NCBI RefSeq assembly: GCF_022410465.1 | Contig: NZ_JAJSON010000020.1 | Span: 62,001 to 126,000, forward strand | DNA: 64,000 nucleotides | Reading direction: 5' to 3' | From: Christiangramia crocea | Lineage (GTDB): Bacteria; Bacteroidota; Bacteroidia; Flavobacteriales; Flavobacteriaceae | Shown here: positions 1-64,000 of the stretch, piece by piece | Layout: each line of letters begins with the position of its first letter | How positions within the stretch are numbered: the first letter of the stretch is position 1 | Translations under genes and position numbers: made by a program | The notes under the pieces: model-generated | Databases searched by the model: none | Told to the model about the DNA's origin: nothing | Seen by the model: the letters and a program-made list of their open reading frames with translations, nothing else

Positions 1-165
1 ACCAATAAGAACCGGAAGGTCATCAACCATGTTGGCCTGGTGGTAGAAGTGAATGATGATGGGATCTATTTCATACATTCCTCAACTTCTCGAGGGGTTA
101 TTATCTCTTCTCTTTCAGAGACTTACTGGTATAATAATTTTGTGATGGCGCGAAGAGTGATCTGA
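1..165 (+). CDS. NlpC/P60 (C40) family cell-wall peptidase, C-terminal end only
   Basis: An open frame runs in from the left edge and stops at TGA 163-165, leaving 54 residues. The segment NHVGLVVEV looks like the conserved His motif of NlpC/P60 cysteine peptidases, which cleave peptidoglycan stem peptides. The following FIHSSTSRGV and a terminal stretch ending MARRVI fit the last strands of that fold. The catalytic Cys would lie upstream of the window. The family call rests on this short tail, so it is moderate. The ComEC gene starts 34 bases downstream on the same strand. Confidence 0.6.
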   Translation, partial: TNKNRKVINHVGLVVEVNDDGIYFIHSSTSRGVIISSLSETYWYNNFVMARRVI

Positions 166-199
166 AAATTTCATATCTTCTGAATGTAAAAAACATTCG

Positions 200-2224
200 T
201 TGAAGAACTTTCAGTTTATCTTCCTTCGACTCTCATTATACCTTATTGCAGGTATACTTTGTGCTTTTTATTTTTCTTTTAGCCGGCAATTCATTTTGTT
301 ATTCGGTTCAGCCACAATGTTATTTTTTCTCATTGCCTATCTGAATGCCACCAGACAGCTCTTTCCCAGTCCATGGATGGGAGTTGCTACTTTTTTTCTC
401 ATCTTTTCCATCGGACTTTTCTCAACCTATTATTCGATTCCGGAAAATCAGGCGAATCATTATCTTCAAAAGGATTCAGGTACTGAAAAGATATTCTTTG
501 CAAAGGCGATAATTACTGAAGAATTAAAACCCACTCAATTTTCAGAAAGGTATTTACTGAAGGTGGAAGAACTTATTTCAGAAACCGAAATTCATTCTTC
601 CAGAGGTAAATTATTACTGAATGTAAATAGTGATTCCATAAATCTTCAACCCGGAAATAAAATCTTAATTCCCTGGACTCCACAAGAAATAAAACCTCCT
701 TTGAATCCTTTTCAGTTCAACTATAAGGACTATATGAAGAGGCTGGGAGTAGAAAGACAGGTCAGTATTTCAGGTGAACAGCTGGAAGTGACTGGACAGG
801 AGGAAAATTTTATTGTATTAGCCTGGACCTTAAGAGAGAAATTGATATCCAACCTTAGAAATTATGATTTCGGCAAGGAGGAACTGGCAGTGTTTCAGGC
901 TTTGATCCTTGGTCAGCGCAGGGATATCGATGATCAGCTTTATAAAAATTATGCTGCTGCCGGGGCGATCCATATTCTTGCGATCTCCGGTCTGCATATT
1001 GGTATTTTAATGCTACTGTTGAATTTTCTTCTAAAACCCGTGGAAAAGCTCAAATATGGCAAATACCTTAAACCCGGGCTTGTAATAATTTTACTCTGGG
1101 GCTTTGCGATCCTAAGCGGCTTAAGTCCGTCGGTGGTGCGTGCAGTTTGTATGTTTTCCTTTATCGCCATAGGACTTCAGCTTAAAAGGAAAACCAGCAC
1201 ACTAAACAGCCTGTTCCTATCACTATTCTTCCTTTTGCTTATCAATCCCTTTTATTTATTCCAGGTGGGATTTCAAATGAGTTACCTGGCCGTGTTCAGC
1301 ATCATTGTTTTTCAACCTTATATAAATAGATTATTCAGCCCAAAAATCAGGATTATTGATTATTTCTGGAAAATAATTTCGGTGAGTCTGGCTGCTCAGA
1401 TCGGGGTACTGCCCTTAAGCCTTTACTATTTCCATCAGTTCCCGGGTCTCTTCCTAGTTAGCAGTCTGGTAGTGCTACCACTTCTTGGCTTTATACTGGC
1501 CCTGGGGATACTGGTTATATTACTGGCGTTTATGAATATCCTGCCACAAATCCTGGCAGATCTTCTGGGAATGGTAATAACCTTCCTTAATACTTTCATC
1601 GGGAAGATCGCGAAGTTTGATGTCTTTGTGTTTAGTGATATCGATTTCAGCCTGTTACAGAGTATGGCAGTCTATCTGATCCTATTAGGGATTTTGCTCG
1701 TTATTGCAAAGCCAAACTTCAAAAGGCTTTGCTTTCTTCTGATAAGTATAATGGGTTTCCAGTTGGCAAGTTTTTATAATAAGATTAATAATCCGGCGGA
1801 CGAGATAGTTGTTTTTCATAGAACTCGGGAGAGCGTAATAGGAAAAAAACAGAAATATGATCTTACAATATTTGCAGAAAATAAAGATCAATTGAGCTTT
1901 CTAAAAGCATATTTAAGAGAGCGACAGATAGAAAATTTCAGCCTCCAACAGCTTCCCGATATACTTTCGGTTTCAGACCAAATTTGTTTAGTGATCGACA
2001 CTACTGCCAGCTATAACCTCAAAGAATTTCAGCCTGAATTTATTATTTTGAGGAACTCACCAAGACTGAATATGGAAAGACTCATAAATCAGCTGCAGCC
2101 CCGGCAGATAATCGCTGACGGAAGTAATCATCCTTCTTTTGTAAACCAGTGGAGGAATACCTGCAGACTAAAAAAAATCCCTTTCCACTATACTGGTGAA
2201 AAGGGAGCATATATCTTTCCTTAA
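200..2224 (+). CDS. comEC: ComEC/Rec2 family DNA uptake channel protein
   Basis: A 674-residue polytopic membrane protein. ComEC forms the inner-membrane channel that passes single-stranded DNA during natural transformation. An N-terminal pair of membrane segments is followed by a soluble DUF4131/OB-like region (about residues 80-200). The competence domain (about 220-500) carries the typical run GAIHILAISGLHIG and many hydrophobic helices. The C-terminal 150 residues are soluble, but I see no HxHxDH zinc motif, so a functional metallo-beta-lactamase domain is absent or degenerate, and the protein is shorter than many ComEC proteins. The start is TTG at 200. The in-frame stop at 158-160 leaves no ATG upstream, and the first internal ATG (about residue 40) would remove the first membrane helix. 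It converges on the thioredoxin gene, with only 3 bases between stops. Confidence 0.88.
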   Translation: MKNFQFIFLRLSLYLIAGILCAFYFSFSRQFILLFGSATMLFFLIAYLNATRQLFPSPWMGVATFFLIFSIGLFSTYYSIPENQANHYLQKDSGTEKIFFAKAIITEELKPTQFSERYLLKVEELISETEIHSSRGKLLLNVNSDSINLQPGNKILIPWTPQEIKPPLNPFQFNYKDYMKRLGVERQVSISGEQLEVTGQEENFIVLAWTLREKLISNLRNYDFGKEELAVFQALILGQRRDIDDQLYKNYAAAGAIHILAISGLHIGILMLLLNFLLKPVEKLKYGKYLKPGLVIILLWGFAILSGLSPSVVRAVCMFSFIAIGLQLKRKTSTLNSLFLSLFFLLLINPFYLFQVGFQMSYLAVFSIIVFQPYINRLFSPKIRIIDYFWKIISVSLAAQIGVLPLSLYYFHQFPGLFLVSSLVVLPLLGFILALGILVILLAFMNILPQILADLLGMVITFLNTFIGKIAKFDVFVFSDIDFSLLQSMAVYLILLGILLVIAKPNFKRLCFLLISIMGFQLASFYNKINNPADEIVVFHRTRESVIGKKQKYDLTIFAENKDQLSFLKAYLRERQIENFSLQQLPDILSVSDQICLVIDTTASYNLKEFQPEFIILRNSPRLNMERLINQLQPRQIIADGSNHPSFVNQWRNTCRLKKIPFHYTGEKGAYIFP

Positions 2225-2227
2225 GAA

Positions 2228-2767
2228 TTAACTCGAAAAGGTACTCTCAAATTCTTCCTGGTATTTTTTCCATTCCTCATCGGTTTTCACCTGCTTGTAA
2301 TCATCGGTGGCAAAAACCTTCAGGAAAATCTCAAGTTGCTGAGGAGTAAGATATCCTTTTAAAGGACTTAGAAACTCACCTTTCTCATCAAAGAATACCA
2401 TAGTTGGATAAGCACTCACCCCCATTGCAAGAGCAAAATGGTGCACACTGTTCCGACCTTTCTTTTCGGGGTTGTAATCGGGGTTCTTAAAGACCTTGTC
2501 TTTATAATTTATCACCTCATTCCCTTCAGCGTTGAACTTTACAGCATAGTAATGTTCATTGATATATTCGGCTACATCTTTATTGCCAAAGGTGTTCTTA
2601 TCAAGCATTTTGCAGGGACCACACCAGGTGGTATAGGCATCTACAAATATTTTTTTAGGCTGCTTCTTCTGAGCTTCCAGCGCCTCATTCATACTCATCC
2701 ATTCGATCTCCTGAGCGTTGACAACAACGCCAGCAATCAAAAATAGAAAAAGGAATAATCTCTTCAT
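2228..2767 (-). CDS. Secreted thioredoxin-fold protein
   Basis: About 179 residues from the ATG at 2767, chosen because it gives a clean signal peptide (MKRLFLFLFLIAG ending near VNA-Q). A longer frame reaches 2794 but only adds a hydrophilic lead. The redox motif WCGPC places the two cysteines at residues 49 and 52, and the cis-Pro region SAYPTMVFF follows, both as in thioredoxins. The protein is exported, so it probably reduces or isomerises disulfides in the periplasm; its substrates cannot be told from sequence. It lies downstream of the two peptide transporter genes on the same strand (43-base gap) and may be cotranscribed with them. Confidence 0.85.
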   Translation of the reverse strand: MKRLFLFLFLIAGVVVNAQEIEWMSMNEALEAQKKQPKKIFVDAYTTWCGPCKMLDKNTFGNKDVAEYINEHYYAVKFNAEGNEVINYKDKVFKNPDYNPEKKGRNSVHHFALAMGVSAYPTMVFFDEKGEFLSPLKGYLTPQQLEIFLKVFATDDYKQVKTDEEWKKYQEEFESTFSS

Positions 2768-2809
2768 AAATTCAATTTTCAGGTAAACAAACAAAAAGCG
2801 TTCCTAAAT

Positions 2810-4399
2810 TTAATGAATTCCATTCATCCATTTACGCAATAAAGGCACAAGAAGTAACAAAATTAATGCAGCCGCACCAACCACGCCTACACCCCAGATA
2901 AGATAGGTTTCAGAATAAATACCCAGAGTCATTTCAGCCGGAGTATCATCAGTCACCGCCTCACTGGTTGTTAAGGTTCCTATAAGACCTGCCATTTTAT
3001 TAGCAAGTGCGATAGATAAGAACCAAGCTCCCATAACGAATCCCACAACTTTGGCTGGAGACAGTTTTGTTACCATTGATAGTCCAATAGGCGACAATGA
3101 AAGTTCTCCGGTAGTATGCAGCAAATACATCAGCGCCAGGAATACGATTGGTACAAGGCCATCTCCTCCTGCGAAGAATTTTGCACCTATCACGATCACT
3201 GCAAAACCTAATGCTAACTGGACAAGACCAAGCACGAACTTCATTGGGGTACTGGGTTCTTTTCCCGTTTTACTGAGTTTCAGCCAGATCCATGAGAATA
3301 ATGGCGCCAATAACATAATGTAAAGTGGATTCAGACTCTGAAAGATAGAAGCGGGTATCTCAGTTCCACCTACTAATCTGTCAACATTTTTATCGGTAAA
3401 AATGGTAAGACTACCCCCGGCCTGCTCAAATAGTGCCCAGAAAACAGCATGAAAAAAGAATAACACTACCACAACCAGCAATCGCTGGCCTTCTACCCTA
3501 TTTTTAGCAGTTAATGCCTGGTAAAGCAAATAACCAACAATTAAGAGAGAAATAACGATCAGTGCGCCAGACATGAACTCATCAAGGTCCAGCATAAATG
3601 CACACACAGGAATTGCCAGTAATGAGATGATATATACTCCTATATCAGGTTTCATACCCAGGAATTTTCTTTCACCACTTTGCACTTCTTCCGGTGACAT
3701 ACCTTTTCCTTCAAAATCACGGCTGGATTTTGTGAAAATATAAAAAACGATAAGTCCCAGTAACATTCCTATTCCTGCAAGCCCGAAACCATAATGCCAG
3801 TTTATCTGCTGGCCCACATACCCACAGGTGAGAGTAGAAAGGAATGCGCCGATATTCACACCCATATAGAAAATGGAAAAAGCACCATCTTTTCTGGCGT
3901 CATTCGGGTCATAAAATGTTCCCAGGAAAGAACTTATATTAGGCTTAAAGAAACCATTCCCTACAATGATAAGGGCAAGAGCTGCAAAAAAGAAAGGCAT
4001 ATTCCCTTCAAGATTCTCAAAGCCCTGCAGGGCCAGGGTAAAATGCCCCAAAGCCATTAAAAGACCTCCCCAGAGAATGGTCTTTTTAAATCCTAGTAAC
4101 TGATCGGCTACCAGGCCTCCTAGAACAGGAAACAGATACACCATAGCAGTATAGGATCCGTAAATTCCGTATGCCTGGGTTTCAGCCACATTCTGAGCAA
4201 GATCAATGAATAAAACTTTCGTCATGTACAGGACAAGTAATGCCCGCATTCCGTAGTAAGAGAAACGTTCCCACATTTCAGCAAAAAACAGAACAAACAA
4301 TGCTTTTGGATGGGTGTCCTTATTTGTATAGATGATAAACGGAACCCAGATGAGCACGAAAACCCATCCTATAATCATGATCCATAAAGTAATATCCAT
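2810..4399 (-). CDS. POT/PTR family peptide:proton symporter (first copy)
   Basis: A 529-residue protein with about 12-14 hydrophobic segments. The N-terminal region has the POT family signature MWERFSYYGMRALLVLY, including the ExxERFxYY element used in proton coupling. NGFFKPNISS and the repeated helix pattern agree. POT transporters import di- and tripeptides with protons across the inner membrane. A homologous POT gene lies 18 bases upstream at 4418-5986 and a secreted dipeptidyl peptidase gene lies before that. The three read in one direction with small gaps, so this is very probably an operon for peptide release and uptake. Substrate preference between the two copies is not visible. Confidence 0.92.
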   Translation of the reverse strand: MDITLWIMIIGWVFVLIWVPFIIYTNKDTHPKALFVLFFAEMWERFSYYGMRALLVLYMTKVLFIDLAQNVAETQAYGIYGSYTAMVYLFPVLGGLVADQLLGFKKTILWGGLLMALGHFTLALQGFENLEGNMPFFFAALALIIVGNGFFKPNISSFLGTFYDPNDARKDGAFSIFYMGVNIGAFLSTLTCGYVGQQINWHYGFGLAGIGMLLGLIVFYIFTKSSRDFEGKGMSPEEVQSGERKFLGMKPDIGVYIISLLAIPVCAFMLDLDEFMSGALIVISLLIVGYLLYQALTAKNRVEGQRLLVVVVLFFFHAVFWALFEQAGGSLTIFTDKNVDRLVGGTEIPASIFQSLNPLYIMLLAPLFSWIWLKLSKTGKEPSTPMKFVLGLVQLALGFAVIVIGAKFFAGGDGLVPIVFLALMYLLHTTGELSLSPIGLSMVTKLSPAKVVGFVMGAWFLSIALANKMAGLIGTLTTSEAVTDDTPAEMTLGIYSETYLIWGVGVVGAAALILLLLVPLLRKWMNGIH

Positions 4400-4417
4400 G
4401 ATGAAAATATTTGGTTA

Positions 4418-5986
4418 CTAATTCACTTCCGTATCTGCAAGCTCATATTGTTCCTGTTCCAGCATTTCCCTTTCGTTATCCTCGGCACCATGAGTCAATC
4501 GTTTCAATGGTTTCAGCATAATAAGCACTAATGTAGCGAAACATACCGTAAAAATTGTTATTCCGGAGAATATGGCTATATCACCAGCTTCAGAAGCAAA
4601 CTCCCCTACCACACCTGCAACCTTATTTCCTAAACCTGTAGCTGCAAAATAAACACCCATCATTAGGGAAGCATATCTTACCGGTGCAAGTTTAGTAATG
4701 AAAGATAGCGCTACCGGCGAAGAACAAAGTTCTCCAATGGTATGGAAAAGATAAGCCAGAACTAACCAGTACATCGCAGAAGCTCCATTAGACTCGAATT
4801 GTAAAGCTGCAAAGACCATAAATACAAATCCCAGACCCATAATTATAACACCGGTTGCCATCTTGAAAATAGAAGAAGCCTCCTTGTTCTTCAGTTTTCT
4901 GCGTGCCCAGAAATTGGCCACGACAAGTCCGAAAATAATTATGAACATGGCGTTAAGTGACTGGAACCAGGACGCCGGAACTTCGTTTCCTATAAGTGGA
5001 AGACTAAAAGGAAGGGATCTGTTCGTATTATCAAGTGCATAGATATTCATCAATCCACCGGCCTGCTCAAAGGCGCCCCAAAATACGATCACCAGTATAA
5101 AAGACAATAGCATTACTACATATCTGTCTTTCATTACCTTGGTGGTAAGATCTTTATAAACCATCATCATCATTGAGATCACAACTGTAAGGAAGATGAA
5201 CAGCAATCCGTAAGCAATTCCCATTACGTACATCCCGTAAAGCGAGGCAGCAAGTAAAAAAAGCGAGATAACCAGTTGCAGAGGTGATTTTAAAAGATCC
5301 TGAAAAAGCTTTCCTAAAGAAGCTCCTTCGTCCCTCTCGGTTTTAGAAAGCAGGTTCCCAACATTCACCAGGTGTTTCTGACCAAAAAGATAAACTATGA
5401 GACCTAAAGCCATCGCAATACCAGCCAGTCCGAAACCATAATGCCATCCAATATTCTCCCCCACATAACCCACGATCAAACTGGAAAGGAATGCTCCAAG
5501 GTTAATCCCTATGTAGAAGATTGTAAATCCTTTATCCCTTCTAATATCGCCTTCTTTATAAAGACCTCCCACCATAGTGGAAATATTGGGTTTAAGGAAT
5601 CCAACCCCGATAATAATAAGCGTTAAACCGGTATAAAAGGCCCACATCTGTTCAACGGCAAGTATCCCATGACCGGCTACCAGCACTATTCCACCAATTA
5701 GCACTGCCCGTTTCTGCCCAAAAACCTTATCTGCAAGTATACCTCCGGGAATGGATGCGACATAAACCAACATGGTATACCATCCATACAGGGCAAGAGC
5801 CTCAGCCTGCGTCCATCCCAATCCGGCATTCCCTTCTGTAGTGGCACTTACAAGATATAATACCAGAATTGCACGCATCCCATAATAGGAAAAGCGTTCC
5901 CACATCTCGGTAAAAAATAAAATATAAAGCCCTAAAGGATGCCCAAAAAGCTCTTTCTGTTTAACTCTTACGTCTCTCGTTGCCAT
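4418..5986 (-). CDS. POT/PTR family peptide:proton symporter (second copy)
   Basis: A 522-residue POT transporter with the signature MWERFSYYGMRAILVLY and the conserved VGFLKPNIST segment. It resembles the downstream copy in many stretches (for example FWGAFEQAGG here and FWALFEQAGG there), so the pair looks like an old tandem duplication that has diverged. It has an acidic, hydrophilic C-terminal tail (EDNEREMLEQEQYELADTE). Role: inner-membrane import of short peptides. It sits 18 bases downstream of the dipeptidyl peptidase gene, whose products are the expected substrates. Confidence 0.92.
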   Translation of the reverse strand: MATRDVRVKQKELFGHPLGLYILFFTEMWERFSYYGMRAILVLYLVSATTEGNAGLGWTQAEALALYGWYTMLVYVASIPGGILADKVFGQKRAVLIGGIVLVAGHGILAVEQMWAFYTGLTLIIIGVGFLKPNISTMVGGLYKEGDIRRDKGFTIFYIGINLGAFLSSLIVGYVGENIGWHYGFGLAGIAMALGLIVYLFGQKHLVNVGNLLSKTERDEGASLGKLFQDLLKSPLQLVISLFLLAASLYGMYVMGIAYGLLFIFLTVVISMMMMVYKDLTTKVMKDRYVVMLLSFILVIVFWGAFEQAGGLMNIYALDNTNRSLPFSLPLIGNEVPASWFQSLNAMFIIIFGLVVANFWARRKLKNKEASSIFKMATGVIIMGLGFVFMVFAALQFESNGASAMYWLVLAYLFHTIGELCSSPVALSFITKLAPVRYASLMMGVYFAATGLGNKVAGVVGEFASEAGDIAIFSGITIFTVCFATLVLIMLKPLKRLTHGAEDNEREMLEQEQYELADTEVN

Positions 5987-6004
5987 TTATAGTTATGTAT
6001 TTAA

Positions 6005-8218
6005 TTAAAGTTTTTCAAGTATAAAATCTGTCATCATATTATACAGGTGCAGCCTTGTATTGCCCCCGTAGATCCCATGATTCCTGTCAGGATAAATAGC
6101 CCAGTCGAATTGTTTATTAGCCTGAACCAGCTCTTCCACCATTCTCATGGTATTCTGAAGATGTACATTATCATCTCCTCCACCATGAATAATGAGATAA
6201 TCGCCCTTTAGCTTTTCAACGTGATTCAGAGGAGAGTTCTCATCGTACCCTGAAGGATTCTCCTGAGGAGTCCTCATATATCTTTCAGTATAAACAGTGT
6301 CGTAAAATCTCCAGCTTGTAACAGGAGCAACTGCAATAGCCAGTGAGAAAGTATCATTCCCCTTCAGGATCGCGTTGGAAGACATAAAGCCACCATAGCT
6401 CCAGCCCCATATCCCAATCCTGTCTTTATCTATATAACTTCTTTCACCTAGTTTTTGAGCGGCAGATATCTGATCTTCCACTTCATATTTTCCAAGTTCC
6501 TGGTAGGTCACTTTCTTGAAATCGGCTCCTTTAAAACCGGTCCCCCTGCCGTCCACACAAGCAATGATATAACCTTTATTCGCTAAAAGCTGATACCAGT
6601 AATCGTTGGTTCCGAAATAAGAATTGGAAACAGATTGTGAACCAGGTCCCGAATATTGATACATTAAAAGCGGATATTTCTTATTCTCATCAAAATCTGA
6701 AGGTTTAATGATCCACATATTAAGCTCGTTTCCGTTCACATTGATTGTGGAAAGTTCTTTTGGAGAAAAGTCATAGTCCTCAACCTTCTTTAACAAGTTA
6801 CTGTTATTCAAAATCTCGCGAACCTCCTTACCGTCCCTGGCCCGGCGAAGCGTGTACACATGAGGGGTATTGGTATTGGTAAAGGAATTGATGAAATAAG
6901 TATAATCTGCACTGAAATCGGCTGAGTTCATCCCGGCTCCTTTAGTAAGCCTTGTCTTTGACTTTCCATTTGGTTTGATGGAATACACATCGCGATTCAC
7001 GCTGCCATTTTCTGTGCTTTGATAGTAAATTTTGTTAGCCTCCGGATCATAACCATAATAATTGGTAACCTCCCAATCGCCGCTGGTTATCTGGTTGATC
7101 AACTCTCCATCTTCATCATAATGATAAATGTGATTATAGCCGTCCTTTTCGCTGGTCCAGATAAAACTATTATCCTCTAAGAAAGTAAGGTTATCGGTAA
7201 TATCAACATAGGCCTTATCGGTTTCGTTCATCACCACTTCTGCATCATTATCTTCAGCATCTACAAATATAAGTTCAAGGTTATTCTGATGCCTGTTCAA
7301 CACCTGAACGCTTAGCAACATAGGATCGGCTGTCCATTTGATTCTGGGGATATAAAAATCTTTCACCACATTCCCAGTCTCGGAACTTTCAGATGCTAAA
7401 TCAAATTTATCTCCCAGGTCTATCTCTTCTGAAGAATCTGAACCTACATCATACATATGCAAACTCACTTCTGAATTGGACTCCCCGGCTTTTGGATATT
7501 TAAAGACATGCTGTCTGGGGTACAGATCCCTGCCGAACATATCCATGGAAAATTCCGGCACTTCTGATTCATCGAATTTCAGATACGCCAGTTTTTCTCC
7601 GGTCGGATTCCATGCAAATGCTTTAACGAATGAGAATTCCTCTTCATATACCCAGTCAGTAATACCGTTTATTACACTATTTATCTCACCGTCTGTAGTG
7701 ATCTGTTTGGCCTGTCCGGAATTCAGGTCGTGGATATAGATATTATTTTCAAAAACATAAGCTACTTTAGATGCATCAGGAGAAAAGGCCGCCTCCTGGA
7801 TCTTTTTTTCACTAATCTTAGTGAGTTTTTCGGTGTTCACATCATAGACATAATAGATCTCCCTGGAAGACCTCCTGTAGATAGGTTCAACTTCAGTAGA
7901 AAGCAATATCTTTTCTTCGTTTGAACTGAATTTGAATGCCTGAAAAGAATTGATCCCATCAAGATCGGCACTATTCACAAGGGTCCTGGTCTTCTCCCCT
8001 GTTTTATAGCTGTATACATCTATACGGGTATTTCCGGTTGTTCTATCCCGGTCAAGGACCACATATTCCTCGCCATTATTTAAAGATTGAAGAGATTGAA
8101 GTCGTTCTTCACTAAATGTCCCGCTCCATATTTCCTCGAGACTAACTTCTTTTTTTTGTGCGGTAAGCACAGAAGATGTTGCTAAAATAAAAGCAACCAG
8201 TATTTTGGGGAATTTCAT
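6005..8218 (-). CDS. S9 family prolyl dipeptidyl peptidase (DPP IV-like), secreted
   Basis: A 737-residue protein with an N-terminal signal peptide (MKFPKILVAFILATSSVLTAQ). Residues about 40-500 form the beta-propeller typical of DPP IV, including the VYEEEF stretch that holds the double Glu binding the substrate amino terminus. The C-terminal alpha/beta-hydrolase domain has the triad Ser607 (GWSYGGF), Asp683 (GDDNVH) and His714 (RNHGIYG). Such enzymes release X-Pro or X-Ala dipeptides from peptide N-termini in the periplasm. It is first in a unit with two POT transporters. The ATG at 8218 is supported by the signal peptide. Confidence 0.93.
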   Translation of the reverse strand: MKFPKILVAFILATSSVLTAQKKEVSLEEIWSGTFSEERLQSLQSLNNGEEYVVLDRDRTTGNTRIDVYSYKTGEKTRTLVNSADLDGINSFQAFKFSSNEEKILLSTEVEPIYRRSSREIYYVYDVNTEKLTKISEKKIQEAAFSPDASKVAYVFENNIYIHDLNSGQAKQITTDGEINSVINGITDWVYEEEFSFVKAFAWNPTGEKLAYLKFDESEVPEFSMDMFGRDLYPRQHVFKYPKAGESNSEVSLHMYDVGSDSSEEIDLGDKFDLASESSETGNVVKDFYIPRIKWTADPMLLSVQVLNRHQNNLELIFVDAEDNDAEVVMNETDKAYVDITDNLTFLEDNSFIWTSEKDGYNHIYHYDEDGELINQITSGDWEVTNYYGYDPEANKIYYQSTENGSVNRDVYSIKPNGKSKTRLTKGAGMNSADFSADYTYFINSFTNTNTPHVYTLRRARDGKEVREILNNSNLLKKVEDYDFSPKELSTINVNGNELNMWIIKPSDFDENKKYPLLMYQYSGPGSQSVSNSYFGTNDYWYQLLANKGYIIACVDGRGTGFKGADFKKVTYQELGKYEVEDQISAAQKLGERSYIDKDRIGIWGWSYGGFMSSNAILKGNDTFSLAIAVAPVTSWRFYDTVYTERYMRTPQENPSGYDENSPLNHVEKLKGDYLIIHGGGDDNVHLQNTMRMVEELVQANKQFDWAIYPDRNHGIYGGNTRLHLYNMMTDFILEKL

Positions 8219-8371
8219 AAAAATTCAAGAATATTTAATCAAGGCCAAGTTTAATAAATTTTGACCAAAAAATGAGCATTTTTACAGTTAAATACTAAGG
8301 ATTTGTTAAAAAAAATTTAGTTTTTAATTTTTCATATAAGCGGTTATATTCTGGTCTAAAAATATGAATTG

Positions 8372-8379
8372 TATCTTTG
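8372..8379 (+). promoter_or_regulatory. Putative Bacteroidetes -7 element before the HMG-CoA reductase gene
   Basis: TATCTTTG matches the Bacteroidetes -7 consensus TAnnTTTG and ends 21 bases before the ATG at 8401. That predicts a transcript start near 8386 and a leader of about 15 bases. No clear TTG is found 17-23 bases upstream, so the -33 box is weak or absent. The 182-base spacer 8219-8400 is shared with the divergent dipeptidyl peptidase gene. Confidence 0.5.
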
Positions 8380-8400
8380 GGCTTTTGAAAGACAAAAAGG

Positions 8401-9717
8401 ATGACAAAACCCGTAAACGGATTTTCAAGGCTTACCAAAAATGAAAAAATTGAGTGGCTGGCCGAGCATTATTTGAAGAGTGACCAAACTGCTGTTTCGG
8501 TCCTGAAACAATACTGGAATGAAGATGATAAACTGCAGAAACTTCACGATGAGTTCATCGAAAATACGGTAACCAATTTTTACCTTCCTTTGGGACTTGC
8601 CCCTAATTTTCTGATAAACGGAAAATATTTCACGCTACCAATGGCTATAGAAGAAAGTTCGGTGGTGGCAGCTGCAAGTAAAGCGGCCAAGTTCTGGAGT
8701 GAGAGAGGTGGTTTTAAAGCCAGAGTGATCAATAATAAAAAGATAGGCCAGGTTCATTTCCTCTTTAGAGGAGATCATGAAAAACTAAGGAAGCTCTTTA
8801 ATGAGATTGAACCGAAACTGTATAAAGCCGTGGAACCTATCACAAGGAACATGGTAAAACGTGGGGGCGGGATCCTGGACATCGACCTTATTGATAAGAC
8901 TGCAGATCTGGAAAATTACTACCAGCTTTTTGTGAATTTTGATACCCGCGATTCCATGGGCGCAAATTTTATTAATTCCTGCCTGGAAAAATTTGCCGAG
9001 GTTTTACAGGAAGAGGCCAAAAAACAAAAAAACTTTACGCCTGAGGAGAAAGACCTGCAGATTATAATGAGCATCCTCTCCAATTTTGTACCAGAATGCA
9101 GGGTGAGAGCCGAGGTATCCTGTCCCGTGGATGAACTATGTGAAGATGCCAGCATAAGCGGAAAGGAGTTTGCCGAAAAATTCGTTCAGGCGGTGAAAAT
9201 TGCCGAAATCGAACCTTATCGGGCCGTAACCCACAACAAAGGAGTTATGAATGGAATTGATGCCGTGGTCCTGGCGACGGGGAACGATTTCCGGGCTGTG
9301 GAGGCAGGTGTGCACGCCTATGCCTCGAGAAATGGAAATTACACCAGCCTCACACATGCCAACATTGAGGATGGGGTCTTCAAATTCTGGATGGAAATAC
9401 CTCTGGCACTGGGTACGGTAGGCGGACTCACAAGTCTGCACCCTCTTGTAAAACTTGCTCTGGACATACTGCAAAGACCTTCCGGAAAGGAACTCATGGA
9501 GATCGTGGCCGTGGCCGGACTAGCCCAGAACTTTGCCGCATTGAGATCACTCATAACCACGGGAATACAGCAGGGACACATGAAAATGCACCTCATGAAC
9601 ATTCTAAACCAGCACCAGGCAACGGAAAAAGAAAAAGCAGAAATGATAGAATTCTTTACCCATCACACCATCACCCACAGCAGTGTGATAGAACAACTTG
9701 AAAAAATGAGATCCTAA
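8401..9717 (+). CDS. mvaA: Hydroxymethylglutaryl-CoA reductase, class II type
   Basis: A 438-residue protein matching the compact bacterial class II enzyme, which interconverts HMG-CoA and mevalonate. Visible family features are the substrate-binding segment with AIEESSVVAAASK (Glu84/85), DSMGANFIN, the catalytic Lys in THNKGVMNGID (Lys280), the glycine-rich LALGTVGG and the late His in QQGHMKMH (His393). There is no membrane segment, so it is cytosolic. Class II enzymes have often been annotated as degradative, but here the gene overlaps by one base (TAATG) a GHMP kinase, which points to mevalonate and isoprenoid synthesis. Cofactor preference (NADH or NADPH) cannot be read by eye. Confidence 0.93.
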   Translation: MTKPVNGFSRLTKNEKIEWLAEHYLKSDQTAVSVLKQYWNEDDKLQKLHDEFIENTVTNFYLPLGLAPNFLINGKYFTLPMAIEESSVVAAASKAAKFWSERGGFKARVINNKKIGQVHFLFRGDHEKLRKLFNEIEPKLYKAVEPITRNMVKRGGGILDIDLIDKTADLENYYQLFVNFDTRDSMGANFINSCLEKFAEVLQEEAKKQKNFTPEEKDLQIIMSILSNFVPECRVRAEVSCPVDELCEDASISGKEFAEKFVQAVKIAEIEPYRAVTHNKGVMNGIDAVVLATGNDFRAVEAGVHAYASRNGNYTSLTHANIEDGVFKFWMEIPLALGTVGGLTSLHPLVKLALDILQRPSGKELMEIVAVAGLAQNFAALRSLITTGIQQGHMKMHLMNILNQHQATEKEKAEMIEFFTHHTITHSSVIEQLEKMRS

Positions 9718-10652
9718 TGCAGGTTTTTCAAAGCAATGGAAAAATACTACTAACCGGAGAATACGCGGTACTCGACGGTGCCAAAGCGCTGGCTTTACCA
9801 ACTACAAAAGGTCAAAGTCTGGAAGTGGCTGAAGCCGGCAAGGATATTATTGACTGGACAAGCCTCGATGAAAACGGAGAGATATGGTTTCAGGCAAAAT
9901 TCACCATTGACAAAGGCCAGTTTCAACCGTTACTGGACATGGAACAACAGAAGGATCCCGAGCTAAGAAATACCGCTCAAAGACTTCAGCAGATACTCAG
10001 CAGTGCCTATAAGACCAATCCATCAAAATTTGCCGATAAGAAGGGCTACGCTATCACTACCCGACTTGATTTCAATCGAAAATGGGGCCTGGGCACTTCT
10101 TCAACCTTAATAAACAATCTTGCCCAATGGCTGGAAATAGATGCCTATAAACTTCTCGAAAACAGTTTTGGCGGGAGCGGTTATGATATCGCTGCGGCAA
10201 AAAGCGACCTTCCTATAACTTATCAGAAAACATCTCACGGTCCGGCTGTATTTACTTCCGATTTTAACCCTGTGTTTTCAGATCGATTATTCTTTGTATA
10301 CCTCAACAGGAAACAGAACAGCCGTGAAGCCATAGCTCACTACAGAAATCAGCCTAAGGAAAATATTAAGGAACTTACAGAGAAGATTTCAGGAATCACC
10401 GAGCAGGTGATAAAAAGCGAAAGCCTGGAAGAATTTAAAGTAATGCTGAAAGCACATGAAATGCTTATCTCAAAAGTCATCAACCTGCCAAGAATACAAT
10501 CTGAGCTGTTCCCGGACTACGGCGAATTCATAAAAAGCCTGGGCGGCTGGGGCGGAGATTTTATCCTTGCAACCGGAGGGAAAGAAGAGAAAGATTATTT
10601 CAGAAACAAAGGCTACAACATCATATTTGATTATTCTGAACTGGTATTATAG
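9717..10652 (+). CDS. GYDIA-type GHMP kinase, probably of the mevalonate pathway
   Basis: A 311-residue GHMP-fold kinase. The N-terminal GKILLTGEYAVLDGAKALALP resembles the mevalonate kinase start, the phosphate-binding loop reads KWGLGTSSTL, and the family-naming motif GYDIAAAKSD is present. The third glycine-rich motif (GGWGGDFILATGG) lies near residue 280. Proteins of this kind occur in Bacteroidetes beside HMG-CoA reductase and are thought to be a mevalonate or phosphomevalonate kinase, but which step is not settled by the sequence. The ATG overlaps the stop of the preceding gene, so the two are translationally coupled. Confidence 0.85.
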   Translation: MQVFQSNGKILLTGEYAVLDGAKALALPTTKGQSLEVAEAGKDIIDWTSLDENGEIWFQAKFTIDKGQFQPLLDMEQQKDPELRNTAQRLQQILSSAYKTNPSKFADKKGYAITTRLDFNRKWGLGTSSTLINNLAQWLEIDAYKLLENSFGGSGYDIAAAKSDLPITYQKTSHGPAVFTSDFNPVFSDRLFFVYLNRKQNSREAIAHYRNQPKENIKELTEKISGITEQVIKSESLEEFKVMLKAHEMLISKVINLPRIQSELFPDYGEFIKSLGGWGGDFILATGGKEEKDYFRNKGYNIIFDYSELVL

Positions 10653-10731
10653 AGAACACTTTAAGCTATAATACAACCCAGGTTAGAAGCTGAAAACTCC
10701 AGTTTAAACCCCCAGTTCCTGACGTAAAAAG

Positions 10732-10760
10732 AAAAGCCCCGCCAAATGGCAGGGCTTTTT
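10732..10760. terminator. Bidirectional intrinsic terminator between convergent genes
   Basis: AAAAGCCCCGCC and GGCAGGGCTTTTTT form a GC-rich hairpin with an AAAT loop, flanked by A-run and T-run so that it works for both strands. It lies between the GHMP kinase gene and the ppiD-like gene, whose 3' ends face each other. Confidence 0.85.
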
Positions 10761-10777
10761 TATATTTCGATTAGATC

Positions 10778-12898
10778 TTAGTAAAATCTAGCTCTGTTAT
10801 CTTCTATGTCTGCCTTCTTCTTAAGTGCCTCAAAGACTCTCATGGAAGCCTCAGCCCTTCGCGCCATGCTCTCCTGCTGTGCAAATGCTTTGTAGGAATC
10901 CATCGCAGGAGCCTCGAACCTGCTAACAAGCTCTACTACATAAACTCCATTTTCACCGGCAATAGGCTCACTTACTTTTCCTGGCTCCATAGCAAATACA
11001 GCACCTACAACCTCAGGCTCTGCTCCTGCACCGGCCAGGGTCGGACTGTTTAAGTTAACTGCATTGGCAGTCTGAACGCTTTCTCCGTGATTATTGGCGA
11101 TCTCCTGAAGTGTGTTTCCTTTTAATCTTTCCTTGATCAACTCCGCTTTTTTCTCTTTTAAAAGAATTGGAGTCACGACAGAAGAGGCTTCTTCAACACT
11201 CATAAGTCCTTTATCCTTTTTAGAAGTTAATTGAGCAACGATATATCCGTTATTTGTATCAAACCTTCTAACATCGCCAACCTTTGCCTCATCTTCGAAG
11301 GCCCACTGAATCACTCTACGCTGTGGTCCGGCTCCAGGAATATTCTCATCAAGTGCCTTCAGGTCCCTTACAGTCTTAATTTCATAATTGTTCTCTTTAG
11401 CAACATCTCCAAAATCATCTTCAGAGGCTGAAATCTCAAATTTCGTAACCTCATTGAAAAGTCGGTTCATAGTGGTCTCTGATGCCTGAATCTCTCTTGC
11501 TATGGTAGCAACCTTAACAGCCCTTGCTGCTTCGGTTTGATCATCGATAGAAATTATATGGTAACCAAGAGGGGTTTCCACCACACCTACATCACCTGTT
11601 TCATTTTCAAAAACGTAATTCTCAAATTCCGGGATCATCATTCCGGGACCAAAATATCCAAGGTCTCCACCCTGTTCTTTATTTGAAGTATCGGCAGAGT
11701 ATTCTGAAGCCAGTTCAGCAAACTTGGCTTTATCATTTCTCACCACTCCGGCTATACTATCAGCAAGCTCCTGTGCTTCCTCTTTAGAACGGCTAACGCC
11801 CGCTCCAAGCTGAGATCCCTGATAAGTAATAAGGATGTGGCTTGCTTTCACAGAATCCGGGATATTCTTGGTCTCAATAACTTTACTTAATTTCCAGTAT
11901 CCATCTTCTTCATAAGGACCAAAGGTCTCACCTTCTTCAAGATTGAAGATGGCCTCAGCATTTCTTCCGGTAAATTCATTTCTGAATTTGAATCTGTTCT
12001 CGAATGGAAGATCTGAATTATTGCTTACGAAATCTGCATAATCATCAGTACTGTCAAATCCAGGAAGTGTGTCATTTGCTCCTATAGCAGAGTTATATTC
12101 CACGCGTTCTTTCCTAAGGTCAATTAAAGACTCCTTTGCTTCAGTCTTATCTTCTTCAGAAGCAGTTTCATCAAAGATCACATATTCGATGTTTCTGGAA
12201 GCCTCAGTCTCAAAAGTAGTCGGATGCTCTTCTATATAATTCTTGATCTCAGATTTTGAAACCTCAACCTCACTATCCGGGATCGAAGAATATGGCAGCT
12301 GAACGAACTTCATATTGATATTATCGTTCTTCATTCTATAAGCCTGCTCTCCTTCTATCAAAGTAGCACCAACTCCGGCGCTCACCATATTGTAGTAACT
12401 GTTCAGCTTGGCAGTTTTTGCAAGATTTGAAGTGAAGTTCTGCCACTGCTCGTAAGCCTGTGGCGAGGTCTCCCTAAGATTGGCCACATATTCTCTCAGC
12501 CTGTTCTCATCAAACATTCCCGCTTCATTAGTGAAATTGGGATTTCCGGCCATTTGAGATCGCACCAGGTTGGTAACCTGCCCTTCTCCGGCTCTTATAC
12601 CTAACTTTTCAATTTCTTCAGTAAGGATCACTTCTCTCAGCTTTTGATCCCATACACGACTTACTGCCTGGGTAGTACTTATATTACGACCCATATTTCT
12701 TTCAAATGTCTCCACATCACGAGCGAACTCCTCTCTGCTTATCTCCTTACCATTTACTGTGGCAATTACATTCTGAGAGTTCTGAGAGCTCAGTCCACCA
12801 TTTCTTATCACATCGGCCAATACGAATGAAAACAATGCCAATGCGATGATAATAATCAAGAAAACAGACCTTTGTCTGATTTTATTTAATACTGCCAT
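10778..12898 (-). CDS. ppiD: PpiD-like membrane-anchored peptidyl-prolyl isomerase/chaperone
   Basis: A 706-residue protein. A single N-terminal membrane anchor (SVFLIIIIALALFSFVLADV) is followed by a SurA/PpiD-type chaperone region (residues about 35-250). A parvulin rotamase domain starts near residue 340 with SVKASHILITY and continues through GGDLGYFGPGMMIPEFE to GYHIISIDD. A second, less conserved half follows. PpiD-type proteins act on the periplasmic face of the inner membrane and help outer-membrane and secreted proteins to fold. The gene is last in a minus-strand envelope-related block. Confidence 0.88.
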   Translation of the reverse strand: MAVLNKIRQRSVFLIIIIALALFSFVLADVIRNGGLSSQNSQNVIATVNGKEISREEFARDVETFERNMGRNISTTQAVSRVWDQKLREVILTEEIEKLGIRAGEGQVTNLVRSQMAGNPNFTNEAGMFDENRLREYVANLRETSPQAYEQWQNFTSNLAKTAKLNSYYNMVSAGVGATLIEGEQAYRMKNDNINMKFVQLPYSSIPDSEVEVSKSEIKNYIEEHPTTFETEASRNIEYVIFDETASEEDKTEAKESLIDLRKERVEYNSAIGANDTLPGFDSTDDYADFVSNNSDLPFENRFKFRNEFTGRNAEAIFNLEEGETFGPYEEDGYWKLSKVIETKNIPDSVKASHILITYQGSQLGAGVSRSKEEAQELADSIAGVVRNDKAKFAELASEYSADTSNKEQGGDLGYFGPGMMIPEFENYVFENETGDVGVVETPLGYHIISIDDQTEAARAVKVATIAREIQASETTMNRLFNEVTKFEISASEDDFGDVAKENNYEIKTVRDLKALDENIPGAGPQRRVIQWAFEDEAKVGDVRRFDTNNGYIVAQLTSKKDKGLMSVEEASSVVTPILLKEKKAELIKERLKGNTLQEIANNHGESVQTANAVNLNSPTLAGAGAEPEVVGAVFAMEPGKVSEPIAGENGVYVVELVSRFEAPAMDSYKAFAQQESMARRAEASMRVFEALKKKADIEDNRARFY

Positions 12899-12992
12899 TT
12901 GAATTTAGAATTTATCAAAATATAGGGGGCGAAAATAAGGTTTTTAGGCTAATAATAAAATTTAAAATTAGCAAATTCTTAACTTTTAAGCT

Positions 12993-14279
12993 TTAATCTT
13001 CAGCTTTGATTTTAAGCTCCACCAATTCGATTTTGGTATTGGAAGTTTCAAGGATTTTTATTTCGAAGTCTTCAATCTTTATCACTTCGCCCTGTTGTGG
13101 AATTTCCTCAGTATGATTCACAATAAAACCGCTTAGGGTCTCATAGTTTTCTCCTTCGGGAATCTCTATTCTATAAATTTCATTAAGATAGTCCACTTCC
13201 AGTCTCGCCGAAAATTTATAATGATCTTCCCCGATCTTTTCTTCGATAAGCACTGCCGAATCATGCTCATCCTCAATCTCGCCAAACAATTCCTCCACAA
13301 TATCTTCCACGGTCATCATCCCGCTGGTACCACCATACTCATCGATGACCACAGCAATACTTTTTCGTTTTTTGATAAGGATATTAAGCACGTCCTTGAT
13401 CCACATGGTCTCCGGCACAAAGATCACCGGGAGCAATATGGATTTTATGGATTTTGGTTTCTTGAAAAGTTCGAATGAATGCACATAACCGATAATATCG
13501 TCTATGGTTTCATTATAGACCAGTATCTTGGAAAGTCCGGTTTCGGTGAAAGTCTGAATAAGGTCGCCGGGTGCCTGATTCTGGTCCACGGCAATAATTT
13601 CGGTTCGGGGGATCATTACCTCCCTGGCCTTAATATCGGAAAACTGGAGTGCATTCTGAAAAATCTGAATCTCACTATCCACTTCTTCATGCTCTTCCAC
13701 GGTCTCCATTTGCTCACTGATAAAGTTTCCTAACTCCACTTTACTAAAAGCAAGCTGAACTTCATCTCCTTCGGTCTTAAAGAACCTTTTTAGTATCATA
13801 TCTGAGATCCAGATAACAAAGGACGACACAAAGCTGAAAAGCAGGTAGAATACATAGGCCGGGATCGCAAAGAATTTAAGCATGGTATTGGCATAGATCT
13901 GAAAGAAGACCTTAGGCAGGAATTCTGCAGTTAAAAGAATTACCAGTGTTGAGATTACCGTTTGAGTAAAAAGACTCAGGTCTGAGATCAGATATTTCAC
14001 GAAACCACTTTGGGTGTCGATACCCGTAAGCCAGGCCATCAACAGGTCTCCCATGAAAAACCCATAGACAACAAGTGCAATATTATTGCCTACCAGCATG
14101 GTAGCTATAAACTTAGATGGTTTTCTGGTTAGTTTTTTTAAGACCTTGGCAAGGAAGTCATTTTGCCGTTTCTCAATTTCTATATAGATCTTATTGGAAG
14201 AGACGTAAGCGATCTCCATCCCCGAGAAGAATGCCGAAAGGATAAGAGAACAAACAATGATAAGTATATCGACCTCCAT
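12993..14279 (-). CDS. CNNM/CorC family membrane protein (hemolysin-like; DUF21, CBS pair, CorC_HlyC)
   Basis: A 428-residue protein. The N-terminal DUF21/CNNM domain (about 1-190) has several hydrophobic helices with the typical start ILSAFFSGMEIAYVS. A CBS domain pair (about 205-330; VMIPRTEIIAVD, VVIDEYGGTSGMMTVEDIVEELFGEI) and a C-terminal CorC_HlyC domain (about 340-425) follow. The family is linked to Mg2+/Co2+ export or resistance; the hemolysin name is historical. GldE of gliding flavobacteria belongs to the same superfamily, so that identity is possible but is not supported by neighbours here. Confidence 0.87.
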   Translation of the reverse strand: MEVDILIIVCSLILSAFFSGMEIAYVSSNKIYIEIEKRQNDFLAKVLKKLTRKPSKFIATMLVGNNIALVVYGFFMGDLLMAWLTGIDTQSGFVKYLISDLSLFTQTVISTLVILLTAEFLPKVFFQIYANTMLKFFAIPAYVFYLLFSFVSSFVIWISDMILKRFFKTEGDEVQLAFSKVELGNFISEQMETVEEHEEVDSEIQIFQNALQFSDIKAREVMIPRTEIIAVDQNQAPGDLIQTFTETGLSKILVYNETIDDIIGYVHSFELFKKPKSIKSILLPVIFVPETMWIKDVLNILIKKRKSIAVVIDEYGGTSGMMTVEDIVEELFGEIEDEHDSAVLIEEKIGEDHYKFSARLEVDYLNEIYRIEIPEGENYETLSGFIVNHTEEIPQQGEVIKIEDFEIKILETSNTKIELVELKIKAED

Positions 14280-14283
14280 TGGG

Positions 14284-14475
14284 CTACTTGTTACGATCTT
14301 CGTATTTACGCCTGAAACGTCTTTTAAAGAAGAACATAAAAACAGCTATACAAACAAAAAACAGGAATAAATAAGCCCTGTTCCTTTCAGTATTCCATAT
14401 TCTGATCGCCTCAAAAATGAAAAAGGCCGCAAAAAAGAGATAGGCATATTCAAAATACCTGAAAAATTTATTCAT
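14284..14475 (-). CDS. Small membrane protein of unknown function
   Basis: A 63-residue protein with two hydrophobic segments (YAYLFFAAFFIFEAI and AYLFLFFVCIAVFMFFF) and a strongly basic tail (KRRFRRKYEDRNK), implying a hairpin in the inner membrane with a cytoplasmic C-terminus. It overlaps the lptC gene by 8 bases and ends 4 bases before the CNNM gene, so it is almost certainly cotranscribed and translated. I do not recognise a named family. Its position suggests a role linked to the envelope. Confidence 0.75.
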   Translation of the reverse strand: MNKFFRYFEYAYLFFAAFFIFEAIRIWNTERNRAYLFLFFVCIAVFMFFFKRRFRRKYEDRNK

Positions 14476-15037
14476 CCTTTTTTTCTTCTATTATTTGTAT
14501 ACCGGTATTGGTTCTAGAACGGAAATTACCGAAATTTTGATTAGAATCAAAACCCTGCCCCTGGTTTAAAGCACCATTAGGAAAACGGATGGTATTGGGT
14601 TTATCAGTAAAAACCCAGCTCCTGTTCTGGTCCCAGAAGAGCTGGTTCGCCTCAAGCCTTGTGCTGTCGGCAGTTATTATCACCACATTCCCCTGCAGAT
14701 CGATGAGATTGGTCTTCTCGTACACGATCCCATAATCGGCCTCTACCGTATTTTTACGATCCTGTTCATCAAAGAATTCCACTTCCAAGCCTTCAGGGAA
14801 TTCACGATAAGGGAAGTTTTTATTACTGTAGTCCAGCATCTTTGGACTGCGCAGAGTTGCAACCAGCCTGCCTGAATCGGTAAATTTCAGATTTATTCCT
14901 TCGGCAATAGCTTGTGGTGCATCTTCTTCCAGACTGAAGGCTCTTACTTCCTGCAGGTTACCTTCACATGAAAAAAGCATTGTCACGCCGATAAGCGTGA
15001 CAATGCCTGAAATTATATTACTATATGTGAGTTTCAT
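14468..15037 (-). CDS. lptC: LPS export periplasmic protein LptC
   Basis: About 189 residues from the ATG at 15037, which lies just after the upstream stop; a longer frame reaches 15067 inside the TPR gene. The N-terminus is a hydrophobic segment ending in the lipobox-like LFSCEG, and the rest is beta-rich (LQGNVVIITADSTRLEANQLFWD), the typical strand pattern of LptC/OstA folds. LptC receives lipopolysaccharide from LptBFG and passes it to LptA. The call is from pattern and from context: the block coaX, outer-membrane protein, TPR protein, LptC, small protein, CNNM protein. Confidence 0.8.
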   Translation of the reverse strand: MKLTYSNIISGIVTLIGVTMLFSCEGNLQEVRAFSLEEDAPQAIAEGINLKFTDSGRLVATLRSPKMLDYSNKNFPYREFPEGLEVEFFDEQDRKNTVEADYGIVYEKTNLIDLQGNVVIITADSTRLEANQLFWDQNRSWVFTDKPNTIRFPNGALNQGQGFDSNQNFGNFRSRTNTGIQIIEEKKDE

Positions 15038-15038
15038 C

Positions 15039-16412
15039 TTATAGGTTCGGGATGCGAACTGTCTCACCTATCCAGCAACTGATCTGAATCGCATCTCCTA
15101 CATTGTATGAAGATTGGAATACATCAGATTTCTGTGGCGCTCTACCTCTGTAGGCAGCGGCAGCCTGATTCGCATTGCTCGCAATAGAAGGATCTACCCT
15201 TGCAGCTCTTGAAGCATAATCAGCAGCCAGCCAGTACACAGATCTCTTAGTGAATGCATCATCCCCACAGTTATTGGCACTTTGAGCATACATACTTGCG
15301 ATCTGCAGGTAAGCACTACCTAAAGAAGGCTTAGCTGTAAGTGCTTTTCTATAGAAGCTTCTAGCCTGACTAAAACTACCTTTTTCTTTGTAGTTATTAG
15401 CAATTCTGTAATAGATCTTCGCCTGATCAGATTTGTTGGTCTCTAGCTCGGCAGCCTCGTTATAATAATCAAGGGCCTTGCTGTATTCTCCTTCAGATTC
15501 AGCTAACTGACCAAGAGAGTATGCCGACTTTGCAGAAGGCTCCAGCCTGTGTAGTGCTTCAGAAACCTGAATGAAAAGCGGATCTTCCGTACAGTCTTTA
15601 GCAGAAAGTCTAGCGTTAGCATTCTTTAACCAGTTAACATCTGTCTTTTTATCCTCGAAGTCTTTCTTGTAAAGCGGGATAAGGTTATCACAATCTGCTC
15701 TCGCACCAAGCTTTGCATTGATCGCTTCTTTTACCTTAGCATAGTTGGAAAGGTTGATCTCAGCATACTTGATCTGCTTTTGCTCTTTAGCCGTAAGGTC
15801 TTCACCTTCTTCCTGCTTTTTCAAAAGCGGTGCAAGATTTTCTGCAGCGTCGTTTTCCTCTTCTTCAATCTTGGCAAATACACGATCATAGTTTTCAAAT
15901 ACATCCTGAAGTGTTCTTTCACCTTCATCCTGCATTTCAACCATCAGGTCAAAATATGCATAAAGACCTTTAGGGCTTTTAAAGTTATCTTTATCTACAG
16001 TATATACCTTATGAAAAGCCTCATACTGATCTTCCTTATCTCCTATTTTATTATCGAATTTAAGCAAGGCGATATCAGTATAAACTTTACCTTTTTCGGT
16101 TTTGTCCGGGTAAAGTTCAAGTCTTTCTTCCCAAACCTCAATTAGTTCCTGTACCAGTTCTTCTTTTTGTTCCCCGGTTGCCTTATTAAGTTTAGACTCA
16201 ATAGCTCTTTCAAGGTATTGATAGGTCGCAAGGCTGTATTTAGGACACTCTTGCCTTACTTTTAACAAAGCAGGATAAGCAGCGTCGTAATTTTTGGCCT
16301 TCGCATCATCATATGCTAAAGCCGCCATTGTAGCACAATCACCCGATTGTGCACTCATAGCCCCAAAACCTAGTAAGGCAACAGTTAATAGTGCTAGAAA
16401 TCTCTTTTTCAT
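15039..16412 (-). CDS. Periplasmic tetratricopeptide repeat protein
   Basis: About 457 residues from ATG 16412, which opens a standard signal peptide (MKKRFLALLTVALLGFGAMSAQ); a longer frame reaches 16439. Several TPR-like helices are visible, most clearly in the C-terminal half (EYSKALDYYNEAAEL, SFSQARSFYRKALTAKPSLGSAYLQ). The middle is rich in Glu and Lys. TPR proteins of this sort serve as scaffolds in envelope complexes; no partner can be named. It lies between an outer-membrane protein gene and lptC with almost no spacing, so a shared operon is likely. Confidence 0.82.
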   Translation of the reverse strand: MKKRFLALLTVALLGFGAMSAQSGDCATMAALAYDDAKAKNYDAAYPALLKVRQECPKYSLATYQYLERAIESKLNKATGEQKEELVQELIEVWEERLELYPDKTEKGKVYTDIALLKFDNKIGDKEDQYEAFHKVYTVDKDNFKSPKGLYAYFDLMVEMQDEGERTLQDVFENYDRVFAKIEEEENDAAENLAPLLKKQEEGEDLTAKEQKQIKYAEINLSNYAKVKEAINAKLGARADCDNLIPLYKKDFEDKKTDVNWLKNANARLSAKDCTEDPLFIQVSEALHRLEPSAKSAYSLGQLAESEGEYSKALDYYNEAAELETNKSDQAKIYYRIANNYKEKGSFSQARSFYRKALTAKPSLGSAYLQIASMYAQSANNCGDDAFTKRSVYWLAADYASRAARVDPSIASNANQAAAAYRGRAPQKSDVFQSSYNVGDAIQISCWIGETVRIPNL

Positions 16413-16431
16413 CTTCTTGTTTATTGTGTGG

Positions 16432-17688
16432 TTAATCAAATTTTCTTTTTGTGAACCATTTATCGTTTAACGACAGTCCAACAGACAATCTTAAAAAATT
16501 CTCCTGAATTAAACCAGAATCGGTGGTACCTCTTTGTCCAAGCTCGATTCCAAGGTTTGCATTAGAGAATAAATCCCTGTTGGTGGCCCCTATCGGCAAT
16601 CCTAATCCAAAAGACATGCCAAACTCTTTAATGGACTCATTATTGATAACAAGACCTGTGGCATCATAGCGGAATCCGGCACGGTAAACAACTCTTTTAA
16701 AGTAACTGGTGAAAGAGTTATATTGTGGAATAAAGAATCCGCCTATTGCAAACTGGGAAGCATCTTCAAATTCTCCCCCGTCATTTCTGAACATAAAACT
16801 ATCTTCATAGGAAGATGATCCAACATTCGAATACTCCGCCCCCAGGAACCATTTATGCTCCCTGCCAATTCCCGCTCCAAAGGTAAGCCTTGAAGGTAAA
16901 GTAAAGTCTGTATCTTCCACATCCACTTCCCGGGTATCTACAACCAGCCCTGAAGAACTCACAAAAGCAATGGTTGAAACCTCCCTGAAGTTGTCAGAAT
17001 TAAGATCTATTGCCGGAGAATAAGTTCCGGAAACATGTAATTTAAGGCCCTCTGAAAGCAATTTCTGATAATTCGCTCCAAAACTAAAGTTGAAACCTTT
17101 TATATCAGATCTGTTCACATCACGAGTTCCCAGTTCTATCCCATCCCGTACTACAGTCCTGCGATTCTGAAAATTACCAAAATTATAGTTAGCATCCACT
17201 CCGATGCTAAAATTATCGTTAAAAGCATAGCCTGCAGAAAGGAAAACTTTGTTCATCCCTCCCCTTCCGTTAAGACGGCTGGCAGATTCATCTTCAATAT
17301 CAAGTATCCTGTATCCAACCGAGGTATATGGAATAAGGCCAACGCCTATCCCAAAACCATCCCCAATGGGAATTCCTAAACCAAGATAGTCAATTGAAGT
17401 AATCTTAGCATTATCACTTGCTTCAGAAGACTCAAGGCTCACTCTTTCATGACTACCCCCAACCAGATAATTTGTAAGTTTAAGCCTACCATAAGAGGCT
17501 GGATTTTGCAAGTTCGCATGGATACTATCATTAAATATGCTAATCCCTCCCATAGATCTGTTTGCAACAGTACCTTTGAAGTTGGTTAGGCCAATACCGT
17601 AGTATGAATAGGGCGAAGATACGTTTTCCTGTGCTTCGGCAGTAAAAGCTAAAAATAAAGCTACGATTACTATAAATCGTTTTATCAT
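16432..17688 (-). CDS. Outer-membrane beta-barrel protein, FadL/PorV-like in pattern
   Basis: A 418-residue protein with a signal peptide (MIKRFIVIVALFLAFTAEAQ). The mature N-terminus (PYSYYGIGLTNFKGTVANRSMGG, then NLQNPASYG) has the NPA-type motif seen in Bacteroidetes FadL-like and PorV-like barrels. Alternating strands rich in aromatics and Gly (FGIGVGLIPYTSVGYR, SFGANYQKLL, RLTFGAGIG) continue to a C-terminal strand LSVGLSLNDKWFTKRKF. Its function is unknown; a hydrophobic substrate channel or an assembly role are both possible. It overlaps coaX by 4 bases. Confidence 0.75.
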   Translation of the reverse strand: MIKRFIVIVALFLAFTAEAQENVSSPYSYYGIGLTNFKGTVANRSMGGISIFNDSIHANLQNPASYGRLKLTNYLVGGSHERVSLESSEASDNAKITSIDYLGLGIPIGDGFGIGVGLIPYTSVGYRILDIEDESASRLNGRGGMNKVFLSAGYAFNDNFSIGVDANYNFGNFQNRRTVVRDGIELGTRDVNRSDIKGFNFSFGANYQKLLSEGLKLHVSGTYSPAIDLNSDNFREVSTIAFVSSSGLVVDTREVDVEDTDFTLPSRLTFGAGIGREHKWFLGAEYSNVGSSSYEDSFMFRNDGGEFEDASQFAIGGFFIPQYNSFTSYFKRVVYRAGFRYDATGLVINNESIKEFGMSFGLGLPIGATNRDLFSNANLGIELGQRGTTDSGLIQENFLRLSVGLSLNDKWFTKRKFD

Positions 17689-18416
17689 TGAGTCCTGTTA
17701 AATTCTAGAATGAAATTAAGTCCTTCTAACAAAAAATTTGAGTTGGCAAATATGCTATTTTTTAATGGTATAGACAAAATTTGACTATCTCCACCGGTGA
17801 AAATTACTGTTAAATCTTCAAATTCAGTATCATAAACATCTATCACCCCCCTTAATTCCATTCTAATTCCATTAATAATTCCGGATAAAATACTGGTTTC
17901 GGTAGAGTTACCGATCAGTTCCACATCCTGCTTCGGTTTTACTAACGGCAAATTAGCTGTAAACTTGTGCAGGGATTTAAATCTCATTTCCATTCCCGGG
18001 GATATCGCTCCGCCAAGATAAATTTCCCGCTCGGTTTTTATATCGTATGTGATACAAGTGCCCGCATCAATGATAAGCACATTTTTACCAGGGAATGAAT
18101 TTACTGCTGCTGCTACAAGAGCGATCCTGTCTTTTCCGAGGGTTTCAGGGGTAGCATACTTATTTGTGAACGGAAGTCTTACATTTTGATCAAACTCCAG
18201 CAGGGAATATCTTTTTCTCACTTCTGCAATGAGATCAGAATTTTGAGAAGCGACACTTGAAATTACAGAATTGGCTATCTCAGGGAAGTTTTTTCGAATA
18301 ATTTGAAATTTCTCAGAAAATTCTTTCTTGTTAAAACTCTGTTTATCTAAAAGTCTATCATTTTGAAAAACAGCAGTCTTTACGAGAGTATTTCCTTCAT
18401 CGATAACTAAATTCAT
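17685..18416 (-). CDS. coaX: Type III pantothenate kinase
   Basis: A 243-residue protein of the ASKHA fold. The nucleotide-phosphate motif MNLVIDEGNT (Asp6), GKDR (residues 95-98) and IIDAGTCITYD (Asp117) match CoaX, and LGGAISPGMEMR and IFTGGDSQIL complete the family pattern. CoaX phosphorylates pantothenate, the first committed step of CoA synthesis; it needs a monovalent cation and is not feedback-inhibited by CoA in known members. It is the first gene of the minus-strand block down to the ppiD-like gene. A -7-like TATTTTTG (complement of 18436-18443) lies 20 bases upstream of the ATG, without a clear -33 box. Confidence 0.93.
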   Translation of the reverse strand: MNLVIDEGNTLVKTAVFQNDRLLDKQSFNKKEFSEKFQIIRKNFPEIANSVISSVASQNSDLIAEVRKRYSLLEFDQNVRLPFTNKYATPETLGKDRIALVAAAVNSFPGKNVLIIDAGTCITYDIKTEREIYLGGAISPGMEMRFKSLHKFTANLPLVKPKQDVELIGNSTETSILSGIINGIRMELRGVIDVYDTEFEDLTVIFTGGDSQILSIPLKNSIFANSNFLLEGLNFILEFNRTQ

Positions 18417-18468
18417 CCAGAATATCTTTAGACCTCAAAAATACGAAAGCATTTTTTTAATATTTCCT

Positions 18469-18499
18469 TTGTGAGTTCCTAAAAATGAAATTATATTTG
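18469..18499 (+). promoter_or_regulatory. Bacteroidetes-type promoter of the tRNA-Phe gene
   Basis: TTG at 18469-18471 (within TTTG) and TATATTTG at 18492-18499 are separated by 20 bases, matching the -33 TTG and -7 TAnnTTTG boxes used by the main sigma factor of Bacteroidetes. The predicted start falls about 14 bases before the mature tRNA. Confidence 0.75.
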
Positions 18500-18519
18500 C
18501 CACCGCTTTCAAAGCAAAC

Positions 18520-18592
<73 letters not shown>

Positions 18593-18597
18593 CCTTT

Positions 18598-18628
18598 AAA
18601 ACCCGCTTCAGATGAAGCGGGTTTTTTT
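18598..18628 (+). terminator. Intrinsic terminator after tRNA-Phe
   Basis: AAACCCGCTTCA and TGAAGCGGGTTT form a 12-bp perfect stem with a GA loop and a run of seven T. It ends the tRNA transcript and may also act on minus-strand transcripts leaving the mannose isomerase gene. Confidence 0.88.
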
Positions 18629-18746
18629 GTTGCCTTTTCTCAGCTCAGGTTTTTCACGGAGTTTCTTACTAAGGTAACCCGACAATAACACCCCTCTTAG
18701 TTTCAATAAGAAGAATAGTTCTGCTTTAGGATACACTTCAGATTAA

Positions 18747-19733
18747 CTATGAAATATAAACTTCCAATAATTTTGATAGGTTTCCATCGATGGTTATCGA
18801 TTTTGAGGTTGCAGGAACCAAAATAGACTCTCCGTATTCAATCAACTCCTCTGCTCCGTCAACATCAATTTTCGCCTTTCCCAAAACGCACATAAAAATC
18901 ACAAAGGAATCCAGTGAAGAATAATCCTTTACTATCTTTCCCTGTACTTCAATAATATTGGTTGTGAAAAATTGACAGTCTACCAGATTGGTTGACTGAT
19001 TTTTTATGAGTTTATAATCAACGGAATGATCATCTATAACATTAAAATTCATTGCCTCACCAGCCAGATCTATATGCAGTTCTCTTGAAACCCCATTTTC
19101 ATCTACCCTATCCCAATCATACACCCTATAAGTTACATCTGAAGTCTGCTGAATTTCCGCTAACATAACACCTTCTCCAATAGCATGAACTTTCCCTGCT
19201 TTAATAAAAAAAGTATCTCCCTCATTAACCGGAATGAAATTGAGATGATCGGTTATAGTCCCATTTTTCAGACTCTCGCTATATTCTTCAGAACTGATTT
19301 TATTTTTCCATCCAACGTTTATCATGGATCCTTTATCAGCTTGCATAATATACCACATTTCCGTTTTTCCATAGGAATTATGGTTTTTCTTTGCCATTTC
19401 ATCCCCGGGGTGTACCTGAACAGATAAATTTTTGGAAGCGTCAATATATTTGATCAATAAAGGAAAATTCCCTCCGAATTTATTAACTACAGATTTACCC
19501 AGAACTTTATCCTGGAATCGCTCAAGCAATTCATCAAACGGCAAACCCTTATAAACTCCATTCTGCACTTCAGAAACATCGCCTTCTACAGTTGAGATCT
19601 CCCAGCTTTCACCGGCACTATCTGTAGCTGATTTCCCTAGGATATTCTTTAATTTGGAACCGCCCCAGATTTTATCTTTTAAAATGGGCTTAAATTTAAT
19701 GCCGTACGCTATAAAGCCTTTATTCGATTTCAT
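18747..19733 (-). CDS. manA: Type I mannose-6-phosphate isomerase
   Basis: About 328 residues from the ATG at 19733, preferred because AAGGAG lies 5 bases upstream; a longer frame reaches 19754. The zinc-binding cupin motifs are visible: SVQVHPGDEMAKKNHN, KTEMWYI and KVHAIGEGVMLAEIQQTSD, followed by YRVYDWDR. The enzyme interconverts mannose-6-phosphate and fructose-6-phosphate in the cytosol. It is the last gene of the SusCD/GH130 locus, 65 bases after the sugar porter gene, so the sugar released by this locus is probably mannose or is converted through mannose-6-phosphate. A kinase for the free sugar is not in the window. Confidence 0.9.
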   Translation of the reverse strand: MKSNKGFIAYGIKFKPILKDKIWGGSKLKNILGKSATDSAGESWEISTVEGDVSEVQNGVYKGLPFDELLERFQDKVLGKSVVNKFGGNFPLLIKYIDASKNLSVQVHPGDEMAKKNHNSYGKTEMWYIMQADKGSMINVGWKNKISSEEYSESLKNGTITDHLNFIPVNEGDTFFIKAGKVHAIGEGVMLAEIQQTSDVTYRVYDWDRVDENGVSRELHIDLAGEAMNFNVIDDHSVDYKLIKNQSTNLVDCQFFTTNIIEVQGKIVKDYSSLDSFVIFMCVLGKAKIDVDGAEELIEYGESILVPATSKSITIDGNLSKLLEVYIS

Positions 19734-19798
19734 TTTACTCCTTTTTATAATCAATTATTTCAGTTACTGGATAAAAAGTATTCCTGGTAGCAGGTATA

Positions 19799-21127
19799 TT
19801 AGCGATCCTTAAAGGATGCTTCTATCTCCTCTAAAGATTTTCCTTTTGTTTCGGGCATCATGAAATGAACAAAAAGCAATTGCAGCCCCATTAGTCCAGC
19901 AAAAATGGAAAATAGCATCCATGGTTGCAGCACATCAAGTAAAACTGATCCGAACAGCGTAACAAGAGCAGCAAAAACCCAATGGGTACCACTTCCCCAT
20001 GCCTGACCATAAGCTCTAACTTTATTCGGGAAAATCTCTGAAATAAACACCCAGATCACAGCGCCCTGACCTATCGCATGGCTTGCAATGAACATGAGGA
20101 TAAATACTAATTTTGATATCGCAGCCGAATCACTCAGAAATAAGTAGCTCACCATGGTCAGGCTAATTATATAACCAATGGAGCCTATATACATAAGATT
20201 CTTTCTTCCTGTGCGGTCAATAAGATAAACCCCTAACAAGGTGAAGACAAGATTAACCAGACCTATAGCAATCGCGCTGAATAGAGAATCTTCCGTACCA
20301 AAACCTGCTTTTTCGAGAATCTCAGGCGCATAATACAGTATGAAGTTGATTCCGGAAAGCTGATTGAAAAATGCAATCAGAAATGCCAGGGTTAATGGAA
20401 AGCTGTATTTCCTGGAAAATAATTGGGTACTGCTGCCTTTACTACGCTCCTGGTCATTCTTCATATCCTTGAGAGTAATATCCGCAGCTTCCACTGAACT
20501 GGTTTTTACCAGAACCTTCAGGGCTTCATCGGCCTTATTCTGATGAAGGTACAACCAACGCGGACTCTTGGGTACGCCCAAAACCAAAATAGTATAAACT
20601 AAAGCGGGAATTGCTTCCACTCCCAGCATCCATCGCCAGTCATTATCCCCACCCACACCTTCAAGCAGGTAATTGCTCAGGTATGCTATCAGGATACCAA
20701 AAACAATATTAAATTGATAAAGAGAGCCCAGGGTACCACGATTCTTTGGATTAGAGATTTCCGAAATATAGGTAGGTGCTGCAATAGAAGAAATTCCCAC
20801 ACCAAGACCTCCAATAAAACGAAAAAAGGAAAAGCTATAAGGATCTTGAGCGAGTCCCGAACCAATTGCCGAAATAAAATAGAGTATTCCTATACCTATG
20901 AGTGTATTTTTTCTTCCAAATTTATCGGTAGGTATTCCCGCTACTAAAGCTCCAATTACGGTGCCCCAAAGTGCCATAGACATAATAAAAGTCCCGTGAA
21001 ACCAACCTGAGGTATTCCAAAGTTCCTTAATTGGAAGATTCGCACCTGAGATAACCACTGTGTCAAAACCAAAAAGAAATCCGGCCATTGCCACAGTAAT
21101 GGAATAATATAATAATCGTTTGTTCAT
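19799..21127 (-). CDS. Sugar porter family MFS transporter (XylE/GLUT-like)
   Basis: A 442-residue protein with about 12 membrane helices. Sugar-porter signatures are present: GFDTVVISGA in helix 1, DKFGRKNTL between helices 2 and 3, RFIGGLGVGISS, PKSPRWLYL after helix 6, QLSGINFILYYAPEI in helix 7 and PETKGKSLEEIE at the C-terminus. Such proteins import a monosaccharide across the inner membrane, usually with protons. Within this locus it likely imports mannose or a related hexose freed in the periplasm and hands it to the phosphomannose isomerase branch. It follows the GH130 gene after a 309-base gap that contains a hairpin. Confidence 0.92.
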   Translation of the reverse strand: MNKRLLYYSITVAMAGFLFGFDTVVISGANLPIKELWNTSGWFHGTFIMSMALWGTVIGALVAGIPTDKFGRKNTLIGIGILYFISAIGSGLAQDPYSFSFFRFIGGLGVGISSIAAPTYISEISNPKNRGTLGSLYQFNIVFGILIAYLSNYLLEGVGGDNDWRWMLGVEAIPALVYTILVLGVPKSPRWLYLHQNKADEALKVLVKTSSVEAADITLKDMKNDQERSKGSSTQLFSRKYSFPLTLAFLIAFFNQLSGINFILYYAPEILEKAGFGTEDSLFSAIAIGLVNLVFTLLGVYLIDRTGRKNLMYIGSIGYIISLTMVSYLFLSDSAAISKLVFILMFIASHAIGQGAVIWVFISEIFPNKVRAYGQAWGSGTHWVFAALVTLFGSVLLDVLQPWMLFSIFAGLMGLQLLFVHFMMPETKGKSLEEIEASFKDR

Positions 21128-21342
21128 TACTTAAAGGCTATTTTTAATTAGAGCTTTAGTGTTGATCCCGGCTAATTCGGTTCCTACTTACTGATCACGC
21201 AGGCACATATACCTGGGCAGAACAAGTAAGACTAAAGGATCAAGATGAAAAATGGTACGGGAATGCAAGGTGAAAGACTATCAAAAATGAACTTTTGAAG
21301 TTTGTCTCTTTCTATGATATTCCTGAATTCACAGCAAAGAAG

Positions 21343-21416
21343 AGCCTGTTTAAACCGGAGCAGATTCCAACCTGACAAGGATAGTCAGCAGATGGTCTTC
21401 CGGTTTAAACCAGGCT
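21343..21416. repeat. Long inverted repeat in the GH130-to-MFS spacer
   Basis: AGCCTGTTTAAACCGG (21343-21358) pairs with CCGGTTTAAACCAGGCT (21400-21416), a 16-bp stem with one bulged base and a 41-base loop. It sits in the 309-base spacer 21128-21436, where I see no gene or promoter match. On the minus strand it would form in the operon transcript right after the GH130 stop. No T-run follows, so it looks more like an mRNA-stabilising or processing hairpin than a standard terminator. Confidence 0.65.
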
Positions 21417-21436
21417 TTCTGAATATTATTGATAGT

Positions 21437-22567
21437 TTATTCCTTATCCTTAGATTTAACTACTCCCACCATACTATCTGCAGTACCATAATAAAGATAC
21501 CAGGCATCCTTAAAGTACACCAGACCTTCAATAAATGTAGTCCCATCCTTATACTGACCTGATTTCTCAAAATCTAATTCAGGCTTAATGAATGGTTTAT
21601 CGGCACGATCCAGGATCTTCCAGGGTTCATTGGCATCATATAAAGCCTGTCCTCCTGTATAAATTCGATTTCCAAGTTCTTCTACTCCAATATTCTTTGA
21701 GTTTCCGGCATTGTAAAGCACCACGATCCCGTCTTCGGTGAGAACTGGCGGTGGTCCTGCTTCTACTAACCAGGAATCGAAATAACCCGGACGCGGACTG
21801 AGCACCGGAGAGATATTCCCTTCATAATCTTCTATCGGCTCCCAGTTTACAAGATCTGTGGAGCATGCAAGCCAGATATGAGGAACTCCAAAATACATCC
21901 AGTATTTCCCATTTATTTTGGCAGCGATTAACTTACCTTCTTCATTAAGTTTACTTACAATAGCACCGGATTTGGTGTGCATATCATTGTACTTCCCGTC
22001 TTTGTATTCTTCAAAGGCAGGACCATGTTTTTCCCAGTTCTTCAGATCCTTTGAAGTCGCAACGGCCAGCCGGGGAGTATCCCGGTTCCATTGGGTATAG
22101 GTTAGCACATAAGTACCGTCTTCGGTTTCCACGATACGGGGATCTTCAGTTCCTCCGGTCCATTCATATTTTTTCTGATCATCATTATCCGGATAAAAAA
22201 CAGGCTTTTTCTTTCTGTTATATTTAACCCCATCTTCTGACGTAGCAAGTCCCAGCCTGGAGGTATGAGTTCCTATTCCGTCTTCCCCTACTCTTTCTTC
22301 GGCCCTGTAGAAGACATTAATTTTCCCATCCTTAACAACAGCAGCCGGGTTAAAAGTGGCCATTGATTCCCACCTTACTTCCTTACCGCTCATAGGGTCA
22401 TTGAAAGTAGATAAAGTATCCTTAGAGATAATTGGTTTCCCCTGGGTGAACCTCTGGAAGGGACCTAACATCCAGTCTTTTTCTTTGGTTTCCTGTGCCA
22501 GCCCCTGGATTCCACCCATAAAGAGCACGTACAATAAAGTTGCTCCTAAATAGCTTAATTTTTTCAT
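21437..22567 (-). CDS. Secreted glycoside hydrolase family 130 protein (beta-mannoside hydrolase or phosphorylase)
   Basis: About 376 residues from the ATG at 22567, which gives a signal peptide (MKKLSYLGATLLYVLFMGG ending at GLAQ); another ATG exists at 22585. The five-bladed propeller pattern of GH130 is clear: MATFNPAAVVKDGKINVFYR, TGGTEDPRIVETEDGTYVL, KSGAIVSK, KYWMYFGVPHIWLACS and WLVEAGPPPVLTEDGIVVLYN. GH130 enzymes act on beta-mannosides, either by phosphorolysis or, in some secreted Bacteroidetes members, by hydrolysis. Export suggests hydrolysis, since free phosphate is scarce outside the cytosol, but the phosphate-binding residues cannot be checked by eye. The gene is directly downstream of susD and upstream of the sugar porter. 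Confidence 0.88.
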   Translation of the reverse strand: MKKLSYLGATLLYVLFMGGIQGLAQETKEKDWMLGPFQRFTQGKPIISKDTLSTFNDPMSGKEVRWESMATFNPAAVVKDGKINVFYRAEERVGEDGIGTHTSRLGLATSEDGVKYNRKKKPVFYPDNDDQKKYEWTGGTEDPRIVETEDGTYVLTYTQWNRDTPRLAVATSKDLKNWEKHGPAFEEYKDGKYNDMHTKSGAIVSKLNEEGKLIAAKINGKYWMYFGVPHIWLACSTDLVNWEPIEDYEGNISPVLSPRPGYFDSWLVEAGPPPVLTEDGIVVLYNAGNSKNIGVEELGNRIYTGGQALYDANEPWKILDRADKPFIKPELDFEKSGQYKDGTTFIEGLVYFKDAWYLYYGTADSMVGVVKSKDKE

Positions 22568-22623
22568 ATTATTAATATTATTCATTTTCCGGCCACCCGA
22601 GAGTAGCCGGATTTGTTGATTTT

Positions 22624-24111
22624 TTAGTATCCGGGATTCTGTGATATCTGTCCTCCCGATTTATCGATCTCTCCCTGTGGAATTGGGTACAGGTAATTGA
22701 AATCCTGGAAATTCTTTCCTAGTTCGGTAAGTACCTCCTTGGCAATCTGCCATCTTTTAAGGTCCATAAATCTCTGGGATTCAAAACCAAGTTCCACTCT
22801 TCTCTCATGCATAAGTGCTGCCATGGCTTCTGACTGGGACAAGCCCTGTCCGGAATACGGAGGCAGTGCATCAGCCGGAGTCTCACTTCCGTCTACAGAT
22901 TGAGTATTCCTTGCTCTTTCCCTTATTTGATCAACTATGGCAAGGCCTTCTTCCACCTCTCCAAGCTGGATAAGAGCTTCAGCTTTCCAAAGCAATACAT
23001 CTGCATACCTTATATAAACCTTGTTCCCGGGAGAATCGGCATTTCCTTTAAAAGCTCCATCGGTAGAACCTAATAACTTGTGTACTTCCTGAGCCTCCAC
23101 ATCTACGGTATAACCTAATCTCGGGTCGTTCTCTTCAAATGCAGCTATAAAATCTTCAGAAGGTGCTACAAAGCCCCATCCCATTAATGCAGCAAGACCA
23201 TTACCTTTGCTCGGGTTCACTCCCTGCTCATGGTCATAGGCAAAGATCACTTCATTTTCATTGAATTCTTTTGTCACATCAAAAGAATCAAAATAATTAT
23301 CGTTCAGCGAATAAAAGCCCCAGGACTGAAGTTCATCCACATAAGATATTACACTATTCCAGTCTTCATTATACAAAGCTATTTTAGCCTGCATAGACTT
23401 TGCCGCCCCAATAGAAACTCTCCAGGGCTCTGAAGCGCTGGAATATTTTTGCTGTGGAAGCATGGAAACCGCCAGATCAAGATCAGACTTTATAAATTCT
23501 ATAACCTCATCTTTGGGCGTTCTTGTAGTCACCTCATAGGCTTCAGAGAAATTCTCCAATGGTTCAGTCAATAAAGGTACATCTCCAAAATTATTAACCA
23601 GATCGAAATAATAGAAAGCTCTCAGGAAATACGCCTCTCCAAGTAATCTGTCCCTGGTAGCGGCATCCATATCAAGATTAGCTATTACCTCATCCTGTTT
23701 CAGGATATTTATGGCCTGATTAGCCCTTGCAATACCTTCATAATCATAACTCCACTGCCCATTAAAGGCCCCATTCATGGAAGTGAAATTAAAGGCAGCG
23801 ATCTGATCCATCCAGGCCTGGTCACCATCTGGGTTCCATTTCTTATTCATATCTCCAGAAGCTATATCCTGAAGAATAAAATCATTTCTTAAAACGGTAG
23901 CATCATCCCAGTTCCACTCCCCAATGATATTCAGGGTACTGGAAAGAGTTTGATACGTAGAGTTTACACTTGAGGTCACAGAAGATACCGTTGGTTCGGC
24001 ATTGATCTGTTCTTGCGTGATCAATCCTATTGGATCTTTCTCAAGATAGGAGTCACAGCCCGCAATAAATACGGCTGAAGCAATTATTAATATTTTAGGA
24101 ATATGTCTCAT
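22624..24111 (-). CDS. SusD/RagB family glycan-binding outer-membrane lipoprotein
   Basis: About 495 residues. I take the ATG at 24111 rather than the TTG at 24120. The signal peptide ends in the lipobox FIAGC, so the protein is lipid-anchored. The SusD pattern follows: four TPR-like helix pairs (AYFLRAFYYFDLVNNFGDVPL is the usual hallmark), YIRYADVLLWKAEALIQLGE, the late RRVELGFESQRFMDLKRW, and the C-terminal YPIPQGEIDKSG. SusD proteins form the lid over the SusC channel and bind the oligosaccharide outside the cell. It follows susC by 32 bases. Confidence 0.94.
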   Translation of the reverse strand: MRHIPKILIIASAVFIAGCDSYLEKDPIGLITQEQINAEPTVSSVTSSVNSTYQTLSSTLNIIGEWNWDDATVLRNDFILQDIASGDMNKKWNPDGDQAWMDQIAAFNFTSMNGAFNGQWSYDYEGIARANQAINILKQDEVIANLDMDAATRDRLLGEAYFLRAFYYFDLVNNFGDVPLLTEPLENFSEAYEVTTRTPKDEVIEFIKSDLDLAVSMLPQQKYSSASEPWRVSIGAAKSMQAKIALYNEDWNSVISYVDELQSWGFYSLNDNYFDSFDVTKEFNENEVIFAYDHEQGVNPSKGNGLAALMGWGFVAPSEDFIAAFEENDPRLGYTVDVEAQEVHKLLGSTDGAFKGNADSPGNKVYIRYADVLLWKAEALIQLGEVEEGLAIVDQIRERARNTQSVDGSETPADALPPYSGQGLSQSEAMAALMHERRVELGFESQRFMDLKRWQIAKEVLTELGKNFQDFNYLYPIPQGEIDKSGGQISQNPGY

Positions 24112-24143
24112 TGTATTCAATTTTTTGTTACTGATTAAAGCGA

Positions 24144-27100
24144 TTAGAATCTTGCATTTACACCAAACAACAGGGTTAAAGATTGGGGGTAAGTTCCCAT
24201 ATCTATCAGGTCTGTAGACTCAGGGTCAAGACCGGAGTAATCTGTAAATGTTAGCAGATTCTGTCCTGAAACATATAATCTGATATTTCCAAGACCCGAT
24301 AATTTATCAGAATCAAGGCTGTATCCTAACTCCACATTCTTAAGTCGCAGGTAAGAAGCATCTTCTACAAAAATATCAGACACCTTACTACTTCCGTTGT
24401 CACTAAAGCTCACCCTTGGAATGGTGTTGGTAGAGCCTTCTCCATCCCATGCTCCTAACACTCTGTCTGAATAATTAAATGGACGTGTATCATAATCTAT
24501 GATCTTTTTAAGATCATTGTACCTGTCAACATCATCTACACCCTGTAATAAAAGACTGAAATCAAAAGCCTTATAATTCAGGTTAAAGTTCATTCCGTAG
24601 CTTAGCTTGGGATTAGGATTACCTATGAAATCACGGTCATTATCATTAATGATTCCGTTTCCATCAAGATCCTTAAACTTGATATCCCCTGGTTGTTGAG
24701 GCGGGTTGGCGGTTCCAGACAAATGCTCATTTACTTCGGCCTGGTTCTGGTAAATTCCTTCCTGAACAAAACCGTAGTAAGCGTTCAAAGGATTCCCAGG
24801 CTGAGTTCTTGTTACCCTTCCATTCAAATAAGGCAGGTTGGGATGTAGGGACTGTACTTCATTTTTAAGTGTGGCCATATTTGCACTGATCTCGAAGCCA
24901 AGGGGATTATCATAATTCCTGTATGAAAGGGCAAATTCAAATCCACTGTTCTCCACTTCTCCGGCATTCAGATAAGTTGGTGAAACATCTCCAACAAACT
25001 GCGGAAGGGAAATTGGCAATAAAATATCTGCAGTATTCTTTTTGAAATAATCTGCACTACCATATAATCTGTTCTTATACAGTCCAAAATCAATACCAAT
25101 ATTAGCCTGGGTGGTAGTTTCCCATTTAAGATCAGGATTACCATATCTGCTTATTAGATATCTGTCGGCATCCCTTCTGTAAAGGGTAAGATATGCATAG
25201 TTTGGAATTTCCTGGTTACCCAATTGCCCCCAGCTTCCTCTAAGTTTCAATTCTGAAAGCCAATCTGTGTCCTCCATAAATTCTTCTTCAGTGATCATCC
25301 ATCCCGCTGAGACTGATGGGAAATAACCCCATTTATTATCTTCTGCAAAACGGGAAGAAGCATCTGCTCTTAAATTGGCAGTTAGCATATATCTGTCACC
25401 GTACACATACGTAGTTGAAGCGAAATAAGAGAACAGAGCCCATTCTTCAGCGAGTCCTCCATTCCAAAGGTCACGATCTGTTCCACCAAAATCAAGATAT
25501 CTGAAGTTAGGATCGGTGAAATCGAATCTTAACCTTGAAGCACTAAGGTTTGAGGATTCATTAACAATAAATTCTGTACCTAAAAGTGCACTTATGGAAT
25601 GTTCATCAAATTCCTTATCAAAATGAAGACTGTTGTTCCAGGTAATCGTAAAGTCCTGACCTCTTGCTTCGGACAGGGAACTAGGTCGATTTTGTCTACC
25701 CAGTCCCTGGTCTATAGCTGCTCCATTCCCATCATCATCACCAAAATTTCTGTTAAATGCTTTTGAGTGGAAGAAGTTAAGATCAGCACCCAGATTGGTC
25801 TTAAATCTTAGTGATTTATCTTTAAAAATATCATACTCTCCATAGACATTTCCGAAAGTCTTGAAAGTTGAAGTTTCATCATCGGTAAAATAGGCCAAAG
25901 CTATCGGGTTCTGGCTGTATTCATATTTACTGCTTTCATAATTGTCCGGTCCCTGGTAAAATGGAAGATCGGTAAAAGGATCTTCTTCGGTATAAGTTGG
26001 ATCTGAAGGGTCTTTAAATACAGGGATGTTAGGCGGACGTAAAAACGCGTGTCTTATGATTCCCGGCGCATCTCCTTTAGAAGAAATCCTGTCCTGAGTA
26101 TTATAAGATATCTGAACATTGGCACCTACCTTCATACGCTCCAGCACCTGTGAACTGATATTGGTACGGAAATTCAGTTTTCTGAATTTATCGTTATCAT
26201 AAACTACGGTTCCATCCTGGCCAAAGTAACCTCCAGATATCATGTAGTTGGTCTTTTCGTTTCCTCCTGAGACCGAAACATTCAGGCTATGAGTTTTTCC
26301 TAATTCGAATAATTCGTCAAGGTAATCTACATCTCCAAAGTCTGAACGGCCAATGTCTTCGGTATAAGGATTTGTTCCATCATATCCTGCATTATCCCAA
26401 GCCTGTTCTACGGTTTGCATATACTGCTCGGTATTAAGCATATTTGGAAGGTTGATCACCTTTTGGATTCCTCCAAAATAATCAACTTTAAACTGTCCTC
26501 CCTGTTTACCTTCTTTGGTCTTGATAACGATCACCCCGCCGGCGGCACGTGATCCATAGATAGAAGCAGCGGCAGCATCCTTAAGGACAGTCATCGACTG
26601 TATATCTGAAGGATTCAGGAAAGATATTTCACGGCTTGGAATTCCGTCAATAATATAAAGCGGATTGTTATTCCCGATAGTACCATTACCTCGAATTCGT
26701 ACTTCGACCTCATCTCCGGGAGCACCTGTGCTTTGAGTAATATTTACCCCGGCTACCTGCCCCTGCAGTGCCTGTGTTACTTCAGAAACCCTTCTGGATT
26801 CTAATTTGTCGATATCTACAGAAGAAATTGCTCCTGTAATAGTGGACTCTTTCTGGGATTTATAACCTACAACCACAAGCTCATCAAGCTGGGAAATGTC
26901 TTCCTGCAGAGTCACATCTATATTGTTACGCCCCTGTACTTCGGCTTCAAAAGTCTGGTATCCTACATAGGAATATACCAGCACCGCATCACTGCCGGAA
27001 ACTTCAATGGAATATTCCCCGTTAAAATCTGAAACGGTACCGTTCGAGGTTCCTTTTTCAACTACCGAAACGCCTGGTAAAGCACCACTGGAATCAGTAA

Positions 27101-27191
27101 TTACACCTGTAACCGTCTGCGCATAAACTGCGCCTCCCGTACATACAGCCCAAATCATCAACAGGCTGAAAATCGTATTTTTTTTCATCAT
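24144..27191 (-). CDS. SusC/RagA family TonB-dependent glycan importer
   Basis: A 1015-residue outer-membrane receptor. After the signal peptide comes a carboxypeptidase-regulatory-like domain (VTGVITDSSGALPGVSVVEKG, about 28-105) typical of SusC proteins. The plug follows (GYKSQKESTITGAISSVD, then NPLYIIDGIPSR and VLKDAAAASIYGSRAAGGV), then a 22-stranded barrel ending LTLLFGVNARF. It imports oligosaccharides captured by SusD, powered by TonB-ExbBD. The pairing with SusD and the nearby GH130, MFS and isomerase genes define a compact polysaccharide utilisation locus. Confidence 0.95.
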   Translation of the reverse strand: MMKKNTIFSLLMIWAVCTGGAVYAQTVTGVITDSSGALPGVSVVEKGTSNGTVSDFNGEYSIEVSGSDAVLVYSYVGYQTFEAEVQGRNNIDVTLQEDISQLDELVVVGYKSQKESTITGAISSVDIDKLESRRVSEVTQALQGQVAGVNITQSTGAPGDEVEVRIRGNGTIGNNNPLYIIDGIPSREISFLNPSDIQSMTVLKDAAAASIYGSRAAGGVIVIKTKEGKQGGQFKVDYFGGIQKVINLPNMLNTEQYMQTVEQAWDNAGYDGTNPYTEDIGRSDFGDVDYLDELFELGKTHSLNVSVSGGNEKTNYMISGGYFGQDGTVVYDNDKFRKLNFRTNISSQVLERMKVGANVQISYNTQDRISSKGDAPGIIRHAFLRPPNIPVFKDPSDPTYTEEDPFTDLPFYQGPDNYESSKYEYSQNPIALAYFTDDETSTFKTFGNVYGEYDIFKDKSLRFKTNLGADLNFFHSKAFNRNFGDDDGNGAAIDQGLGRQNRPSSLSEARGQDFTITWNNSLHFDKEFDEHSISALLGTEFIVNESSNLSASRLRFDFTDPNFRYLDFGGTDRDLWNGGLAEEWALFSYFASTTYVYGDRYMLTANLRADASSRFAEDNKWGYFPSVSAGWMITEEEFMEDTDWLSELKLRGSWGQLGNQEIPNYAYLTLYRRDADRYLISRYGNPDLKWETTTQANIGIDFGLYKNRLYGSADYFKKNTADILLPISLPQFVGDVSPTYLNAGEVENSGFEFALSYRNYDNPLGFEISANMATLKNEVQSLHPNLPYLNGRVTRTQPGNPLNAYYGFVQEGIYQNQAEVNEHLSGTANPPQQPGDIKFKDLDGNGIINDNDRDFIGNPNPKLSYGMNFNLNYKAFDFSLLLQGVDDVDRYNDLKKIIDYDTRPFNYSDRVLGAWDGEGSTNTIPRVSFSDNGSSKVSDIFVEDASYLRLKNVELGYSLDSDKLSGLGNIRLYVSGQNLLTFTDYSGLDPESTDLIDMGTYPQSLTLLFGVNARF

Positions 27192-27327
27192 AATAGACCT
27201 TTCAAAAGATTAGTAATAGAGTTGATTTTTTTCATGCCATTCATTTATTAAATTCTTATTAAAAATTTTATCAGGATTTCCAGGTTAAACAGACAGTTCT
27301 TCGTTTTACTTCTGGAAAAAATTAAAA

Positions 27328-29796
27328 CTACTGTTTCCTGTAATCGGGATCCATTTCGGGCTCACGAAGTCCGGCAAATTCATTTGCCATCAATACGAAT
27401 ACATTCCAGCTTAACCCTCGTGTGGAATCCCACCATTCTTCATAATTGTTCCATTTAGTTGGGATAAATTCTTTGCTGTAGGGCCAGTATGGATTCAGAT
27501 GAATCTCCGCCCATAAGCGGTTCTTCATTCGTTTTTCTGCCTTTTCCCAGCCGTGTTTAAGACCGGTAACATAAGCGGTATATTCGGCCCTCAACCAGCT
27601 GCCTCCATTATAGTAATAACCATCCCGGGCATGGTTTCCGTAACTGTTCTTTCCAAACTCACCAAATGGCTGGTAGTTTTCATCCATATAGGCATAGCCA
27701 CTGGCATCATTTGTTAGCCTTATACAAATAGGTGCTGTAGTTCCCATTTCAGGATAAGGAGCTTCATCAGTTTTATTCAGTGCCGGGATCTGATCCAAGT
27801 GGTTTTGCACCATCTCATCGGTGAGCATTGGTTCATTAAAGACCCAGAGTGAAAGAAATTCCGGAATCAGGTCGGTAAAACTTATTAGGTCGGGGTAATC
27901 TGTATCGAATAATAGATGCTTTCTCTCAGGATCGTAAAAATTTAAATATTCCTTTTCCGCCTTTGCTACATAATCTTCATCTATCTCTACTCCCAAGGCT
28001 TTAATGGTCTTGAGTGCTACAGCAAACATTCCCTGGTTTGCAGCCATTCGCTGGGTTTTAGGATGGTATTCCATGACATCTATCTGGCTCATTGAAAAAT
28101 GGGAAGCACAAACTGCATCGCGGTCTTCATCAAATTCATTCAGGATATACTCTGCGGCAAGTTTTATCTTTTCCTGTGGCAACTCCATGCCAAACCGCCT
28201 TTTATTGAGCAATCCCCAAATAAGCCATTCTATAGTTGCTTCATTATCCTTGGCTTCTACCGACCCCATATAAGGCGTGATAATAGTACCAATAGCACCA
28301 CGTGGCGTCTGGGTTCTGGCCCATTGATTCCAGATGGAAATATTGAGTTCTTTGTTATAGGTTGAAATAACGGACCAAAATGAATCCCTGTTATACATAT
28401 CCGGCGAATAATTCATATTAGGCACATTAAAAGCGGTGAAATCATCCACGGAAGTAATCCAGGTCATCATCTGGAAATTTGCGTATAGCATCTTTTCAAT
28501 TTCAGACCCCTGAAAACCCATTCCTTCAGCAAGCCTTGTTTTTGTGGAAATTTTAAATTGTTTCTGGTCTTTCCAGGGCTCAGAAAAAATATAAGTAACC
28601 TTTTCTATGGGTTCACCTAAAGTCAGCCTATTATAAGGTCTTTCAAATGGGTGGTTTTCCTCTATTCTCAGATCTTTCAACTTTAAAGAACCATTTTCCG
28701 GATTATTGACACCTATGAACATCATAATGCTGTCCTTATCGATATAGGGTACCAAAACGCTTCCTTTAAACCGGGTCCATTCTTTGGTATTTACCGGAAA
28801 ATTATCAATATACTTGATGCCGTGTTCCAGTTCTTTTGTCCTTTCCCCATTTTTTACCCTGTATAATTTCAGGGAAACAGGAGCATTAGCTTTAGCGAGG
28901 AATGAAACAGTATACACCTTCTGGTCCCTCATAGGCGTTATTAGTTCCATTCCCGCTTTGCTATTGTCTTTAAAATTCAGTTCTGTTATACTGTCTTTTC
29001 TCTCAATCTCAAGATTACCTACTTTCCTGAAGTCTTCAGGAAGGTCAAGCTCTTTAACCGTTCCCCTGTCAAGAACATCCATTTCCCCGAAAGTGTACTG
29101 TATATAGTCATTTCCGGAGTTTTGTTCTTCCTGAGTGGCAACGGAAAGAAGACGTACATCAGGGAGAACCCTCATCCCAATCATTCCTCCTCCACGTCCA
29201 CTAAAGCGTCTACGGGTGGTTCTGGTAAAATGATTCTTATAGCCCGGATCTGTTAAAAACCCAACTACATTTCCCTGAGGGGTTATAAAACCTGCTGAAG
29301 GATATAATTCGTGAACAAGGCCGCCGGGGAAATTCCCATGCTCAAAAGTTATGTAACGTTCCGGCCGCTTTGCGGGAATATTCTTAACGCCAAGACTATA
29401 GTAAAGAGTGGGAATGGAAGGCTGAAATAGCCGTATTGTCTTTTTTATAAGATTCGGACTTATCCGGTCATATTCTACCTCGACTGATAAGTTTGAATCA
29501 AATCTATCCAGATAAATATCTTTTTGAAGACTGATTCCGGTTTCTGACTTATTAAAAGATGAAGCTCTAAAATTCTTTATTTCATGCTGGACACTTAAGT
29601 CAAGGTTGGAAAGCTTCAGAGAGAATTCTCCGTCAGCAACAACTAATAGCTCCTCTCCGTCAAGTACATTTACAGAATACCCTGACTGCTCATTCCCGGA
29701 AACTTCCAGATTTAGATCCTGAGCCAATCCTGAATACGATCCTCCCAAAATTATAACTCCGATAAATAACAAATAAAAGGTTCGGTAAACAGTCAT
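27328..29796 (-). CDS. Large secreted protein, putative six-hairpin glycosidase with CBM-like module; family not recognised
   Basis: An 822-residue protein with an N-terminal signal peptide (ending near SGLAQ). By eye there are three parts: a beta-rich N-terminal domain (about 25-250); a jelly-roll segment like a CBM4/9 module (about 270-375; VYTVSFLAKANAPVSLKLY, EWTRFKGSVLVPY, SLKLKDLRIEE); and a C-terminal helical part (about 420-800) with repeated aromatic and acidic motifs (YNRDSFWSVIS, ASHFSMSQIDVMEY, GSWLRAEYTAYVTG). That layout is the style of (alpha/alpha)6 glycosidases. I do not recognise a GH number. It is the first gene after the LacI operator and 136 bases before susC, so a catalytic role on the locus substrate is the simplest reading. 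No residue can be assigned as catalytic with confidence. Confidence 0.6.
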   Translation of the reverse strand: MTVYRTFYLLFIGVIILGGSYSGLAQDLNLEVSGNEQSGYSVNVLDGEELLVVADGEFSLKLSNLDLSVQHEIKNFRASSFNKSETGISLQKDIYLDRFDSNLSVEVEYDRISPNLIKKTIRLFQPSIPTLYYSLGVKNIPAKRPERYITFEHGNFPGGLVHELYPSAGFITPQGNVVGFLTDPGYKNHFTRTTRRRFSGRGGGMIGMRVLPDVRLLSVATQEEQNSGNDYIQYTFGEMDVLDRGTVKELDLPEDFRKVGNLEIERKDSITELNFKDNSKAGMELITPMRDQKVYTVSFLAKANAPVSLKLYRVKNGERTKELEHGIKYIDNFPVNTKEWTRFKGSVLVPYIDKDSIMMFIGVNNPENGSLKLKDLRIEENHPFERPYNRLTLGEPIEKVTYIFSEPWKDQKQFKISTKTRLAEGMGFQGSEIEKMLYANFQMMTWITSVDDFTAFNVPNMNYSPDMYNRDSFWSVISTYNKELNISIWNQWARTQTPRGAIGTIITPYMGSVEAKDNEATIEWLIWGLLNKRRFGMELPQEKIKLAAEYILNEFDEDRDAVCASHFSMSQIDVMEYHPKTQRMAANQGMFAVALKTIKALGVEIDEDYVAKAEKEYLNFYDPERKHLLFDTDYPDLISFTDLIPEFLSLWVFNEPMLTDEMVQNHLDQIPALNKTDEAPYPEMGTTAPICIRLTNDASGYAYMDENYQPFGEFGKNSYGNHARDGYYYNGGSWLRAEYTAYVTGLKHGWEKAEKRMKNRLWAEIHLNPYWPYSKEFIPTKWNNYEEWWDSTRGLSWNVFVLMANEFAGLREPEMDPDYRKQ

Positions 29797-29854
29797 TCTT
29801 CTTGATTTAGAGTTGAAAATCAGCTTAAGTGTTAGTTTAATTTTTTACATCTTG

Positions 29855-29894
29855 GTAAATCGTTTTACTAAATCGATTTAGTAAAACGATTTAC
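29855..29894. promoter_or_regulatory. 40-bp perfect palindrome of three CG-centred LacI-type operator sites
   Basis: The two 20-base halves (29855-29874 and 29875-29894) are exact reverse complements. Within it lie three adjacent near-palindromes, each with a central CG as in LacI/PurR-family operators: GTAAATCGTTTTAC (29855-29868), TAAATCGATTTA (29869-29880) and GTAAAACGATTTAC (29881-29894), with centres 13 bases apart. It lies 58 bases upstream of the 822-residue gene and 93 bases downstream of the LacI-family gene on the same strand. It is very likely the operator controlling the glycan operon; the binding protein is inferred from adjacency. Confidence 0.82.
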
Positions 29895-29987
29895 TTGAGG
29901 GCTAATATAGATATCATGTTCCTATTTACCAAACTATTCTGGTAGAGAATTATTCTTAAAATTTAAAGGAAAAGCAAAAAAAAGGGT

Positions 29988-31034
29988 TTAAATTGAATTA
30001 TTCTCAGAAACACGACTAGAGGAAATTCTTTCTATCAATTGTCCCTTCAAAACTTTCCGAAATTTAGAAGATTCTTTAAAATCGCTTTCCAGCAAATTTA
30101 AGGTTCCCTTAATAAGTTCATTGGCCAATTGACTAACCGGTTGTGATATAACACTAATAGGTGGCGAATACAGCTCAAAAAGATCGCGGTCGTCAAAAGT
30201 AAGTACCGAGACATCCTCCGGGATTTTAAGAGACATTTCCTTTAGGGTCTTAAGCCCGCTTATAGCAAGGCTGTTAGTAGCAAATAACAAGGAGTCTATT
30301 TGTGGATTCCTTTTAATAAAATCATAAATCTTCTTTCTGCCTGTCAGGGTTTTTACTTCATCGAATGGAATAAGTACAGAGCGGTCTTTCTGGCCATTTT
30401 CTGCCATCACCTGCTGATAACCCTGAAGTCTTTCAAGAGTTGGGGAAATATCAGATTTAAGTCCTACAAATCCAACATTCTGAAATCCGTTATCCAGAAG
30501 ATATCTTGTGGCCCGCGTTGAACTTGCCAGATTGTCCAAAACCACATAATTATGCTCAAAATCGTCATAATACCTGTCAAATACCATAACCGCCTGTTTA
30601 TTCTCTCTGATAAGTTTTTCCATTTCATCTTTGAATCCCTCCGGCGGAGTAATAATAAAGGCATCTACCTGTCTATCCTTAAAAAGATCAAGTAACTCCA
30701 GTGCCCTTTCTTTTTTATTTTCGGTACTACAGTAGATGATCTTATACCCATTTTCAAAAGCAATTTCTTCCATCTCCTTGGCTATAGCTGAAAAAAACGG
30801 GTCAGAAATATCCTCGGCCATGAAAACTATAGTCTTGGATTTACCGGTTCTAAGAGTTTGAGCAGTAGTATTTGGTTTATAACCCACCTTTTCGATATAA
30901 TCCTCAACCTTCTCGATAACTTCCTTACTTATCCTGTTTTTCGCTTTATTATTAATAATAAATGAGATAGTTGTAGTAGAGATCCCCAGCTCCTTAGAAA
31001 TATCTTTAATAGATATTTTTCGCTTTTTTTTCAT
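29988..31034 (-). CDS. LacI family transcriptional regulator
   Basis: A 348-residue regulator. The helix-turn-helix (residues about 6-30; SIKDISKELGISTTTISFIINN) and hinge helix (YIEKVGYKPNTTAQTLRTGKS) are typical, followed by a periplasmic-binding-protein-like effector domain (TIVFMAEDISDPFFSAIAKEMEE, SVLTFDDRDLFELYSPPISVISQP). It would bind a sugar or sugar-phosphate signal. It lies directly upstream of the glycan operon, with the palindromic operator in between. Regulation by LacI rather than a SusR or hybrid two-component sensor suggests response to a cytosolic sugar. Confidence 0.93.
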   Translation of the reverse strand: MKKKRKISIKDISKELGISTTTISFIINNKAKNRISKEVIEKVEDYIEKVGYKPNTTAQTLRTGKSKTIVFMAEDISDPFFSAIAKEMEEIAFENGYKIIYCSTENKKERALELLDLFKDRQVDAFIITPPEGFKDEMEKLIRENKQAVMVFDRYYDDFEHNYVVLDNLASSTRATRYLLDNGFQNVGFVGLKSDISPTLERLQGYQQVMAENGQKDRSVLIPFDEVKTLTGRKKIYDFIKRNPQIDSLLFATNSLAISGLKTLKEMSLKIPEDVSVLTFDDRDLFELYSPPISVISQPVSQLANELIKGTLNLLESDFKESSKFRKVLKGQLIERISSSRVSENNSI

Positions 31035-31127
31035 CTTAAATTAGATTATAAAATTCTGTGTATGGTATATAGTATTCAAAAGCTTTTAAGGGGACCAGAA
31101 AGTTAAAGCCAATGATGAATTAAAAAT

Positions 31128-31158
31128 CAAAGTTATTAAAATCACCTTCATAAGCCAA
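31128..31158 (-). promoter_or_regulatory. Putative Bacteroidetes-type promoter of the lacI-type gene
   Basis: Read on the minus strand, TTG (31158-31156), 20 bases and TAACTTTG (31135-31128) match the -33 and -7 boxes. The predicted start near 31121 gives a leader of about 87 bases before the ATG at 31034. No copy of the operator palindrome lies here, so autoregulation by that site is not indicated. The rest of the AT-rich spacer 31035-31385 shows no gene. Confidence 0.55.
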
Positions 31159-31385
31159 GACATCTAAATTATTTACCATATTATATTGAATTAGATCTGG
31201 TTTAAAGGCACCGTGTTACATAATCAAGAGGTTCTAATTCTGAAGGCATCACCTTATGGGTTAAATTTCAGTATAAAAACCATCAAAGTATTTTTCCTTC
31301 TTTTAGGAAACCGAATACTACTGTTTGAATTTATTATCATTATTTTTATCTAATAAAATATAGTGATGCATTTATAAATAAGAGC

Positions 31386-31793
31386 ATGGAGTTTTTTAGA
31401 AAAATCAGTGTAAAAATAGGTGAAGAAGAATTACAGAATTCTCTGCAGGTTTCCAACCTGGAAGAAATAAGTACTAACATTTTTAATTTGGATATCCCTG
31501 GCGATGACGAAGTATACATTGGCGGAATATGGGGAGAATTCACATTACGCCGAACCAGGATAAGAGGAGGTATACGCTTTGCTCTATTAGAGTGTCCTAA
31601 TGCACTTTGCTGGACCGTCACTACAGGCATTACTCCGGAAAGTGACTCAATCACCATTCATTTAACAGTAAATCGACCACAAAGAAATTCGGAGTTTATT
31701 GAAGAAGTTGAAGATTTTTTAAATGACCATTCCAGTTGCCTAGAGAAGTTTTTATCACCAAAACAGAGGGAAAATATTTACACTAGTCTATAG
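31386..31793 (+). CDS. Hypothetical protein, 135 residues
   Basis: A lone plus-strand gene with an ATG start and soluble composition. No signal peptide or membrane segment is seen. It has beta-rich stretches (DEVYIGGIWGEFTLRRTRIRGGIRFALLE) and a CPNALCWTVTTG segment with two cysteines four residues apart. A helical C-terminus (EFIEEVEDFLNDHSSCLEKFLSPKQRENIY) follows. I do not recognise the family. Neighbours read toward or away from it, so context gives no function. Composition is like its surroundings. It could be a real small cytosolic protein; the long frame and balanced amino acid use support coding. Confidence 0.6.
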   Translation: MEFFRKISVKIGEEELQNSLQVSNLEEISTNIFNLDIPGDDEVYIGGIWGEFTLRRTRIRGGIRFALLECPNALCWTVTTGITPESDSITIHLTVNRPQRNSEFIEEVEDFLNDHSSCLEKFLSPKQRENIYTSL

Positions 31794-31857
31794 AAGTAAT
31801 TTAAACTGAAAGTCAATTTTTTATACGGCCAGCCAGTGTTGCTTCCAATAGAAAAGA

Positions 31858-31878
31858 CGGTTAAATAAGTTTTAACCG
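31858..31878. terminator. Hairpin between convergent genes, possible weak terminator
   Basis: CGGTTAAA and TTTAACCG form an 8-bp perfect stem with a five-base TAAGT loop, placed between the converging genes ending at 31793 and 31906. T-runs are short, so termination would be weak. Confidence 0.45.
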
Positions 31879-31905
31879 CCCCTTCATCATTTTAAAATAA
31901 ACAAC

Positions 31906-32622
31906 CTAGCCTTGCATTTTTTCTTTTCCTTTGCGTTTGGTAAGTATAATCCCATTGCTACGGGTACCAATTATAAAGGTAGAGTCATTCAATCTCGCGA
32001 GATCGGTCACACTATAGTCTTTATTAAGGCCGGTGAGTTTTACCATTTCTCCGGTTTGGGTATCTATTTTGTAAAGCCCCGAATCTGTTCCGGCAAGAAT
32101 ACTATTGGCTATATAATGAACAGTTTGAACATTGGGAAGATTCTGAACCCTTTCCACCTTTGTGTTGTCGCCATTATGGGTTAATTTCCAAAGACCGTTA
32201 AAACAACCTACCCAAAGATTTCCATCTTCATCTTCAGCAAAGAATTTGACTAAGGAAGGGCGTAAATTACCCGATAATTCAATTTTCTTGAAATTATTTT
32301 CACCTTCATCAAAGTAAGCGATCCCATTTTCACCACCTATCCAGATTTTATTACCGGAGTCAATAAAAATAGTCCGGATGCGTGTTCCAAATTCATCTGG
32401 CAATCCGTCATATTTATTATATGTTTCAGAATTTTTAGAATTATATCTTATAACTCCCTCTTCAGTAGCCATCCATATATTGCCGATGGAATCCTGAGAG
32501 ATAGCATAGACAATACTCTGATTAACCCCTTCCTCATATGACAGTTTCTGAAATTGGAGTTGTTGTTGAGCAATTATAAATGAGCTCCAAAAAAATAATA
32601 ATATCAGAAGTAATTTCTTCAA
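31906..32622 (-). CDS. Short secreted beta-propeller sensor-domain protein, probably truncated
   Basis: A 238-residue protein starting with TTG at 32622; the next codons encode a clear signal peptide (KKLLLILLFFWSSFIIAQ), no in-frame ATG exists before the upstream stop, and the first internal ATG is within the repeats. Repeats of the two-component regulator propeller type follow: AISQDSIGNIWMATEEGVIRYN, IFIDSGNKIWIGGENGIAYFD, FAEDEDGNLWVGCFNGLWKL, NSILAGTDSGLYKID and DSTFIIGTRSNGIILTK. Full members have about 14 repeats, a Y_Y_Y domain and a histidine kinase or DNA-binding part; here only about five or six repeats exist and translation ends in a basic tail. No continuation is visible in 31794-31905. 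It may be a remnant or a stand-alone propeller. Confidence 0.6.
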   Translation of the reverse strand: MKKLLLILLFFWSSFIIAQQQLQFQKLSYEEGVNQSIVYAISQDSIGNIWMATEEGVIRYNSKNSETYNKYDGLPDEFGTRIRTIFIDSGNKIWIGGENGIAYFDEGENNFKKIELSGNLRPSLVKFFAEDEDGNLWVGCFNGLWKLTHNGDNTKVERVQNLPNVQTVHYIANSILAGTDSGLYKIDTQTGEMVKLTGLNKDYSVTDLARLNDSTFIIGTRSNGIILTKRKGKEKMQG

Positions 32623-32694
32623 ACTGAATTTTTAAATAAGATATTTAAAATATTTGAGATCTTAGTTGAAACCGTTCTTTAGAATGGTCCATAT

Positions 32695-32726
32695 CAAATT
32701 TAGAATCGAGAATACAAGAAATACAA
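32695..32726 (-). promoter_or_regulatory. Putative promoter of the propeller-stub gene
   Basis: On the minus strand TTG (32726-32724), 21 bases and TAAATTTG (32702-32695) fit the Bacteroidetes consensus. The predicted start near 32688 gives a leader of about 66 bases before the TTG start at 32622. A working promoter would argue that the stub is still expressed. Confidence 0.45.
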
Positions 32727-32851
32727 TTGCAAAATTTAACAGGGAAATAAACGATTTATTTAAGTAACAGAGGTTTGAAAATAATCCGGAATGGATCACT
32801 TACAGTTAATGTGCGACTCCTTAAGGTTAAAAAGGAATCCTTTTGAAATAA

Positions 32852-34036
32852 TCACCTGAAAGGAATATAACTAAAAACAGATCCTACCTTAAAAGCTGAT
32901 TGCTTATCAACTTTTATCACTCCCGAAGCTTTGCTGAGACTAACTAGATCGCCCGAGCCGTTCCCGTTTACCAGATCTCCGGTCAAAACAGCTTTTTCAT
33001 GATTGGCAGAAACAAGAAGGAACTTGGTAAGATCAGTAGGATTTTCTACCTCATCATTCATCCTGATCTCATATTTTTTTGATGACTGCCCCAAACACGC
33101 GTCCATCCAGTCGTTAAAATAAATATGAAAATTCACATAAGTACTAACAGGATTTCCTGGAAAAGCGAAAATATGTGTTTTATATTCCTGGTGAATTCCA
33201 AACCAGAATGGCTTACCCGGCTGCTGGGCCACCCGGTGGAATTTCTTCTGAACCGATAGTTTCTCAAAGATTTCCGGCAGGTAATCATATTTTCCCTTTG
33301 AGACTCCGCCGCTAAGGACGAGAACATCGAAATCCTGAAGGGCTTCCCGGATTCGCTTCTCAAGGATTTTCTTTTCATCCGGAATATGCATTAATTCACT
33401 TTCAATATTCAGTTGTTTCAAAAGAGCCTGGAGAGTATAAGAGTTAGAAGTCCTAATCTGGTGAATCTCGGGAACCTGATCTATAGGTACGAGCTCATTT
33501 CCGGTCGAAATAATCGCAACCTTCGGAAGTTTTTTCACCCTGAGACTTTCCTTCCCCACACTGGCAAGAATACCAATATTCTGTGATGAGATCTGTTCTC
33601 CTTTCTCAAGAATCAGCTCATCCTTCTGTTGATCACTTCCTTTTCTATGGATATTCTGTTCTGGTTTTGGACTACTGCTTATCCTTGCTTTGCCATTCTC
33701 AATATCAACTTCTTCATACATGATAACTGCATCACAGTTAAGAGGAAGCACAGCTCCGGTCATAATTTCCAGGCAATGAGCGGGATCCTGAAGTTTCTTT
33801 TGGGGGTCACCGGCCGCACACACGCCTTCAATCCTTAAAGGATTGTTTATTTTTACATGTTCAGCATTCACCGCGATCCCGTCTTTTGTAGATCGGTTAA
33901 ACGGAGGGAAATCCCTGTCGGCAAGGATATCTTCAGACAGAACGCGGCCAATACTATCCATGATATGGACCTGGGTTTCACCAAAATCCTTTACTGTTTC
34001 AATCACTATTTTATGAGCTTCCGTATAACTTATCAT
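32852..34036 (-). CDS. moeA: Molybdopterin molybdotransferase MoeA
   Basis: A 394-residue protein that inserts molybdate into adenylylated molybdopterin. The order of motifs fits MoeA: GRVLSEDILADRDFPPFNRSTKDGIAV, IMTGAVLPLNCDAVIMYEEVD, KVAIISTGNELV with VLVLSGGVSKGKYDYLPE (the MPT-binding domain), and QQPGKPFWFG with AFPGNPVSTYVN. It is the last gene of an eight-gene minus-strand Moco operon, 3 bases after the tauE-like gene. MogA/MoaB, which makes the adenylylated substrate, is not found in the window. Confidence 0.94.
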   Translation of the reverse strand: MISYTEAHKIVIETVKDFGETQVHIMDSIGRVLSEDILADRDFPPFNRSTKDGIAVNAEHVKINNPLRIEGVCAAGDPQKKLQDPAHCLEIMTGAVLPLNCDAVIMYEEVDIENGKARISSSPKPEQNIHRKGSDQQKDELILEKGEQISSQNIGILASVGKESLRVKKLPKVAIISTGNELVPIDQVPEIHQIRTSNSYTLQALLKQLNIESELMHIPDEKKILEKRIREALQDFDVLVLSGGVSKGKYDYLPEIFEKLSVQKKFHRVAQQPGKPFWFGIHQEYKTHIFAFPGNPVSTYVNFHIYFNDWMDACLGQSSKKYEIRMNDEVENPTDLTKFLLVSANHEKAVLTGDLVNGNGSGDLVSLSKASGVIKVDKQSAFKVGSVFSYIPFR

Positions 34037-34039
34037 GAT

Positions 34040-34816
34040 CTAAAAAATTTCTATTCCGTTCACTAAAAGCACCCTGACCCCTACTATAAAGACCATCAGC
34101 GCGGTAATTAATTTTATTCCTTTACTGGTAAGTCTTTTAATACTTAGTCTTATTCCTATCTGGCCACCAATAAAAACAGCGAGCATAAGGAACAGTATCT
34201 CAGGCATGGGAACCTCCAGCGTTTGGTTTACAGCCAGCCCCGTTAATCCCGAAACTGAATTCACCAGTATAAAGAAACTTGCCAGGGCCGCGATGCTAAT
34301 AGATCTATCCCATTTTAAATGGTTGAGTACCGGAGCGAGAAAAATTCCGCCGCCTATCCCTACCATTCCTGATAGCAAGCCTATGGAACCTCCTATAATA
34401 TAAGCTAAAACAGGATGGTACTCCCTGATCTCTTCTGAAGTCTTTGGATTTTTCAAGGTTTGCCAGGCCAAAAAGATGGCAGACAGGATTAGAGCCACCC
34501 CCAGAATACTGAAAAAGACCTGCTCCCTTAATTTGAACAAAGCTCCCACAAAAGCCAGTGGAATACTTGTAATAATAAAGGGCAGGAATTTTCGCAGGTT
34601 AAAATGTCCATTTCTCCAGTACAGGAAGGTACTCCCGGTTACCACCACAAGATTGCAAATGAGACCGGAACTGCGAATTATAAAAAAGCTGGTGAAGAAC
34701 AAGGTGAGAATGGCCAGGTAACTTGAACCGCCGCCAAAACCTATCGAGGAATACAGAATTGCGATCACAAAAAATCCAAGACTTATTAATAGCAATTCAC
34801 TTACCGGCAATGACAT
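34040..34816 (-). CDS. TauE/SafE (TSUP) family membrane permease
   Basis: A 258-residue protein with about eight hydrophobic segments in two related halves: SIGFGGGSSYLAIL in the first and GMVGIGGGIFLAPVL in the second, the glycine-rich repeat of the TSUP family. Members export or import sulfur oxyanions, sulfoacetate or similar organic anions. It lies inside the Moco operon, overlapping the moeB-type gene by 20 bases and 3 bases before moeA. An anion transport role connected to sulfur handling or to the cofactor pathway is therefore plausible; molybdate transport by this family is not established. Confidence 0.87.
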   Translation of the reverse strand: MSLPVSELLLISLGFFVIAILYSSIGFGGGSSYLAILTLFFTSFFIIRSSGLICNLVVVTGSTFLYWRNGHFNLRKFLPFIITSIPLAFVGALFKLREQVFFSILGVALILSAIFLAWQTLKNPKTSEEIREYHPVLAYIIGGSIGLLSGMVGIGGGIFLAPVLNHLKWDRSISIAALASFFILVNSVSGLTGLAVNQTLEVPMPEILFLMLAVFIGGQIGIRLSIKRLTSKGIKLITALMVFIVGVRVLLVNGIEIF

Positions 34817-35864
34817 ATTTTTTTATACTATTTATCCCTCCTTCTACATTTTTCAGCTTCGTAAATTTTTTTTCTTTTAAAATTTCCACCGCCTTCCGGC
34901 TTCTCATACCCGACTGACAAATAAGATATATTTCCTTTTCCCTGTCCAGAAAAGCAATATTATTTTGAAGCTGATCAAGCGGAATATTGACCGACTGCTC
35001 CAGGCTGAAACCTGAAAATTCTTCGGGGCTTCGAACATCAATGATCTGGATTTCTGTTGATGCTCTTATTTTTTCAAATTCCGAACTCTCTATAGAATCC
35101 ATAGAACATGGTACCTGATAGGAATCCTGAAGCTGCGAAATATCAGAGTTTTTAGTATCCTTCCGGAATTTCATATGATGAATACTTTGACGCAGGCCAT
35201 CATAGATCAATAATTTACCTGAAAGCACCTCGCCAATGCCGGTTACGAGCTTTACTGCTTCCAGAGCCTGAAAAGTCCCTATGATTCCCGGAAGAACCCC
35301 TAAAACACCATTTGTATTGCAATCAGGTATCTCGTTTGCTTCTGGCATTTTTGGAAAAAGACATCTGTAGGTAGGTCCATCTTTATAATTGAAAACAGAC
35401 ACCTGGCCTTCAAAGTCATGTAAAGCTCCATAAACAAAGGGCTTTTTTTGTATCACACAAATATCATTAACCAGGTATCGTGTGGTGAAATTATCTGAAC
35501 AGTCGATAATCAGGTCAAAATCCCTGGCAATCTCTGAAGCATTCTCCCTGTTGAAAAATGTTTCAAAAGTGACAATATTAGTCTCGGAGTTCTGAGCCTT
35601 TAACTTAGCGCTGATAACTTCGATCTTCGATTTTCCAAGATCGTTTTCAGAATAAATAACCTGGCGCTGAAGATTGCTCAGGTCTACTTTATCATTTTCA
35701 ACGATCCCAAGGGTTCCCACACCCATGGCATTCAGGTATTGCAAAACAGGGATTCCCAGACCACCGGCTCCTATCACCAGGACCCTGGCCTTTGAAAGCT
35801 TCTCCTGCCCTTCTTTTCCGAATTGAGGAAGCCTGGTCTGCCTTATGTATCGGGATTCATTCAA
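34797..35864 (-). CDS. moeB: MoeB/ThiF-type adenylyltransferase fused to rhodanese domain
   Basis: A 355-residue, two-domain protein. The N-terminal E1-like domain (about 5-240) begins YIRQTRLPQFGKEGQEKL and has the nucleotide loop VIGAGGLGIPVLQYL, DLIIDCSDNFTTRYLVND and PTYRCLFPKMPE. The C-terminal rhodanese domain (about 255-350; IQIIDVRSPEEFSG, active loop ICQSGMRSRKA) can supply sulfur. MoeB adenylates the MoaD C-terminal glycine and the rhodanese may then help to thiocarboxylate it. The start is TTG at 35864, whose TTGA overlaps the mobA stop; the ATG at 35860 is out of frame and closes after five codons. Confidence 0.9.
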   Translation of the reverse strand: MNESRYIRQTRLPQFGKEGQEKLSKARVLVIGAGGLGIPVLQYLNAMGVGTLGIVENDKVDLSNLQRQVIYSENDLGKSKIEVISAKLKAQNSETNIVTFETFFNRENASEIARDFDLIIDCSDNFTTRYLVNDICVIQKKPFVYGALHDFEGQVSVFNYKDGPTYRCLFPKMPEANEIPDCNTNGVLGVLPGIIGTFQALEAVKLVTGIGEVLSGKLLIYDGLRQSIHHMKFRKDTKNSDISQLQDSYQVPCSMDSIESSEFEKIRASTEIQIIDVRSPEEFSGFSLEQSVNIPLDQLQNNIAFLDREKEIYLICQSGMRSRKAVEILKEKKFTKLKNVEGGINSIKKYVIAGK

Positions 35865-36451
35865 GTTTCACTTAATATTTTCTGTACTTCCCTGTAATCC
35901 TTTTCATCGTTGGCATTCATTAAGACCAGATCATCTTCTGGATGAATGATCTTAATATCAGAATTGATAAGGAATTTACGCGGACAGGTATTTCCGGTTT
36001 CTGAGATGAATTCCTTAGCCAGGTTAAAACTTCTGGGTTCCCAGATAGCACATAAAGGTTCCGGCAAATCTGAGCCTGAAACTGCATAAGCCGTGGCAAC
36101 TTTTTGTCTATCCCTTTCTGCAACCAGTTTTAAAAGAGCCTCTTTATTCAGTAAAGGCAGATCTGTAGCCACTATCAGCCACGCAGCTTCCGGATGTGTT
36201 TTATGTGCGCTTTGCATTCCATTTTGTGGCCCGCGAACTTCGTCCATATCAGCAATTGTGCTGAAGTTTTCAGGAATTGTACCTTCCTGATCTTTTCGAA
36301 CGCTTAAAAAAACCTCATCACAAACCTCCCGAAGCATTTCATACAAATGATCACGCTGGGGTTTTCCGTGGTATTTTAAAACACCCTTGTCCATTCCCAT
36401 CCTGGAACTTTTACCTCCTGCCAGTACCAGGCCGTATAACTTAGTTTCCAT
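35861..36451 (-). CDS. mobA: Molybdenum cofactor guanylyltransferase MobA
   Basis: A 196-residue nucleotidyltransferase. The P-loop-like start LVLAGGKSSRMGMDKGVLKY and the Mg2+-binding region SWLIVATDLPLL equivalent (AAWLIVATDLPLLNKEAL), followed by LPEPLCAIWEP, match MobA, which links GMP to molybdopterin to give the MGD form used by DMSO-reductase-type enzymes. It overlaps moaC by 11 bases and the moeB-type gene by 4. A second, CTP-type candidate (39750-40352) is in the divergent operon, so two nucleotide forms of the cofactor may be made. Confidence 0.88.
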   Translation of the reverse strand: METKLYGLVLAGGKSSRMGMDKGVLKYHGKPQRDHLYEMLREVCDEVFLSVRKDQEGTIPENFSTIADMDEVRGPQNGMQSAHKTHPEAAWLIVATDLPLLNKEALLKLVAERDRQKVATAYAVSGSDLPEPLCAIWEPRSFNLAKEFISETGNTCPRKFLINSDIKIIHPEDDLVLMNANDEKDYREVQKILSET

Positions 36452-36914
36452 AATCCTTTTTTCCTCCGGTCTTTTTCTCCAGTTGAATATCTGAGATCAC
36501 AATCTCATGACTCAGGGCCTTTGTCATGTCGTATATAGTTAGCGCTGCAGCAGAAACCCCGGTAAGCGCTTCCATCTCCACTCCTGTTCTTTCAGAACAT
36601 TTCACCTCACAGCTAATTTCGAGACAATCATTTCCCGGCTCTATCTCTATACCTATCTTTGAAAGTTTCAGCGGATGGCAGAGAGGTATGATATCTGAAG
36701 TTTTCTTTACGGCCTGAATTCCCGCAATAACCGCTGTTTGAATTACGCTCCCTTTTTTACTTAGAAAATCCTGCTGCTGCAGATCATTAAAAATTTCAGA
36801 AGGAAAGATCACTTTCCCTGATGCCCTTGCATACCGGGAAGTAACTTCCTTTTCGGAAACATCCACCATTCGTGGATTTCCAGCCGAATCTATATGAGTT
36901 AGTTTTTTATCCAC
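36441..36914 (-). CDS. moaC: Cyclic pyranopterin monophosphate synthase MoaC
   Basis: A 157-residue protein. The family pattern is clear: LTHIDSAGNPRMVDVSEKEVTSR, GIQAVKKTSDIIPLCHPL, CSERTGVEMEALTGVSAAALTIYDM and IQLEKKTGGK. With MoaA it converts GTP to cyclic pyranopterin monophosphate. The start is GTG at 36914, which overlaps the moaA stop by 8 bases; no ATG lies near. Tight overlaps on both sides indicate translational coupling. Confidence 0.95.
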   Translation of the reverse strand: MDKKLTHIDSAGNPRMVDVSEKEVTSRYARASGKVIFPSEIFNDLQQQDFLSKKGSVIQTAVIAGIQAVKKTSDIIPLCHPLKLSKIGIEIEPGNDCLEISCEVKCSERTGVEMEALTGVSAAALTIYDMTKALSHEIVISDIQLEKKTGGKKDYGN

Positions 36915-37893
36915 CTATGCTCGTCATTGAATTTGAATATATATCAGTGCTTCGCTCCTCAGCCTCAAAACCATTTTTTGCCCTGTTTGAAATAGCTGCC
37001 AGGATCTCATTTTCCACAGGCCTGTCTTCCGGTGAATTCCTCAAAATATCTCTCAGGTTCTTTGATGCGGTCGCGTAAAGGCAGGTGATCACATCACCGG
37101 TTGCGGTGACCCGGAGACGGTTACAGCTTCCGCAGAAATTACGGGTGAATGATGGGATGATCCCAAAACTACCCTTATAGCCTTTGATCCTGTAGTTCAC
37201 TGAAGTGGAAGTCTTTTCAGATTCCAGTTTACTGATATCACCGTAATGTGAAGCGATATACTCATATATTTTACTGTGGTTCCATTTGATCTTCTGAAAG
37301 CTCCTGCTGCCTCCATTAAAAGGCATTTCCTCCAGGAATCTTACTGAAACCTGATAATGTTTGGTGAGTCTTTCTATAATTGGAATTATATCCTGAATGT
37401 TCTGATTGTCCAGAACAATGAAATTCACCTTAACATCAAAACCCTCCTGGATCAGTTTTAAAAGATTTTGATACACAGTCGCGAACTGCTCCCTCCGGCT
37501 TATCTTATTGAAAGTGGGTTCTTCAATAGCATCCAGGCTAAGATTGATCCTCGTAATTCCCAAAGCTTTTAATTCAGGAATATGTTTTTCGATTAAAGAA
37601 GCGTTGGTGGTGATACTTATTTCTTCAAGTTCATCCAGTGTTTTGAGCCTTCTAAGGAGTTGCATAAGGTCCTTCCTCATAAAGGGCTCCCCCCCGGTAA
37701 TCCTTATCTTTCTAATGCCCTGGCCAACCAGCACCTTACTTAGGCGGAAAAGCTCATCAATTGATAAAAGATCCTTACTGTCTGCAAAATTAATCCCTTC
37801 AGCAGGCATACAATAGTTGCATCTGAGGTTACATCTGTCAGTGACCGCAAGACGCAGGTAATCTATTTTTCGATTATGGTTATCTATCAGCAT
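36907..37893 (-). CDS. moaA: GTP 3',8-cyclase MoaA (radical SAM)
   Basis: A 328-residue protein with the radical-SAM cluster motif CNLRCNYC (Cys21, Cys25, Cys28) in LAVTDRCNLRCNYCMP. ITGGEPFMRKDL and a C-terminal second cluster region (CGSCNRLRVTATGDVITCLY) are also visible. The protein ends in the Gly-Gly needed for activity in known MoaA proteins. It performs the first step of molybdenum cofactor synthesis from GTP. It lies 11 bases downstream of moaE. Confidence 0.96.
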   Translation of the reverse strand: MLIDNHNRKIDYLRLAVTDRCNLRCNYCMPAEGINFADSKDLLSIDELFRLSKVLVGQGIRKIRITGGEPFMRKDLMQLLRRLKTLDELEEISITTNASLIEKHIPELKALGITRINLSLDAIEEPTFNKISRREQFATVYQNLLKLIQEGFDVKVNFIVLDNQNIQDIIPIIERLTKHYQVSVRFLEEMPFNGGSRSFQKIKWNHSKIYEYIASHYGDISKLESEKTSTSVNYRIKGYKGSFGIIPSFTRNFCGSCNRLRVTATGDVITCLYATASKNLRDILRNSPEDRPVENEILAAISNRAKNGFEAEERSTDIYSNSMTSIGG

Positions 37894-37904
37894 TTAATTC
37901 AACT

Positions 37905-38321
37905 TTAGGGATGGGCGCTAACCCAGACTTCATCATCATCAAAAAATTCCTTTTTCCAGATTGGCACTTTTTCTTTCAGGGTATCAATGAGATACCTGCA
38001 GGCTTCAAAGCTGCTATCCCGGTGTGCAGAAGATGCACCAACGATCACTACAGGTTCCTGTACTTTTTTATTTCCAACAGCGTGCTTGATGATCACCTTG
38101 TTAAGATCCCATTTCTGTTCAATCTCATCGGCGATCCTGTTCATTTCCTTTAGCGCCATATTTTCATAGGCTTCAAAAAAGAGATGTGAGACCTTTCTTT
38201 TTTTAGTGGCCTCCCTTACCGCACCAAAGAACACACAAATAGCGCCGCTACCGGGATGAGAAAGTTCGTCATAAACCTTCCCCGGATCCAAATCTTCAAC
38301 AAGTTCAATGATTCTTTCCAT
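37905..38321 (-). CDS. moaE: Molybdopterin synthase catalytic subunit MoaE
   Basis: About 138 residues from ATG 38321. This start is preferred over the GTG at 38333 because GGAGG, inside the moaD stop region, lies 6 bases upstream. Motifs include the GSGAICVFFGAVRE strand, HLFFEAYENMALKEM, HAVGNKKVQEPVVIVGASSAHRDSSFEACRYLID and VPIWKKEFF, with the conserved catalytic Lys residues in the last. MoaE binds the MoaD thiocarboxylate and builds the dithiolene. The gap to moaD is a single base. Confidence 0.95.
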   Translation of the reverse strand: MERIIELVEDLDPGKVYDELSHPGSGAICVFFGAVREATKKRKVSHLFFEAYENMALKEMNRIADEIEQKWDLNKVIIKHAVGNKKVQEPVVIVGASSAHRDSSFEACRYLIDTLKEKVPIWKKEFFDDDEVWVSAHP

Positions 38322-38322
38322 A

Positions 38323-38562
38323 TTAACCTCCACTAACCGGGGGAATTAACGCAATTTCATCATTTACCGAGATCGCTTCAAAGTCTTCAGCTAATTCTTC
38401 GTTTATCGCAAAATTAAGAGATGATAAGTCCTTTAACCGGGGATATTTTGCATTCAGCAGATCCCGCAGCTCACCTACGGTACCAATTTCTTTAAGATCC
38501 CTGGCATCAACCATAGTTTCTCCAACAATATCCCTGGTGATACCGAAAAAAAGAATTTTCAT
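38323..38562 (-). CDS. moaD: Molybdopterin synthase sulfur carrier subunit MoaD
   Basis: A 79-residue ubiquitin-like protein ending PPVSGG. The terminal Gly-Gly is the site that MoeB adenylates and that then carries the sulfur. FFGITRDIVGE at the start and NDEIALIPPVSGG at the end are typical. It is the first gene of the Moco operon and faces the XdhC operon across 38563-38731, about 169 bases of AT-rich DNA, where no clear promoter consensus or Moco riboswitch fold is seen. Confidence 0.94.
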   Translation of the reverse strand: MKILFFGITRDIVGETMVDARDLKEIGTVGELRDLLNAKYPRLKDLSSLNFAINEELAEDFEAISVNDEIALIPPVSGG

Positions 38563-38731
38563 TACAGTTTTATTTTAAATGTAAGAAAACTGTTCGTAAA
38601 AGCTATGTCTTTACATCTAATTTTCCGTTTAGTGAAATTTCCAAAGTGGAAGAATAGGCATGGAATTCACTTGGAATAGGATCGAATCTAAATTTCTTGC
38701 AGGATTTTCCCAATTGAGCTATCTTCAAATC

Positions 38732-39757
38732 ATGACGCATGAATTCAGGAAACTAATAGAAGTCGCTTTTCTTAACGGGCAGAAGAATATTCGAAACGTT
38801 CTTGCCAGTGTAGTGGCACTCGAGGGCTCCTCTTACAGGAAGCCCGGTGTTCGCATGCTCATTTCTGAAGAAGGTAAGATGACAGGAGCAGTAAGCGGAG
38901 GATGTGTAGAGAAAGAGGTTTTCCATCAGGCCCAGGAAGTCTTTGAAACAGGTAAACCGAAAATGATGACCTATGACGGAAGATACCGGCTTGGGTGCGA
39001 AGGGATTCTTTATATACTTCTGGAGCCTTTTGAGATCGACAGGAAAACTCATAATATTTTTGAGGAAATTTTCCGAACAAGGCAGTCGTTCAGGCTTATT
39101 TCAGAGTATGACAAGAATATCGAAACTGAAGCTGTCTTAGGGACTCATGCACAGATTGCGGATTCTGAAAAGATCAGTTTTTGGAAGCGATTACAGAAAG
39201 AAGCTGAAGTCAGTTTGCTATTTGAGCAGGAAATGTCTCCTCTTTTTAAACTCCTGATCATCGGCGCTGAACACGATGCGGTACAATTATGCAGCCTCGC
39301 CTCAATGATGGGCTGGGAAGTGGATGTGGTGGATTCACCGAAGGACCCGAAGAAACCGGATAATTTCCCCGGCATTAATAATCTGTACCATCTTTTCTCC
39401 GAACAGCTTTCAGAACTAACATTCGATAAAAATATGGCTGTGGTGCTCATGAACCATAGTTATGTGACCGACCTGAAATTCCTTATCTCGTTAAAGGATC
39501 TTGAGCTCCCATATATTGGTGTTTTGGGATCGGTTAAACGAAGAGAGAAGCTTTTTAATGAATTGCTCGAAAGAGCTCCCGAACTTGAGGAGAATTTCTT
39601 TGATTCGATCTACAGTCCGGCCGGTATAAAGATTGGAGCCGAGACTCCACAGGAGATAGGGGTTTCGATCATTTCAGAAATACTTTCCGTGATGCGCAAT
39701 AAGGACATAGGTCACCTAAGAGAGGAAAAAGGCAAAATACATTCAGAAATTGAATAA
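38732..39757 (+). CDS. XdhC/CoxI family maturation factor for molybdenum hydroxylases
   Basis: About 341 residues from ATG 38732, which begins MTHEFRKLIEVAF; a longer frame opens at 38660 but adds 24 residues without family resemblance. The N-terminal XdhC_CoxI domain (SVVALEGSSYRKPGVRMLISEEGKMTGAVSGGCVEKEV) and a C-terminal Rossmann-like domain (LLIIGAEHDAVQLCSLA, PYIGVLGSVKRREKL) are both visible. XdhC binds and protects the cofactor and supports its sulfuration before insertion into the apoenzyme. It is the first gene of the operon that encodes the IorA/IorB-type enzyme. Confidence 0.9.
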   Translation: MTHEFRKLIEVAFLNGQKNIRNVLASVVALEGSSYRKPGVRMLISEEGKMTGAVSGGCVEKEVFHQAQEVFETGKPKMMTYDGRYRLGCEGILYILLEPFEIDRKTHNIFEEIFRTRQSFRLISEYDKNIETEAVLGTHAQIADSEKISFWKRLQKEAEVSLLFEQEMSPLFKLLIIGAEHDAVQLCSLASMMGWEVDVVDSPKDPKKPDNFPGINNLYHLFSEQLSELTFDKNMAVVLMNHSYVTDLKFLISLKDLELPYIGVLGSVKRREKLFNELLERAPELEENFFDSIYSPAGIKIGAETPQEIGVSIISEILSVMRNKDIGHLREEKGKIHSEIE

Positions 39758-40352
39758 TATTCATATTCTTATTCTCGCGGCCGGTTCATCTTCCCGGATG
39801 AAGAGAATCAAGCAGCTCTTAAAATTCAGGGGTAAAAGCCTGCTTCAAAATTCTTTTGATGTAGCTGTTGCTTCAAATGCCGGAAAAGTTTACTGCGTTT
39901 TAGGAGCTAATTTCGAAACAATTACAGAACACACTGATCCAACCGGAGCCATTATTCTGAACAATAAGGACTGGCAGGACGGCATGGGATCTTCCCTGGC
40001 CTATGGGGTTGATAAGATATTTGAGCAGGAAAAAGATTGTGATGGTATTCTGGTCATGCTGGCCGATCAGCCTTTGATAACAACAGGTTATCTGAACTCC
40101 ATGCTTAAAGCCTTCAGAAAAAATGAAAAGCAAATCATTGTGAGTAATTATGGACAGAAAAACGGGGTTCCTGCACTGTTTTCAAACGATTTCTTTTCGC
40201 AATTAATTAATCTGAAAGGAGATGAAGGCGCTAAAAATATCATTCAGGAAAATGAGGATCTCATTATTTCACTTCCTGCCCGGGCAATGTTATTCGATAT
40301 AGACACAAAAGAGGATTATTTTAAGCTCATCAATAAAGAGTATAATAAATAA
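39750..40352 (+). CDS. MocA-like molybdenum cofactor nucleotidyltransferase
   Basis: A 200-residue MobA-fold protein. The nucleotide loop reads LILAAGSSSRMKRIKQLLKF, and DGILVMLADQPLITTGYL and GVPALFSNDFFSQL follow; LAAGxSxRMGxxKxLL is typical of MocA-type proteins, which attach CMP rather than GMP. That would give the MCD cofactor used by xanthine-dehydrogenase-type enzymes, which fits the IorB gene downstream. The start is TTG at 39750, with 8 bases overlapping the XdhC stop; no ATG is available before the P-loop. Confidence 0.87.
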   Translation: MNNIHILILAAGSSSRMKRIKQLLKFRGKSLLQNSFDVAVASNAGKVYCVLGANFETITEHTDPTGAIILNNKDWQDGMGSSLAYGVDKIFEQEKDCDGILVMLADQPLITTGYLNSMLKAFRKNEKQIIVSNYGQKNGVPALFSNDFFSQLINLKGDEGAKNIIQENEDLIISLPARAMLFDIDTKEDYFKLINKEYNK

Positions 40353-40473
40353 ACCCATTTATTTATATAAACAACTAAAAACGAGTAGATAAGATTAAAA
40401 AAATCTTTACAGACTTCGATTTCGTCGGCTTATATTTTAAAAAAAACCTTAACTTTTAGAAAAATTTTTTCGC

Positions 40474-40938
40474 ATGGCAAATTTTAAGATCAACATCAAT
40501 GGAAAGAGCCAGAATGTAGATGTAGATCCGTCTACTCCTATGTTGTGGGTCTTAAGAGACCATTTAAAACTGGTTGGAACAAAATACGGTTGCGGGATCG
40601 CCCAGTGTGGTGCCTGTACTATTCATCTGGATGGGAATGCGATACGCTCCTGCCAGTTACCAATATCAACGGTAAAGGATAAAAAGATCACCACTATCGA
40701 AGGCTTATCTGAAGACGGAGATCATCCGGTACAAAAAGCCTGGCTGGAACATGATGTTCCTCAATGTGGTTATTGTCAGGCAGGTCAGATCATGACGGCA
40801 ACCGCCTTGCTGAAACGAAATCCCAGTCCGAGTGATGAGGAAATTGAAATGGCTATGAATGGAAACATCTGCCGGTGTGGTACTTATACCCGTATTAAAG
40901 CTGCTATCAAAACAGCTTCAGATTCCGATATCGCCTAA
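40474..40938 (+). CDS. (2Fe-2S)-binding subunit of molybdenum hydroxylase (IorA-type)
   Basis: A 154-residue protein with two [2Fe-2S] cluster motifs. The ferredoxin-like domain has Cys40, Cys45, Cys48 and Cys60 ([17 protein letters not shown]), and the helical domain has Cys98, Cys101, Cys133 and Cys135 (CGYCQAGQI and ICRCGTY). It passes electrons from the molybdenum site of the large subunit. It lacks a signal peptide, as expected for small subunits co-exported with a Tat-signal partner. The 121-base spacer before it (40353-40473) holds no obvious promoter match. Confidence 0.94.
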
Positions 40939-40966
40939 TCGTCAGTTTAATTAAAAACCGGAAAAA

Positions 40967-43228
40967 ATGACTAAAATAAAAACAGGAATAGGAAGAAGAT
41001 CCTTTATAAAAAGCGTTTCTATTGCAGGAGGCGGAATGATCATCGGTTTTAACTGGCTGGCGTGTAAACGGGCTGAAGAAGCAACCGAAAATGAAGTGGC
41101 CATGCAAATGCCCGATGAGTGGTTTGAACTGAACGGGTATTTGAAGATAGGAGATAACGGAGTCGTGACCATTTATTCACCTAATCCTGAAATAGGCCAG
41201 AATGTTAAGACTTCCATGCCTATGATCGTGGCCGAGGAACTGGATGTAGACTGGAACAATGTTGTCGTAGAACAGGCACCTCTTAATACTGATATTTTCA
41301 CCCGACAACTGGCAGGAGGAAGTCAGTCTATCAGGCAGGGCTGGGAATCTCTAAGAATGGCTGGTGCCACTGCAAGACAAATGTTGTTAACGGCAGCCGC
41401 CAGTGAGTGGGAAGTACCGGTATCTGAACTAAGCGTTGAGAATGGAATCATTCAGCATAAAAACAGTGACCGTTCTATAGGTTATGGCGAAATCGCGAAG
41501 GCCGCAGCACAGGTAGAGGTGCCCGAGGAAGTGGAACTTAAGGATAATGACAAATTTAAAATTATAGGCACGTCCCGTAAGAATGTAGATGCTAAAAAGA
41601 TCGTGACCGGCCAGCCATTATTTGGACTGGATGTTACCCAAGATGATATGCTTATCGCCATGGTGGTGCAACCACCAGCGTTTGGAATGCAGTTAAAGTC
41701 TATGAACGCCGAAAAAGTAAAGGAGATGCCCGGAATAGTAGATGTTTTCACCATAGATACCTATCCTGAAGATATGGAGAAAGAGTGGAGCGATGTTGCC
41801 GCATTTTCGAAACTGGCAGTCGTGGTTGGGGAATCAACCTGGCAGGTGATGCAGGCTAAAAAAGAATTAAAAGTGGAATGGGACCTTAATCCTGAACTCA
41901 CAAAGGATATTCAGATTTTGGAAAAATCTCTTGGCATGGATGATGCCAGTGGACTGGAGAGCAGTAAATTTCATGCCTCTCTGATGGCGGAAGTCGGTTC
42001 TAAAAAATCTGAAGTTGTGAGGCGCGATGGGGATCCTGAAAAGGCCTTTAAGAATGCATCAAGGGTAATAGAACGTTCTTATACCTGTCCTTTCCTGGCC
42101 CATAATTGCATGGAGCCAATGAACTTTTTCGCTAATGTAACAGAAGATAAAGCGGAACTGTTAGGACCAGTTCAAACGCCGGAATATGCGGAAAAAAGTG
42201 TCAATAAACGCCTGGGATTCGATCTTGAAAATATCGATATTCAAATGACGCGGATGGGAGGTGGTTTTGGCCGTAGACTTTATGGGCACTTTCTTGTAGA
42301 AGCTGCCGTGATTTCACAGAAAATGGGAAAACCGATAAAACTGGTTTATACCCGTGAGGATGATATGACTAATGGTGTTTACCGCCCTGCCTATCACGTA
42401 AAATACCGTGCTGCACTGGATGGAAATAACAATCTTACTGGTTTTCATGTAAATGCCGGTGGAATCCCAGAAAGCCCGCTTTTTGCCAATCGTTTTCCTG
42501 CAGGAGCTATCGATAATTACCTGGCGGAAAGCTGGACCCTGGAATCAAACATTTCGGTAGGTGCATTCAGGGCGCCAAGATCAAATTTCATTGCCGGAGC
42601 TGAACAATCCTTCCTGGATGAGCTCGCCGAGGAAATGGGTAAAGATCCAATACAGTTCAGACTGGATATGCTGCAAAGAGCAAAAACCGATCCTGTAGGT
42701 GAAGATAATGATTACGATGCTTCGCGTTATGCAGGAGTATTAAAACTGGTGAGAGATAAGGCCGGATGGGGTAAGGAAAGTTCAGAAATAAGCAGAGGGG
42801 TATCGGCATATTATTGCCATAATTCCTATGTGGCGCAAATCCTGGATATGAGTGTAAGTAATAACGAACCTATTATCGATAAAGTCACCTGTGCCGTAGA
42901 CTGCGGAATCGTAGTAAATCCCGATGCAGCAAAAAATATGGTTGAAGGAGGAACTGTAGATGGAATTGGGCATGCTATGTATAGCCAGATGACGTTCGAG
43001 GATGGTGTTCCACAGCATAAGAACTTTGACACTTACCGATTGATACGCCACCGGGAAGCTCCTAAGGTTATAGATGTTCATTTCGTAGAGAATGGTATAG
43101 ATCCTACCGGACTGGGTGAACCTCCATTTCCTCCTATCATGGGAGCTGTCGCCAATGCCTTATATAAAGCGACCGGAAAACGCTATTATGACCAGCCTTT
43201 CATGAGAGAACGAAAGGTATTAGGTTAA
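40967..43228 (+). CDS. Molybdopterin-binding large subunit of aldehyde-oxidase-type hydroxylase (IorB-type)
   Basis: A 753-residue protein with a twin-arginine signal (GRRSFIKSVSIAGGG) and a Cys in WLACK after it. The body resembles IorB (isoquinoline 1-oxidoreductase) proteins: HNCMEPMNFFANV, MGGGFGRRLYGHFLVEAAVISQKMGKPIK, AVDCGIVVNPDAAKNMVEGG and the late GLGEPPFPPIMGAVANA, whose Glu is the expected catalytic base. Tat export would place the enzyme in the periplasm, bound to the 2Fe-2S subunit. The substrate (aldehyde or N-heterocycle) cannot be told. No FAD subunit and no c-type cytochrome is adjacent. Confidence 0.92.
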   Translation: MTKIKTGIGRRSFIKSVSIAGGGMIIGFNWLACKRAEEATENEVAMQMPDEWFELNGYLKIGDNGVVTIYSPNPEIGQNVKTSMPMIVAEELDVDWNNVVVEQAPLNTDIFTRQLAGGSQSIRQGWESLRMAGATARQMLLTAAASEWEVPVSELSVENGIIQHKNSDRSIGYGEIAKAAAQVEVPEEVELKDNDKFKIIGTSRKNVDAKKIVTGQPLFGLDVTQDDMLIAMVVQPPAFGMQLKSMNAEKVKEMPGIVDVFTIDTYPEDMEKEWSDVAAFSKLAVVVGESTWQVMQAKKELKVEWDLNPELTKDIQILEKSLGMDDASGLESSKFHASLMAEVGSKKSEVVRRDGDPEKAFKNASRVIERSYTCPFLAHNCMEPMNFFANVTEDKAELLGPVQTPEYAEKSVNKRLGFDLENIDIQMTRMGGGFGRRLYGHFLVEAAVISQKMGKPIKLVYTREDDMTNGVYRPAYHVKYRAALDGNNNLTGFHVNAGGIPESPLFANRFPAGAIDNYLAESWTLESNISVGAFRAPRSNFIAGAEQSFLDELAEEMGKDPIQFRLDMLQRAKTDPVGEDNDYDASRYAGVLKLVRDKAGWGKESSEISRGVSAYYCHNSYVAQILDMSVSNNEPIIDKVTCAVDCGIVVNPDAAKNMVEGGTVDGIGHAMYSQMTFEDGVPQHKNFDTYRLIRHREAPKVIDVHFVENGIDPTGLGEPPFPPIMGAVANALYKATGKRYYDQPFMRERKVLG

Positions 43229-43247
43229 AATAAAATTTACATAAAAA

Positions 43248-43277
43248 GAAAGCCCTGCTTAAAAGCGGGGCTTTTTT
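43248..43277 (+). terminator. Intrinsic terminator of the molybdenum hydroxylase operon
   Basis: AAAGCCCTGCTT and AGCGGGGCTTT form a stem with one G-U pair, a short A-rich loop and a six-T tail. It lies 20 bases after the IorB-type stop. The remaining spacer up to the small gene at 43617 is AT-rich and shows no gene; two overlapping imperfect inverted repeats occur near 43520-43580. Confidence 0.82.
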
Positions 43278-43616
43278 CATCAAAACATTCATTCATCAAT
43301 CATCTCCATGGCAGGCAAGACCAATCACATCTCGTTCTCCATAGAAAATATTTTTCATACAATAGTTTAGGGAAGTCTTACATCATATTTGGGGGTCATA
43401 ACCGCATATTCTTATTCCAGAATTATAAAGTTAAGTGAGATTTTAATTATTTACAGTAACAAGAGTTACATAAGAAGCAATATATATCAGCAATTTATAA
43501 TGAAAAATTTAAAAAGGGAAGGTCTATAAAAGCAAAATCCTTTCACAGTCCTTATAGAAAGACCTGCAAAAGGATTCTGAAGAATTAATAGTTTAATTCT
43601 GGTTTATTCCTTAAAA

Positions 43617-43766
43617 TTAAACGTTGTGTACGATCACATTTACTATAGCACCTACAACTGCTAGCAATATTAGCACTAAAGCTAATGTCACTCCAATTTT
43701 GGCAAAAATGTTGAGACCTCGTAGGGAACTATTATAATTGTGAACAAAATCAGTAAAAATTTCCAT
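43617..43766 (-). CDS. Small single-span membrane protein, 49 residues
   Basis: Translation of the minus strand from ATG 43766 to TAA 43617 gives 49 residues: a polar start (MEIFTDFVHNYNSSLRG), an amphipathic joint (LNIFAKIG) and one long hydrophobic helix (VTLALVLILLAVVGAIV) with a short NVIVHNV end. It is too short to be listed by standard 60-residue thresholds. A clean membrane helix with a plausible orientation and standard start and stop support coding. No named family is recognised. It sits alone in an 827-base gap, upstream of and divergent from nhaA. Confidence 0.6.
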   Translation of the reverse strand: MEIFTDFVHNYNSSLRGLNIFAKIGVTLALVLILLAVVGAIVNVIVHNV

Positions 43767-44055
43767 ACGCTATACTTTTTAAATTCACATTTAACTACAT
43801 TAAATTTAAGCCCTAAGAAGCACGATTCAAAAATTAATCGTTGAACAAACAATATATTAGCCGTATAACATTCTATGGTTTTTTGGGATAATACTGCTTT
43901 CCAATTTCCTTCAAAAATGATGCTTTTTAGCCCCTAAATAATTCTTAAATTGAACCATAAACATGACTTACATCATATTGTCAGCAGTCTTTTTAACTTA
44001 ATTTAAAGACCACTTAAGGTTTTTTCGCTTTTTAACCCTTCAAAAAGTAAACGCC

Positions 44056-45381
44056 ATGAAAAAATCCGGCCTAGATGTCTACCTGTTACTTCCCATCAAA
44101 AATTTTATTGAAAAACAAACCTCGGTTGGTATAAGCCTGATTATATCAACAGTTCTGGCTATTGGAATTGCGAATTCACCTCTCTCTAGTTATTACCATG
44201 AATTCTGGAAACAGGAAATATACATAGGACTCAATGAGTTTATGATCAGGAAAAATCTGCTTCACTGGATTAACGATGGGCTCATGTCTATGTTCTTTTT
44301 TCTGATAGGCCTCGAACTCAAAAAAGAGATCATGCATGGGGAACTCTCCAGTCTAAGAAGAGCTGTTTTACCGATAGCCGCAGCGATAGGAGGTATGTTA
44401 TTCCCGGCTCTCATCTACTTTTTCTTCAATTCCGGTACCGACTCCATTTCGGGATGGGGTATCCCCATGGCTACAGATATAGCTTTTGCCCTGGGAATTC
44501 TGTACCTGTTGAACGATAAGGTCCCGGTCTCTTTAAAAATATTCCTTACCGCAATCGCAATTGCCGATGATATGGGAGCCGTACTGGTAATCGCCTTCTT
44601 TTATACCGAACAGATCTCTCTACAAAGTCTGGGAATAGGCTTATTCTTTCTTCTTGTGCTGCTTGGGGCCAATTACATTGGGATAAGGAATAATCTGTTC
44701 TATGCGGTAATGGGAATCGGGGGACTCTGGCTGGCGATAATGCTTTCAGGAATACATGCCACAATAGCAGCAGTACTGGCTGCCTTCGCTATTCCTACCA
44801 GCAAAAGAATAAACACACCTGTCTTTCTCAGAAAAGTAAAACTCCTCTCCTACCACATAAAAACCCAGCTTAAAAAACCTTCCAAGAAAGCGAGGCAAAG
44901 CCAGGAAGAGATCACTGAAACCATAGGTAAATTCTCCCTCCTCACACAGGATGCCACTCCTCCACTTCAGCGACTTGAAAATGCATTACATCCTTTTGTA
45001 AGCTTCGTGGTGTTACCATTATTTGCTTTCGCCAATGCAGGGGTGAGCTTTACAGCAGAATCTTTTTCATATTTCCTAAGGCCAGTAAGTCTTGGAATCC
45101 TTCTGGGATTAATTCTGGGAAAATTCTTCGGGATTGTATTATTTACACGCCTTATGGTAGCCTTAAAAATATCCAGGCTTCCCAAAAAAGTACACTGGAA
45201 GCATATTTACGGTGTAGGCCTTCTGGGAGCGATAGGATTTACAATGTCACTTTTTATAACCGAACTGGCCTTTGATAGTGAAACCTACCTGGATCAGGCT
45301 AAAATCGGTATTTTTTCAGCTTCCTTACTAGCAGGAATAATTGGTTTTTTTTATCTGAAATATGCCAAACTTACATCCTAA
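44056..45381 (+). CDS. nhaA: Na+/H+ antiporter NhaA
   Basis: A 441-residue protein with about 12 membrane helices. The helix 4 region GWGIPMATDIAFALGIL and the helix 5 region TAIAIADDMGAVLVIAFFY, with the paired aspartates (ADD) that bind Na+/Li+, identify NhaA. It exports sodium in exchange for protons and sets pH and salt tolerance, as expected in a marine organism. The middle contains an extended soluble loop (LSYHIKTQLKKPSKKARQSQ). The 289-base spacer 43767-44055 upstream shows no promoter match and no recognised riboswitch. It converges on der. Confidence 0.94.
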   Translation: MKKSGLDVYLLLPIKNFIEKQTSVGISLIISTVLAIGIANSPLSSYYHEFWKQEIYIGLNEFMIRKNLLHWINDGLMSMFFFLIGLELKKEIMHGELSSLRRAVLPIAAAIGGMLFPALIYFFFNSGTDSISGWGIPMATDIAFALGILYLLNDKVPVSLKIFLTAIAIADDMGAVLVIAFFYTEQISLQSLGIGLFFLLVLLGANYIGIRNNLFYAVMGIGGLWLAIMLSGIHATIAAVLAAFAIPTSKRINTPVFLRKVKLLSYHIKTQLKKPSKKARQSQEEITETIGKFSLLTQDATPPLQRLENALHPFVSFVVLPLFAFANAGVSFTAESFSYFLRPVSLGILLGLILGKFFGIVLFTRLMVALKISRLPKKVHWKHIYGVGLLGAIGFTMSLFITELAFDSETYLDQAKIGIFSASLLAGIIGFFYLKYAKLTS

Positions 45382-45519
45382 AAAACTGCTATTCTGTCTT
45401 ACTGAACTCCCGGTGAAGCTGAACATTAGATAACTTGCAAAAAGATATATCCTTCTGCTTCGGTTTCTCGCGACAAAGTGTTTTAAGACCTGTCCGGATA
45501 GGAATAAAGATAATCTAAA

Positions 45520-46824
45520 CTATTTTTTTCTAAAATAAATGGTCACAGGAACACCCTGAAAGTCAAATTCCTGCCTTAGTTTATTTTCTATAAATCTTTT
45601 ATAAGGATCACGCACATACTGTGGTAGATTACAGAAAAATGCAAACTGAGGATGCGGAGTTGGGAGTTGAGTACAGTATTTTATCTTAACATATTTACCC
45701 TTGTAGGCCGGGGGTGGATTCTTTTCTATAATAGGCAACATCACGTCATTTAATTGACGGGTTTTTATCTTACGACTCCGGTTTTCAAAAACTTTTACGG
45801 CCGTTTCTATTGCCTTAAAAACGCGCTGTTTGGTCAATACTGATATAAAAACAATCGGTACGTCAGTAAAAGGCTCTATTTCTCTTCGGATCATCGCTTC
45901 ATAATCCTTCATAGTATTGGTTTCCTTATCTACCAGGTCCCATTTATTCACCAGGATTACGATACCCTTATGATTTCGCTGAGCCAGCCAGAAGATATTT
46001 TGCACCTGTCCGTCGAAACCACGCGTAGCATCCAGAACAAGCAAACAAACATCACAATTTTCAATAGCCCTAACCGAACGCATTACCGAGTAAAATTCCA
46101 GGTTCTCTTTTACCTTGGATTTTCTTCTGATCCCCGCAGTATCTACAAGATTAAATTCAAATCCGAACCTGTTATAGCGGGTGTCCATGGAATCCCTGGT
46201 AGTTCCGGCAATATCGGTGACTATATATCGATCCTCACCAATCAGGGCATTGATAAAGGAGGATTTCCCTGCATTAGGCCTTCCTACCACAGCAAACCTT
46301 GGCAGTTCGGTCTCTTCTTCGGCTTCAACTTCCGGCAGGGCTTCAATAAGTGCATCCAGAAGATCACCTGTTCCGCTTCCGTTCGTACTCGCAATCGGGA
46401 AATATTCACCCAGGCCAAGCGAGTAGAATTCAACAGCGTTCTCCAGTCTCTTGTTATTGTCAACCTTATTAACGACAAGCAACACAGGCTTTTTAACTTT
46501 TCGAAGGAGATTGGCAATTTCCTCATCCATCGGGGTAACGCCAGATTCAACATCTACCATAAAGATGATAGCATCGGCCTCATCAATTGCCAGCTCTACC
46601 TGTTTATCAATTTCAGCTTCAAAGATATCATCACTGCCTTTTACATAGCCGCCGGTATCGATAAGCGAAAACTTTTGGCCATTCCAGTCAGATTTTCCAT
46701 AGTGTCTGTCACGGGTCACCCCGCTAACCGAATCTACGATCGCTTCGCGACGCTGGATAAGGCGGTTAAAAAAAGTTGATTTACCCACATTAGGTCTACC
46801 TACAATGGCAACGATATTACCCAT
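45520..46824 (-). CDS. der: Ribosome assembly GTPase Der (EngA)
   Basis: A 434-residue protein with two G domains in tandem, the hallmark of Der: [12 protein letters not shown] with DTGGYV and NKVDNN in the first half, and [12 protein letters not shown] with DTAGIRRK and NKWDLV in the second. A C-terminal KH-like domain follows ([15 protein letters not shown]). Der acts in maturation of the 50S ribosomal subunit. A TAATTTTG -7-like box is seen on the minus strand at 46854-46847, without a spaced -33 box. Its neighbour on the same strand is era. Confidence 0.96.
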
Positions 46825-46899
46825 AATTAAAATTGATTTCAGGGAGCAAAATTAATGGTTTTAAACCAATTAAAAGCTCACTGCGTTAAGCTGAAAAGA

Positions 46900-47787
46900 T
46901 TATTTTTTATCTGTGTACCCGAATCTACGAAGCTGATTGGAATCACTCCGCCAGTTTTTATTGACTTTAACATAGAGTTCCAGATGCACCTGTTTTCCGA
47001 AGAATTTCTCAAGATCCTGTCTGGCTTCCACCCCCACTCTTTTAAGAGCCGAACCTTTATGCCCGATGATGATCCCCTTTTGCGTATCACGTTCAACCAT
47101 GATCACGCTACGCATCCTTATGATATCTTCCTCTTCGAAAAATTCACTGGTATCGATCTCCACGCTATATGGGATCTCCTTTTTATAATGCATAAGGATC
47201 TTTTCACGAATGATCTCATTCACAAAGAATCTCTCAGGTTTATCGGTAAGGGTATCTTTAGGATAAAAAGCAGGGGATTCAGGTAGCAATTCCACAATTC
47301 GGTTAAAAACTTCCGAAATATTGAACCCTTCAAGAGCAGAAACAGGATGTATCTCAGCATTTGGCACCTTTTCCTGCCAGTAGCTCACCTGCTCTTCCAG
47401 TTGCTCCTGGTTGGATTTATCGATCTTATTCAATAACAATAGAACCGGGACTTCCGAATTTCTGATTTTGTTAAAAAAGGCTTCATCCTTTAAAGCCATT
47501 TCGCCAATTTCCACAATATAGATAAGCACATCGGCATCTTCAAAGGCAGATTTCACAAAATCCATCATGGATTCCTGTAGTTCGTAGGCGGGTTTAATGA
47601 TTCCCGGCGTATCGCTTAATATCACCTGAAAATCCTCTCCGTTGACTATTCCCAGTATCCTGTGACGTGTGGTTTGTGCCTTCGAGGTAATTATAGATAA
47701 TCTCTCACCCACAAAAGCATTCATAAGGGTAGATTTTCCAACATTAGGATTCCCTATAATATTCACAAAACCAGCCTTATGTGCCAT
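46900..47787 (-). CDS. era: Ribosome maturation GTPase Era
   Basis: A 295-residue protein with one G domain (GNPNVGKSTLMNAF, SDTPGII, LNKID) and a C-terminal KH domain (KGIIIGHKGSALKRVGVEARQDLEKFFGKQVHLELYVKV) that binds the 3' end of 16S rRNA. Era helps 30S assembly. The minus-strand region before it has TTG-N23-TATTTTTG (47847-47814), a possible promoter about 20 bases from the predicted transcript start to the ATG. It precedes der by 75 bases, so the two assembly GTPases may be cotranscribed. Confidence 0.95.
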   Translation of the reverse strand: MAHKAGFVNIIGNPNVGKSTLMNAFVGERLSIITSKAQTTRHRILGIVNGEDFQVILSDTPGIIKPAYELQESMMDFVKSAFEDADVLIYIVEIGEMALKDEAFFNKIRNSEVPVLLLLNKIDKSNQEQLEEQVSYWQEKVPNAEIHPVSALEGFNISEVFNRIVELLPESPAFYPKDTLTDKPERFFVNEIIREKILMHYKKEIPYSVEIDTSEFFEEEDIIRMRSVIMVERDTQKGIIIGHKGSALKRVGVEARQDLEKFFGKQVHLELYVKVNKNWRSDSNQLRRFGYTDKK

Positions 47788-47973
47788 AACTCTTCTTCAT
47801 TCGTTTGAGACCACAAAAATAGGAAGTTAAAAGCGAGCATGCGACAAATCTTCCGGCAAATTTCAAAATATCATAGAAATGATTTAATTTTAATACAGAA
47901 TCTCGTTCCGGGAACTCTAAATCAAGTCCCATTCTATCCCCCAGTTCTGCCTCATCAAATTACTAATTGAGTT

Positions 47974-49128
47974 ATGCAGAATGAAAATAAAAAAATCATA
48001 GAGGATCTTCTTACCAGTGCCGGGATCAGTATTAATGGCAACCGAAATTGGGACATTCGTGTTTTTAATGAAGAATTCTACCGGCGAATTCTAAGGGATG
48101 GTTCACTTGGTCTTGGAGAATCTTATATGGAAGGCTGGTGGGATTGCCCACGGCTGGATGAGTTTATACACCGCCTTTTTGAAGCCGACCTTGAAAAACA
48201 GATCCGCAAAAACCTCAGGCTGAAGTGGCAGGTTCTCAAAGCCAGGATTTTTAATATGCAATCCATCAAAAAAGCCCGGAAATCCATTTCCAGGCATTAT
48301 GATATTGGCAACAACCTATTCACAGAGATGCTGGACCCACTAATGGTATATTCCTGTGGCTACTGGCACGAGACCAATAACCTGGCCCGGGCGCAGGAAA
48401 ACAAACTTGGGCTAATCTGCCAGAAATTAGACCTGAAACCAGGCCAAAAAGTACTGGATATTGGTTGCGGCTGGGGAGGCTTTTCTTATTATGCCGCGAA
48501 GCATTACGACGTACAGGTTGTGGGTATCACTATCTCTAAGGAACAACAGAAAATCGCACTGGAGAGATGTGAAAATCTTCCTGTTGAAATCCGTTTACAG
48601 GATTACCGTGAGCTCGACGAGAAATTTGACCGGATTGTTTCTGTTGGAATGCTTGAACATGTGGGCCATAAGAATCATTCTTCCTTTATGAAAGTTATAA
48701 ATCGCAATCTGAAGGATGAAGGAATCTGTCTGTTGCATTTTATTGGAGGGAACGAAAGCCGCTACACCACCGATGCATGGATAGATAAATATATCTTCCC
48801 ACAGGGGCTGATACCGTCTATCACCCAAATAGGAAAAGCTATGGGCAACGATATGATACTTCAGGATCTGCACAATTTCGGATTGTATTATGATAAAACG
48901 CTAATGGCATGGCATGAAAATTTCAAGGAAGCATGGCCGCGCCTAAAGGAATACTACAATAATTTCTTTTACAAGATGTGGGAATTCTACCTCTGCTCAT
49001 CAGCTGCAGCATTCAGGGCGCAAAGACTGAACCTGTGGCAACTGGTTATTACCAAAAGAGAATTTCCCCACATTTACCATTCAGTAAGACCTAAGCATTT
49101 AACAACAAAAGAGCTGATAAATGGCTAA
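47974..49128 (+). CDS. cfa: Cyclopropane-fatty-acyl-phospholipid synthase family methyltransferase
   Basis: A 384-residue SAM-dependent enzyme. The N-terminal region (DGSLGLGESYMEGWWDCPRLDEF) and the SAM site VLDIGCGWGGFSYYAAKHY match CFA synthases, which add a methylene group to double bonds of membrane phospholipid fatty acids. FDRIVSVGMLEHVGHKNHSSFM and TLMAWHENFKEAWPRLKEYYNNFF are further family segments. No signal peptide; it works at the inner face of the membrane. It stands alone between the divergent era gene and sulP. Confidence 0.93.
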   Translation: MQNENKKIIEDLLTSAGISINGNRNWDIRVFNEEFYRRILRDGSLGLGESYMEGWWDCPRLDEFIHRLFEADLEKQIRKNLRLKWQVLKARIFNMQSIKKARKSISRHYDIGNNLFTEMLDPLMVYSCGYWHETNNLARAQENKLGLICQKLDLKPGQKVLDIGCGWGGFSYYAAKHYDVQVVGITISKEQQKIALERCENLPVEIRLQDYRELDEKFDRIVSVGMLEHVGHKNHSSFMKVINRNLKDEGICLLHFIGGNESRYTTDAWIDKYIFPQGLIPSITQIGKAMGNDMILQDLHNFGLYYDKTLMAWHENFKEAWPRLKEYYNNFFYKMWEFYLCSSAAAFRAQRLNLWQLVITKREFPHIYHSVRPKHLTTKELING

Positions 49129-49225
49129 AATTATAAATTATGGATTTTGAAAATTTAAAACTCTACAATTATAAAGGCTTGAAAATCAAAATATCATAAA
49201 AATTCAAATCTAACATGGGCAGAAG

Positions 49226-49255
49226 TTGTGCTTCTGTTTTTAATGACTATTTTTG
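49226..49255 (+). promoter_or_regulatory. Bacteroidetes-type promoter of the sulP gene
   Basis: TTG (49226-49228), 19 bases and TATTTTTG (49248-49255) match the consensus, with the predicted start about 33 bases before the ATG at 49295. The TTG lies in the loop of a 6-bp hairpin (CAGAAG/CTTCTG, 49220-49236) followed by five T, which may weakly end the cfa transcript, so terminator and promoter overlap. Confidence 0.7.
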
Positions 49256-49294
49256 CCGGCTCTTAAAGCAAGCTGAAAAAGCAAAGATATTGTC

Positions 49295-50836
49295 ATGAAA
49301 AAAGTCCTGAATCTCTTCGATTTTTCCCAGAAAATCAATTACAAAACTGAAATCCTGGCTGGTCTAACAGTAGCCCTGGCACTTATACCGGAAGCAGTTG
49401 CCTTTGCCATGATCGCAAAATTATCACCCTTAACCGGACTGTATGCTGCTTTTGTGATGGGATTGATAACTGCAATTCTAGGGGGGCGTCCCGGAATGAT
49501 CTCCGGAGCGACGGGAGCGGTAGCTGTTGTGATCGTAGGGCTATCAATATCACACGGACCAGAATACATATTCGCTACCGTGGTACTTGCAGGAATCCTG
49601 CAGATACTGGCAGGGGTCTTCAGGCTTGGAAAACTGATCCGGCTTGTACCTCATTCCGTCATTTTTGGTTTCGTGAACGGTCTGGCAATCATTATTTTCA
49701 TGTCGCAGCTTGCTCAGTTCAAAACGGTAAATGCTGAAGGAGAAATGGTCTGGATGACTGGCCCTCCATTCTATATTTTTCTGGGACTCGTACTTATAAC
49801 CATGTTTATCATATGGGGGCTCCCAAAGCTTACCAAGGTATTCCCTTCATCTCTTGCAGCGATCCTTGCCATCTTCGGAATTGTAGTTGCATTAGGAATT
49901 GATACTAAAAGCGTAGGTGATATGGCCTCTATCAATGGTGGTTTTCCTCCTTTCCATATCCCGATGGTACCTGTGAATTTTGAAACTCTTTCACTCATTT
50001 TCCCATATGCCCTGATAATGGCCGGAGTTGGCCTTATTGAAAGTTTACTTACCCTGAATATCGTAGACGAGATTACCGAAACCAGGGGAAGCGGAAATAA
50101 GGAATGCGTTGCCCAGGGAACGGCAAATATCTTTTCCGGTTTTTTCTCGGGAATGGGAGGCTGTGCCATGCTTGGACAAAGTCTAATTAATATTTCATCT
50201 GGCGCGAGAGCCAGGTTATCTGGAATAACAGCAGCCGTCATGCTACTGGTTTTTATAATGTTTGGTGCCGACCTTATCGAAAAGCTGCCTATGGCAGCAC
50301 TTACCGGAGTGATGGTTATGGTTGCTGTAGGAACCTTTGAGTGGGCAAGCCTTAAGACCTTCAATAAAATGCCAAAATCTGATGTGATCGTTATGGTACT
50401 GGTAACCGCAGTAACGGTAATCCTTCACAATCTGGCTCTTGCTGTGCTTGTAGGTGTGATAATCTCTGCTCTGGTTTTTGCCTGGGATAACGCTAAAAGA
50501 ATCCGGGCAAGAAAGAGCATAGATGAGAACGGAGTAAAACATTACGAGATCTATGGTCCGCTTTTCTTCGGATCCACTACAGCATTCAATAGTAAATTTG
50601 ATGTAATTAATGATCCCGATGAAGTTATCATCGATTTTTCAGAAAGCCGTGTGGTTGACATGTCTGGAATCGAAGCCCTGAACAAACTTACTGAAAGATA
50701 CCTGAAGCAAGGAAAAACCCTTCACTTAAGGCATCTGAGCCCCGATTGTCGTAAACTGCTGGATAATGCCGATAAGATCATTGACGTGAATATTCTGGAA
50801 GATCCAACTTATAAAGTCGTTACCGACAAAATTTAG
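49295..50836 (+). CDS. SulP family inorganic anion transporter with STAS domain
   Basis: A 513-residue protein with about 11-12 membrane segments. It starts with AGLTVALALIPEAVAFAMIA, the SulP signature region, and has GGRPGMISGATGAVAVVIVG and SGFFSGMGGCAMLGQSLINISSGARARLSG. A cytoplasmic STAS domain occupies the last 100 residues (EVIIDFSESRVVDMSGIEALNKLTERY). SulP proteins carry sulfate, bicarbonate, C4-dicarboxylates or other anions; the substrate is open. Its end lies 9 bases from the converging VOC gene. Confidence 0.92.
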   Translation: MKKVLNLFDFSQKINYKTEILAGLTVALALIPEAVAFAMIAKLSPLTGLYAAFVMGLITAILGGRPGMISGATGAVAVVIVGLSISHGPEYIFATVVLAGILQILAGVFRLGKLIRLVPHSVIFGFVNGLAIIIFMSQLAQFKTVNAEGEMVWMTGPPFYIFLGLVLITMFIIWGLPKLTKVFPSSLAAILAIFGIVVALGIDTKSVGDMASINGGFPPFHIPMVPVNFETLSLIFPYALIMAGVGLIESLLTLNIVDEITETRGSGNKECVAQGTANIFSGFFSGMGGCAMLGQSLINISSGARARLSGITAAVMLLVFIMFGADLIEKLPMAALTGVMVMVAVGTFEWASLKTFNKMPKSDVIVMVLVTAVTVILHNLALAVLVGVIISALVFAWDNAKRIRARKSIDENGVKHYEIYGPLFFGSTTAFNSKFDVINDPDEVIIDFSESRVVDMSGIEALNKLTERYLKQGKTLHLRHLSPDCRKLLDNADKIIDVNILEDPTYKVVTDKI

Positions 50837-50845
50837 CATTCAGGC

Positions 50846-51292
50846 TTATAACCTGTTATTATTCACTTCTATCCAGTATCCATCGGGATCCTGAAGATAG
50901 ATCTGTTTTATCCCGTCAGGACGGGTGTTGGTAGTTCCCTTTTCTCCCGGCCAGTTCTCAAAATGGATATTCCTTGATTCCAGAAATTCCATAAAAGCTC
51001 CAAGATCATCGGTGCTAAGGGCTAGGTGAAACCCTTTATTCTTTTCTGGAGCTTCTTCACTTTCTATAAGATGGATCTGAACCTTATTACTCAACTCAAA
51101 CCAGCGAATATGATCACCTAGTCCACCATTGGGTATTTCCTTAAGACCAAAAATTTCCTGATAGAAATCTGCCGAAACAGCAACATCCTTTACCATTAGT
51201 GCATCGTGATCTTTTTTTAAATTAAATGGATTTTGAGCCGATGATAAGGTCATAACTAAAATTGTAATTATTGAAAGATAAAAGCTTTTCAT
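50846..51292 (-). CDS. Secreted VOC (glyoxalase/bleomycin-resistance) fold protein
   Basis: A 148-residue protein with a signal peptide (MKSFYLSIITILVMTLSSAQ), unusual for this usually cytosolic superfamily. The mature part has the paired beta-alpha-beta-beta-beta modules of VOC proteins: HDALMVKDVAVSADFYQEIFGLKEIP, HIRWFELSNKVQIHLIE, FHLALSTDDLGAFMEFLE and QIYLQDPDGYWIEVNN. A metal site from His (near KDHDALMV) and the late Glu (YWIEV) is plausible. The substrate is unknown. It stands alone on the minus strand. Confidence 0.85.
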   Translation of the reverse strand: MKSFYLSIITILVMTLSSAQNPFNLKKDHDALMVKDVAVSADFYQEIFGLKEIPNGGLGDHIRWFELSNKVQIHLIESEEAPEKNKGFHLALSTDDLGAFMEFLESRNIHFENWPGEKGTTNTRPDGIKQIYLQDPDGYWIEVNNNRL

Positions 51293-51523
51293 TTTATAAA
51301 ATATTGAGTTAAGATATAAAGTTTTTTTGTCTTAAATATCAACGCAAACCCGCAATTGTTATATAAGTTCAATTCCGCAGAGCATCACCCTCCAGTTTTC
51401 ATTTCATTATAAGCCTTTAAAGGCTTGCTAAAATTACCGGATAACTTTTAAACATTACTTAAAATATACCACTGGCACGTTTAATATTCCTAACTTTCAA
51501 ATGCCAAATTAAATGAATGCAAT

Positions 51524-52972
51524 ATGTCTGCACTCGCTGAAGACCAATTTGAAAATATATTATCCATTGAGAATAAATGCACCCGTCTAAATCTCAACGA
51601 GAATATATATGGGACTTTCGCTGAGATAGGGGCGGGACAGGAAACCGTGAGGCATTTTTTCAGGGCCAGAAATCCAAAAGGCACCATTGCCAAAACCCTG
51701 AGCGCCTACGATAAGGATTTTAGCGATGCCATCTATGGCCTGGATCCGCAAAACCGTTATGTAACCGAACCCAGGCTTAAAAGCATGCTAAAATATGAGA
51801 CCGGGCTCATTGAGCAACGTATCTCAAGAGTTAAACATCCCGAGAAACTGTTCTTCAGTTACGCTAATACAGTGGCGACCATAGACTGGGCAAAAAAATA
51901 CAAAGGTCATGGCTGGCTGGGAATCCGTTTTCAGAAAAAGCCAAAACAGGAATATAGCGAGATCATTCTGCATGTACAGCTGCACGAGAATAGCGCGTCG
52001 CACCAGCAGATAAGCCTTGGCGTCATGGGAACCAACCTTATTTATGCCGCCTTCTATCAGAGCGATGATCCTATGCACGTAATGCGCCATCTTTATGACC
52101 ATCTTGACAGCGACAAGATCGAGATCGACTCGATTAATTTTAACGGACCGGTTTTCGAAAATGTAGATAATAGGCTTATGAGCCTTCATTTGGTAAGGGA
52201 AGGGATCACCGATGCGGTAATGTTTGCTGAAGACGGTAACAACATCCTGCCGGCGAATGCTCTTTATAAGAAAAATATCCTGACCCTTAGAGGTAGCTTC
52301 AGACCGGTAACCAATCTGAATCTGGACATGTTCAAGACCTCCAGAAAACTATTTTTAAAGGAAAAAAATGTCAGGAAAGAAAATACGGTCATCATCTTTG
52401 AAATGACCCTTAATAACCTTAAGGCTGAAGGCGAGATCGATGAAAAGGATTTTTTAGATCGTGCCGATCTTTTATGCGCCTCGGGACAAACTGTGATGAT
52501 CTCCAGCTTCCAGGAATATTATAAAGTCGTGGAATATTTTGCCCAGCATACTAAAGAACAACTTGGCCTGGTACTGGGAGTTGACAACTTACAGGACATT
52601 TTTAATGAGAAATACTACCGAAGCCTTAGTGGTGGTATACTGGAAGCATTTGGCAAACTTTTCTTCAAGAAACTCAAGGTCTACCTCTACCCGATCCTTG
52701 ATGAAGAAACCGGGGAAATAATCAATAGTAAGAATTTAAAAGTGCACCCACGTTTAAAGGAACTTTACAAATTTTTTGTTGATAATGACAGGGTGGTAGA
52801 TATTGAAGATTACGATAAAGAAGCATTAAAGATACCCCCTCGCAAAGTATATGAAATGATTCGTGAAGGTGATAAAAACTGGGAATCTATGGTCCCCGGA
52901 CTTACCGCGAAAATGATCAAAGAGAAGAAGCTTTTTCAGAAAAACCCACCTAAAGAATCTCCAGAAACCTGA
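51524..52972 (+). CDS. Conserved soluble protein of unknown function, 482 residues
   Basis: A long, well-composed frame with no signal peptide or membrane segment. Recurrent features are GTFAEIGAGQETVRHFFRARNPKGTIAKT near the start, SFRPVTNLNLDMF at mid-length, DRADLLCASGQTVMISSFQEYYKVVEYF after it, and IPPRKVYEMIREGDKNWESMVPG near the end. The GAGQE and SFRP stretches look conserved, but I cannot match them to a named family. The gene lies alone before a SPOUT methyltransferase gene on the opposite strand, so context gives no role. The upstream spacer 51293-51523 holds only a 16-bp palindrome (51411-51426). Confidence 0.75.
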   Translation: MSALAEDQFENILSIENKCTRLNLNENIYGTFAEIGAGQETVRHFFRARNPKGTIAKTLSAYDKDFSDAIYGLDPQNRYVTEPRLKSMLKYETGLIEQRISRVKHPEKLFFSYANTVATIDWAKKYKGHGWLGIRFQKKPKQEYSEIILHVQLHENSASHQQISLGVMGTNLIYAAFYQSDDPMHVMRHLYDHLDSDKIEIDSINFNGPVFENVDNRLMSLHLVREGITDAVMFAEDGNNILPANALYKKNILTLRGSFRPVTNLNLDMFKTSRKLFLKEKNVRKENTVIIFEMTLNNLKAEGEIDEKDFLDRADLLCASGQTVMISSFQEYYKVVEYFAQHTKEQLGLVLGVDNLQDIFNEKYYRSLSGGILEAFGKLFFKKLKVYLYPILDEETGEIINSKNLKVHPRLKELYKFFVDNDRVVDIEDYDKEALKIPPRKVYEMIREGDKNWESMVPGLTAKMIKEKKLFQKNPPKESPET

Positions 52973-52975
52973 TGA

Positions 52976-53440
52976 TCAGGTGGAAAATTCATTTTTTAAT
53001 CCACGATCGTACATTACAATACTTCCCGCAACCGAGACATTCAGACTCAGAGTAGACTTGAATTTTACCAGATAATGTGCTTTCTCAATCGCTGCATTGG
53101 AAAGGCCGTGATCTTCAGCTCCAAGCAGATAAACACATCTCCTTGGATGTTTAAAGGTTTCCAGAGGCTCTGAGTTTTCGGTAAGCTCTACTCCTACCAG
53201 CATGGCTCCTTTAGGCAGATGATCGTAGAAATCCTCGAAAGTCTCATAATGAAAATAAGGCATTGCTCCCACCGCTTTATGAGTGTCACAGGCCTGCTTC
53301 GCATACCGATTACCAATGGTGAAAATGAAACTGGCCCCCATATTTTGAGCAGAACGCCATAAAACTCCAAGATTTTCAGGAGTTTTTCCATTCTGAATTC
53401 CTATTCCAAAAAATCCCTGTTCAAGGTTATCTATCTTCAT
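52976..53440 (-). CDS. SPOUT superfamily RNA methyltransferase (TrmH/SpoU-type)
   Basis: A 154-residue protein. The knot region motifs are present: GIGIQNGKTPENLGVLWRSAQNMGASFIFTIG at the start, RRCVYLLGAEDHGLSNAAIEKAHYLVKF (motif 2) and LSLNVSVAGSIVMYDRGL (motif 3). It lacks an N-terminal substrate-binding extension and is a minimal SPOUT protein. It probably methylates the 2'-O position of tRNA or rRNA using SAM; the exact target is not visible. Its stop is 3 bases from the stop of the conserved-unknown gene. Confidence 0.9.
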   Translation of the reverse strand: MKIDNLEQGFFGIGIQNGKTPENLGVLWRSAQNMGASFIFTIGNRYAKQACDTHKAVGAMPYFHYETFEDFYDHLPKGAMLVGVELTENSEPLETFKHPRRCVYLLGAEDHGLSNAAIEKAHYLVKFKSTLSLNVSVAGSIVMYDRGLKNEFST

Positions 53441-53565
53441 GCTTCAAAAATAAGCATCATCCAGGAATATAGGTAAATCACCTTTATTTTCTTAACATTC
53501 AACGAATAATACCCTAAATATCAAAAACTTATGATATTTTAGAAAGACTAATCAACCTATTAATT

Positions 53566-54207
53566 ATGAATAAAATTCTATCAAACATCAATTTTCAGAG
53601 CCTGGGATTTTCCAGAAGGACAATGTATCTCCTCATAGCAGGAGTACTTCCACTTTTAATATCCTGTAATGATGGAAAATATGAGGATAAACCGGAAGAG
53701 AAGAAAATGAGCCTCAATGACAGTATTAAAAGAGGTGAATACCTGGTGAAAACCATTGGCTGCCACGATTGTCATTCCCCAAAAAGAATGGGACAAAGAG
53801 GGCCTGAGGAAATTCCGGAGCTTGCATTATCCGGCTTTAGTGCAGGAGACAGTCTTCCTCCTGTAAATACAGAAGCTCTTGGAAAAGGGTGGATGCTCAT
53901 GAACGGGCAGTTAACCGCCTTCGTTGGCCCATGGGGTGTTTCCTATTCGGCAAACCTTACCTCTGATGATACTGGAATAGGAAACTGGACCGTTGCCCAA
54001 TTTAAAACCGCAATGCGCGAAGGTAAACTGAAAGGCCAGAAAGACGGTAGAATGATCCTGCCTCCAATGCCATGGCAAAACTTTGCGAATCTTACAGATG
54101 AAGATCTGGAGTCCATGTTCAAATATTTGCAAAGTACCGAACCTGTGAATAATCCCGTACCGGCTCCAATACCTCCTACAAAACTTGACAGTTTAAAAGC
54201 AGCATAA
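53566..54207 (+). CDS. c-type cytochrome, membrane-anchored or lipoprotein
   Basis: A 213-residue protein. The N-terminus carries a hydrophobic segment (MYLLIAGVLPLLISC) with a lipobox-like LISC, preceded by about 18 polar residues with an Arg pair. One heme motif CHDCH is at residues 66-70, and the later RMILPPMPWQNF offers a Met axial ligand (PPMPW). This fits a monoheme cytochrome c acting in the periplasm in electron transfer. The partner is not evident; the IorA/IorB enzyme 10 kb away lacks an adjacent cytochrome, so a link is possible but unsupported. The palindromic repeat starts just after the stop. Confidence 0.85.
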   Translation: MNKILSNINFQSLGFSRRTMYLLIAGVLPLLISCNDGKYEDKPEEKKMSLNDSIKRGEYLVKTIGCHDCHSPKRMGQRGPEEIPELALSGFSAGDSLPPVNTEALGKGWMLMNGQLTAFVGPWGVSYSANLTSDDTGIGNWTVAQFKTAMREGKLKGQKDGRMILPPMPWQNFANLTDEDLESMFKYLQSTEPVNNPVPAPIPPTKLDSLKAA

Positions 54208-54208
54208 A

Positions 54209-54339
54209 AAAGGCTGTCTAAAAAGTCAATCCAGGCGTCATTACGAACGAAGTGAAGTAATCTCAGCTTTGATTACCAATTATGTAAAGATTGCTTCGTT
54301 CCTCGCAATGACAGATAATAGACTTTTTAGACAGCCTTT
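54209..54339. repeat. 131-bp palindromic MITE-like element between convergent genes
   Basis: Perfect 19-bp terminal inverted repeats: AAAGGCTGTCTAAAAAGTC at 54209-54227 and its exact complement at 54321-54339. Inside is a second, imperfect inverted pair: GTCATTACGAACGAAG (starting 54237) against GTCATTGCGAGGAACGAAG (complement of 54312-54288). Strings like GTCATTGCGAGGAACGAAGC are known as dispersed repeats in Bacteroidetes and other genomes. There is no coding capacity. It fills nearly all of the 136-base gap between a plus-strand and a minus-strand gene, and the transcript would fold into one long hairpin, so it may serve as terminator for both. Confidence 0.85.
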
Positions 54340-54343
54340 ATAT

Positions 54344-55327
54344 TTATTTTACTTCAAATTCCTTGAGGAGATCTTTCTCCTGCTGATTAGGAACCTCAGA
54401 TATAAGCACGTAATTGCCAGGTTGCAAATTAGCTTTAAAGTAACCGGAATTGCCACCAGGCATTTCCTGCATTCCCCCCACAAATTTGTAACCCTGAGGA
54501 GCAGGAGTCATAAATCCTTCTGGATTGGTCCATACCATCCACTCAGATAATACACTTAAATCTGATCCCGGTTCAACTCTTACCAGGTGCACATCATGAC
54601 CGGCAAAATTCTCGTGCTGTTTTTGATCTGCATAATTTACCTTAAAAACATGCTCCCCGGCAGAAGGAGTTGCATCCATTTCAATTCCACTTTCACCACT
54701 AATGGAAATAGTGTAATCAGCAGCCGGCTCCTTTAACTCACTCTTTTCCTCTTTTACATAAAGTTCCTCTACCATACCTTCTGTAGAATGAAATCTACCG
54801 CCTGGCATTTTTATATAGCATTCTATAATGTATGTGCCTGGTTCGAGTTTTATGGTAGATTCAGTTGTAGTATTAGGAGACACCAAACCGGTTCCGCCTG
54901 AAAATACCACCTGGCTAAACCATTCGGGCATCTTTCCAAACTCCTCCATCGCAGCATCCATCTTGTCCTCTATTATCAGGTCCATTCCATTCTGAAACAC
55001 AGGGACCAGGGAGTCTTCGGCATCTTCTAAACCTTTACCCTCCGGATATTTTTCAAAAACCACAAAGTGGGTCATATTGGAGTTATTCTTATATCTGATT
55101 GTATTCCACCCTGAGAGCAGGGTGTCTTTAGGGATGCTAAATTCCATAGATTTTGTGGTAATAGTAAAGACCCCACTATTAGATGAAGATTTTTTATCAG
55201 CTTCAGCTGTTTCCTCCATTACTTCCTCTTCACTTTTATCCTTATCATTTTTACATCCTGCAATAAGACTTAATCCCATCAGGCCCATAAAGAACAACCT
55301 GAAAAATTTCAATTTTAGAATAGACAT
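54344..55327 (-). CDS. Lipoprotein of unknown function with cupredoxin-like beta domains
   Basis: About 327 residues from the ATG at 55327, which opens a signal peptide with the lipobox LSLIAGCKN; a longer frame reaches 55384. A low-complexity acidic linker (DKDKSEEEVMEETAEADKK) follows the anchor, then two beta-rich halves. The first (FTITTKSMEFSIPKDTLLSGWNTIRYKNNSNMTHFVVFEKYPEG) and the second (EHVFKVNYADQKQHENFAGHDVHLVRVE) look like related sandwich domains, each with a His-containing strand. A metal role is possible, but no complete copper site is seen. It is the partner of the converging cytochrome gene only by position. Confidence 0.65.
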   Translation of the reverse strand: MSILKLKFFRLFFMGLMGLSLIAGCKNDKDKSEEEVMEETAEADKKSSSNSGVFTITTKSMEFSIPKDTLLSGWNTIRYKNNSNMTHFVVFEKYPEGKGLEDAEDSLVPVFQNGMDLIIEDKMDAAMEEFGKMPEWFSQVVFSGGTGLVSPNTTTESTIKLEPGTYIIECYIKMPGGRFHSTEGMVEELYVKEEKSELKEPAADYTISISGESGIEMDATPSAGEHVFKVNYADQKQHENFAGHDVHLVRVEPGSDLSVLSEWMVWTNPEGFMTPAPQGYKFVGGMQEMPGGNSGYFKANLQPGNYVLISEVPNQQEKDLLKEFEVK

Positions 55328-55573
55328 AGTTTTTAATTTTTGATTGGTTATTAAAATGTGTTGATTATCAAAAGAGTAGGGCAAGAACTAAATTTCTTAA
55401 AATTTATTCAAAACACCAAAATAAAAAGATAAGCGCATTAAGAAGTACTGGTAGAAACCTTAATTAATTGTCAAAAAAACAAACAAGTTTGCTAATACGT
55501 ACGATTTTCAGAATCAGTTTATTAAATTTAAGATTCAGCACATTTTTTAAAATATAAAAAACCAACCATTGCC

Positions 55574-57517
55574 ATGCCGGAGAAGAGCAGAATTGTCATT
55601 GAAAATATTAAGCCTGCAGTAAATTGTGGTGAGTATGCCATTAAAAGAGTCACCGATGAATTAGTACATGTTCAGGCAGATATTTTTGGTGATGGTCATG
55701 ATATAATTCAGGCCTCGGTATTCTATAAACATTCAAAACAGCGGAACTGGGATGAATCGCGAATGCATCCCACAATAAATGACAGCTGGGAAGGATTCTT
55801 TAAAGTAGAAAAACAGGGAGACTACGAATATTATATCCAGGGCTGGGAAGATCATGGATTAAACTGGCGACACGGGATCGTAAAAAAAATTGAAGATGGC
55901 CAGAAGGTAACTTCAGAATTACTGGAAGGTGCGGAGATCCTGAAACCGATCCTGAAAAAATGTACAAAACCAGAGGCCGTTCTTTTAAAAAGAGCTATTG
56001 CCGACTTCACAAATAAGGATCAGTATGAAGAATCAGTAAACATCTGTTTGGATAAAGGTCTGGAAAACATACTTTTAAAATATCCACACAAGGCAGTTCC
56101 TTATCAATCAAAGAAATTGCCGGTATATGTGGACAGGAAAAAAGCACGCTTCAGCACCTGGTATGAATTCTTTCCCCGCTCTGCTTCAAGAGAAGAAGGA
56201 AAACATGGAACTTTCAAGGATTGTGAAAACATCTTACCCCGAATTGCCGAAATGGGATTCGACACCCTATACTTTCCACCTATACACCCTATTGGAGAAG
56301 TAAACAGGAAGGGAAAGAACAATGCTACTAATGCAGGGGCAGATGATGTAGGTTCTCCATGGGGAATTGGTTCTGAAAAAGGCGGACATAAGGATATTCA
56401 TCCGGATCTGGGAAATCTTGATGATTTTAAATCGCTGGTAAAAAAAGCCAGGGACCTGGGAATTGAAGTGGCCATGGATTTCGCATTGCAGGCCGCTCCT
56501 GATCATCCCTATGTAAATGAACATCCCAACTGGTTTAGGTGGAGGCCAGACGGAACCATTCAATATGCAGAAAATCCACCGAAGAAATACCAGGATATCC
56601 TGCCTATTTATTTTGAATCGGAAGAATGGAAGAAAATGTGGCAGGAATTCCTCGAAATAGTGCTATACTGGATAGAAGAAGCAGGGATAAGTATATTCAG
56701 GGTGGATAATCCGCATACCAAACCCTTCTATTTCTGGGGATGGCTTATTTCTGAAGTAAGGAAGAAACATCCTGATACATTGTTCCTTTCTGAAGCATTT
56801 ACACGCCCAAAGATCATGGAACAGCTTGCGAAACAGGGATTCACCCAATCTTATACTTACTTCACCTGGCGAACCAGTAAACATGAGTTAACTGAGTATA
56901 TGAACGAACTTACCAAAACTGACCTGAAAGAATATTTCAGACCGAATTTCTGGCCTAATACACCAGATATCAATCCATATCATCTTCAGGGCGCCAATGA
57001 AGCCATGTTCATGATACGCTATTTCCTGGCAGCCACATTAAGTTCAAATACGGGAATTTACGGGCCGGTATTCGAGTTCATGGTCTCAGATGCAGTTCCG
57101 GGAAGAGAAGAATATCTTGATTCAGAAAAATATCAGATAAGGCACTGGGACTGGAGTGCAGAGAATAAAATAATGAGGGTGATCGCCAAGATCAACGAGG
57201 CAAGACAAACCAACCCCTCATTACAGCAAACAAACAATATTCAGTTTTGTGACATCCATGATGACGGTCTTATGGCCTATTATAAATTTGACCAGGAAAG
57301 GGAAAACCACACTTTAATGGTGGTAAGCCTGGACCCATATTATCAAAAGAATGGCTCTGTAAAAGTACCCCGATACGAACTGGGACTACACGAGGGACAA
57401 TCTATTAGGGTAGAAGACCTTATTACGGGTAATTCCTATAACTGGGACGAGGAATGGTGCTACGTCGAATTGCATCCTGCAATGCCATTCCACTTATTTC
57501 GAATTCATAAACATTAA
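55574..57517 (+). CDS. glgE: Alpha-1,4-glucan:maltose-1-phosphate maltosyltransferase GlgE
   Basis: A 647-residue GH13 enzyme. The N-terminal DUF3416-type domain (about 10-130) is followed by KARFSTWYEFFPRSASREEGKHGTFKDCE, the GlgE signature. The catalytic barrel has the nucleophile Asp378 (IFRVDNPHTKP) and acid/base Glu407 (FLSEAFTRP). GlgE transfers maltose units from maltose-1-phosphate to alpha-1,4-glucan, releasing phosphate. It is first in a four-gene plus-strand cluster with a maltokinase (4-base gap), GlgB and a GH31 enzyme. The length fits the family, which is usually about 650-700 residues. Confidence 0.93.
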   Translation: MPEKSRIVIENIKPAVNCGEYAIKRVTDELVHVQADIFGDGHDIIQASVFYKHSKQRNWDESRMHPTINDSWEGFFKVEKQGDYEYYIQGWEDHGLNWRHGIVKKIEDGQKVTSELLEGAEILKPILKKCTKPEAVLLKRAIADFTNKDQYEESVNICLDKGLENILLKYPHKAVPYQSKKLPVYVDRKKARFSTWYEFFPRSASREEGKHGTFKDCENILPRIAEMGFDTLYFPPIHPIGEVNRKGKNNATNAGADDVGSPWGIGSEKGGHKDIHPDLGNLDDFKSLVKKARDLGIEVAMDFALQAAPDHPYVNEHPNWFRWRPDGTIQYAENPPKKYQDILPIYFESEEWKKMWQEFLEIVLYWIEEAGISIFRVDNPHTKPFYFWGWLISEVRKKHPDTLFLSEAFTRPKIMEQLAKQGFTQSYTYFTWRTSKHELTEYMNELTKTDLKEYFRPNFWPNTPDINPYHLQGANEAMFMIRYFLAATLSSNTGIYGPVFEFMVSDAVPGREEYLDSEKYQIRHWDWSAENKIMRVIAKINEARQTNPSLQQTNNIQFCDIHDDGLMAYYKFDQERENHTLMVVSLDPYYQKNGSVKVPRYELGLHEGQSIRVEDLITGNSYNWDEEWCYVELHPAMPFHLFRIHKH

Positions 57518-57521
57518 AATA

Positions 57522-59168
57522 ATGACTAAGAAGGCACCATCTGCTGTAAATACATCAGATTTTCAGTTCAAATGCAGCTGGGAAGAAGCATTTGAAGATT
57601 CAGAATTCATTAAAACCTTCAGTACTGAGATACTGGAAGATTATATTCTGAAAAAGCGATGGTATGCCGGAAAATCAAGTACCTTGAAATATATTGAGGT
57701 TGTAGACCACTGTAAGATTGCACCAGAAAAAAACATCTATTATGGGGTTCTCATAGAGATCAATTTTAGTGAGGCATTCTTTCAGGATTACTTTATTCCG
57801 TTAAGCTTTATTCCCGGCAGCAAGGAGAAGTTAGAGACAGGCACCATCATTGCTCCTGTAAGTTTTAAAGGCCATGAAGGCTACCTTATAGATGCAATTC
57901 ATATTGAGGATTTCAGGAAACTGGTCTTTAATAAGATAATGGAGTCTTCAGCTGATCCACCTGAAAACAAGATTCTTTTTCACCGGTCAGAGACCGTTCA
58001 ACCTACAAAGTATAAATCTTCGCGATTTATGGGTGGAGAACAAAGTAACACTTCCATTATTTACAATGACTGCTACGTCATGAAATTCTTCCGAAGGATC
58101 TATACCAGTAAAAATCCGGATTATGAGATCATCAGGTTCCTTACAGAAAAAAGTAAATTCCAGAATATCCCCGCCTATGTAGGAAGTATCAATCTGGCGC
58201 TGGATGGCGGCGACACCGTAACTCTGGGACTTATGCAGGATTTAATCGAAAATGAAGGAGATGCCTGGAAATATATGCTAAAGGAATTAAAACTGGTATT
58301 TGCTAATCTTGAAAAGAAAAGGATAAAAGTAAACCGGTTTCCTGATATCAAACTTTATCAAAGACAGCCAATAAATACGATCCCCCCTGAAATTATCGAT
58401 TTTGCGGGGCTCAATCTATTCCTGAAAGTATCAAAACTGGCATTAAGAACCGCCGAAATGCATATTGCCCTGGGCAGCGATATGCAGGATACATCCTTTA
58501 CACCAGCAAAATACAATGGAGATTACGCGGTCTGGTTAAAGAACAGGCTTATTTACATGTTCCAGAACCGGCTGAATACCATAGAAAACAATATGCATAA
58601 ACTCGAGGGTGAAGCCCTGGACCTTGCCAAGGAGTTTCTGGACAGAAAAAAAGAGATCCGGGAACACTTCCTTAATTTCAACTGGACAAGGATGAAAAGC
58701 GAACGGATAAGGATACATGGAGATTATCACCTGGGGCAGGTACTGGTTCATGAAGATGATTTCTACTTACTTGATTTTGAAGGGGAACCCGAAAGCACTA
58801 TTCAGGACAGGAAGGTCAAGCAACCCCCGCTTAAGGATGTTGCCGGTATGTTCAGATCCTTTCATTATGCGATCTATTCTACCATTTTCAATAGCGATGA
58901 AAGCTTCTCCACTTCCCAGGAAGAACTGTTCAAGGCGGGAGAAATACTTTATAAATACATGATAGGTGTCTTTATGGAAACTTACGTTCATAAAGTTCAG
59001 GAAGAGAATCTTAACATAGGTTATAAGCAGGAAATCGAATTTTTACTCGATTATTGCCTGTTGGAAAAGGCCGTTTATGAACTGGGCTACGAACTCAATT
59101 CCAGGCCACGCTGGACGATCATTCCTCTAAGGGGGATAGCCAGTATTTTAAAACACAAGAAAAACTAG
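57522..59168 (+). CDS. Maltokinase-like protein (Pep2/Mak family)
   Basis: A 548-residue kinase. The C-terminal half has RIRIHGDYHLGQVLVHEDD (His399, Asp401) and YLLDFEGEPE (Asp418), the catalytic and Mg2+-binding motifs of maltokinases and related aminoglycoside-phosphotransferase folds. LKKRWYAGKSSTLKYIEV near residue 45 is the Mak N-terminal signature. Mak makes maltose-1-phosphate from maltose and ATP. It is longer than the typical free-standing enzyme (about 450 residues), with an extended N-terminal cap. It is not fused to a trehalose synthase. It sits between glgE (4-base gap) and glgB (9-base gap). Confidence 0.88.
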   Translation: MTKKAPSAVNTSDFQFKCSWEEAFEDSEFIKTFSTEILEDYILKKRWYAGKSSTLKYIEVVDHCKIAPEKNIYYGVLIEINFSEAFFQDYFIPLSFIPGSKEKLETGTIIAPVSFKGHEGYLIDAIHIEDFRKLVFNKIMESSADPPENKILFHRSETVQPTKYKSSRFMGGEQSNTSIIYNDCYVMKFFRRIYTSKNPDYEIIRFLTEKSKFQNIPAYVGSINLALDGGDTVTLGLMQDLIENEGDAWKYMLKELKLVFANLEKKRIKVNRFPDIKLYQRQPINTIPPEIIDFAGLNLFLKVSKLALRTAEMHIALGSDMQDTSFTPAKYNGDYAVWLKNRLIYMFQNRLNTIENNMHKLEGEALDLAKEFLDRKKEIREHFLNFNWTRMKSERIRIHGDYHLGQVLVHEDDFYLLDFEGEPESTIQDRKVKQPPLKDVAGMFRSFHYAIYSTIFNSDESFSTSQEELFKAGEILYKYMIGVFMETYVHKVQEENLNIGYKQEIEFLLDYCLLEKAVYELGYELNSRPRWTIIPLRGIASILKHKKN

Positions 59169-59177
59169 CATTCAATT

Positions 59178-61085
59178 ATGAAAAAAGAAGTACAGGTACA
59201 CTCTTTATTTTCAGATTTCGATATTTCACTCTTCAGAGCAGGCAAGCATTTTCGGCTTTATGAAAAATTTGGCGCACACCTGATGGAAGTAAATGGCGAA
59301 AAAGGAGTCTATTTCGCAGTTTGGGCACCATCGGCAAAATCAATTTCTGTAATAGGAGATTTTAATTACTGGCTCGAAGGCGAACATCAGTTGAATGTGA
59401 GATGGGATGGCAGCGGAATCTGGGAAGGTTTTATTCCCGGAGTTGAAAAAGGAACGAAATACAAATACAAGATACAATCCCATCATAATGACATGGTGAT
59501 CGAAAAGGCCGATCCCTATGCCCTGAGTTGTGAACACCCTCCTAATACGGCTTCCATCGTTTGGGACCTGGACTATAAATGGAAAGACAAAAAATATATG
59601 TCTACCAGAAAAGATAAAAATTCCCTGGATCAGCCATTTTCCATTTATGAGGTTCACCTGGGTTCATGGAGAAAGAACATGGACGAAAACCGTTCTCTTA
59701 CTTATACCGAGATGGCCGATGAACTTGTAGGCTACGTCAAGGAAATGGGCTTTACTCATGTAGAGTTCATGCCTATTATGGAATATCCATATGATCCTTC
59801 ATGGGGCTATCAGCTTACCGGATATTTTGCTCCGACTTCCCGCTTTGGTAATCCTCAGGAATTCATGCAGCTCATGGATGCATTTCATAAGGAAGGGATT
59901 GGAGTTATTCTTGACTGGGTGCCTTCTCATTTTCCCGAAGATAAACATGGTCTGGGACAGTTTGACGGTTCTCACCTTTATGAACATCCAGACCCAAGAA
60001 AGGGATATCATCCGGACTGGAAAAGTCTCATCTTTAACTATGGCAGAAATGAAGTAAGGTCTTTTTTAATAAGCAATGCTGTATTCTGGCTGGATAAATA
60101 TCATGTGGACGGTTTGAGAGTAGATGCTGTTGCTTCTATGCTATACCTGGATTATTCCAGGGAAGATCACGAATGGGAACCTAATGAGCATGGAGGAAGA
60201 GAAAATCTTGATGCAATCAGTTTTCTTAGAGAGCTCAACAAGGAGGTGTATGGCAGCTTTGAAGGAGTGCAGACGATCGCTGAAGAATCCACCTCTTTTC
60301 CAATGGTCTCACGACCTGTAGACCTGGGAGGCTTAGGCTTCGGGATGAAATGGATGATGGGCTGGATGCATGATACACTGGAATATTTCAAAAAAGATCC
60401 CATTTACAGGCAATATCATCAAAACGACATCACCTTTAGTATGACCTATACCTTTACAGAGAATTTTGCTCTACCGTTAAGCCATGATGAAGTGGTTTAT
60501 GGCAAGCATTCACTTCTGGGAAGGATGCCGGGTGATGAATGGCAGAGATTTGCCAATCTTCGTCTTTTATATTCTTATATGTTCACTCATCCTGGTGCAA
60601 AGCTTTTATTCATGGGAGCTGAAATTGGCCAGTACGAAGAATGGAACTATAATACAAGTCTCGACTGGCATCTATTGCAAGATGATTACCACAAAGGAGT
60701 AAAGGAGCTGCTTACCGATCTAAACAAATTATATAAGAAACAACCCGCTTTACATGAAAAACAGTTTAGTGCTGAAGGCTTTGAATGGATAGCATATGAC
60801 GATAGTAAAAATTCGGTTTTAAGTTTTATCCGAAAAGGAAAAGACCCGAAAGATTCTCTTATCATTGTCTGCAATTTCACACCCAGTGTCCTTACAGACT
60901 ATAGTGTAGGACTTCCTGCTTCAGGAAAACTTAAGGAGATATTCAATTCTGATGAAAAGAAATATGGAGGCTCCGGTACCAAAAATAAGAGTCTGAAAAT
61001 TGAAAAGGAAGAGTTTCATGGCAGGGACCATTCAGCAGAAATAACCATACCTCCACTGGGTACGGTTGTTTTTAAAATTTTATGA
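59178..61085 (+). CDS. glgB: 1,4-alpha-glucan branching enzyme GlgB
   Basis: A 635-residue GH13 enzyme. The N-terminal CBM48-like domain carries GVYFAVWAPSAKSISVIGDFNYW. The barrel has the nucleophile Asp316 (GLRVDAVAS), the acid/base Glu in TIAEEST (369/370) and the transition-state pair in LPLSHDEVVYGK. It introduces alpha-1,6 branches into alpha-1,4-glucan and complements GlgE: together they build a branched glycogen-like glucan. Strong context: it lies between a maltokinase gene and a GH31 gene on the same strand. Length is normal for the shorter branching enzymes. Confidence 0.95.
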   Translation: MKKEVQVHSLFSDFDISLFRAGKHFRLYEKFGAHLMEVNGEKGVYFAVWAPSAKSISVIGDFNYWLEGEHQLNVRWDGSGIWEGFIPGVEKGTKYKYKIQSHHNDMVIEKADPYALSCEHPPNTASIVWDLDYKWKDKKYMSTRKDKNSLDQPFSIYEVHLGSWRKNMDENRSLTYTEMADELVGYVKEMGFTHVEFMPIMEYPYDPSWGYQLTGYFAPTSRFGNPQEFMQLMDAFHKEGIGVILDWVPSHFPEDKHGLGQFDGSHLYEHPDPRKGYHPDWKSLIFNYGRNEVRSFLISNAVFWLDKYHVDGLRVDAVASMLYLDYSREDHEWEPNEHGGRENLDAISFLRELNKEVYGSFEGVQTIAEESTSFPMVSRPVDLGGLGFGMKWMMGWMHDTLEYFKKDPIYRQYHQNDITFSMTYTFTENFALPLSHDEVVYGKHSLLGRMPGDEWQRFANLRLLYSYMFTHPGAKLLFMGAEIGQYEEWNYNTSLDWHLLQDDYHKGVKELLTDLNKLYKKQPALHEKQFSAEGFEWIAYDDSKNSVLSFIRKGKDPKDSLIIVCNFTPSVLTDYSVGLPASGKLKEIFNSDEKKYGGSGTKNKSLKIEKEEFHGRDHSAEITIPPLGTVVFKIL

Positions 61086-61150
61086 ACAAGCCTGTAATAA
61101 TTCATCGGAAAAAGCTTCTTTTGTAGCTTTCATAAAAAGTTTGTAAGACT

Positions 61151-63550
61151 ATGATTACCAATACAGAACTAGAACATAAGGGGAATCTATACCCCTCCGG
61201 CTTAATATCATTCGAACACGATCAGGACACCATAAATTTTATCACCAAAAACGGGGTACGCCTTCAAATAACTGTACTTCGCGATAATATGCTCAGGTTC
61301 CGTTATTCTACTAACGGGATCTTTGAAAATGATTTTTCATATGCGGTAGATGAGGAACATCCACATGGTTTTAACCAGCTAAAAATTGAAGATACAGAAA
61401 CTCATGTATTAATTACTACTGAAAAATTCAAGTGTAAGATTGCAAAAGATGATCTTCGGGTAGGAATGTATGAACTTGATGGCCGGCCAATCCTTGAAGA
61501 TGAACTTGGTTTCCACTGGGAGGAGAGTTTTGAATTCGGAGGAAACTTCGTAAAGATGAGCAAGACTTCCCGGGAGCAGGAAAACTTCTTCGGACTTGGA
61601 GATAAACCTACCAATTTTAACCTTAAGGGAAAAAGGATGAGCCTGTGGAATACTGATCAGTATGCCTACGGAAAGGACACCGTGGAATTATATAAAGCGG
61701 TGCCTTTTTATATGGGACTTCACAGCAACCTTTCCTACGGAATATTCTTTGATAACACTTTCAAGACCCATTTTGATTTTTGTCACGAAAGAAGAAACGT
61801 TACCAGTTTCTGGGCAGATGGCGGTGAAATGAACTATTATTTTATTTATGGCCCCCAAATGGCCGATGTACTGACTACTTACACCGACCTCACCGGAAAG
61901 CCGGAATTACCACCAATGTGGGCCCTCGGCTTTCACCAGTGTAAATGGAGCTATTACCCGGAAAGTAAAGTAAAGGAGATCACTTCTAAATTCAGGGAAC
62001 TTGATTTTCCCTGCGATGCTATCTATCTTGATATTGACTATATGGATGGTTTTCGCTGTTTTACCTGGAACAAGGAATATTTTCCCGATCCAAAAAGAAT
62101 GGTAAAAGAGCTGGAAAATGATGGTTTTAAAACAGTTGCCATTATAGATCCCGGTATAAAAATAGACCTGAATTACAGCATATTTAAAGAAGGACTGGAA
62201 AACGACTATTTCTGTCGAAGGGCAGACGGACCATACATGCGTGGAAAAGTCTGGCCTGGAGAATGCTATTTTCCCGATTTCACCAATCCCGAGGTTAGAG
62301 AATGGTGGAGCGGATTATACCGCGAACTCATTGGAGAAATTGGAGTAAAAGGTGTTTGGAACGATATGAACGAGCCGGCAGTGATGGAGGTTCCGGGAAA
62401 AACCTTCCCTTTTGATGTTCGCCATGATTATGACGGGCATCCCTGCAGCCATCGAAAAGCCCATAATGTCTATGGGATGCAAATGGCCAAAGCCACTTAT
62501 GAAGGGGTTAAAAGATTCAATTTCCCAAAACGACCCTTTATCATCACCCGGGCCAATTATTCCGGTGGGCAACGTTATACCTCAACCTGGACCGGAGATA
62601 ATATAGCAAGCTGGGAACACCTATGGCTGGCCAATGTACAGATCCAAAGACTTTGTATGAGCGGTATGAGCTTTGCCGGATCAGATATTGGTGGATTTGC
62701 CGAACAGCCTTCCGGCGAATTATATACCCGATGGTTACAACTAGGAGTGTTCCATCCTTTCTGCAGGGTCCATTCCTCTGGAGATCATGGAGAGCAGGAA
62801 CCCTGGTTTTTTGGCGAGGAGGTGCTCGATATTTCCAGAAAATATGTAGAATTAAGGTATCAACTACTGCCTTACCTGTATACCACTTTCTATAAATATG
62901 TAGCTGAAGGAGTCCCAATTCTTAAGCCACTGGTATACCATGATCAGGAAGATGTGCAAACCCACTATAGGGCAGATGAGTTTATCTTTGGAAACCATAT
63001 CCTGGTATGTCCCATACAGGAGCCAAATGTACAGGGCAGAAGAATGTATATTCCAAGAGGTAAGTGGTACAACTTCTGGAATGACAAACCGGTCTCTGGC
63101 GGACGTGAAATGTGGGTGGATGCTCCTCTGGATACGATTCCCGTTTTTATCAAGGAAGGGGCGATTATCCCTAAGTATCCGGTACAGCAATATGTTGATG
63201 AAAAAAAATTAGAGCAGATCAGTCTCGATATCTACTATAAATTAGGAAAAGAGAACTCTGAATTCTATGAAGATTCTCATGACGGCTATGAATACCGCCA
63301 GGGGATATTCAGCCTGAGGACTTTCAAATTAACCGGAAAGACAGATGAAATCATTCTGCAACAGCATAAAAGCGGAAAATACTCTGCTCCCTACACCACT
63401 TTCAAACTGAAGTTCCACGGACTTCCTTTTCAGATCAAAAAAGCATTCTTTGAAAATGAAGAAGTTCCGCTTAAAGAACTTCAATTTGATAAGGATGAAA
63501 ATACGATGATCGTGAATAAGGATTTTAGTGAGATACACCTGGTAGGTTAA
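61151..63550 (+). CDS. GH31 family alpha-glucosidase
   Basis: A 799-residue enzyme. An N-terminal beta-sandwich (about 1-250, with FFGLGDKPTNFNLKGKRMSLWNTD) leads into the barrel, which has the nucleophile Asp405 in GVWNDMNEPA and the acid/base Asp483 in TSTWTGDN. RFIITRANYSGGQRYTS-type context (FIITRANYSGGQR) is also standard. There is no signal peptide, so it is cytosolic. It probably removes glucose from alpha-glucan or maltooligosaccharide ends; alpha-xylosidase or transglycosylase activity cannot be excluded. It follows glgB by 65 bases and is the last gene of the cluster. Confidence 0.93.
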   Translation: MITNTELEHKGNLYPSGLISFEHDQDTINFITKNGVRLQITVLRDNMLRFRYSTNGIFENDFSYAVDEEHPHGFNQLKIEDTETHVLITTEKFKCKIAKDDLRVGMYELDGRPILEDELGFHWEESFEFGGNFVKMSKTSREQENFFGLGDKPTNFNLKGKRMSLWNTDQYAYGKDTVELYKAVPFYMGLHSNLSYGIFFDNTFKTHFDFCHERRNVTSFWADGGEMNYYFIYGPQMADVLTTYTDLTGKPELPPMWALGFHQCKWSYYPESKVKEITSKFRELDFPCDAIYLDIDYMDGFRCFTWNKEYFPDPKRMVKELENDGFKTVAIIDPGIKIDLNYSIFKEGLENDYFCRRADGPYMRGKVWPGECYFPDFTNPEVREWWSGLYRELIGEIGVKGVWNDMNEPAVMEVPGKTFPFDVRHDYDGHPCSHRKAHNVYGMQMAKATYEGVKRFNFPKRPFIITRANYSGGQRYTSTWTGDNIASWEHLWLANVQIQRLCMSGMSFAGSDIGGFAEQPSGELYTRWLQLGVFHPFCRVHSSGDHGEQEPWFFGEEVLDISRKYVELRYQLLPYLYTTFYKYVAEGVPILKPLVYHDQEDVQTHYRADEFIFGNHILVCPIQEPNVQGRRMYIPRGKWYNFWNDKPVSGGREMWVDAPLDTIPVFIKEGAIIPKYPVQQYVDEKKLEQISLDIYYKLGKENSEFYEDSHDGYEYRQGIFSLRTFKLTGKTDEIILQQHKSGKYSAPYTTFKLKFHGLPFQIKKAFFENEEVPLKELQFDKDENTMIVNKDFSEIHLVG

Positions 63551-63569
63551 ACACTCACCATGTTAAAAC

Positions 63570-63609
63570 AATTAGCCTGGCTGAAAATACTCAACCAGGC
63601 TAATTTTCT
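63570..63609. terminator. Bidirectional intrinsic terminator after the glucan cluster
   Basis: AATTAGCCTGGCTGA (63570-63584) pairs with TCAACCAGGCTAATT (63591-63605) with a single mismatch and a six-base loop, flanked by AAAAC on the left and TTTTCTTT on the right. It lies between the converging GH31 gene and the AraC-type gene, so it serves both. Confidence 0.85.
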
Positions 63610-63622
63610 TTAGGGCAAAAGA

Positions 63623-64000
63623 TTATAGGGGTTTCTCAATAGAATCACTTAGATTATATCCATAGAACTTTTTGAAGGAGCTGTAAAAAAGTTTGGGGCT
63701 GGAAAAGCCTGATTTGTAGGCGACTTCCATGGGATTATACTCACCACTCTCCAGCATTTCTCTAGCATAATTAAGCCTTGTGAACTCCATGAAATCCTGA
63801 GGAGATAGATTGACCAGACTTTTTAGTTTCATAAAAAGGGCATTACTGCTTATCCCAATTTTTCCACTTAGATCATGCACACTAAAATTCTCATTATTTA
63901 TATTCCCGATCACGATATCCGTAAGATTTGAAATAAATCTCTCATCGCTTCCATTCCTGAATTCAACTTTAGAATTATCAATATGCGACTGAATATAGGA
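63623..64000 (-). CDS. AraC family HTH regulator, C-terminal part (cut by the window edge)
   Basis: The open frame continues to the right edge, so the N-terminus is outside the window. About 125 residues are visible. They hold the two helix-turn-helix motifs of AraC proteins: FSVHDLSGKIGISSNALFMKLKSL and PMEVAYKSGFSSPKLFYSSFKKFYG, with FMEFTRLNYAREML between them. This resembles the output domain of Bacteroidetes hybrid two-component sensors or stand-alone AraC proteins; which one is undecided. It converges on the GlgE cluster, so control of that cluster is possible but not shown. Confidence 0.85.
   Translation of the reverse strand, partial: SYIQSHIDNSKVEFRNGSDERFISNLTDIVIGNINNENFSVHDLSGKIGISSNALFMKLKSLVNLSPQDFMEFTRLNYAREMLESGEYNPMEVAYKSGFSSPKLFYSSFKKFYGYNLSDSIEKPL

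Follow-up and report, generated by a model that had tools for sequence, protein, structure and literature searches.

A signal-peptide-bearing protein of predicted six-hairpin fold as a candidate glycan-shortening enzyme of probable GH130 beta-1,2-mannoside loci in Bacteroidota

GH130 enzymes that act on beta-1,2-mannosides are known, though for some it is not clear where the oligosaccharide comes from. According to a published account, no potential oligosaccharide source had been identified in the genus for the Thermoanaerobacter GH130 phosphorylases; the account also places the beta-1,2-mannoside linkage in polysaccharides of Candida, Leishmania and other trypanosomatids and in bacterial O-antigens (PMC4264767). 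No enzyme cutting inside beta-1,2-mannan was reported in the titles and abstract openings searched, which is no proof of absence. The window (the whole 64,000-nucleotide stretch of DNA that was analysed) contains a GH130 locus whose lead gene encodes an 822-aa protein, here called X, and the question is whether X could supply such a GH130 with its substrate. The features of the locus are:

18747..19754, minus strand: phosphomannose isomerase, type I
19799..21127, minus strand: sugar porter (MFS, SP family)
21437..22585, minus strand: GH130, BT3780-like beta-1,2-mannosidase, signal peptide read by eye
22624..24120, minus strand: SusD family protein
24144..27191, minus strand: SusC-type TonB-dependent receptor
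27328..29796, minus strand: X, signal-peptide-bearing 822-aa protein matching no family in Pfam, NCBIfam, PHROGs or PDB sequences
29855..29894, no strand assigned: LacI-type operator-like palindrome between lacI and X, two 14-bp sites around TAAATCGATTTA
29988..31034, minus strand: LacI-family regulator

The window locus and its putative operator

The preliminary description had named LacI, GH130, SusC/SusD and phosphomannose isomerase as neighbours of X, and had placed X first after a LacI operator. All of these neighbours were found, together with a sugar porter, and the palindrome at 29855-29894, just upstream of X, agrees with the claimed operator. A SusC/SusD pair, a CAZyme and a regulator are conserved together here, making this a polysaccharide utilization locus (PUL). 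From lacI to the isomerase gene, X and GH130 are the only glycan-cleaving candidates encoded. The locus showed no GH26 or GH5, and none of its genes scanned matched an alpha-mannanase or alpha-mannosidase family.

With no more than 2 mismatches, GTAAAACGTTTTAC has two occurrences in the window, and both lie in the lacI-X palindrome; in shuffled versions of the window the mean was 0.31, with at least two occurrences in 3 of 100 shuffles. In the 3.9-Mb genome, GTAAAACGWTTTAC is present solely at this palindrome, once per strand, and comparable sites were seen in all six other lacI-X intervals inspected. The palindrome is a putative LacI operator, at which a LacI repressor would control the window locus.

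Judged by sequence comparison, X is a real gene and not a chance ORF, because its codons vary in a selection-like pattern and 11 orthologues align along its length. Compared with the orthologue of Gramella sp. KN1008 (L005) over 822 gap-free codons, X differs at 98 first, 45 second and 307 third codon positions. The 11 orthologues, from scattered Bacteroidota, are 56-85% identical to X.

Family searches, domains and predicted fold

The domains and motifs of X were delimited as:

29722..29796, minus strand: N-terminal signal peptide, residues ~1-25, no lipobox cysteine, read by eye
29047..29721, minus strand: N-terminal beta-rich region, residues ~26-250, holding a conserved TRRRF...GGG..GMR stretch
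28642..29046, minus strand: CBM4/9-like jelly roll, residues ~251-385, from sub-threshold Pfam and Foldseek matches
27331..28584, minus strand: putative catalytic (alpha/alpha)6 domain, residues 405-822, from model 2
28378..28398, minus strand: MYNRDSF motif, residues 467-473; Asp471 does not vary among 12 X proteins and two distant relatives
27583..27606, minus strand: GGSWLRAE motif, residues 731-738, with position 738 acidic in 14/14 proteins

N-termini resembling that of X were recognized by eye in the 12 orthologues compared. Without a lipobox (by eye), X is a poor fit for a surface endo-enzyme.

X was originally regarded as unplaceable in any known GH family, and it gave no significant match to a Pfam catalytic family, NCBIfam, PHROGs or PDB sequences. 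Profiles built from 7, 12 or 14 sequences found no catalytic-domain match in PDB sequences, and the GH116 Pfam family was reported at E ≤ 1 in none of the seven proteins scanned, window X included. In the CBM region, PDB profile matches to a hyaluronate lyase module were weak (E 0.35 and 0.06), and one further PDB profile match (E 0.7) was irrelevant. Kinship with GH63, MGH1-like proteins or GH37 found no support: the seven proteins scanned had no Pfam match to them at E ≤ 1, and alignment of X with one MGH1-like protein (L033:5458-7362) by hhalign gave a probability of 3%. Plasmid searches with X and with a 610-aa relative found nothing, as did two viral-contig scans. Weak matches to L022, L023, L024 and L025 (E 0.03 to 0.4) were treated as noise; on inspection, the L022 frame resembles a TonB-dependent receptor.

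The three-part architecture first proposed from the sequence (a beta-rich N-terminus, a CBM4/9-like region and a helical C-terminus in six-hairpin style) was recovered, with differing strength for its parts. Model 1, of full-length X from 7 sequences, is weak (pLDDT 51, pTM 0.41); it has strands between residues 28 and 137, and residues 140-245 are of low confidence. Pfam CBM_4_9 falls on residues 286-356 below threshold (E 7e-4, 20.5 bits, where the cutoff is 25.9) and appears at E ≤ 1 in five of the seven proteins scanned, window X included. Foldseek with model 1 returned CBM22, CBM4, CBM16 and CBM29 structures, with GH116 on top and glucuronyl C5-epimerases also appearing, and these matches are leads only, owing to the poor model.

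Model 2, covering residues 405-822 and built from 14 sequences, is better (pLDDT 71.6, pTM 0.80). Its 19 PDB matches at E ≤ 0.001 comprise 16 titled GH116, two chains of 5fjs and one exo-beta-D-arabinanase. The entry 5fjs is a bacterial beta-glucosidase, which we take to be TxGH116. The best GH116 match has E 4e-5 and a query TM-score of 0.54, and all GH116 matches come from two enzymes, at query TM-scores of 0.48-0.54 and rmsd 6-10 Å. Cellobiose 2-epimerases and glucose-2-epimerases match less well (E 0.02-0.15, query TM 0.30-0.46). Thus, the C-terminal domain is predicted to adopt an (alpha/alpha)6 'six-hairpin' fold closest to GH116, a glycosidase-like fold, where the preliminary description had named a fold lacking a glycosidase-like cleft as evidence against itself. 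Of the GH116-type layout, a toroid after an N-terminal beta-sandwich, the toroid is predicted at pTM 0.80 and the N-terminal part is seen in the low-confidence model alone. The GH116 beta-glucosidases TxGH116 and TeGH116 are the best structural match for the C-terminal domain, but X has no Pfam-level or PDB sequence match to them and differs in its CBM4/9-like domain, its export signal and its mannoside rather than glucoside context.

Across 14 proteins (12 X proteins and two distant relatives), Asp471, Glu519, Asp573 and Asp636 are invariant and positions 646, 738 and 764 are always acidic. Asp471, Glu519, Asp573 and Glu738 would be the catalytic candidates. TxGH116 has a Glu nucleophile, E441, and an Asp acid/base, D593 (residue names from PDB titles). 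In model 2, pLDDT is below 50 in loops 445-469, 506-510, 570-578 (with Asp573), 708-715, 717-733 and 769-796; these loops could carry catalytic residues, and therefore no active site is seen in the model.

A family of ~610-aa proteins (L029/L032, L030/L033) is, by profile comparison, a distant relative of X, homologous to residues 449-757 (hhalign 97%, E 5e-11) with profile matches in both directions and about 20% identity to the C-terminal domain. Like X, these proteins keep RD-[SA]-FW, NQG and GGS[WY]; unlike X, they are shorter, too short for the CBM4/9-like jelly roll, and they had no Pfam match, CBM4/9 included. Their loci hold either GH29, an MGH1-like GH and altronate dehydratase, or GH20, a melibiase-like GH and an amidohydrolase. 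The unclassified proteins co-located with X, P0002/P0003 and P0004/P0005, were rejected as kin of X by profile comparison (hhalign 0.1% and 0.3%).

Substrate linkage and X loci across Bacteroidota

On NF058598, the BT3780 beta-1,2-mannosidase model, the GH130 of the window reaches 493 bits, under the equivalog cutoff of 550; its scores on the other two GH130 models are far lower, at 181 and 96 bits. It aligns with BT3780 (5a7v) over 341 residues, keeping Lys199, Asp142 and Glu268 and replacing Glu227 with Val (numbering offset +4, fitted). In the BT3780 literature, Lys199 is the proposed source of beta-1,2 specificity, Glu227 and Glu268 are the pair of residues acting as base, and GH130 of this type is exo-acting. 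For the GH130 of another locus (L015), Uhgb_MS gave the best score (533 bits); Lin0857 followed at 306 bits and a 1,2-beta-oligomannan phosphorylase at 182. In a review table, beta-1,2-mannobiose is given as a product of both Uhgb_MS and Lin0857. On the other side, alpha-1,2 products are listed too for Uhgb_MS. Because the one GH130 is BT3780-like and the other close to Uhgb_MS and Lin0857, the linkage handled by X loci is most likely beta-1,2.

X, SusC and SusD occur together in 10 of 12 loci. The X tree is split by GH130 type with 100/100 support: loci of the window clade carry the BT3780-like beta-1,2-mannosidase and the sugar porter, and five loci of a sister clade carry a GH130 near Uhgb_MS/Lin0857, a different MFS transporter and a second unclassified protein of ~580 aa. 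Across both locus types X, SusC and SusD are 53-94% identical to those of the window, whereas the two MFS types had no blastp match to each other. The ~580-aa protein follows the MFS gene in 5/5 phosphorylase-type loci with the full X-SusCD-GH130-MFS set and is absent from the window locus (tblastn over all loci gathered). Two phosphorylase-type loci (G061, G111) also have GH13, and L034 has GH3 ahead of the regulator; in phosphorylase-type loci X is therefore not the sole candidate. Arrangements vary further: several genes separate X from SusC in G061, a 3.2-kb run of N lies between X and GH130 in G712, and G495 has X without SusCD or GH130 within the 19.9 kb examined.

The Bacteroides GH130 beta-1,2-mannosidases BT3780 and BACOVA_03624 are of the same GH130 type as that of the window and likewise sit in SusCD loci. 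The marine flavobacterial beta-mannan PULs of Muricauda sp. MAR_2010_75 resemble X loci in combining SusCD with GH130, disaccharide import and phosphorolysis, but they have GH26 mannanases and a beta-1,4 GH130, where the window GH130 is of beta-1,2 type (PMC9860051).

Readings of X

Our preferred reading, to which we give a probability of about 0.45, is that X is a six-hairpin glycoside hydrolase of no assigned family and supplies GH130 by shortening beta-1,2-linked oligo- or polymannoside. We infer its hydrolysis, cleavage mode and location. SusC and SusD would carry the glycan across the outer membrane to X, which is probably exported and most likely periplasmic; aided by its CBM4/9-like domain, X would cleave mannan or manno-oligosaccharide at beta-1,2 linkages to give short beta-1,2-mannosides. 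In the window clade, under a LacI repressor acting at the palindrome directly upstream of X, an exported GH130 beta-1,2-mannosidase would convert these to mannose for the sugar porter and phosphomannose isomerase. In the sister clade, the MFS transporter would import them for phosphorolysis by a GH130 that has no signal peptide, with the ~580-aa protein taking some part in the pathway. The more cautious suggestion made at the outset, that X may belong to an enzyme class that is new or little described and act on some glycan containing mannose, is supported by the predicted fold and by the Pfam and NCBIfam HMM searches, in which no characterised GH family was matched.

A bolder form, which we hold more tentatively, makes X the founder of a new GH family dedicated to depolymerizing beta-1,2-mannan, whether by endo-action or by release of mannobiose. 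X would be the first step that has been missing ahead of the GH130 beta-1,2-mannosidases and phosphorylases. On this view the ~610-aa proteins form another branch, with different substrates, and the ~580-aa protein is one more unclassified enzyme in the pathway. If true, a dedicated depolymerase would serve in enzymatic analysis of beta-1,2-mannoside glycans and as a marker of their turnover, and the scattered, uncatalogued X family would find its place on the six-hairpin map.

Somewhat doubtful, though the strongest competitor, is that X is a six-hairpin GH that removes a branch of mannose or glucose in alpha linkage, or cuts the alpha-linkage joining beta-1,2-mannose caps to alpha-mannan, in which case the sister-clade ~580-aa protein may cut the chain. 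The BT3780 PUL is described as targeting yeast mannan, which in some forms is reported to carry beta-1,2-mannose caps, but the window locus genes scanned matched no enzyme for alpha-mannan. The GH13 of G061 and G111 would suit such a role, as would the ~580-aa protein of the full phosphorylase-type loci, yet the window locus lacks the latter; in favour, too, the fold relatives of X span many linkages.

It is unlikely that X is a non-hydrolase on the same toroid, whether a carbohydrate epimerase, lyase, phosphorylase or catalytically dead glycan-binding protein. Epimerase query TM-scores are at best little below those of GH116, and the weak full-length model matched glucuronyl C5-epimerases, but epimerase E-values are far weaker. 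Cytosolic epimerases do not resemble X in its export signal, its beta-region at the N-terminus or its CBM-like domain, and a phosphorylase in the periplasm would be without phosphate. Least probable is a divergent member of GH116 or another existing CAZy family, out of reach of the profiles used: GH116 dominates the model 2 matches and tops those of the full-length model, but no GH116 Pfam match came up in the seven proteins scanned and no catalytic-domain match in the PDB-sequence profile searches.

As to the need for X under the preferred reading, a congener (G406) has kept the locus and lost most of X, and the exo-mannosidase may therefore manage imported oligomers alone.

Sequence and relatives of X

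The lead gene of the putative beta-mannoside locus, here called X, was placed as follows:
27328-29796, minus strand, open reading frame of X (822 residues)

By eye, X has a signal peptide and no lipobox, and because no lipobox was seen the protein is probably periplasmic. Over 822 codons, X and its orthologue in Gramella sp. KN1008 differ 98, 45 and 307 times at codon positions 1, 2 and 3, respectively, which is the pattern of a conserved protein. Pfam CBM_4_9 matched residues 286-356 below threshold (20.5 bits against a cutoff of 25.9) and was the sole Pfam family at E ≤ 1 in the seven proteins scanned, the window's included, appearing in five of them. The top NCBIfam score, 11.9 bits, fell below its cutoff of 311, a PHROGs search gave no match, and no catalytic-domain relative was found among PDB sequences with X alone or with profiles of 7, 12 and 14 sequences. 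'Unassigned', as used here, refers to Pfam, NCBIfam, PHROGs and PDB sequences.

Besides the window, 11 X orthologues were found. Four came from a scan of genome contigs, one in Gramella sp. KN1008 and the others in three Salegentibacter; whole-genome searches gave matches in genomes G031, G061, G111, G495, G712, G1187, G1217 and G1238, the S. sediminis orthologue corresponding to G031 and counted once. The samples searched overlap and their counts include the own genome wherever sampled: X matched in 4 of 199 genomes of the family, 1 of 196 of the order, 2 of 24 of the genus (one a remnant), 2 of 296 in one phylum sample and 3 of 395 in another, and 1 of 245 in a sample from the class of G712. 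There were matches in 2 of 247 genomes of the class of G495 at E ≤ 10 (one at E 0.2) and in 4 of 79 of the family of G712 at E ≤ 1 (three at E 0.03-0.4). Six of 151 genomes matched in the family of G495, two of them (G1246 and G1185) through ∼610-residue proteins that align to X profile positions 570-676 only (E 4e-8 and 2e-5).

Searched against 91 genomes, a ∼610-residue protein recovered itself, the other such protein and four X orthologues (E 9e-6 to 5e-4). Comparison of the X and ∼610-residue profiles spanned 264 columns at 97% and E 5e-11, the N-terminal parts of the ∼610-residue proteins not being reliably aligned. These proteins, which had no match in a Pfam scan and are too short to contain the CBM-like region of X, are by these comparisons its distant kin. 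They occur in two contexts, the first (loci L029/L032) with GH29, an MGH1-like GH, altronate dehydratase and GH3, the second (L030/L033) with GH20, an amidohydrolase, a melibiase-like protein and GH3.

Predicted fold and conserved acids

A model of the whole protein from 7 sequences was poor (pLDDT 51.1, pTM 0.41); a second, of residues 405-822 from 14 sequences, reached pLDDT 71.6 and pTM 0.80. The latter had 19 PDB matches at E ≤ 0.001: 16 titled GH116, two chains of 5fjs, a bacterial beta-glucosidase that we take to be TxGH116 as well, and one exo-beta-D-arabinanase. The GH116 matches derive from two enzymes; their TM-scores by query lie at 0.48-0.54 and their rmsd values at 6-10 Å. Weaker matches included alkaline/neutral invertase, 'glycosidase' entries, GH52 xylosidases and 2-epimerases. 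The model supports an (alpha/alpha)6 toroid of glycosidase type for residues 405-822, in keeping with the six-hairpin style of the preliminary description; at the level of this model, the matches do not support membership of GH116.

Asp471, Glu519, Asp573 and Asp636 are invariant in the 12 X sequences and two relatives, and positions 646, 738 and 764 are acidic in all of them, 764 falling outside the X/∼610-residue profile alignment. Catalytic residues may be among these conserved acids. Our estimate is a probability of about 0.8 for X being a glycoside hydrolase.

Two locus types and the possible substrate

In the window locus, on the minus strand, lacI is followed by X, then susC and susD, GH130, a sugar porter and finally phosphomannose isomerase; between lacI and the isomerase the only candidate glycosidases are X and the GH130, which is of an exo-acting type. 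This GH130 (21437-22585) scores 493 bits on the NCBIfam BT3780 beta-1,2-mannosidase model, under the cutoff of 550; two models for phosphorylases give it 181 and 96 bits. Its top solved relatives are BT3780 (5a7v) and BACOVA_03624 (3qc2). In BT3780 numbering (offset +4, fitted by hand) it keeps Asp142, Lys199 and Glu268, and valine replaces Glu227, one of the two base glutamates. Part of the BT3780 paper proposes Lys199 as the source of beta-1,2 specificity and has either glutamate possibly acting as base. The GVPH motif of this GH130 recurs in fetched loci L005 (KN1008), L006, L008 and L031 (genome G406), and BT3780-like GH130s that carry it may form a one-glutamate subgroup, judging from sequence.

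Identity to the window across the compared loci is 57-85% for X, 53-94% for SusC and 54-93% for SusD. The 12-row X tree splits 5 against 7 with support 100/100, the smaller clade comprising the window, KN1008 and the three Salegentibacter. GH130 lies within the fetched stretch of 10 of 12 loci, the exceptions being L007, cut by a contig end, and that of G495. It is BT3780-like in four of the five window-clade loci, all whose contig reaches it (two typed by NCBIfam, the others by alignment). Sister-clade GH130s have no signal peptide in five genomes (G061, G111, G1187, G1217 and G1238); the one in G712 is more divergent, and the stretch fetched for G495 contains none. The G111 enzyme (L015), one of those without a signal peptide, is nearest to Uhgb_MS (533 bits), followed by Lin0857 (306) and 1,2-beta-oligomannan phosphorylase (182), and shares its best NCBIfam model with that of G061; the GH130s of L034, L035 and L036 were assessed by alignment only. 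In the part of a review table that covers them, Uhgb_MS and Lin0857 form beta-1,2-mannobiose, and Uhgb_MS also yields alpha-1,2 products. Window-type and G111-type transporters gave no blastp match to each other at 1e-3.

Ten of the 12 loci contain SusC, which adjoins X in nine and lies several genes off in G061. G495 has none, its 921-residue outer-membrane protein belonging to a different Pfam family, and none is visible in G712, where a 3.2-kb run of N adjoins X. The window, L005, L008, L014 and L031 were each confirmed to encode a type-I phosphomannose isomerase.

A second unclassified protein, of ∼580 residues, follows the MFS transporter in 5 of 5 phosphorylase-type loci (mutual identity 55-93%):
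L014:11548-13290, ∼580-residue protein
L015:18113-19852, ∼580-residue protein
L045:431-2179, ∼580-residue protein
L046:459-2198, ∼580-residue protein
L047:6676-8415, ∼580-residue protein

The family has no Pfam match above cutoff, and its L014 copy none in NCBIfam or PDB. Profile comparison gave no kinship with X, and tblastn against the window and fetched loci did not find it in window-type loci, of which L007 and L008 end early and are weakly informative. GH13 also occurs in the G061 and G111 loci, and GH3 precedes the regulator, a hybrid two-component system, in L034. Because of these proteins, the argument for X as the chain cutter rests on window-type loci; for sister-clade loci, that candidacy is shared by X and the ∼580-residue protein. 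Separately, a ∼440-residue family lies near GH130 in two loci (L014:15686-17014 and L019:18105-19457); neither copy has a Pfam match, and the one in L014 has a match at E 1e-81 to 7tem, the solved structure of 'putative exported protein YPO2471'.

Natural loss of X is seen in G406, of the same genus, which retains lacI, SusC, SusD, GH130, porter and isomerase. What is left of X there is a 131-codon ORF (L031:15967-16362), corresponding to X residues about 26-46 and 239-321 and flanked by lacI and SusC genes that look intact; a search of the genome gave no further X match. The loss is consistent with a life on oligosaccharides within reach of the exo-mannosidase, and equally shows that X is dispensable.

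Marine beta-mannan PULs, in the portions of their descriptions drawn on here (PMC6298971, PMC9860051), combine GH26 mannanases with GH130, of beta-1,4 type in PMC9860051; unlike these, the window locus had no GH26 or GH5 match. BT3780's own PUL, from a partial account, acts on yeast mannan. A literature search found no described PUL with the composition of the window locus. Cleavage of a beta-1,2-mannosidic chain by X is a tentative assignment, to which we give slightly less than even odds.

The lacI-X interval

The lacI-X interval contains a palindrome with two 14-bp sites. Allowing ≤2 mismatches, the site has 2 copies in the window, both in this interval (shuffled controls: mean 0.31, with 3 of 100 reaching 2), and across the 3.9-Mb genome GTAAAACGWTTTAC occurs in the lacI-X interval only, one copy per strand. 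Sites resembling it were present in the same interval of 6 of 6 further genomes inspected. Upstream of lacI, 31906-32622 encodes a 238-residue protein whose sole above-cutoff Pfam match is to two-component-regulator propeller repeats, with no kinase domain in Pfam; it is possibly a shortened sensor. In Gramella sp. KN1008, the lacI-X interval carries a perfect 50-bp palindrome (L005:9893-9942).
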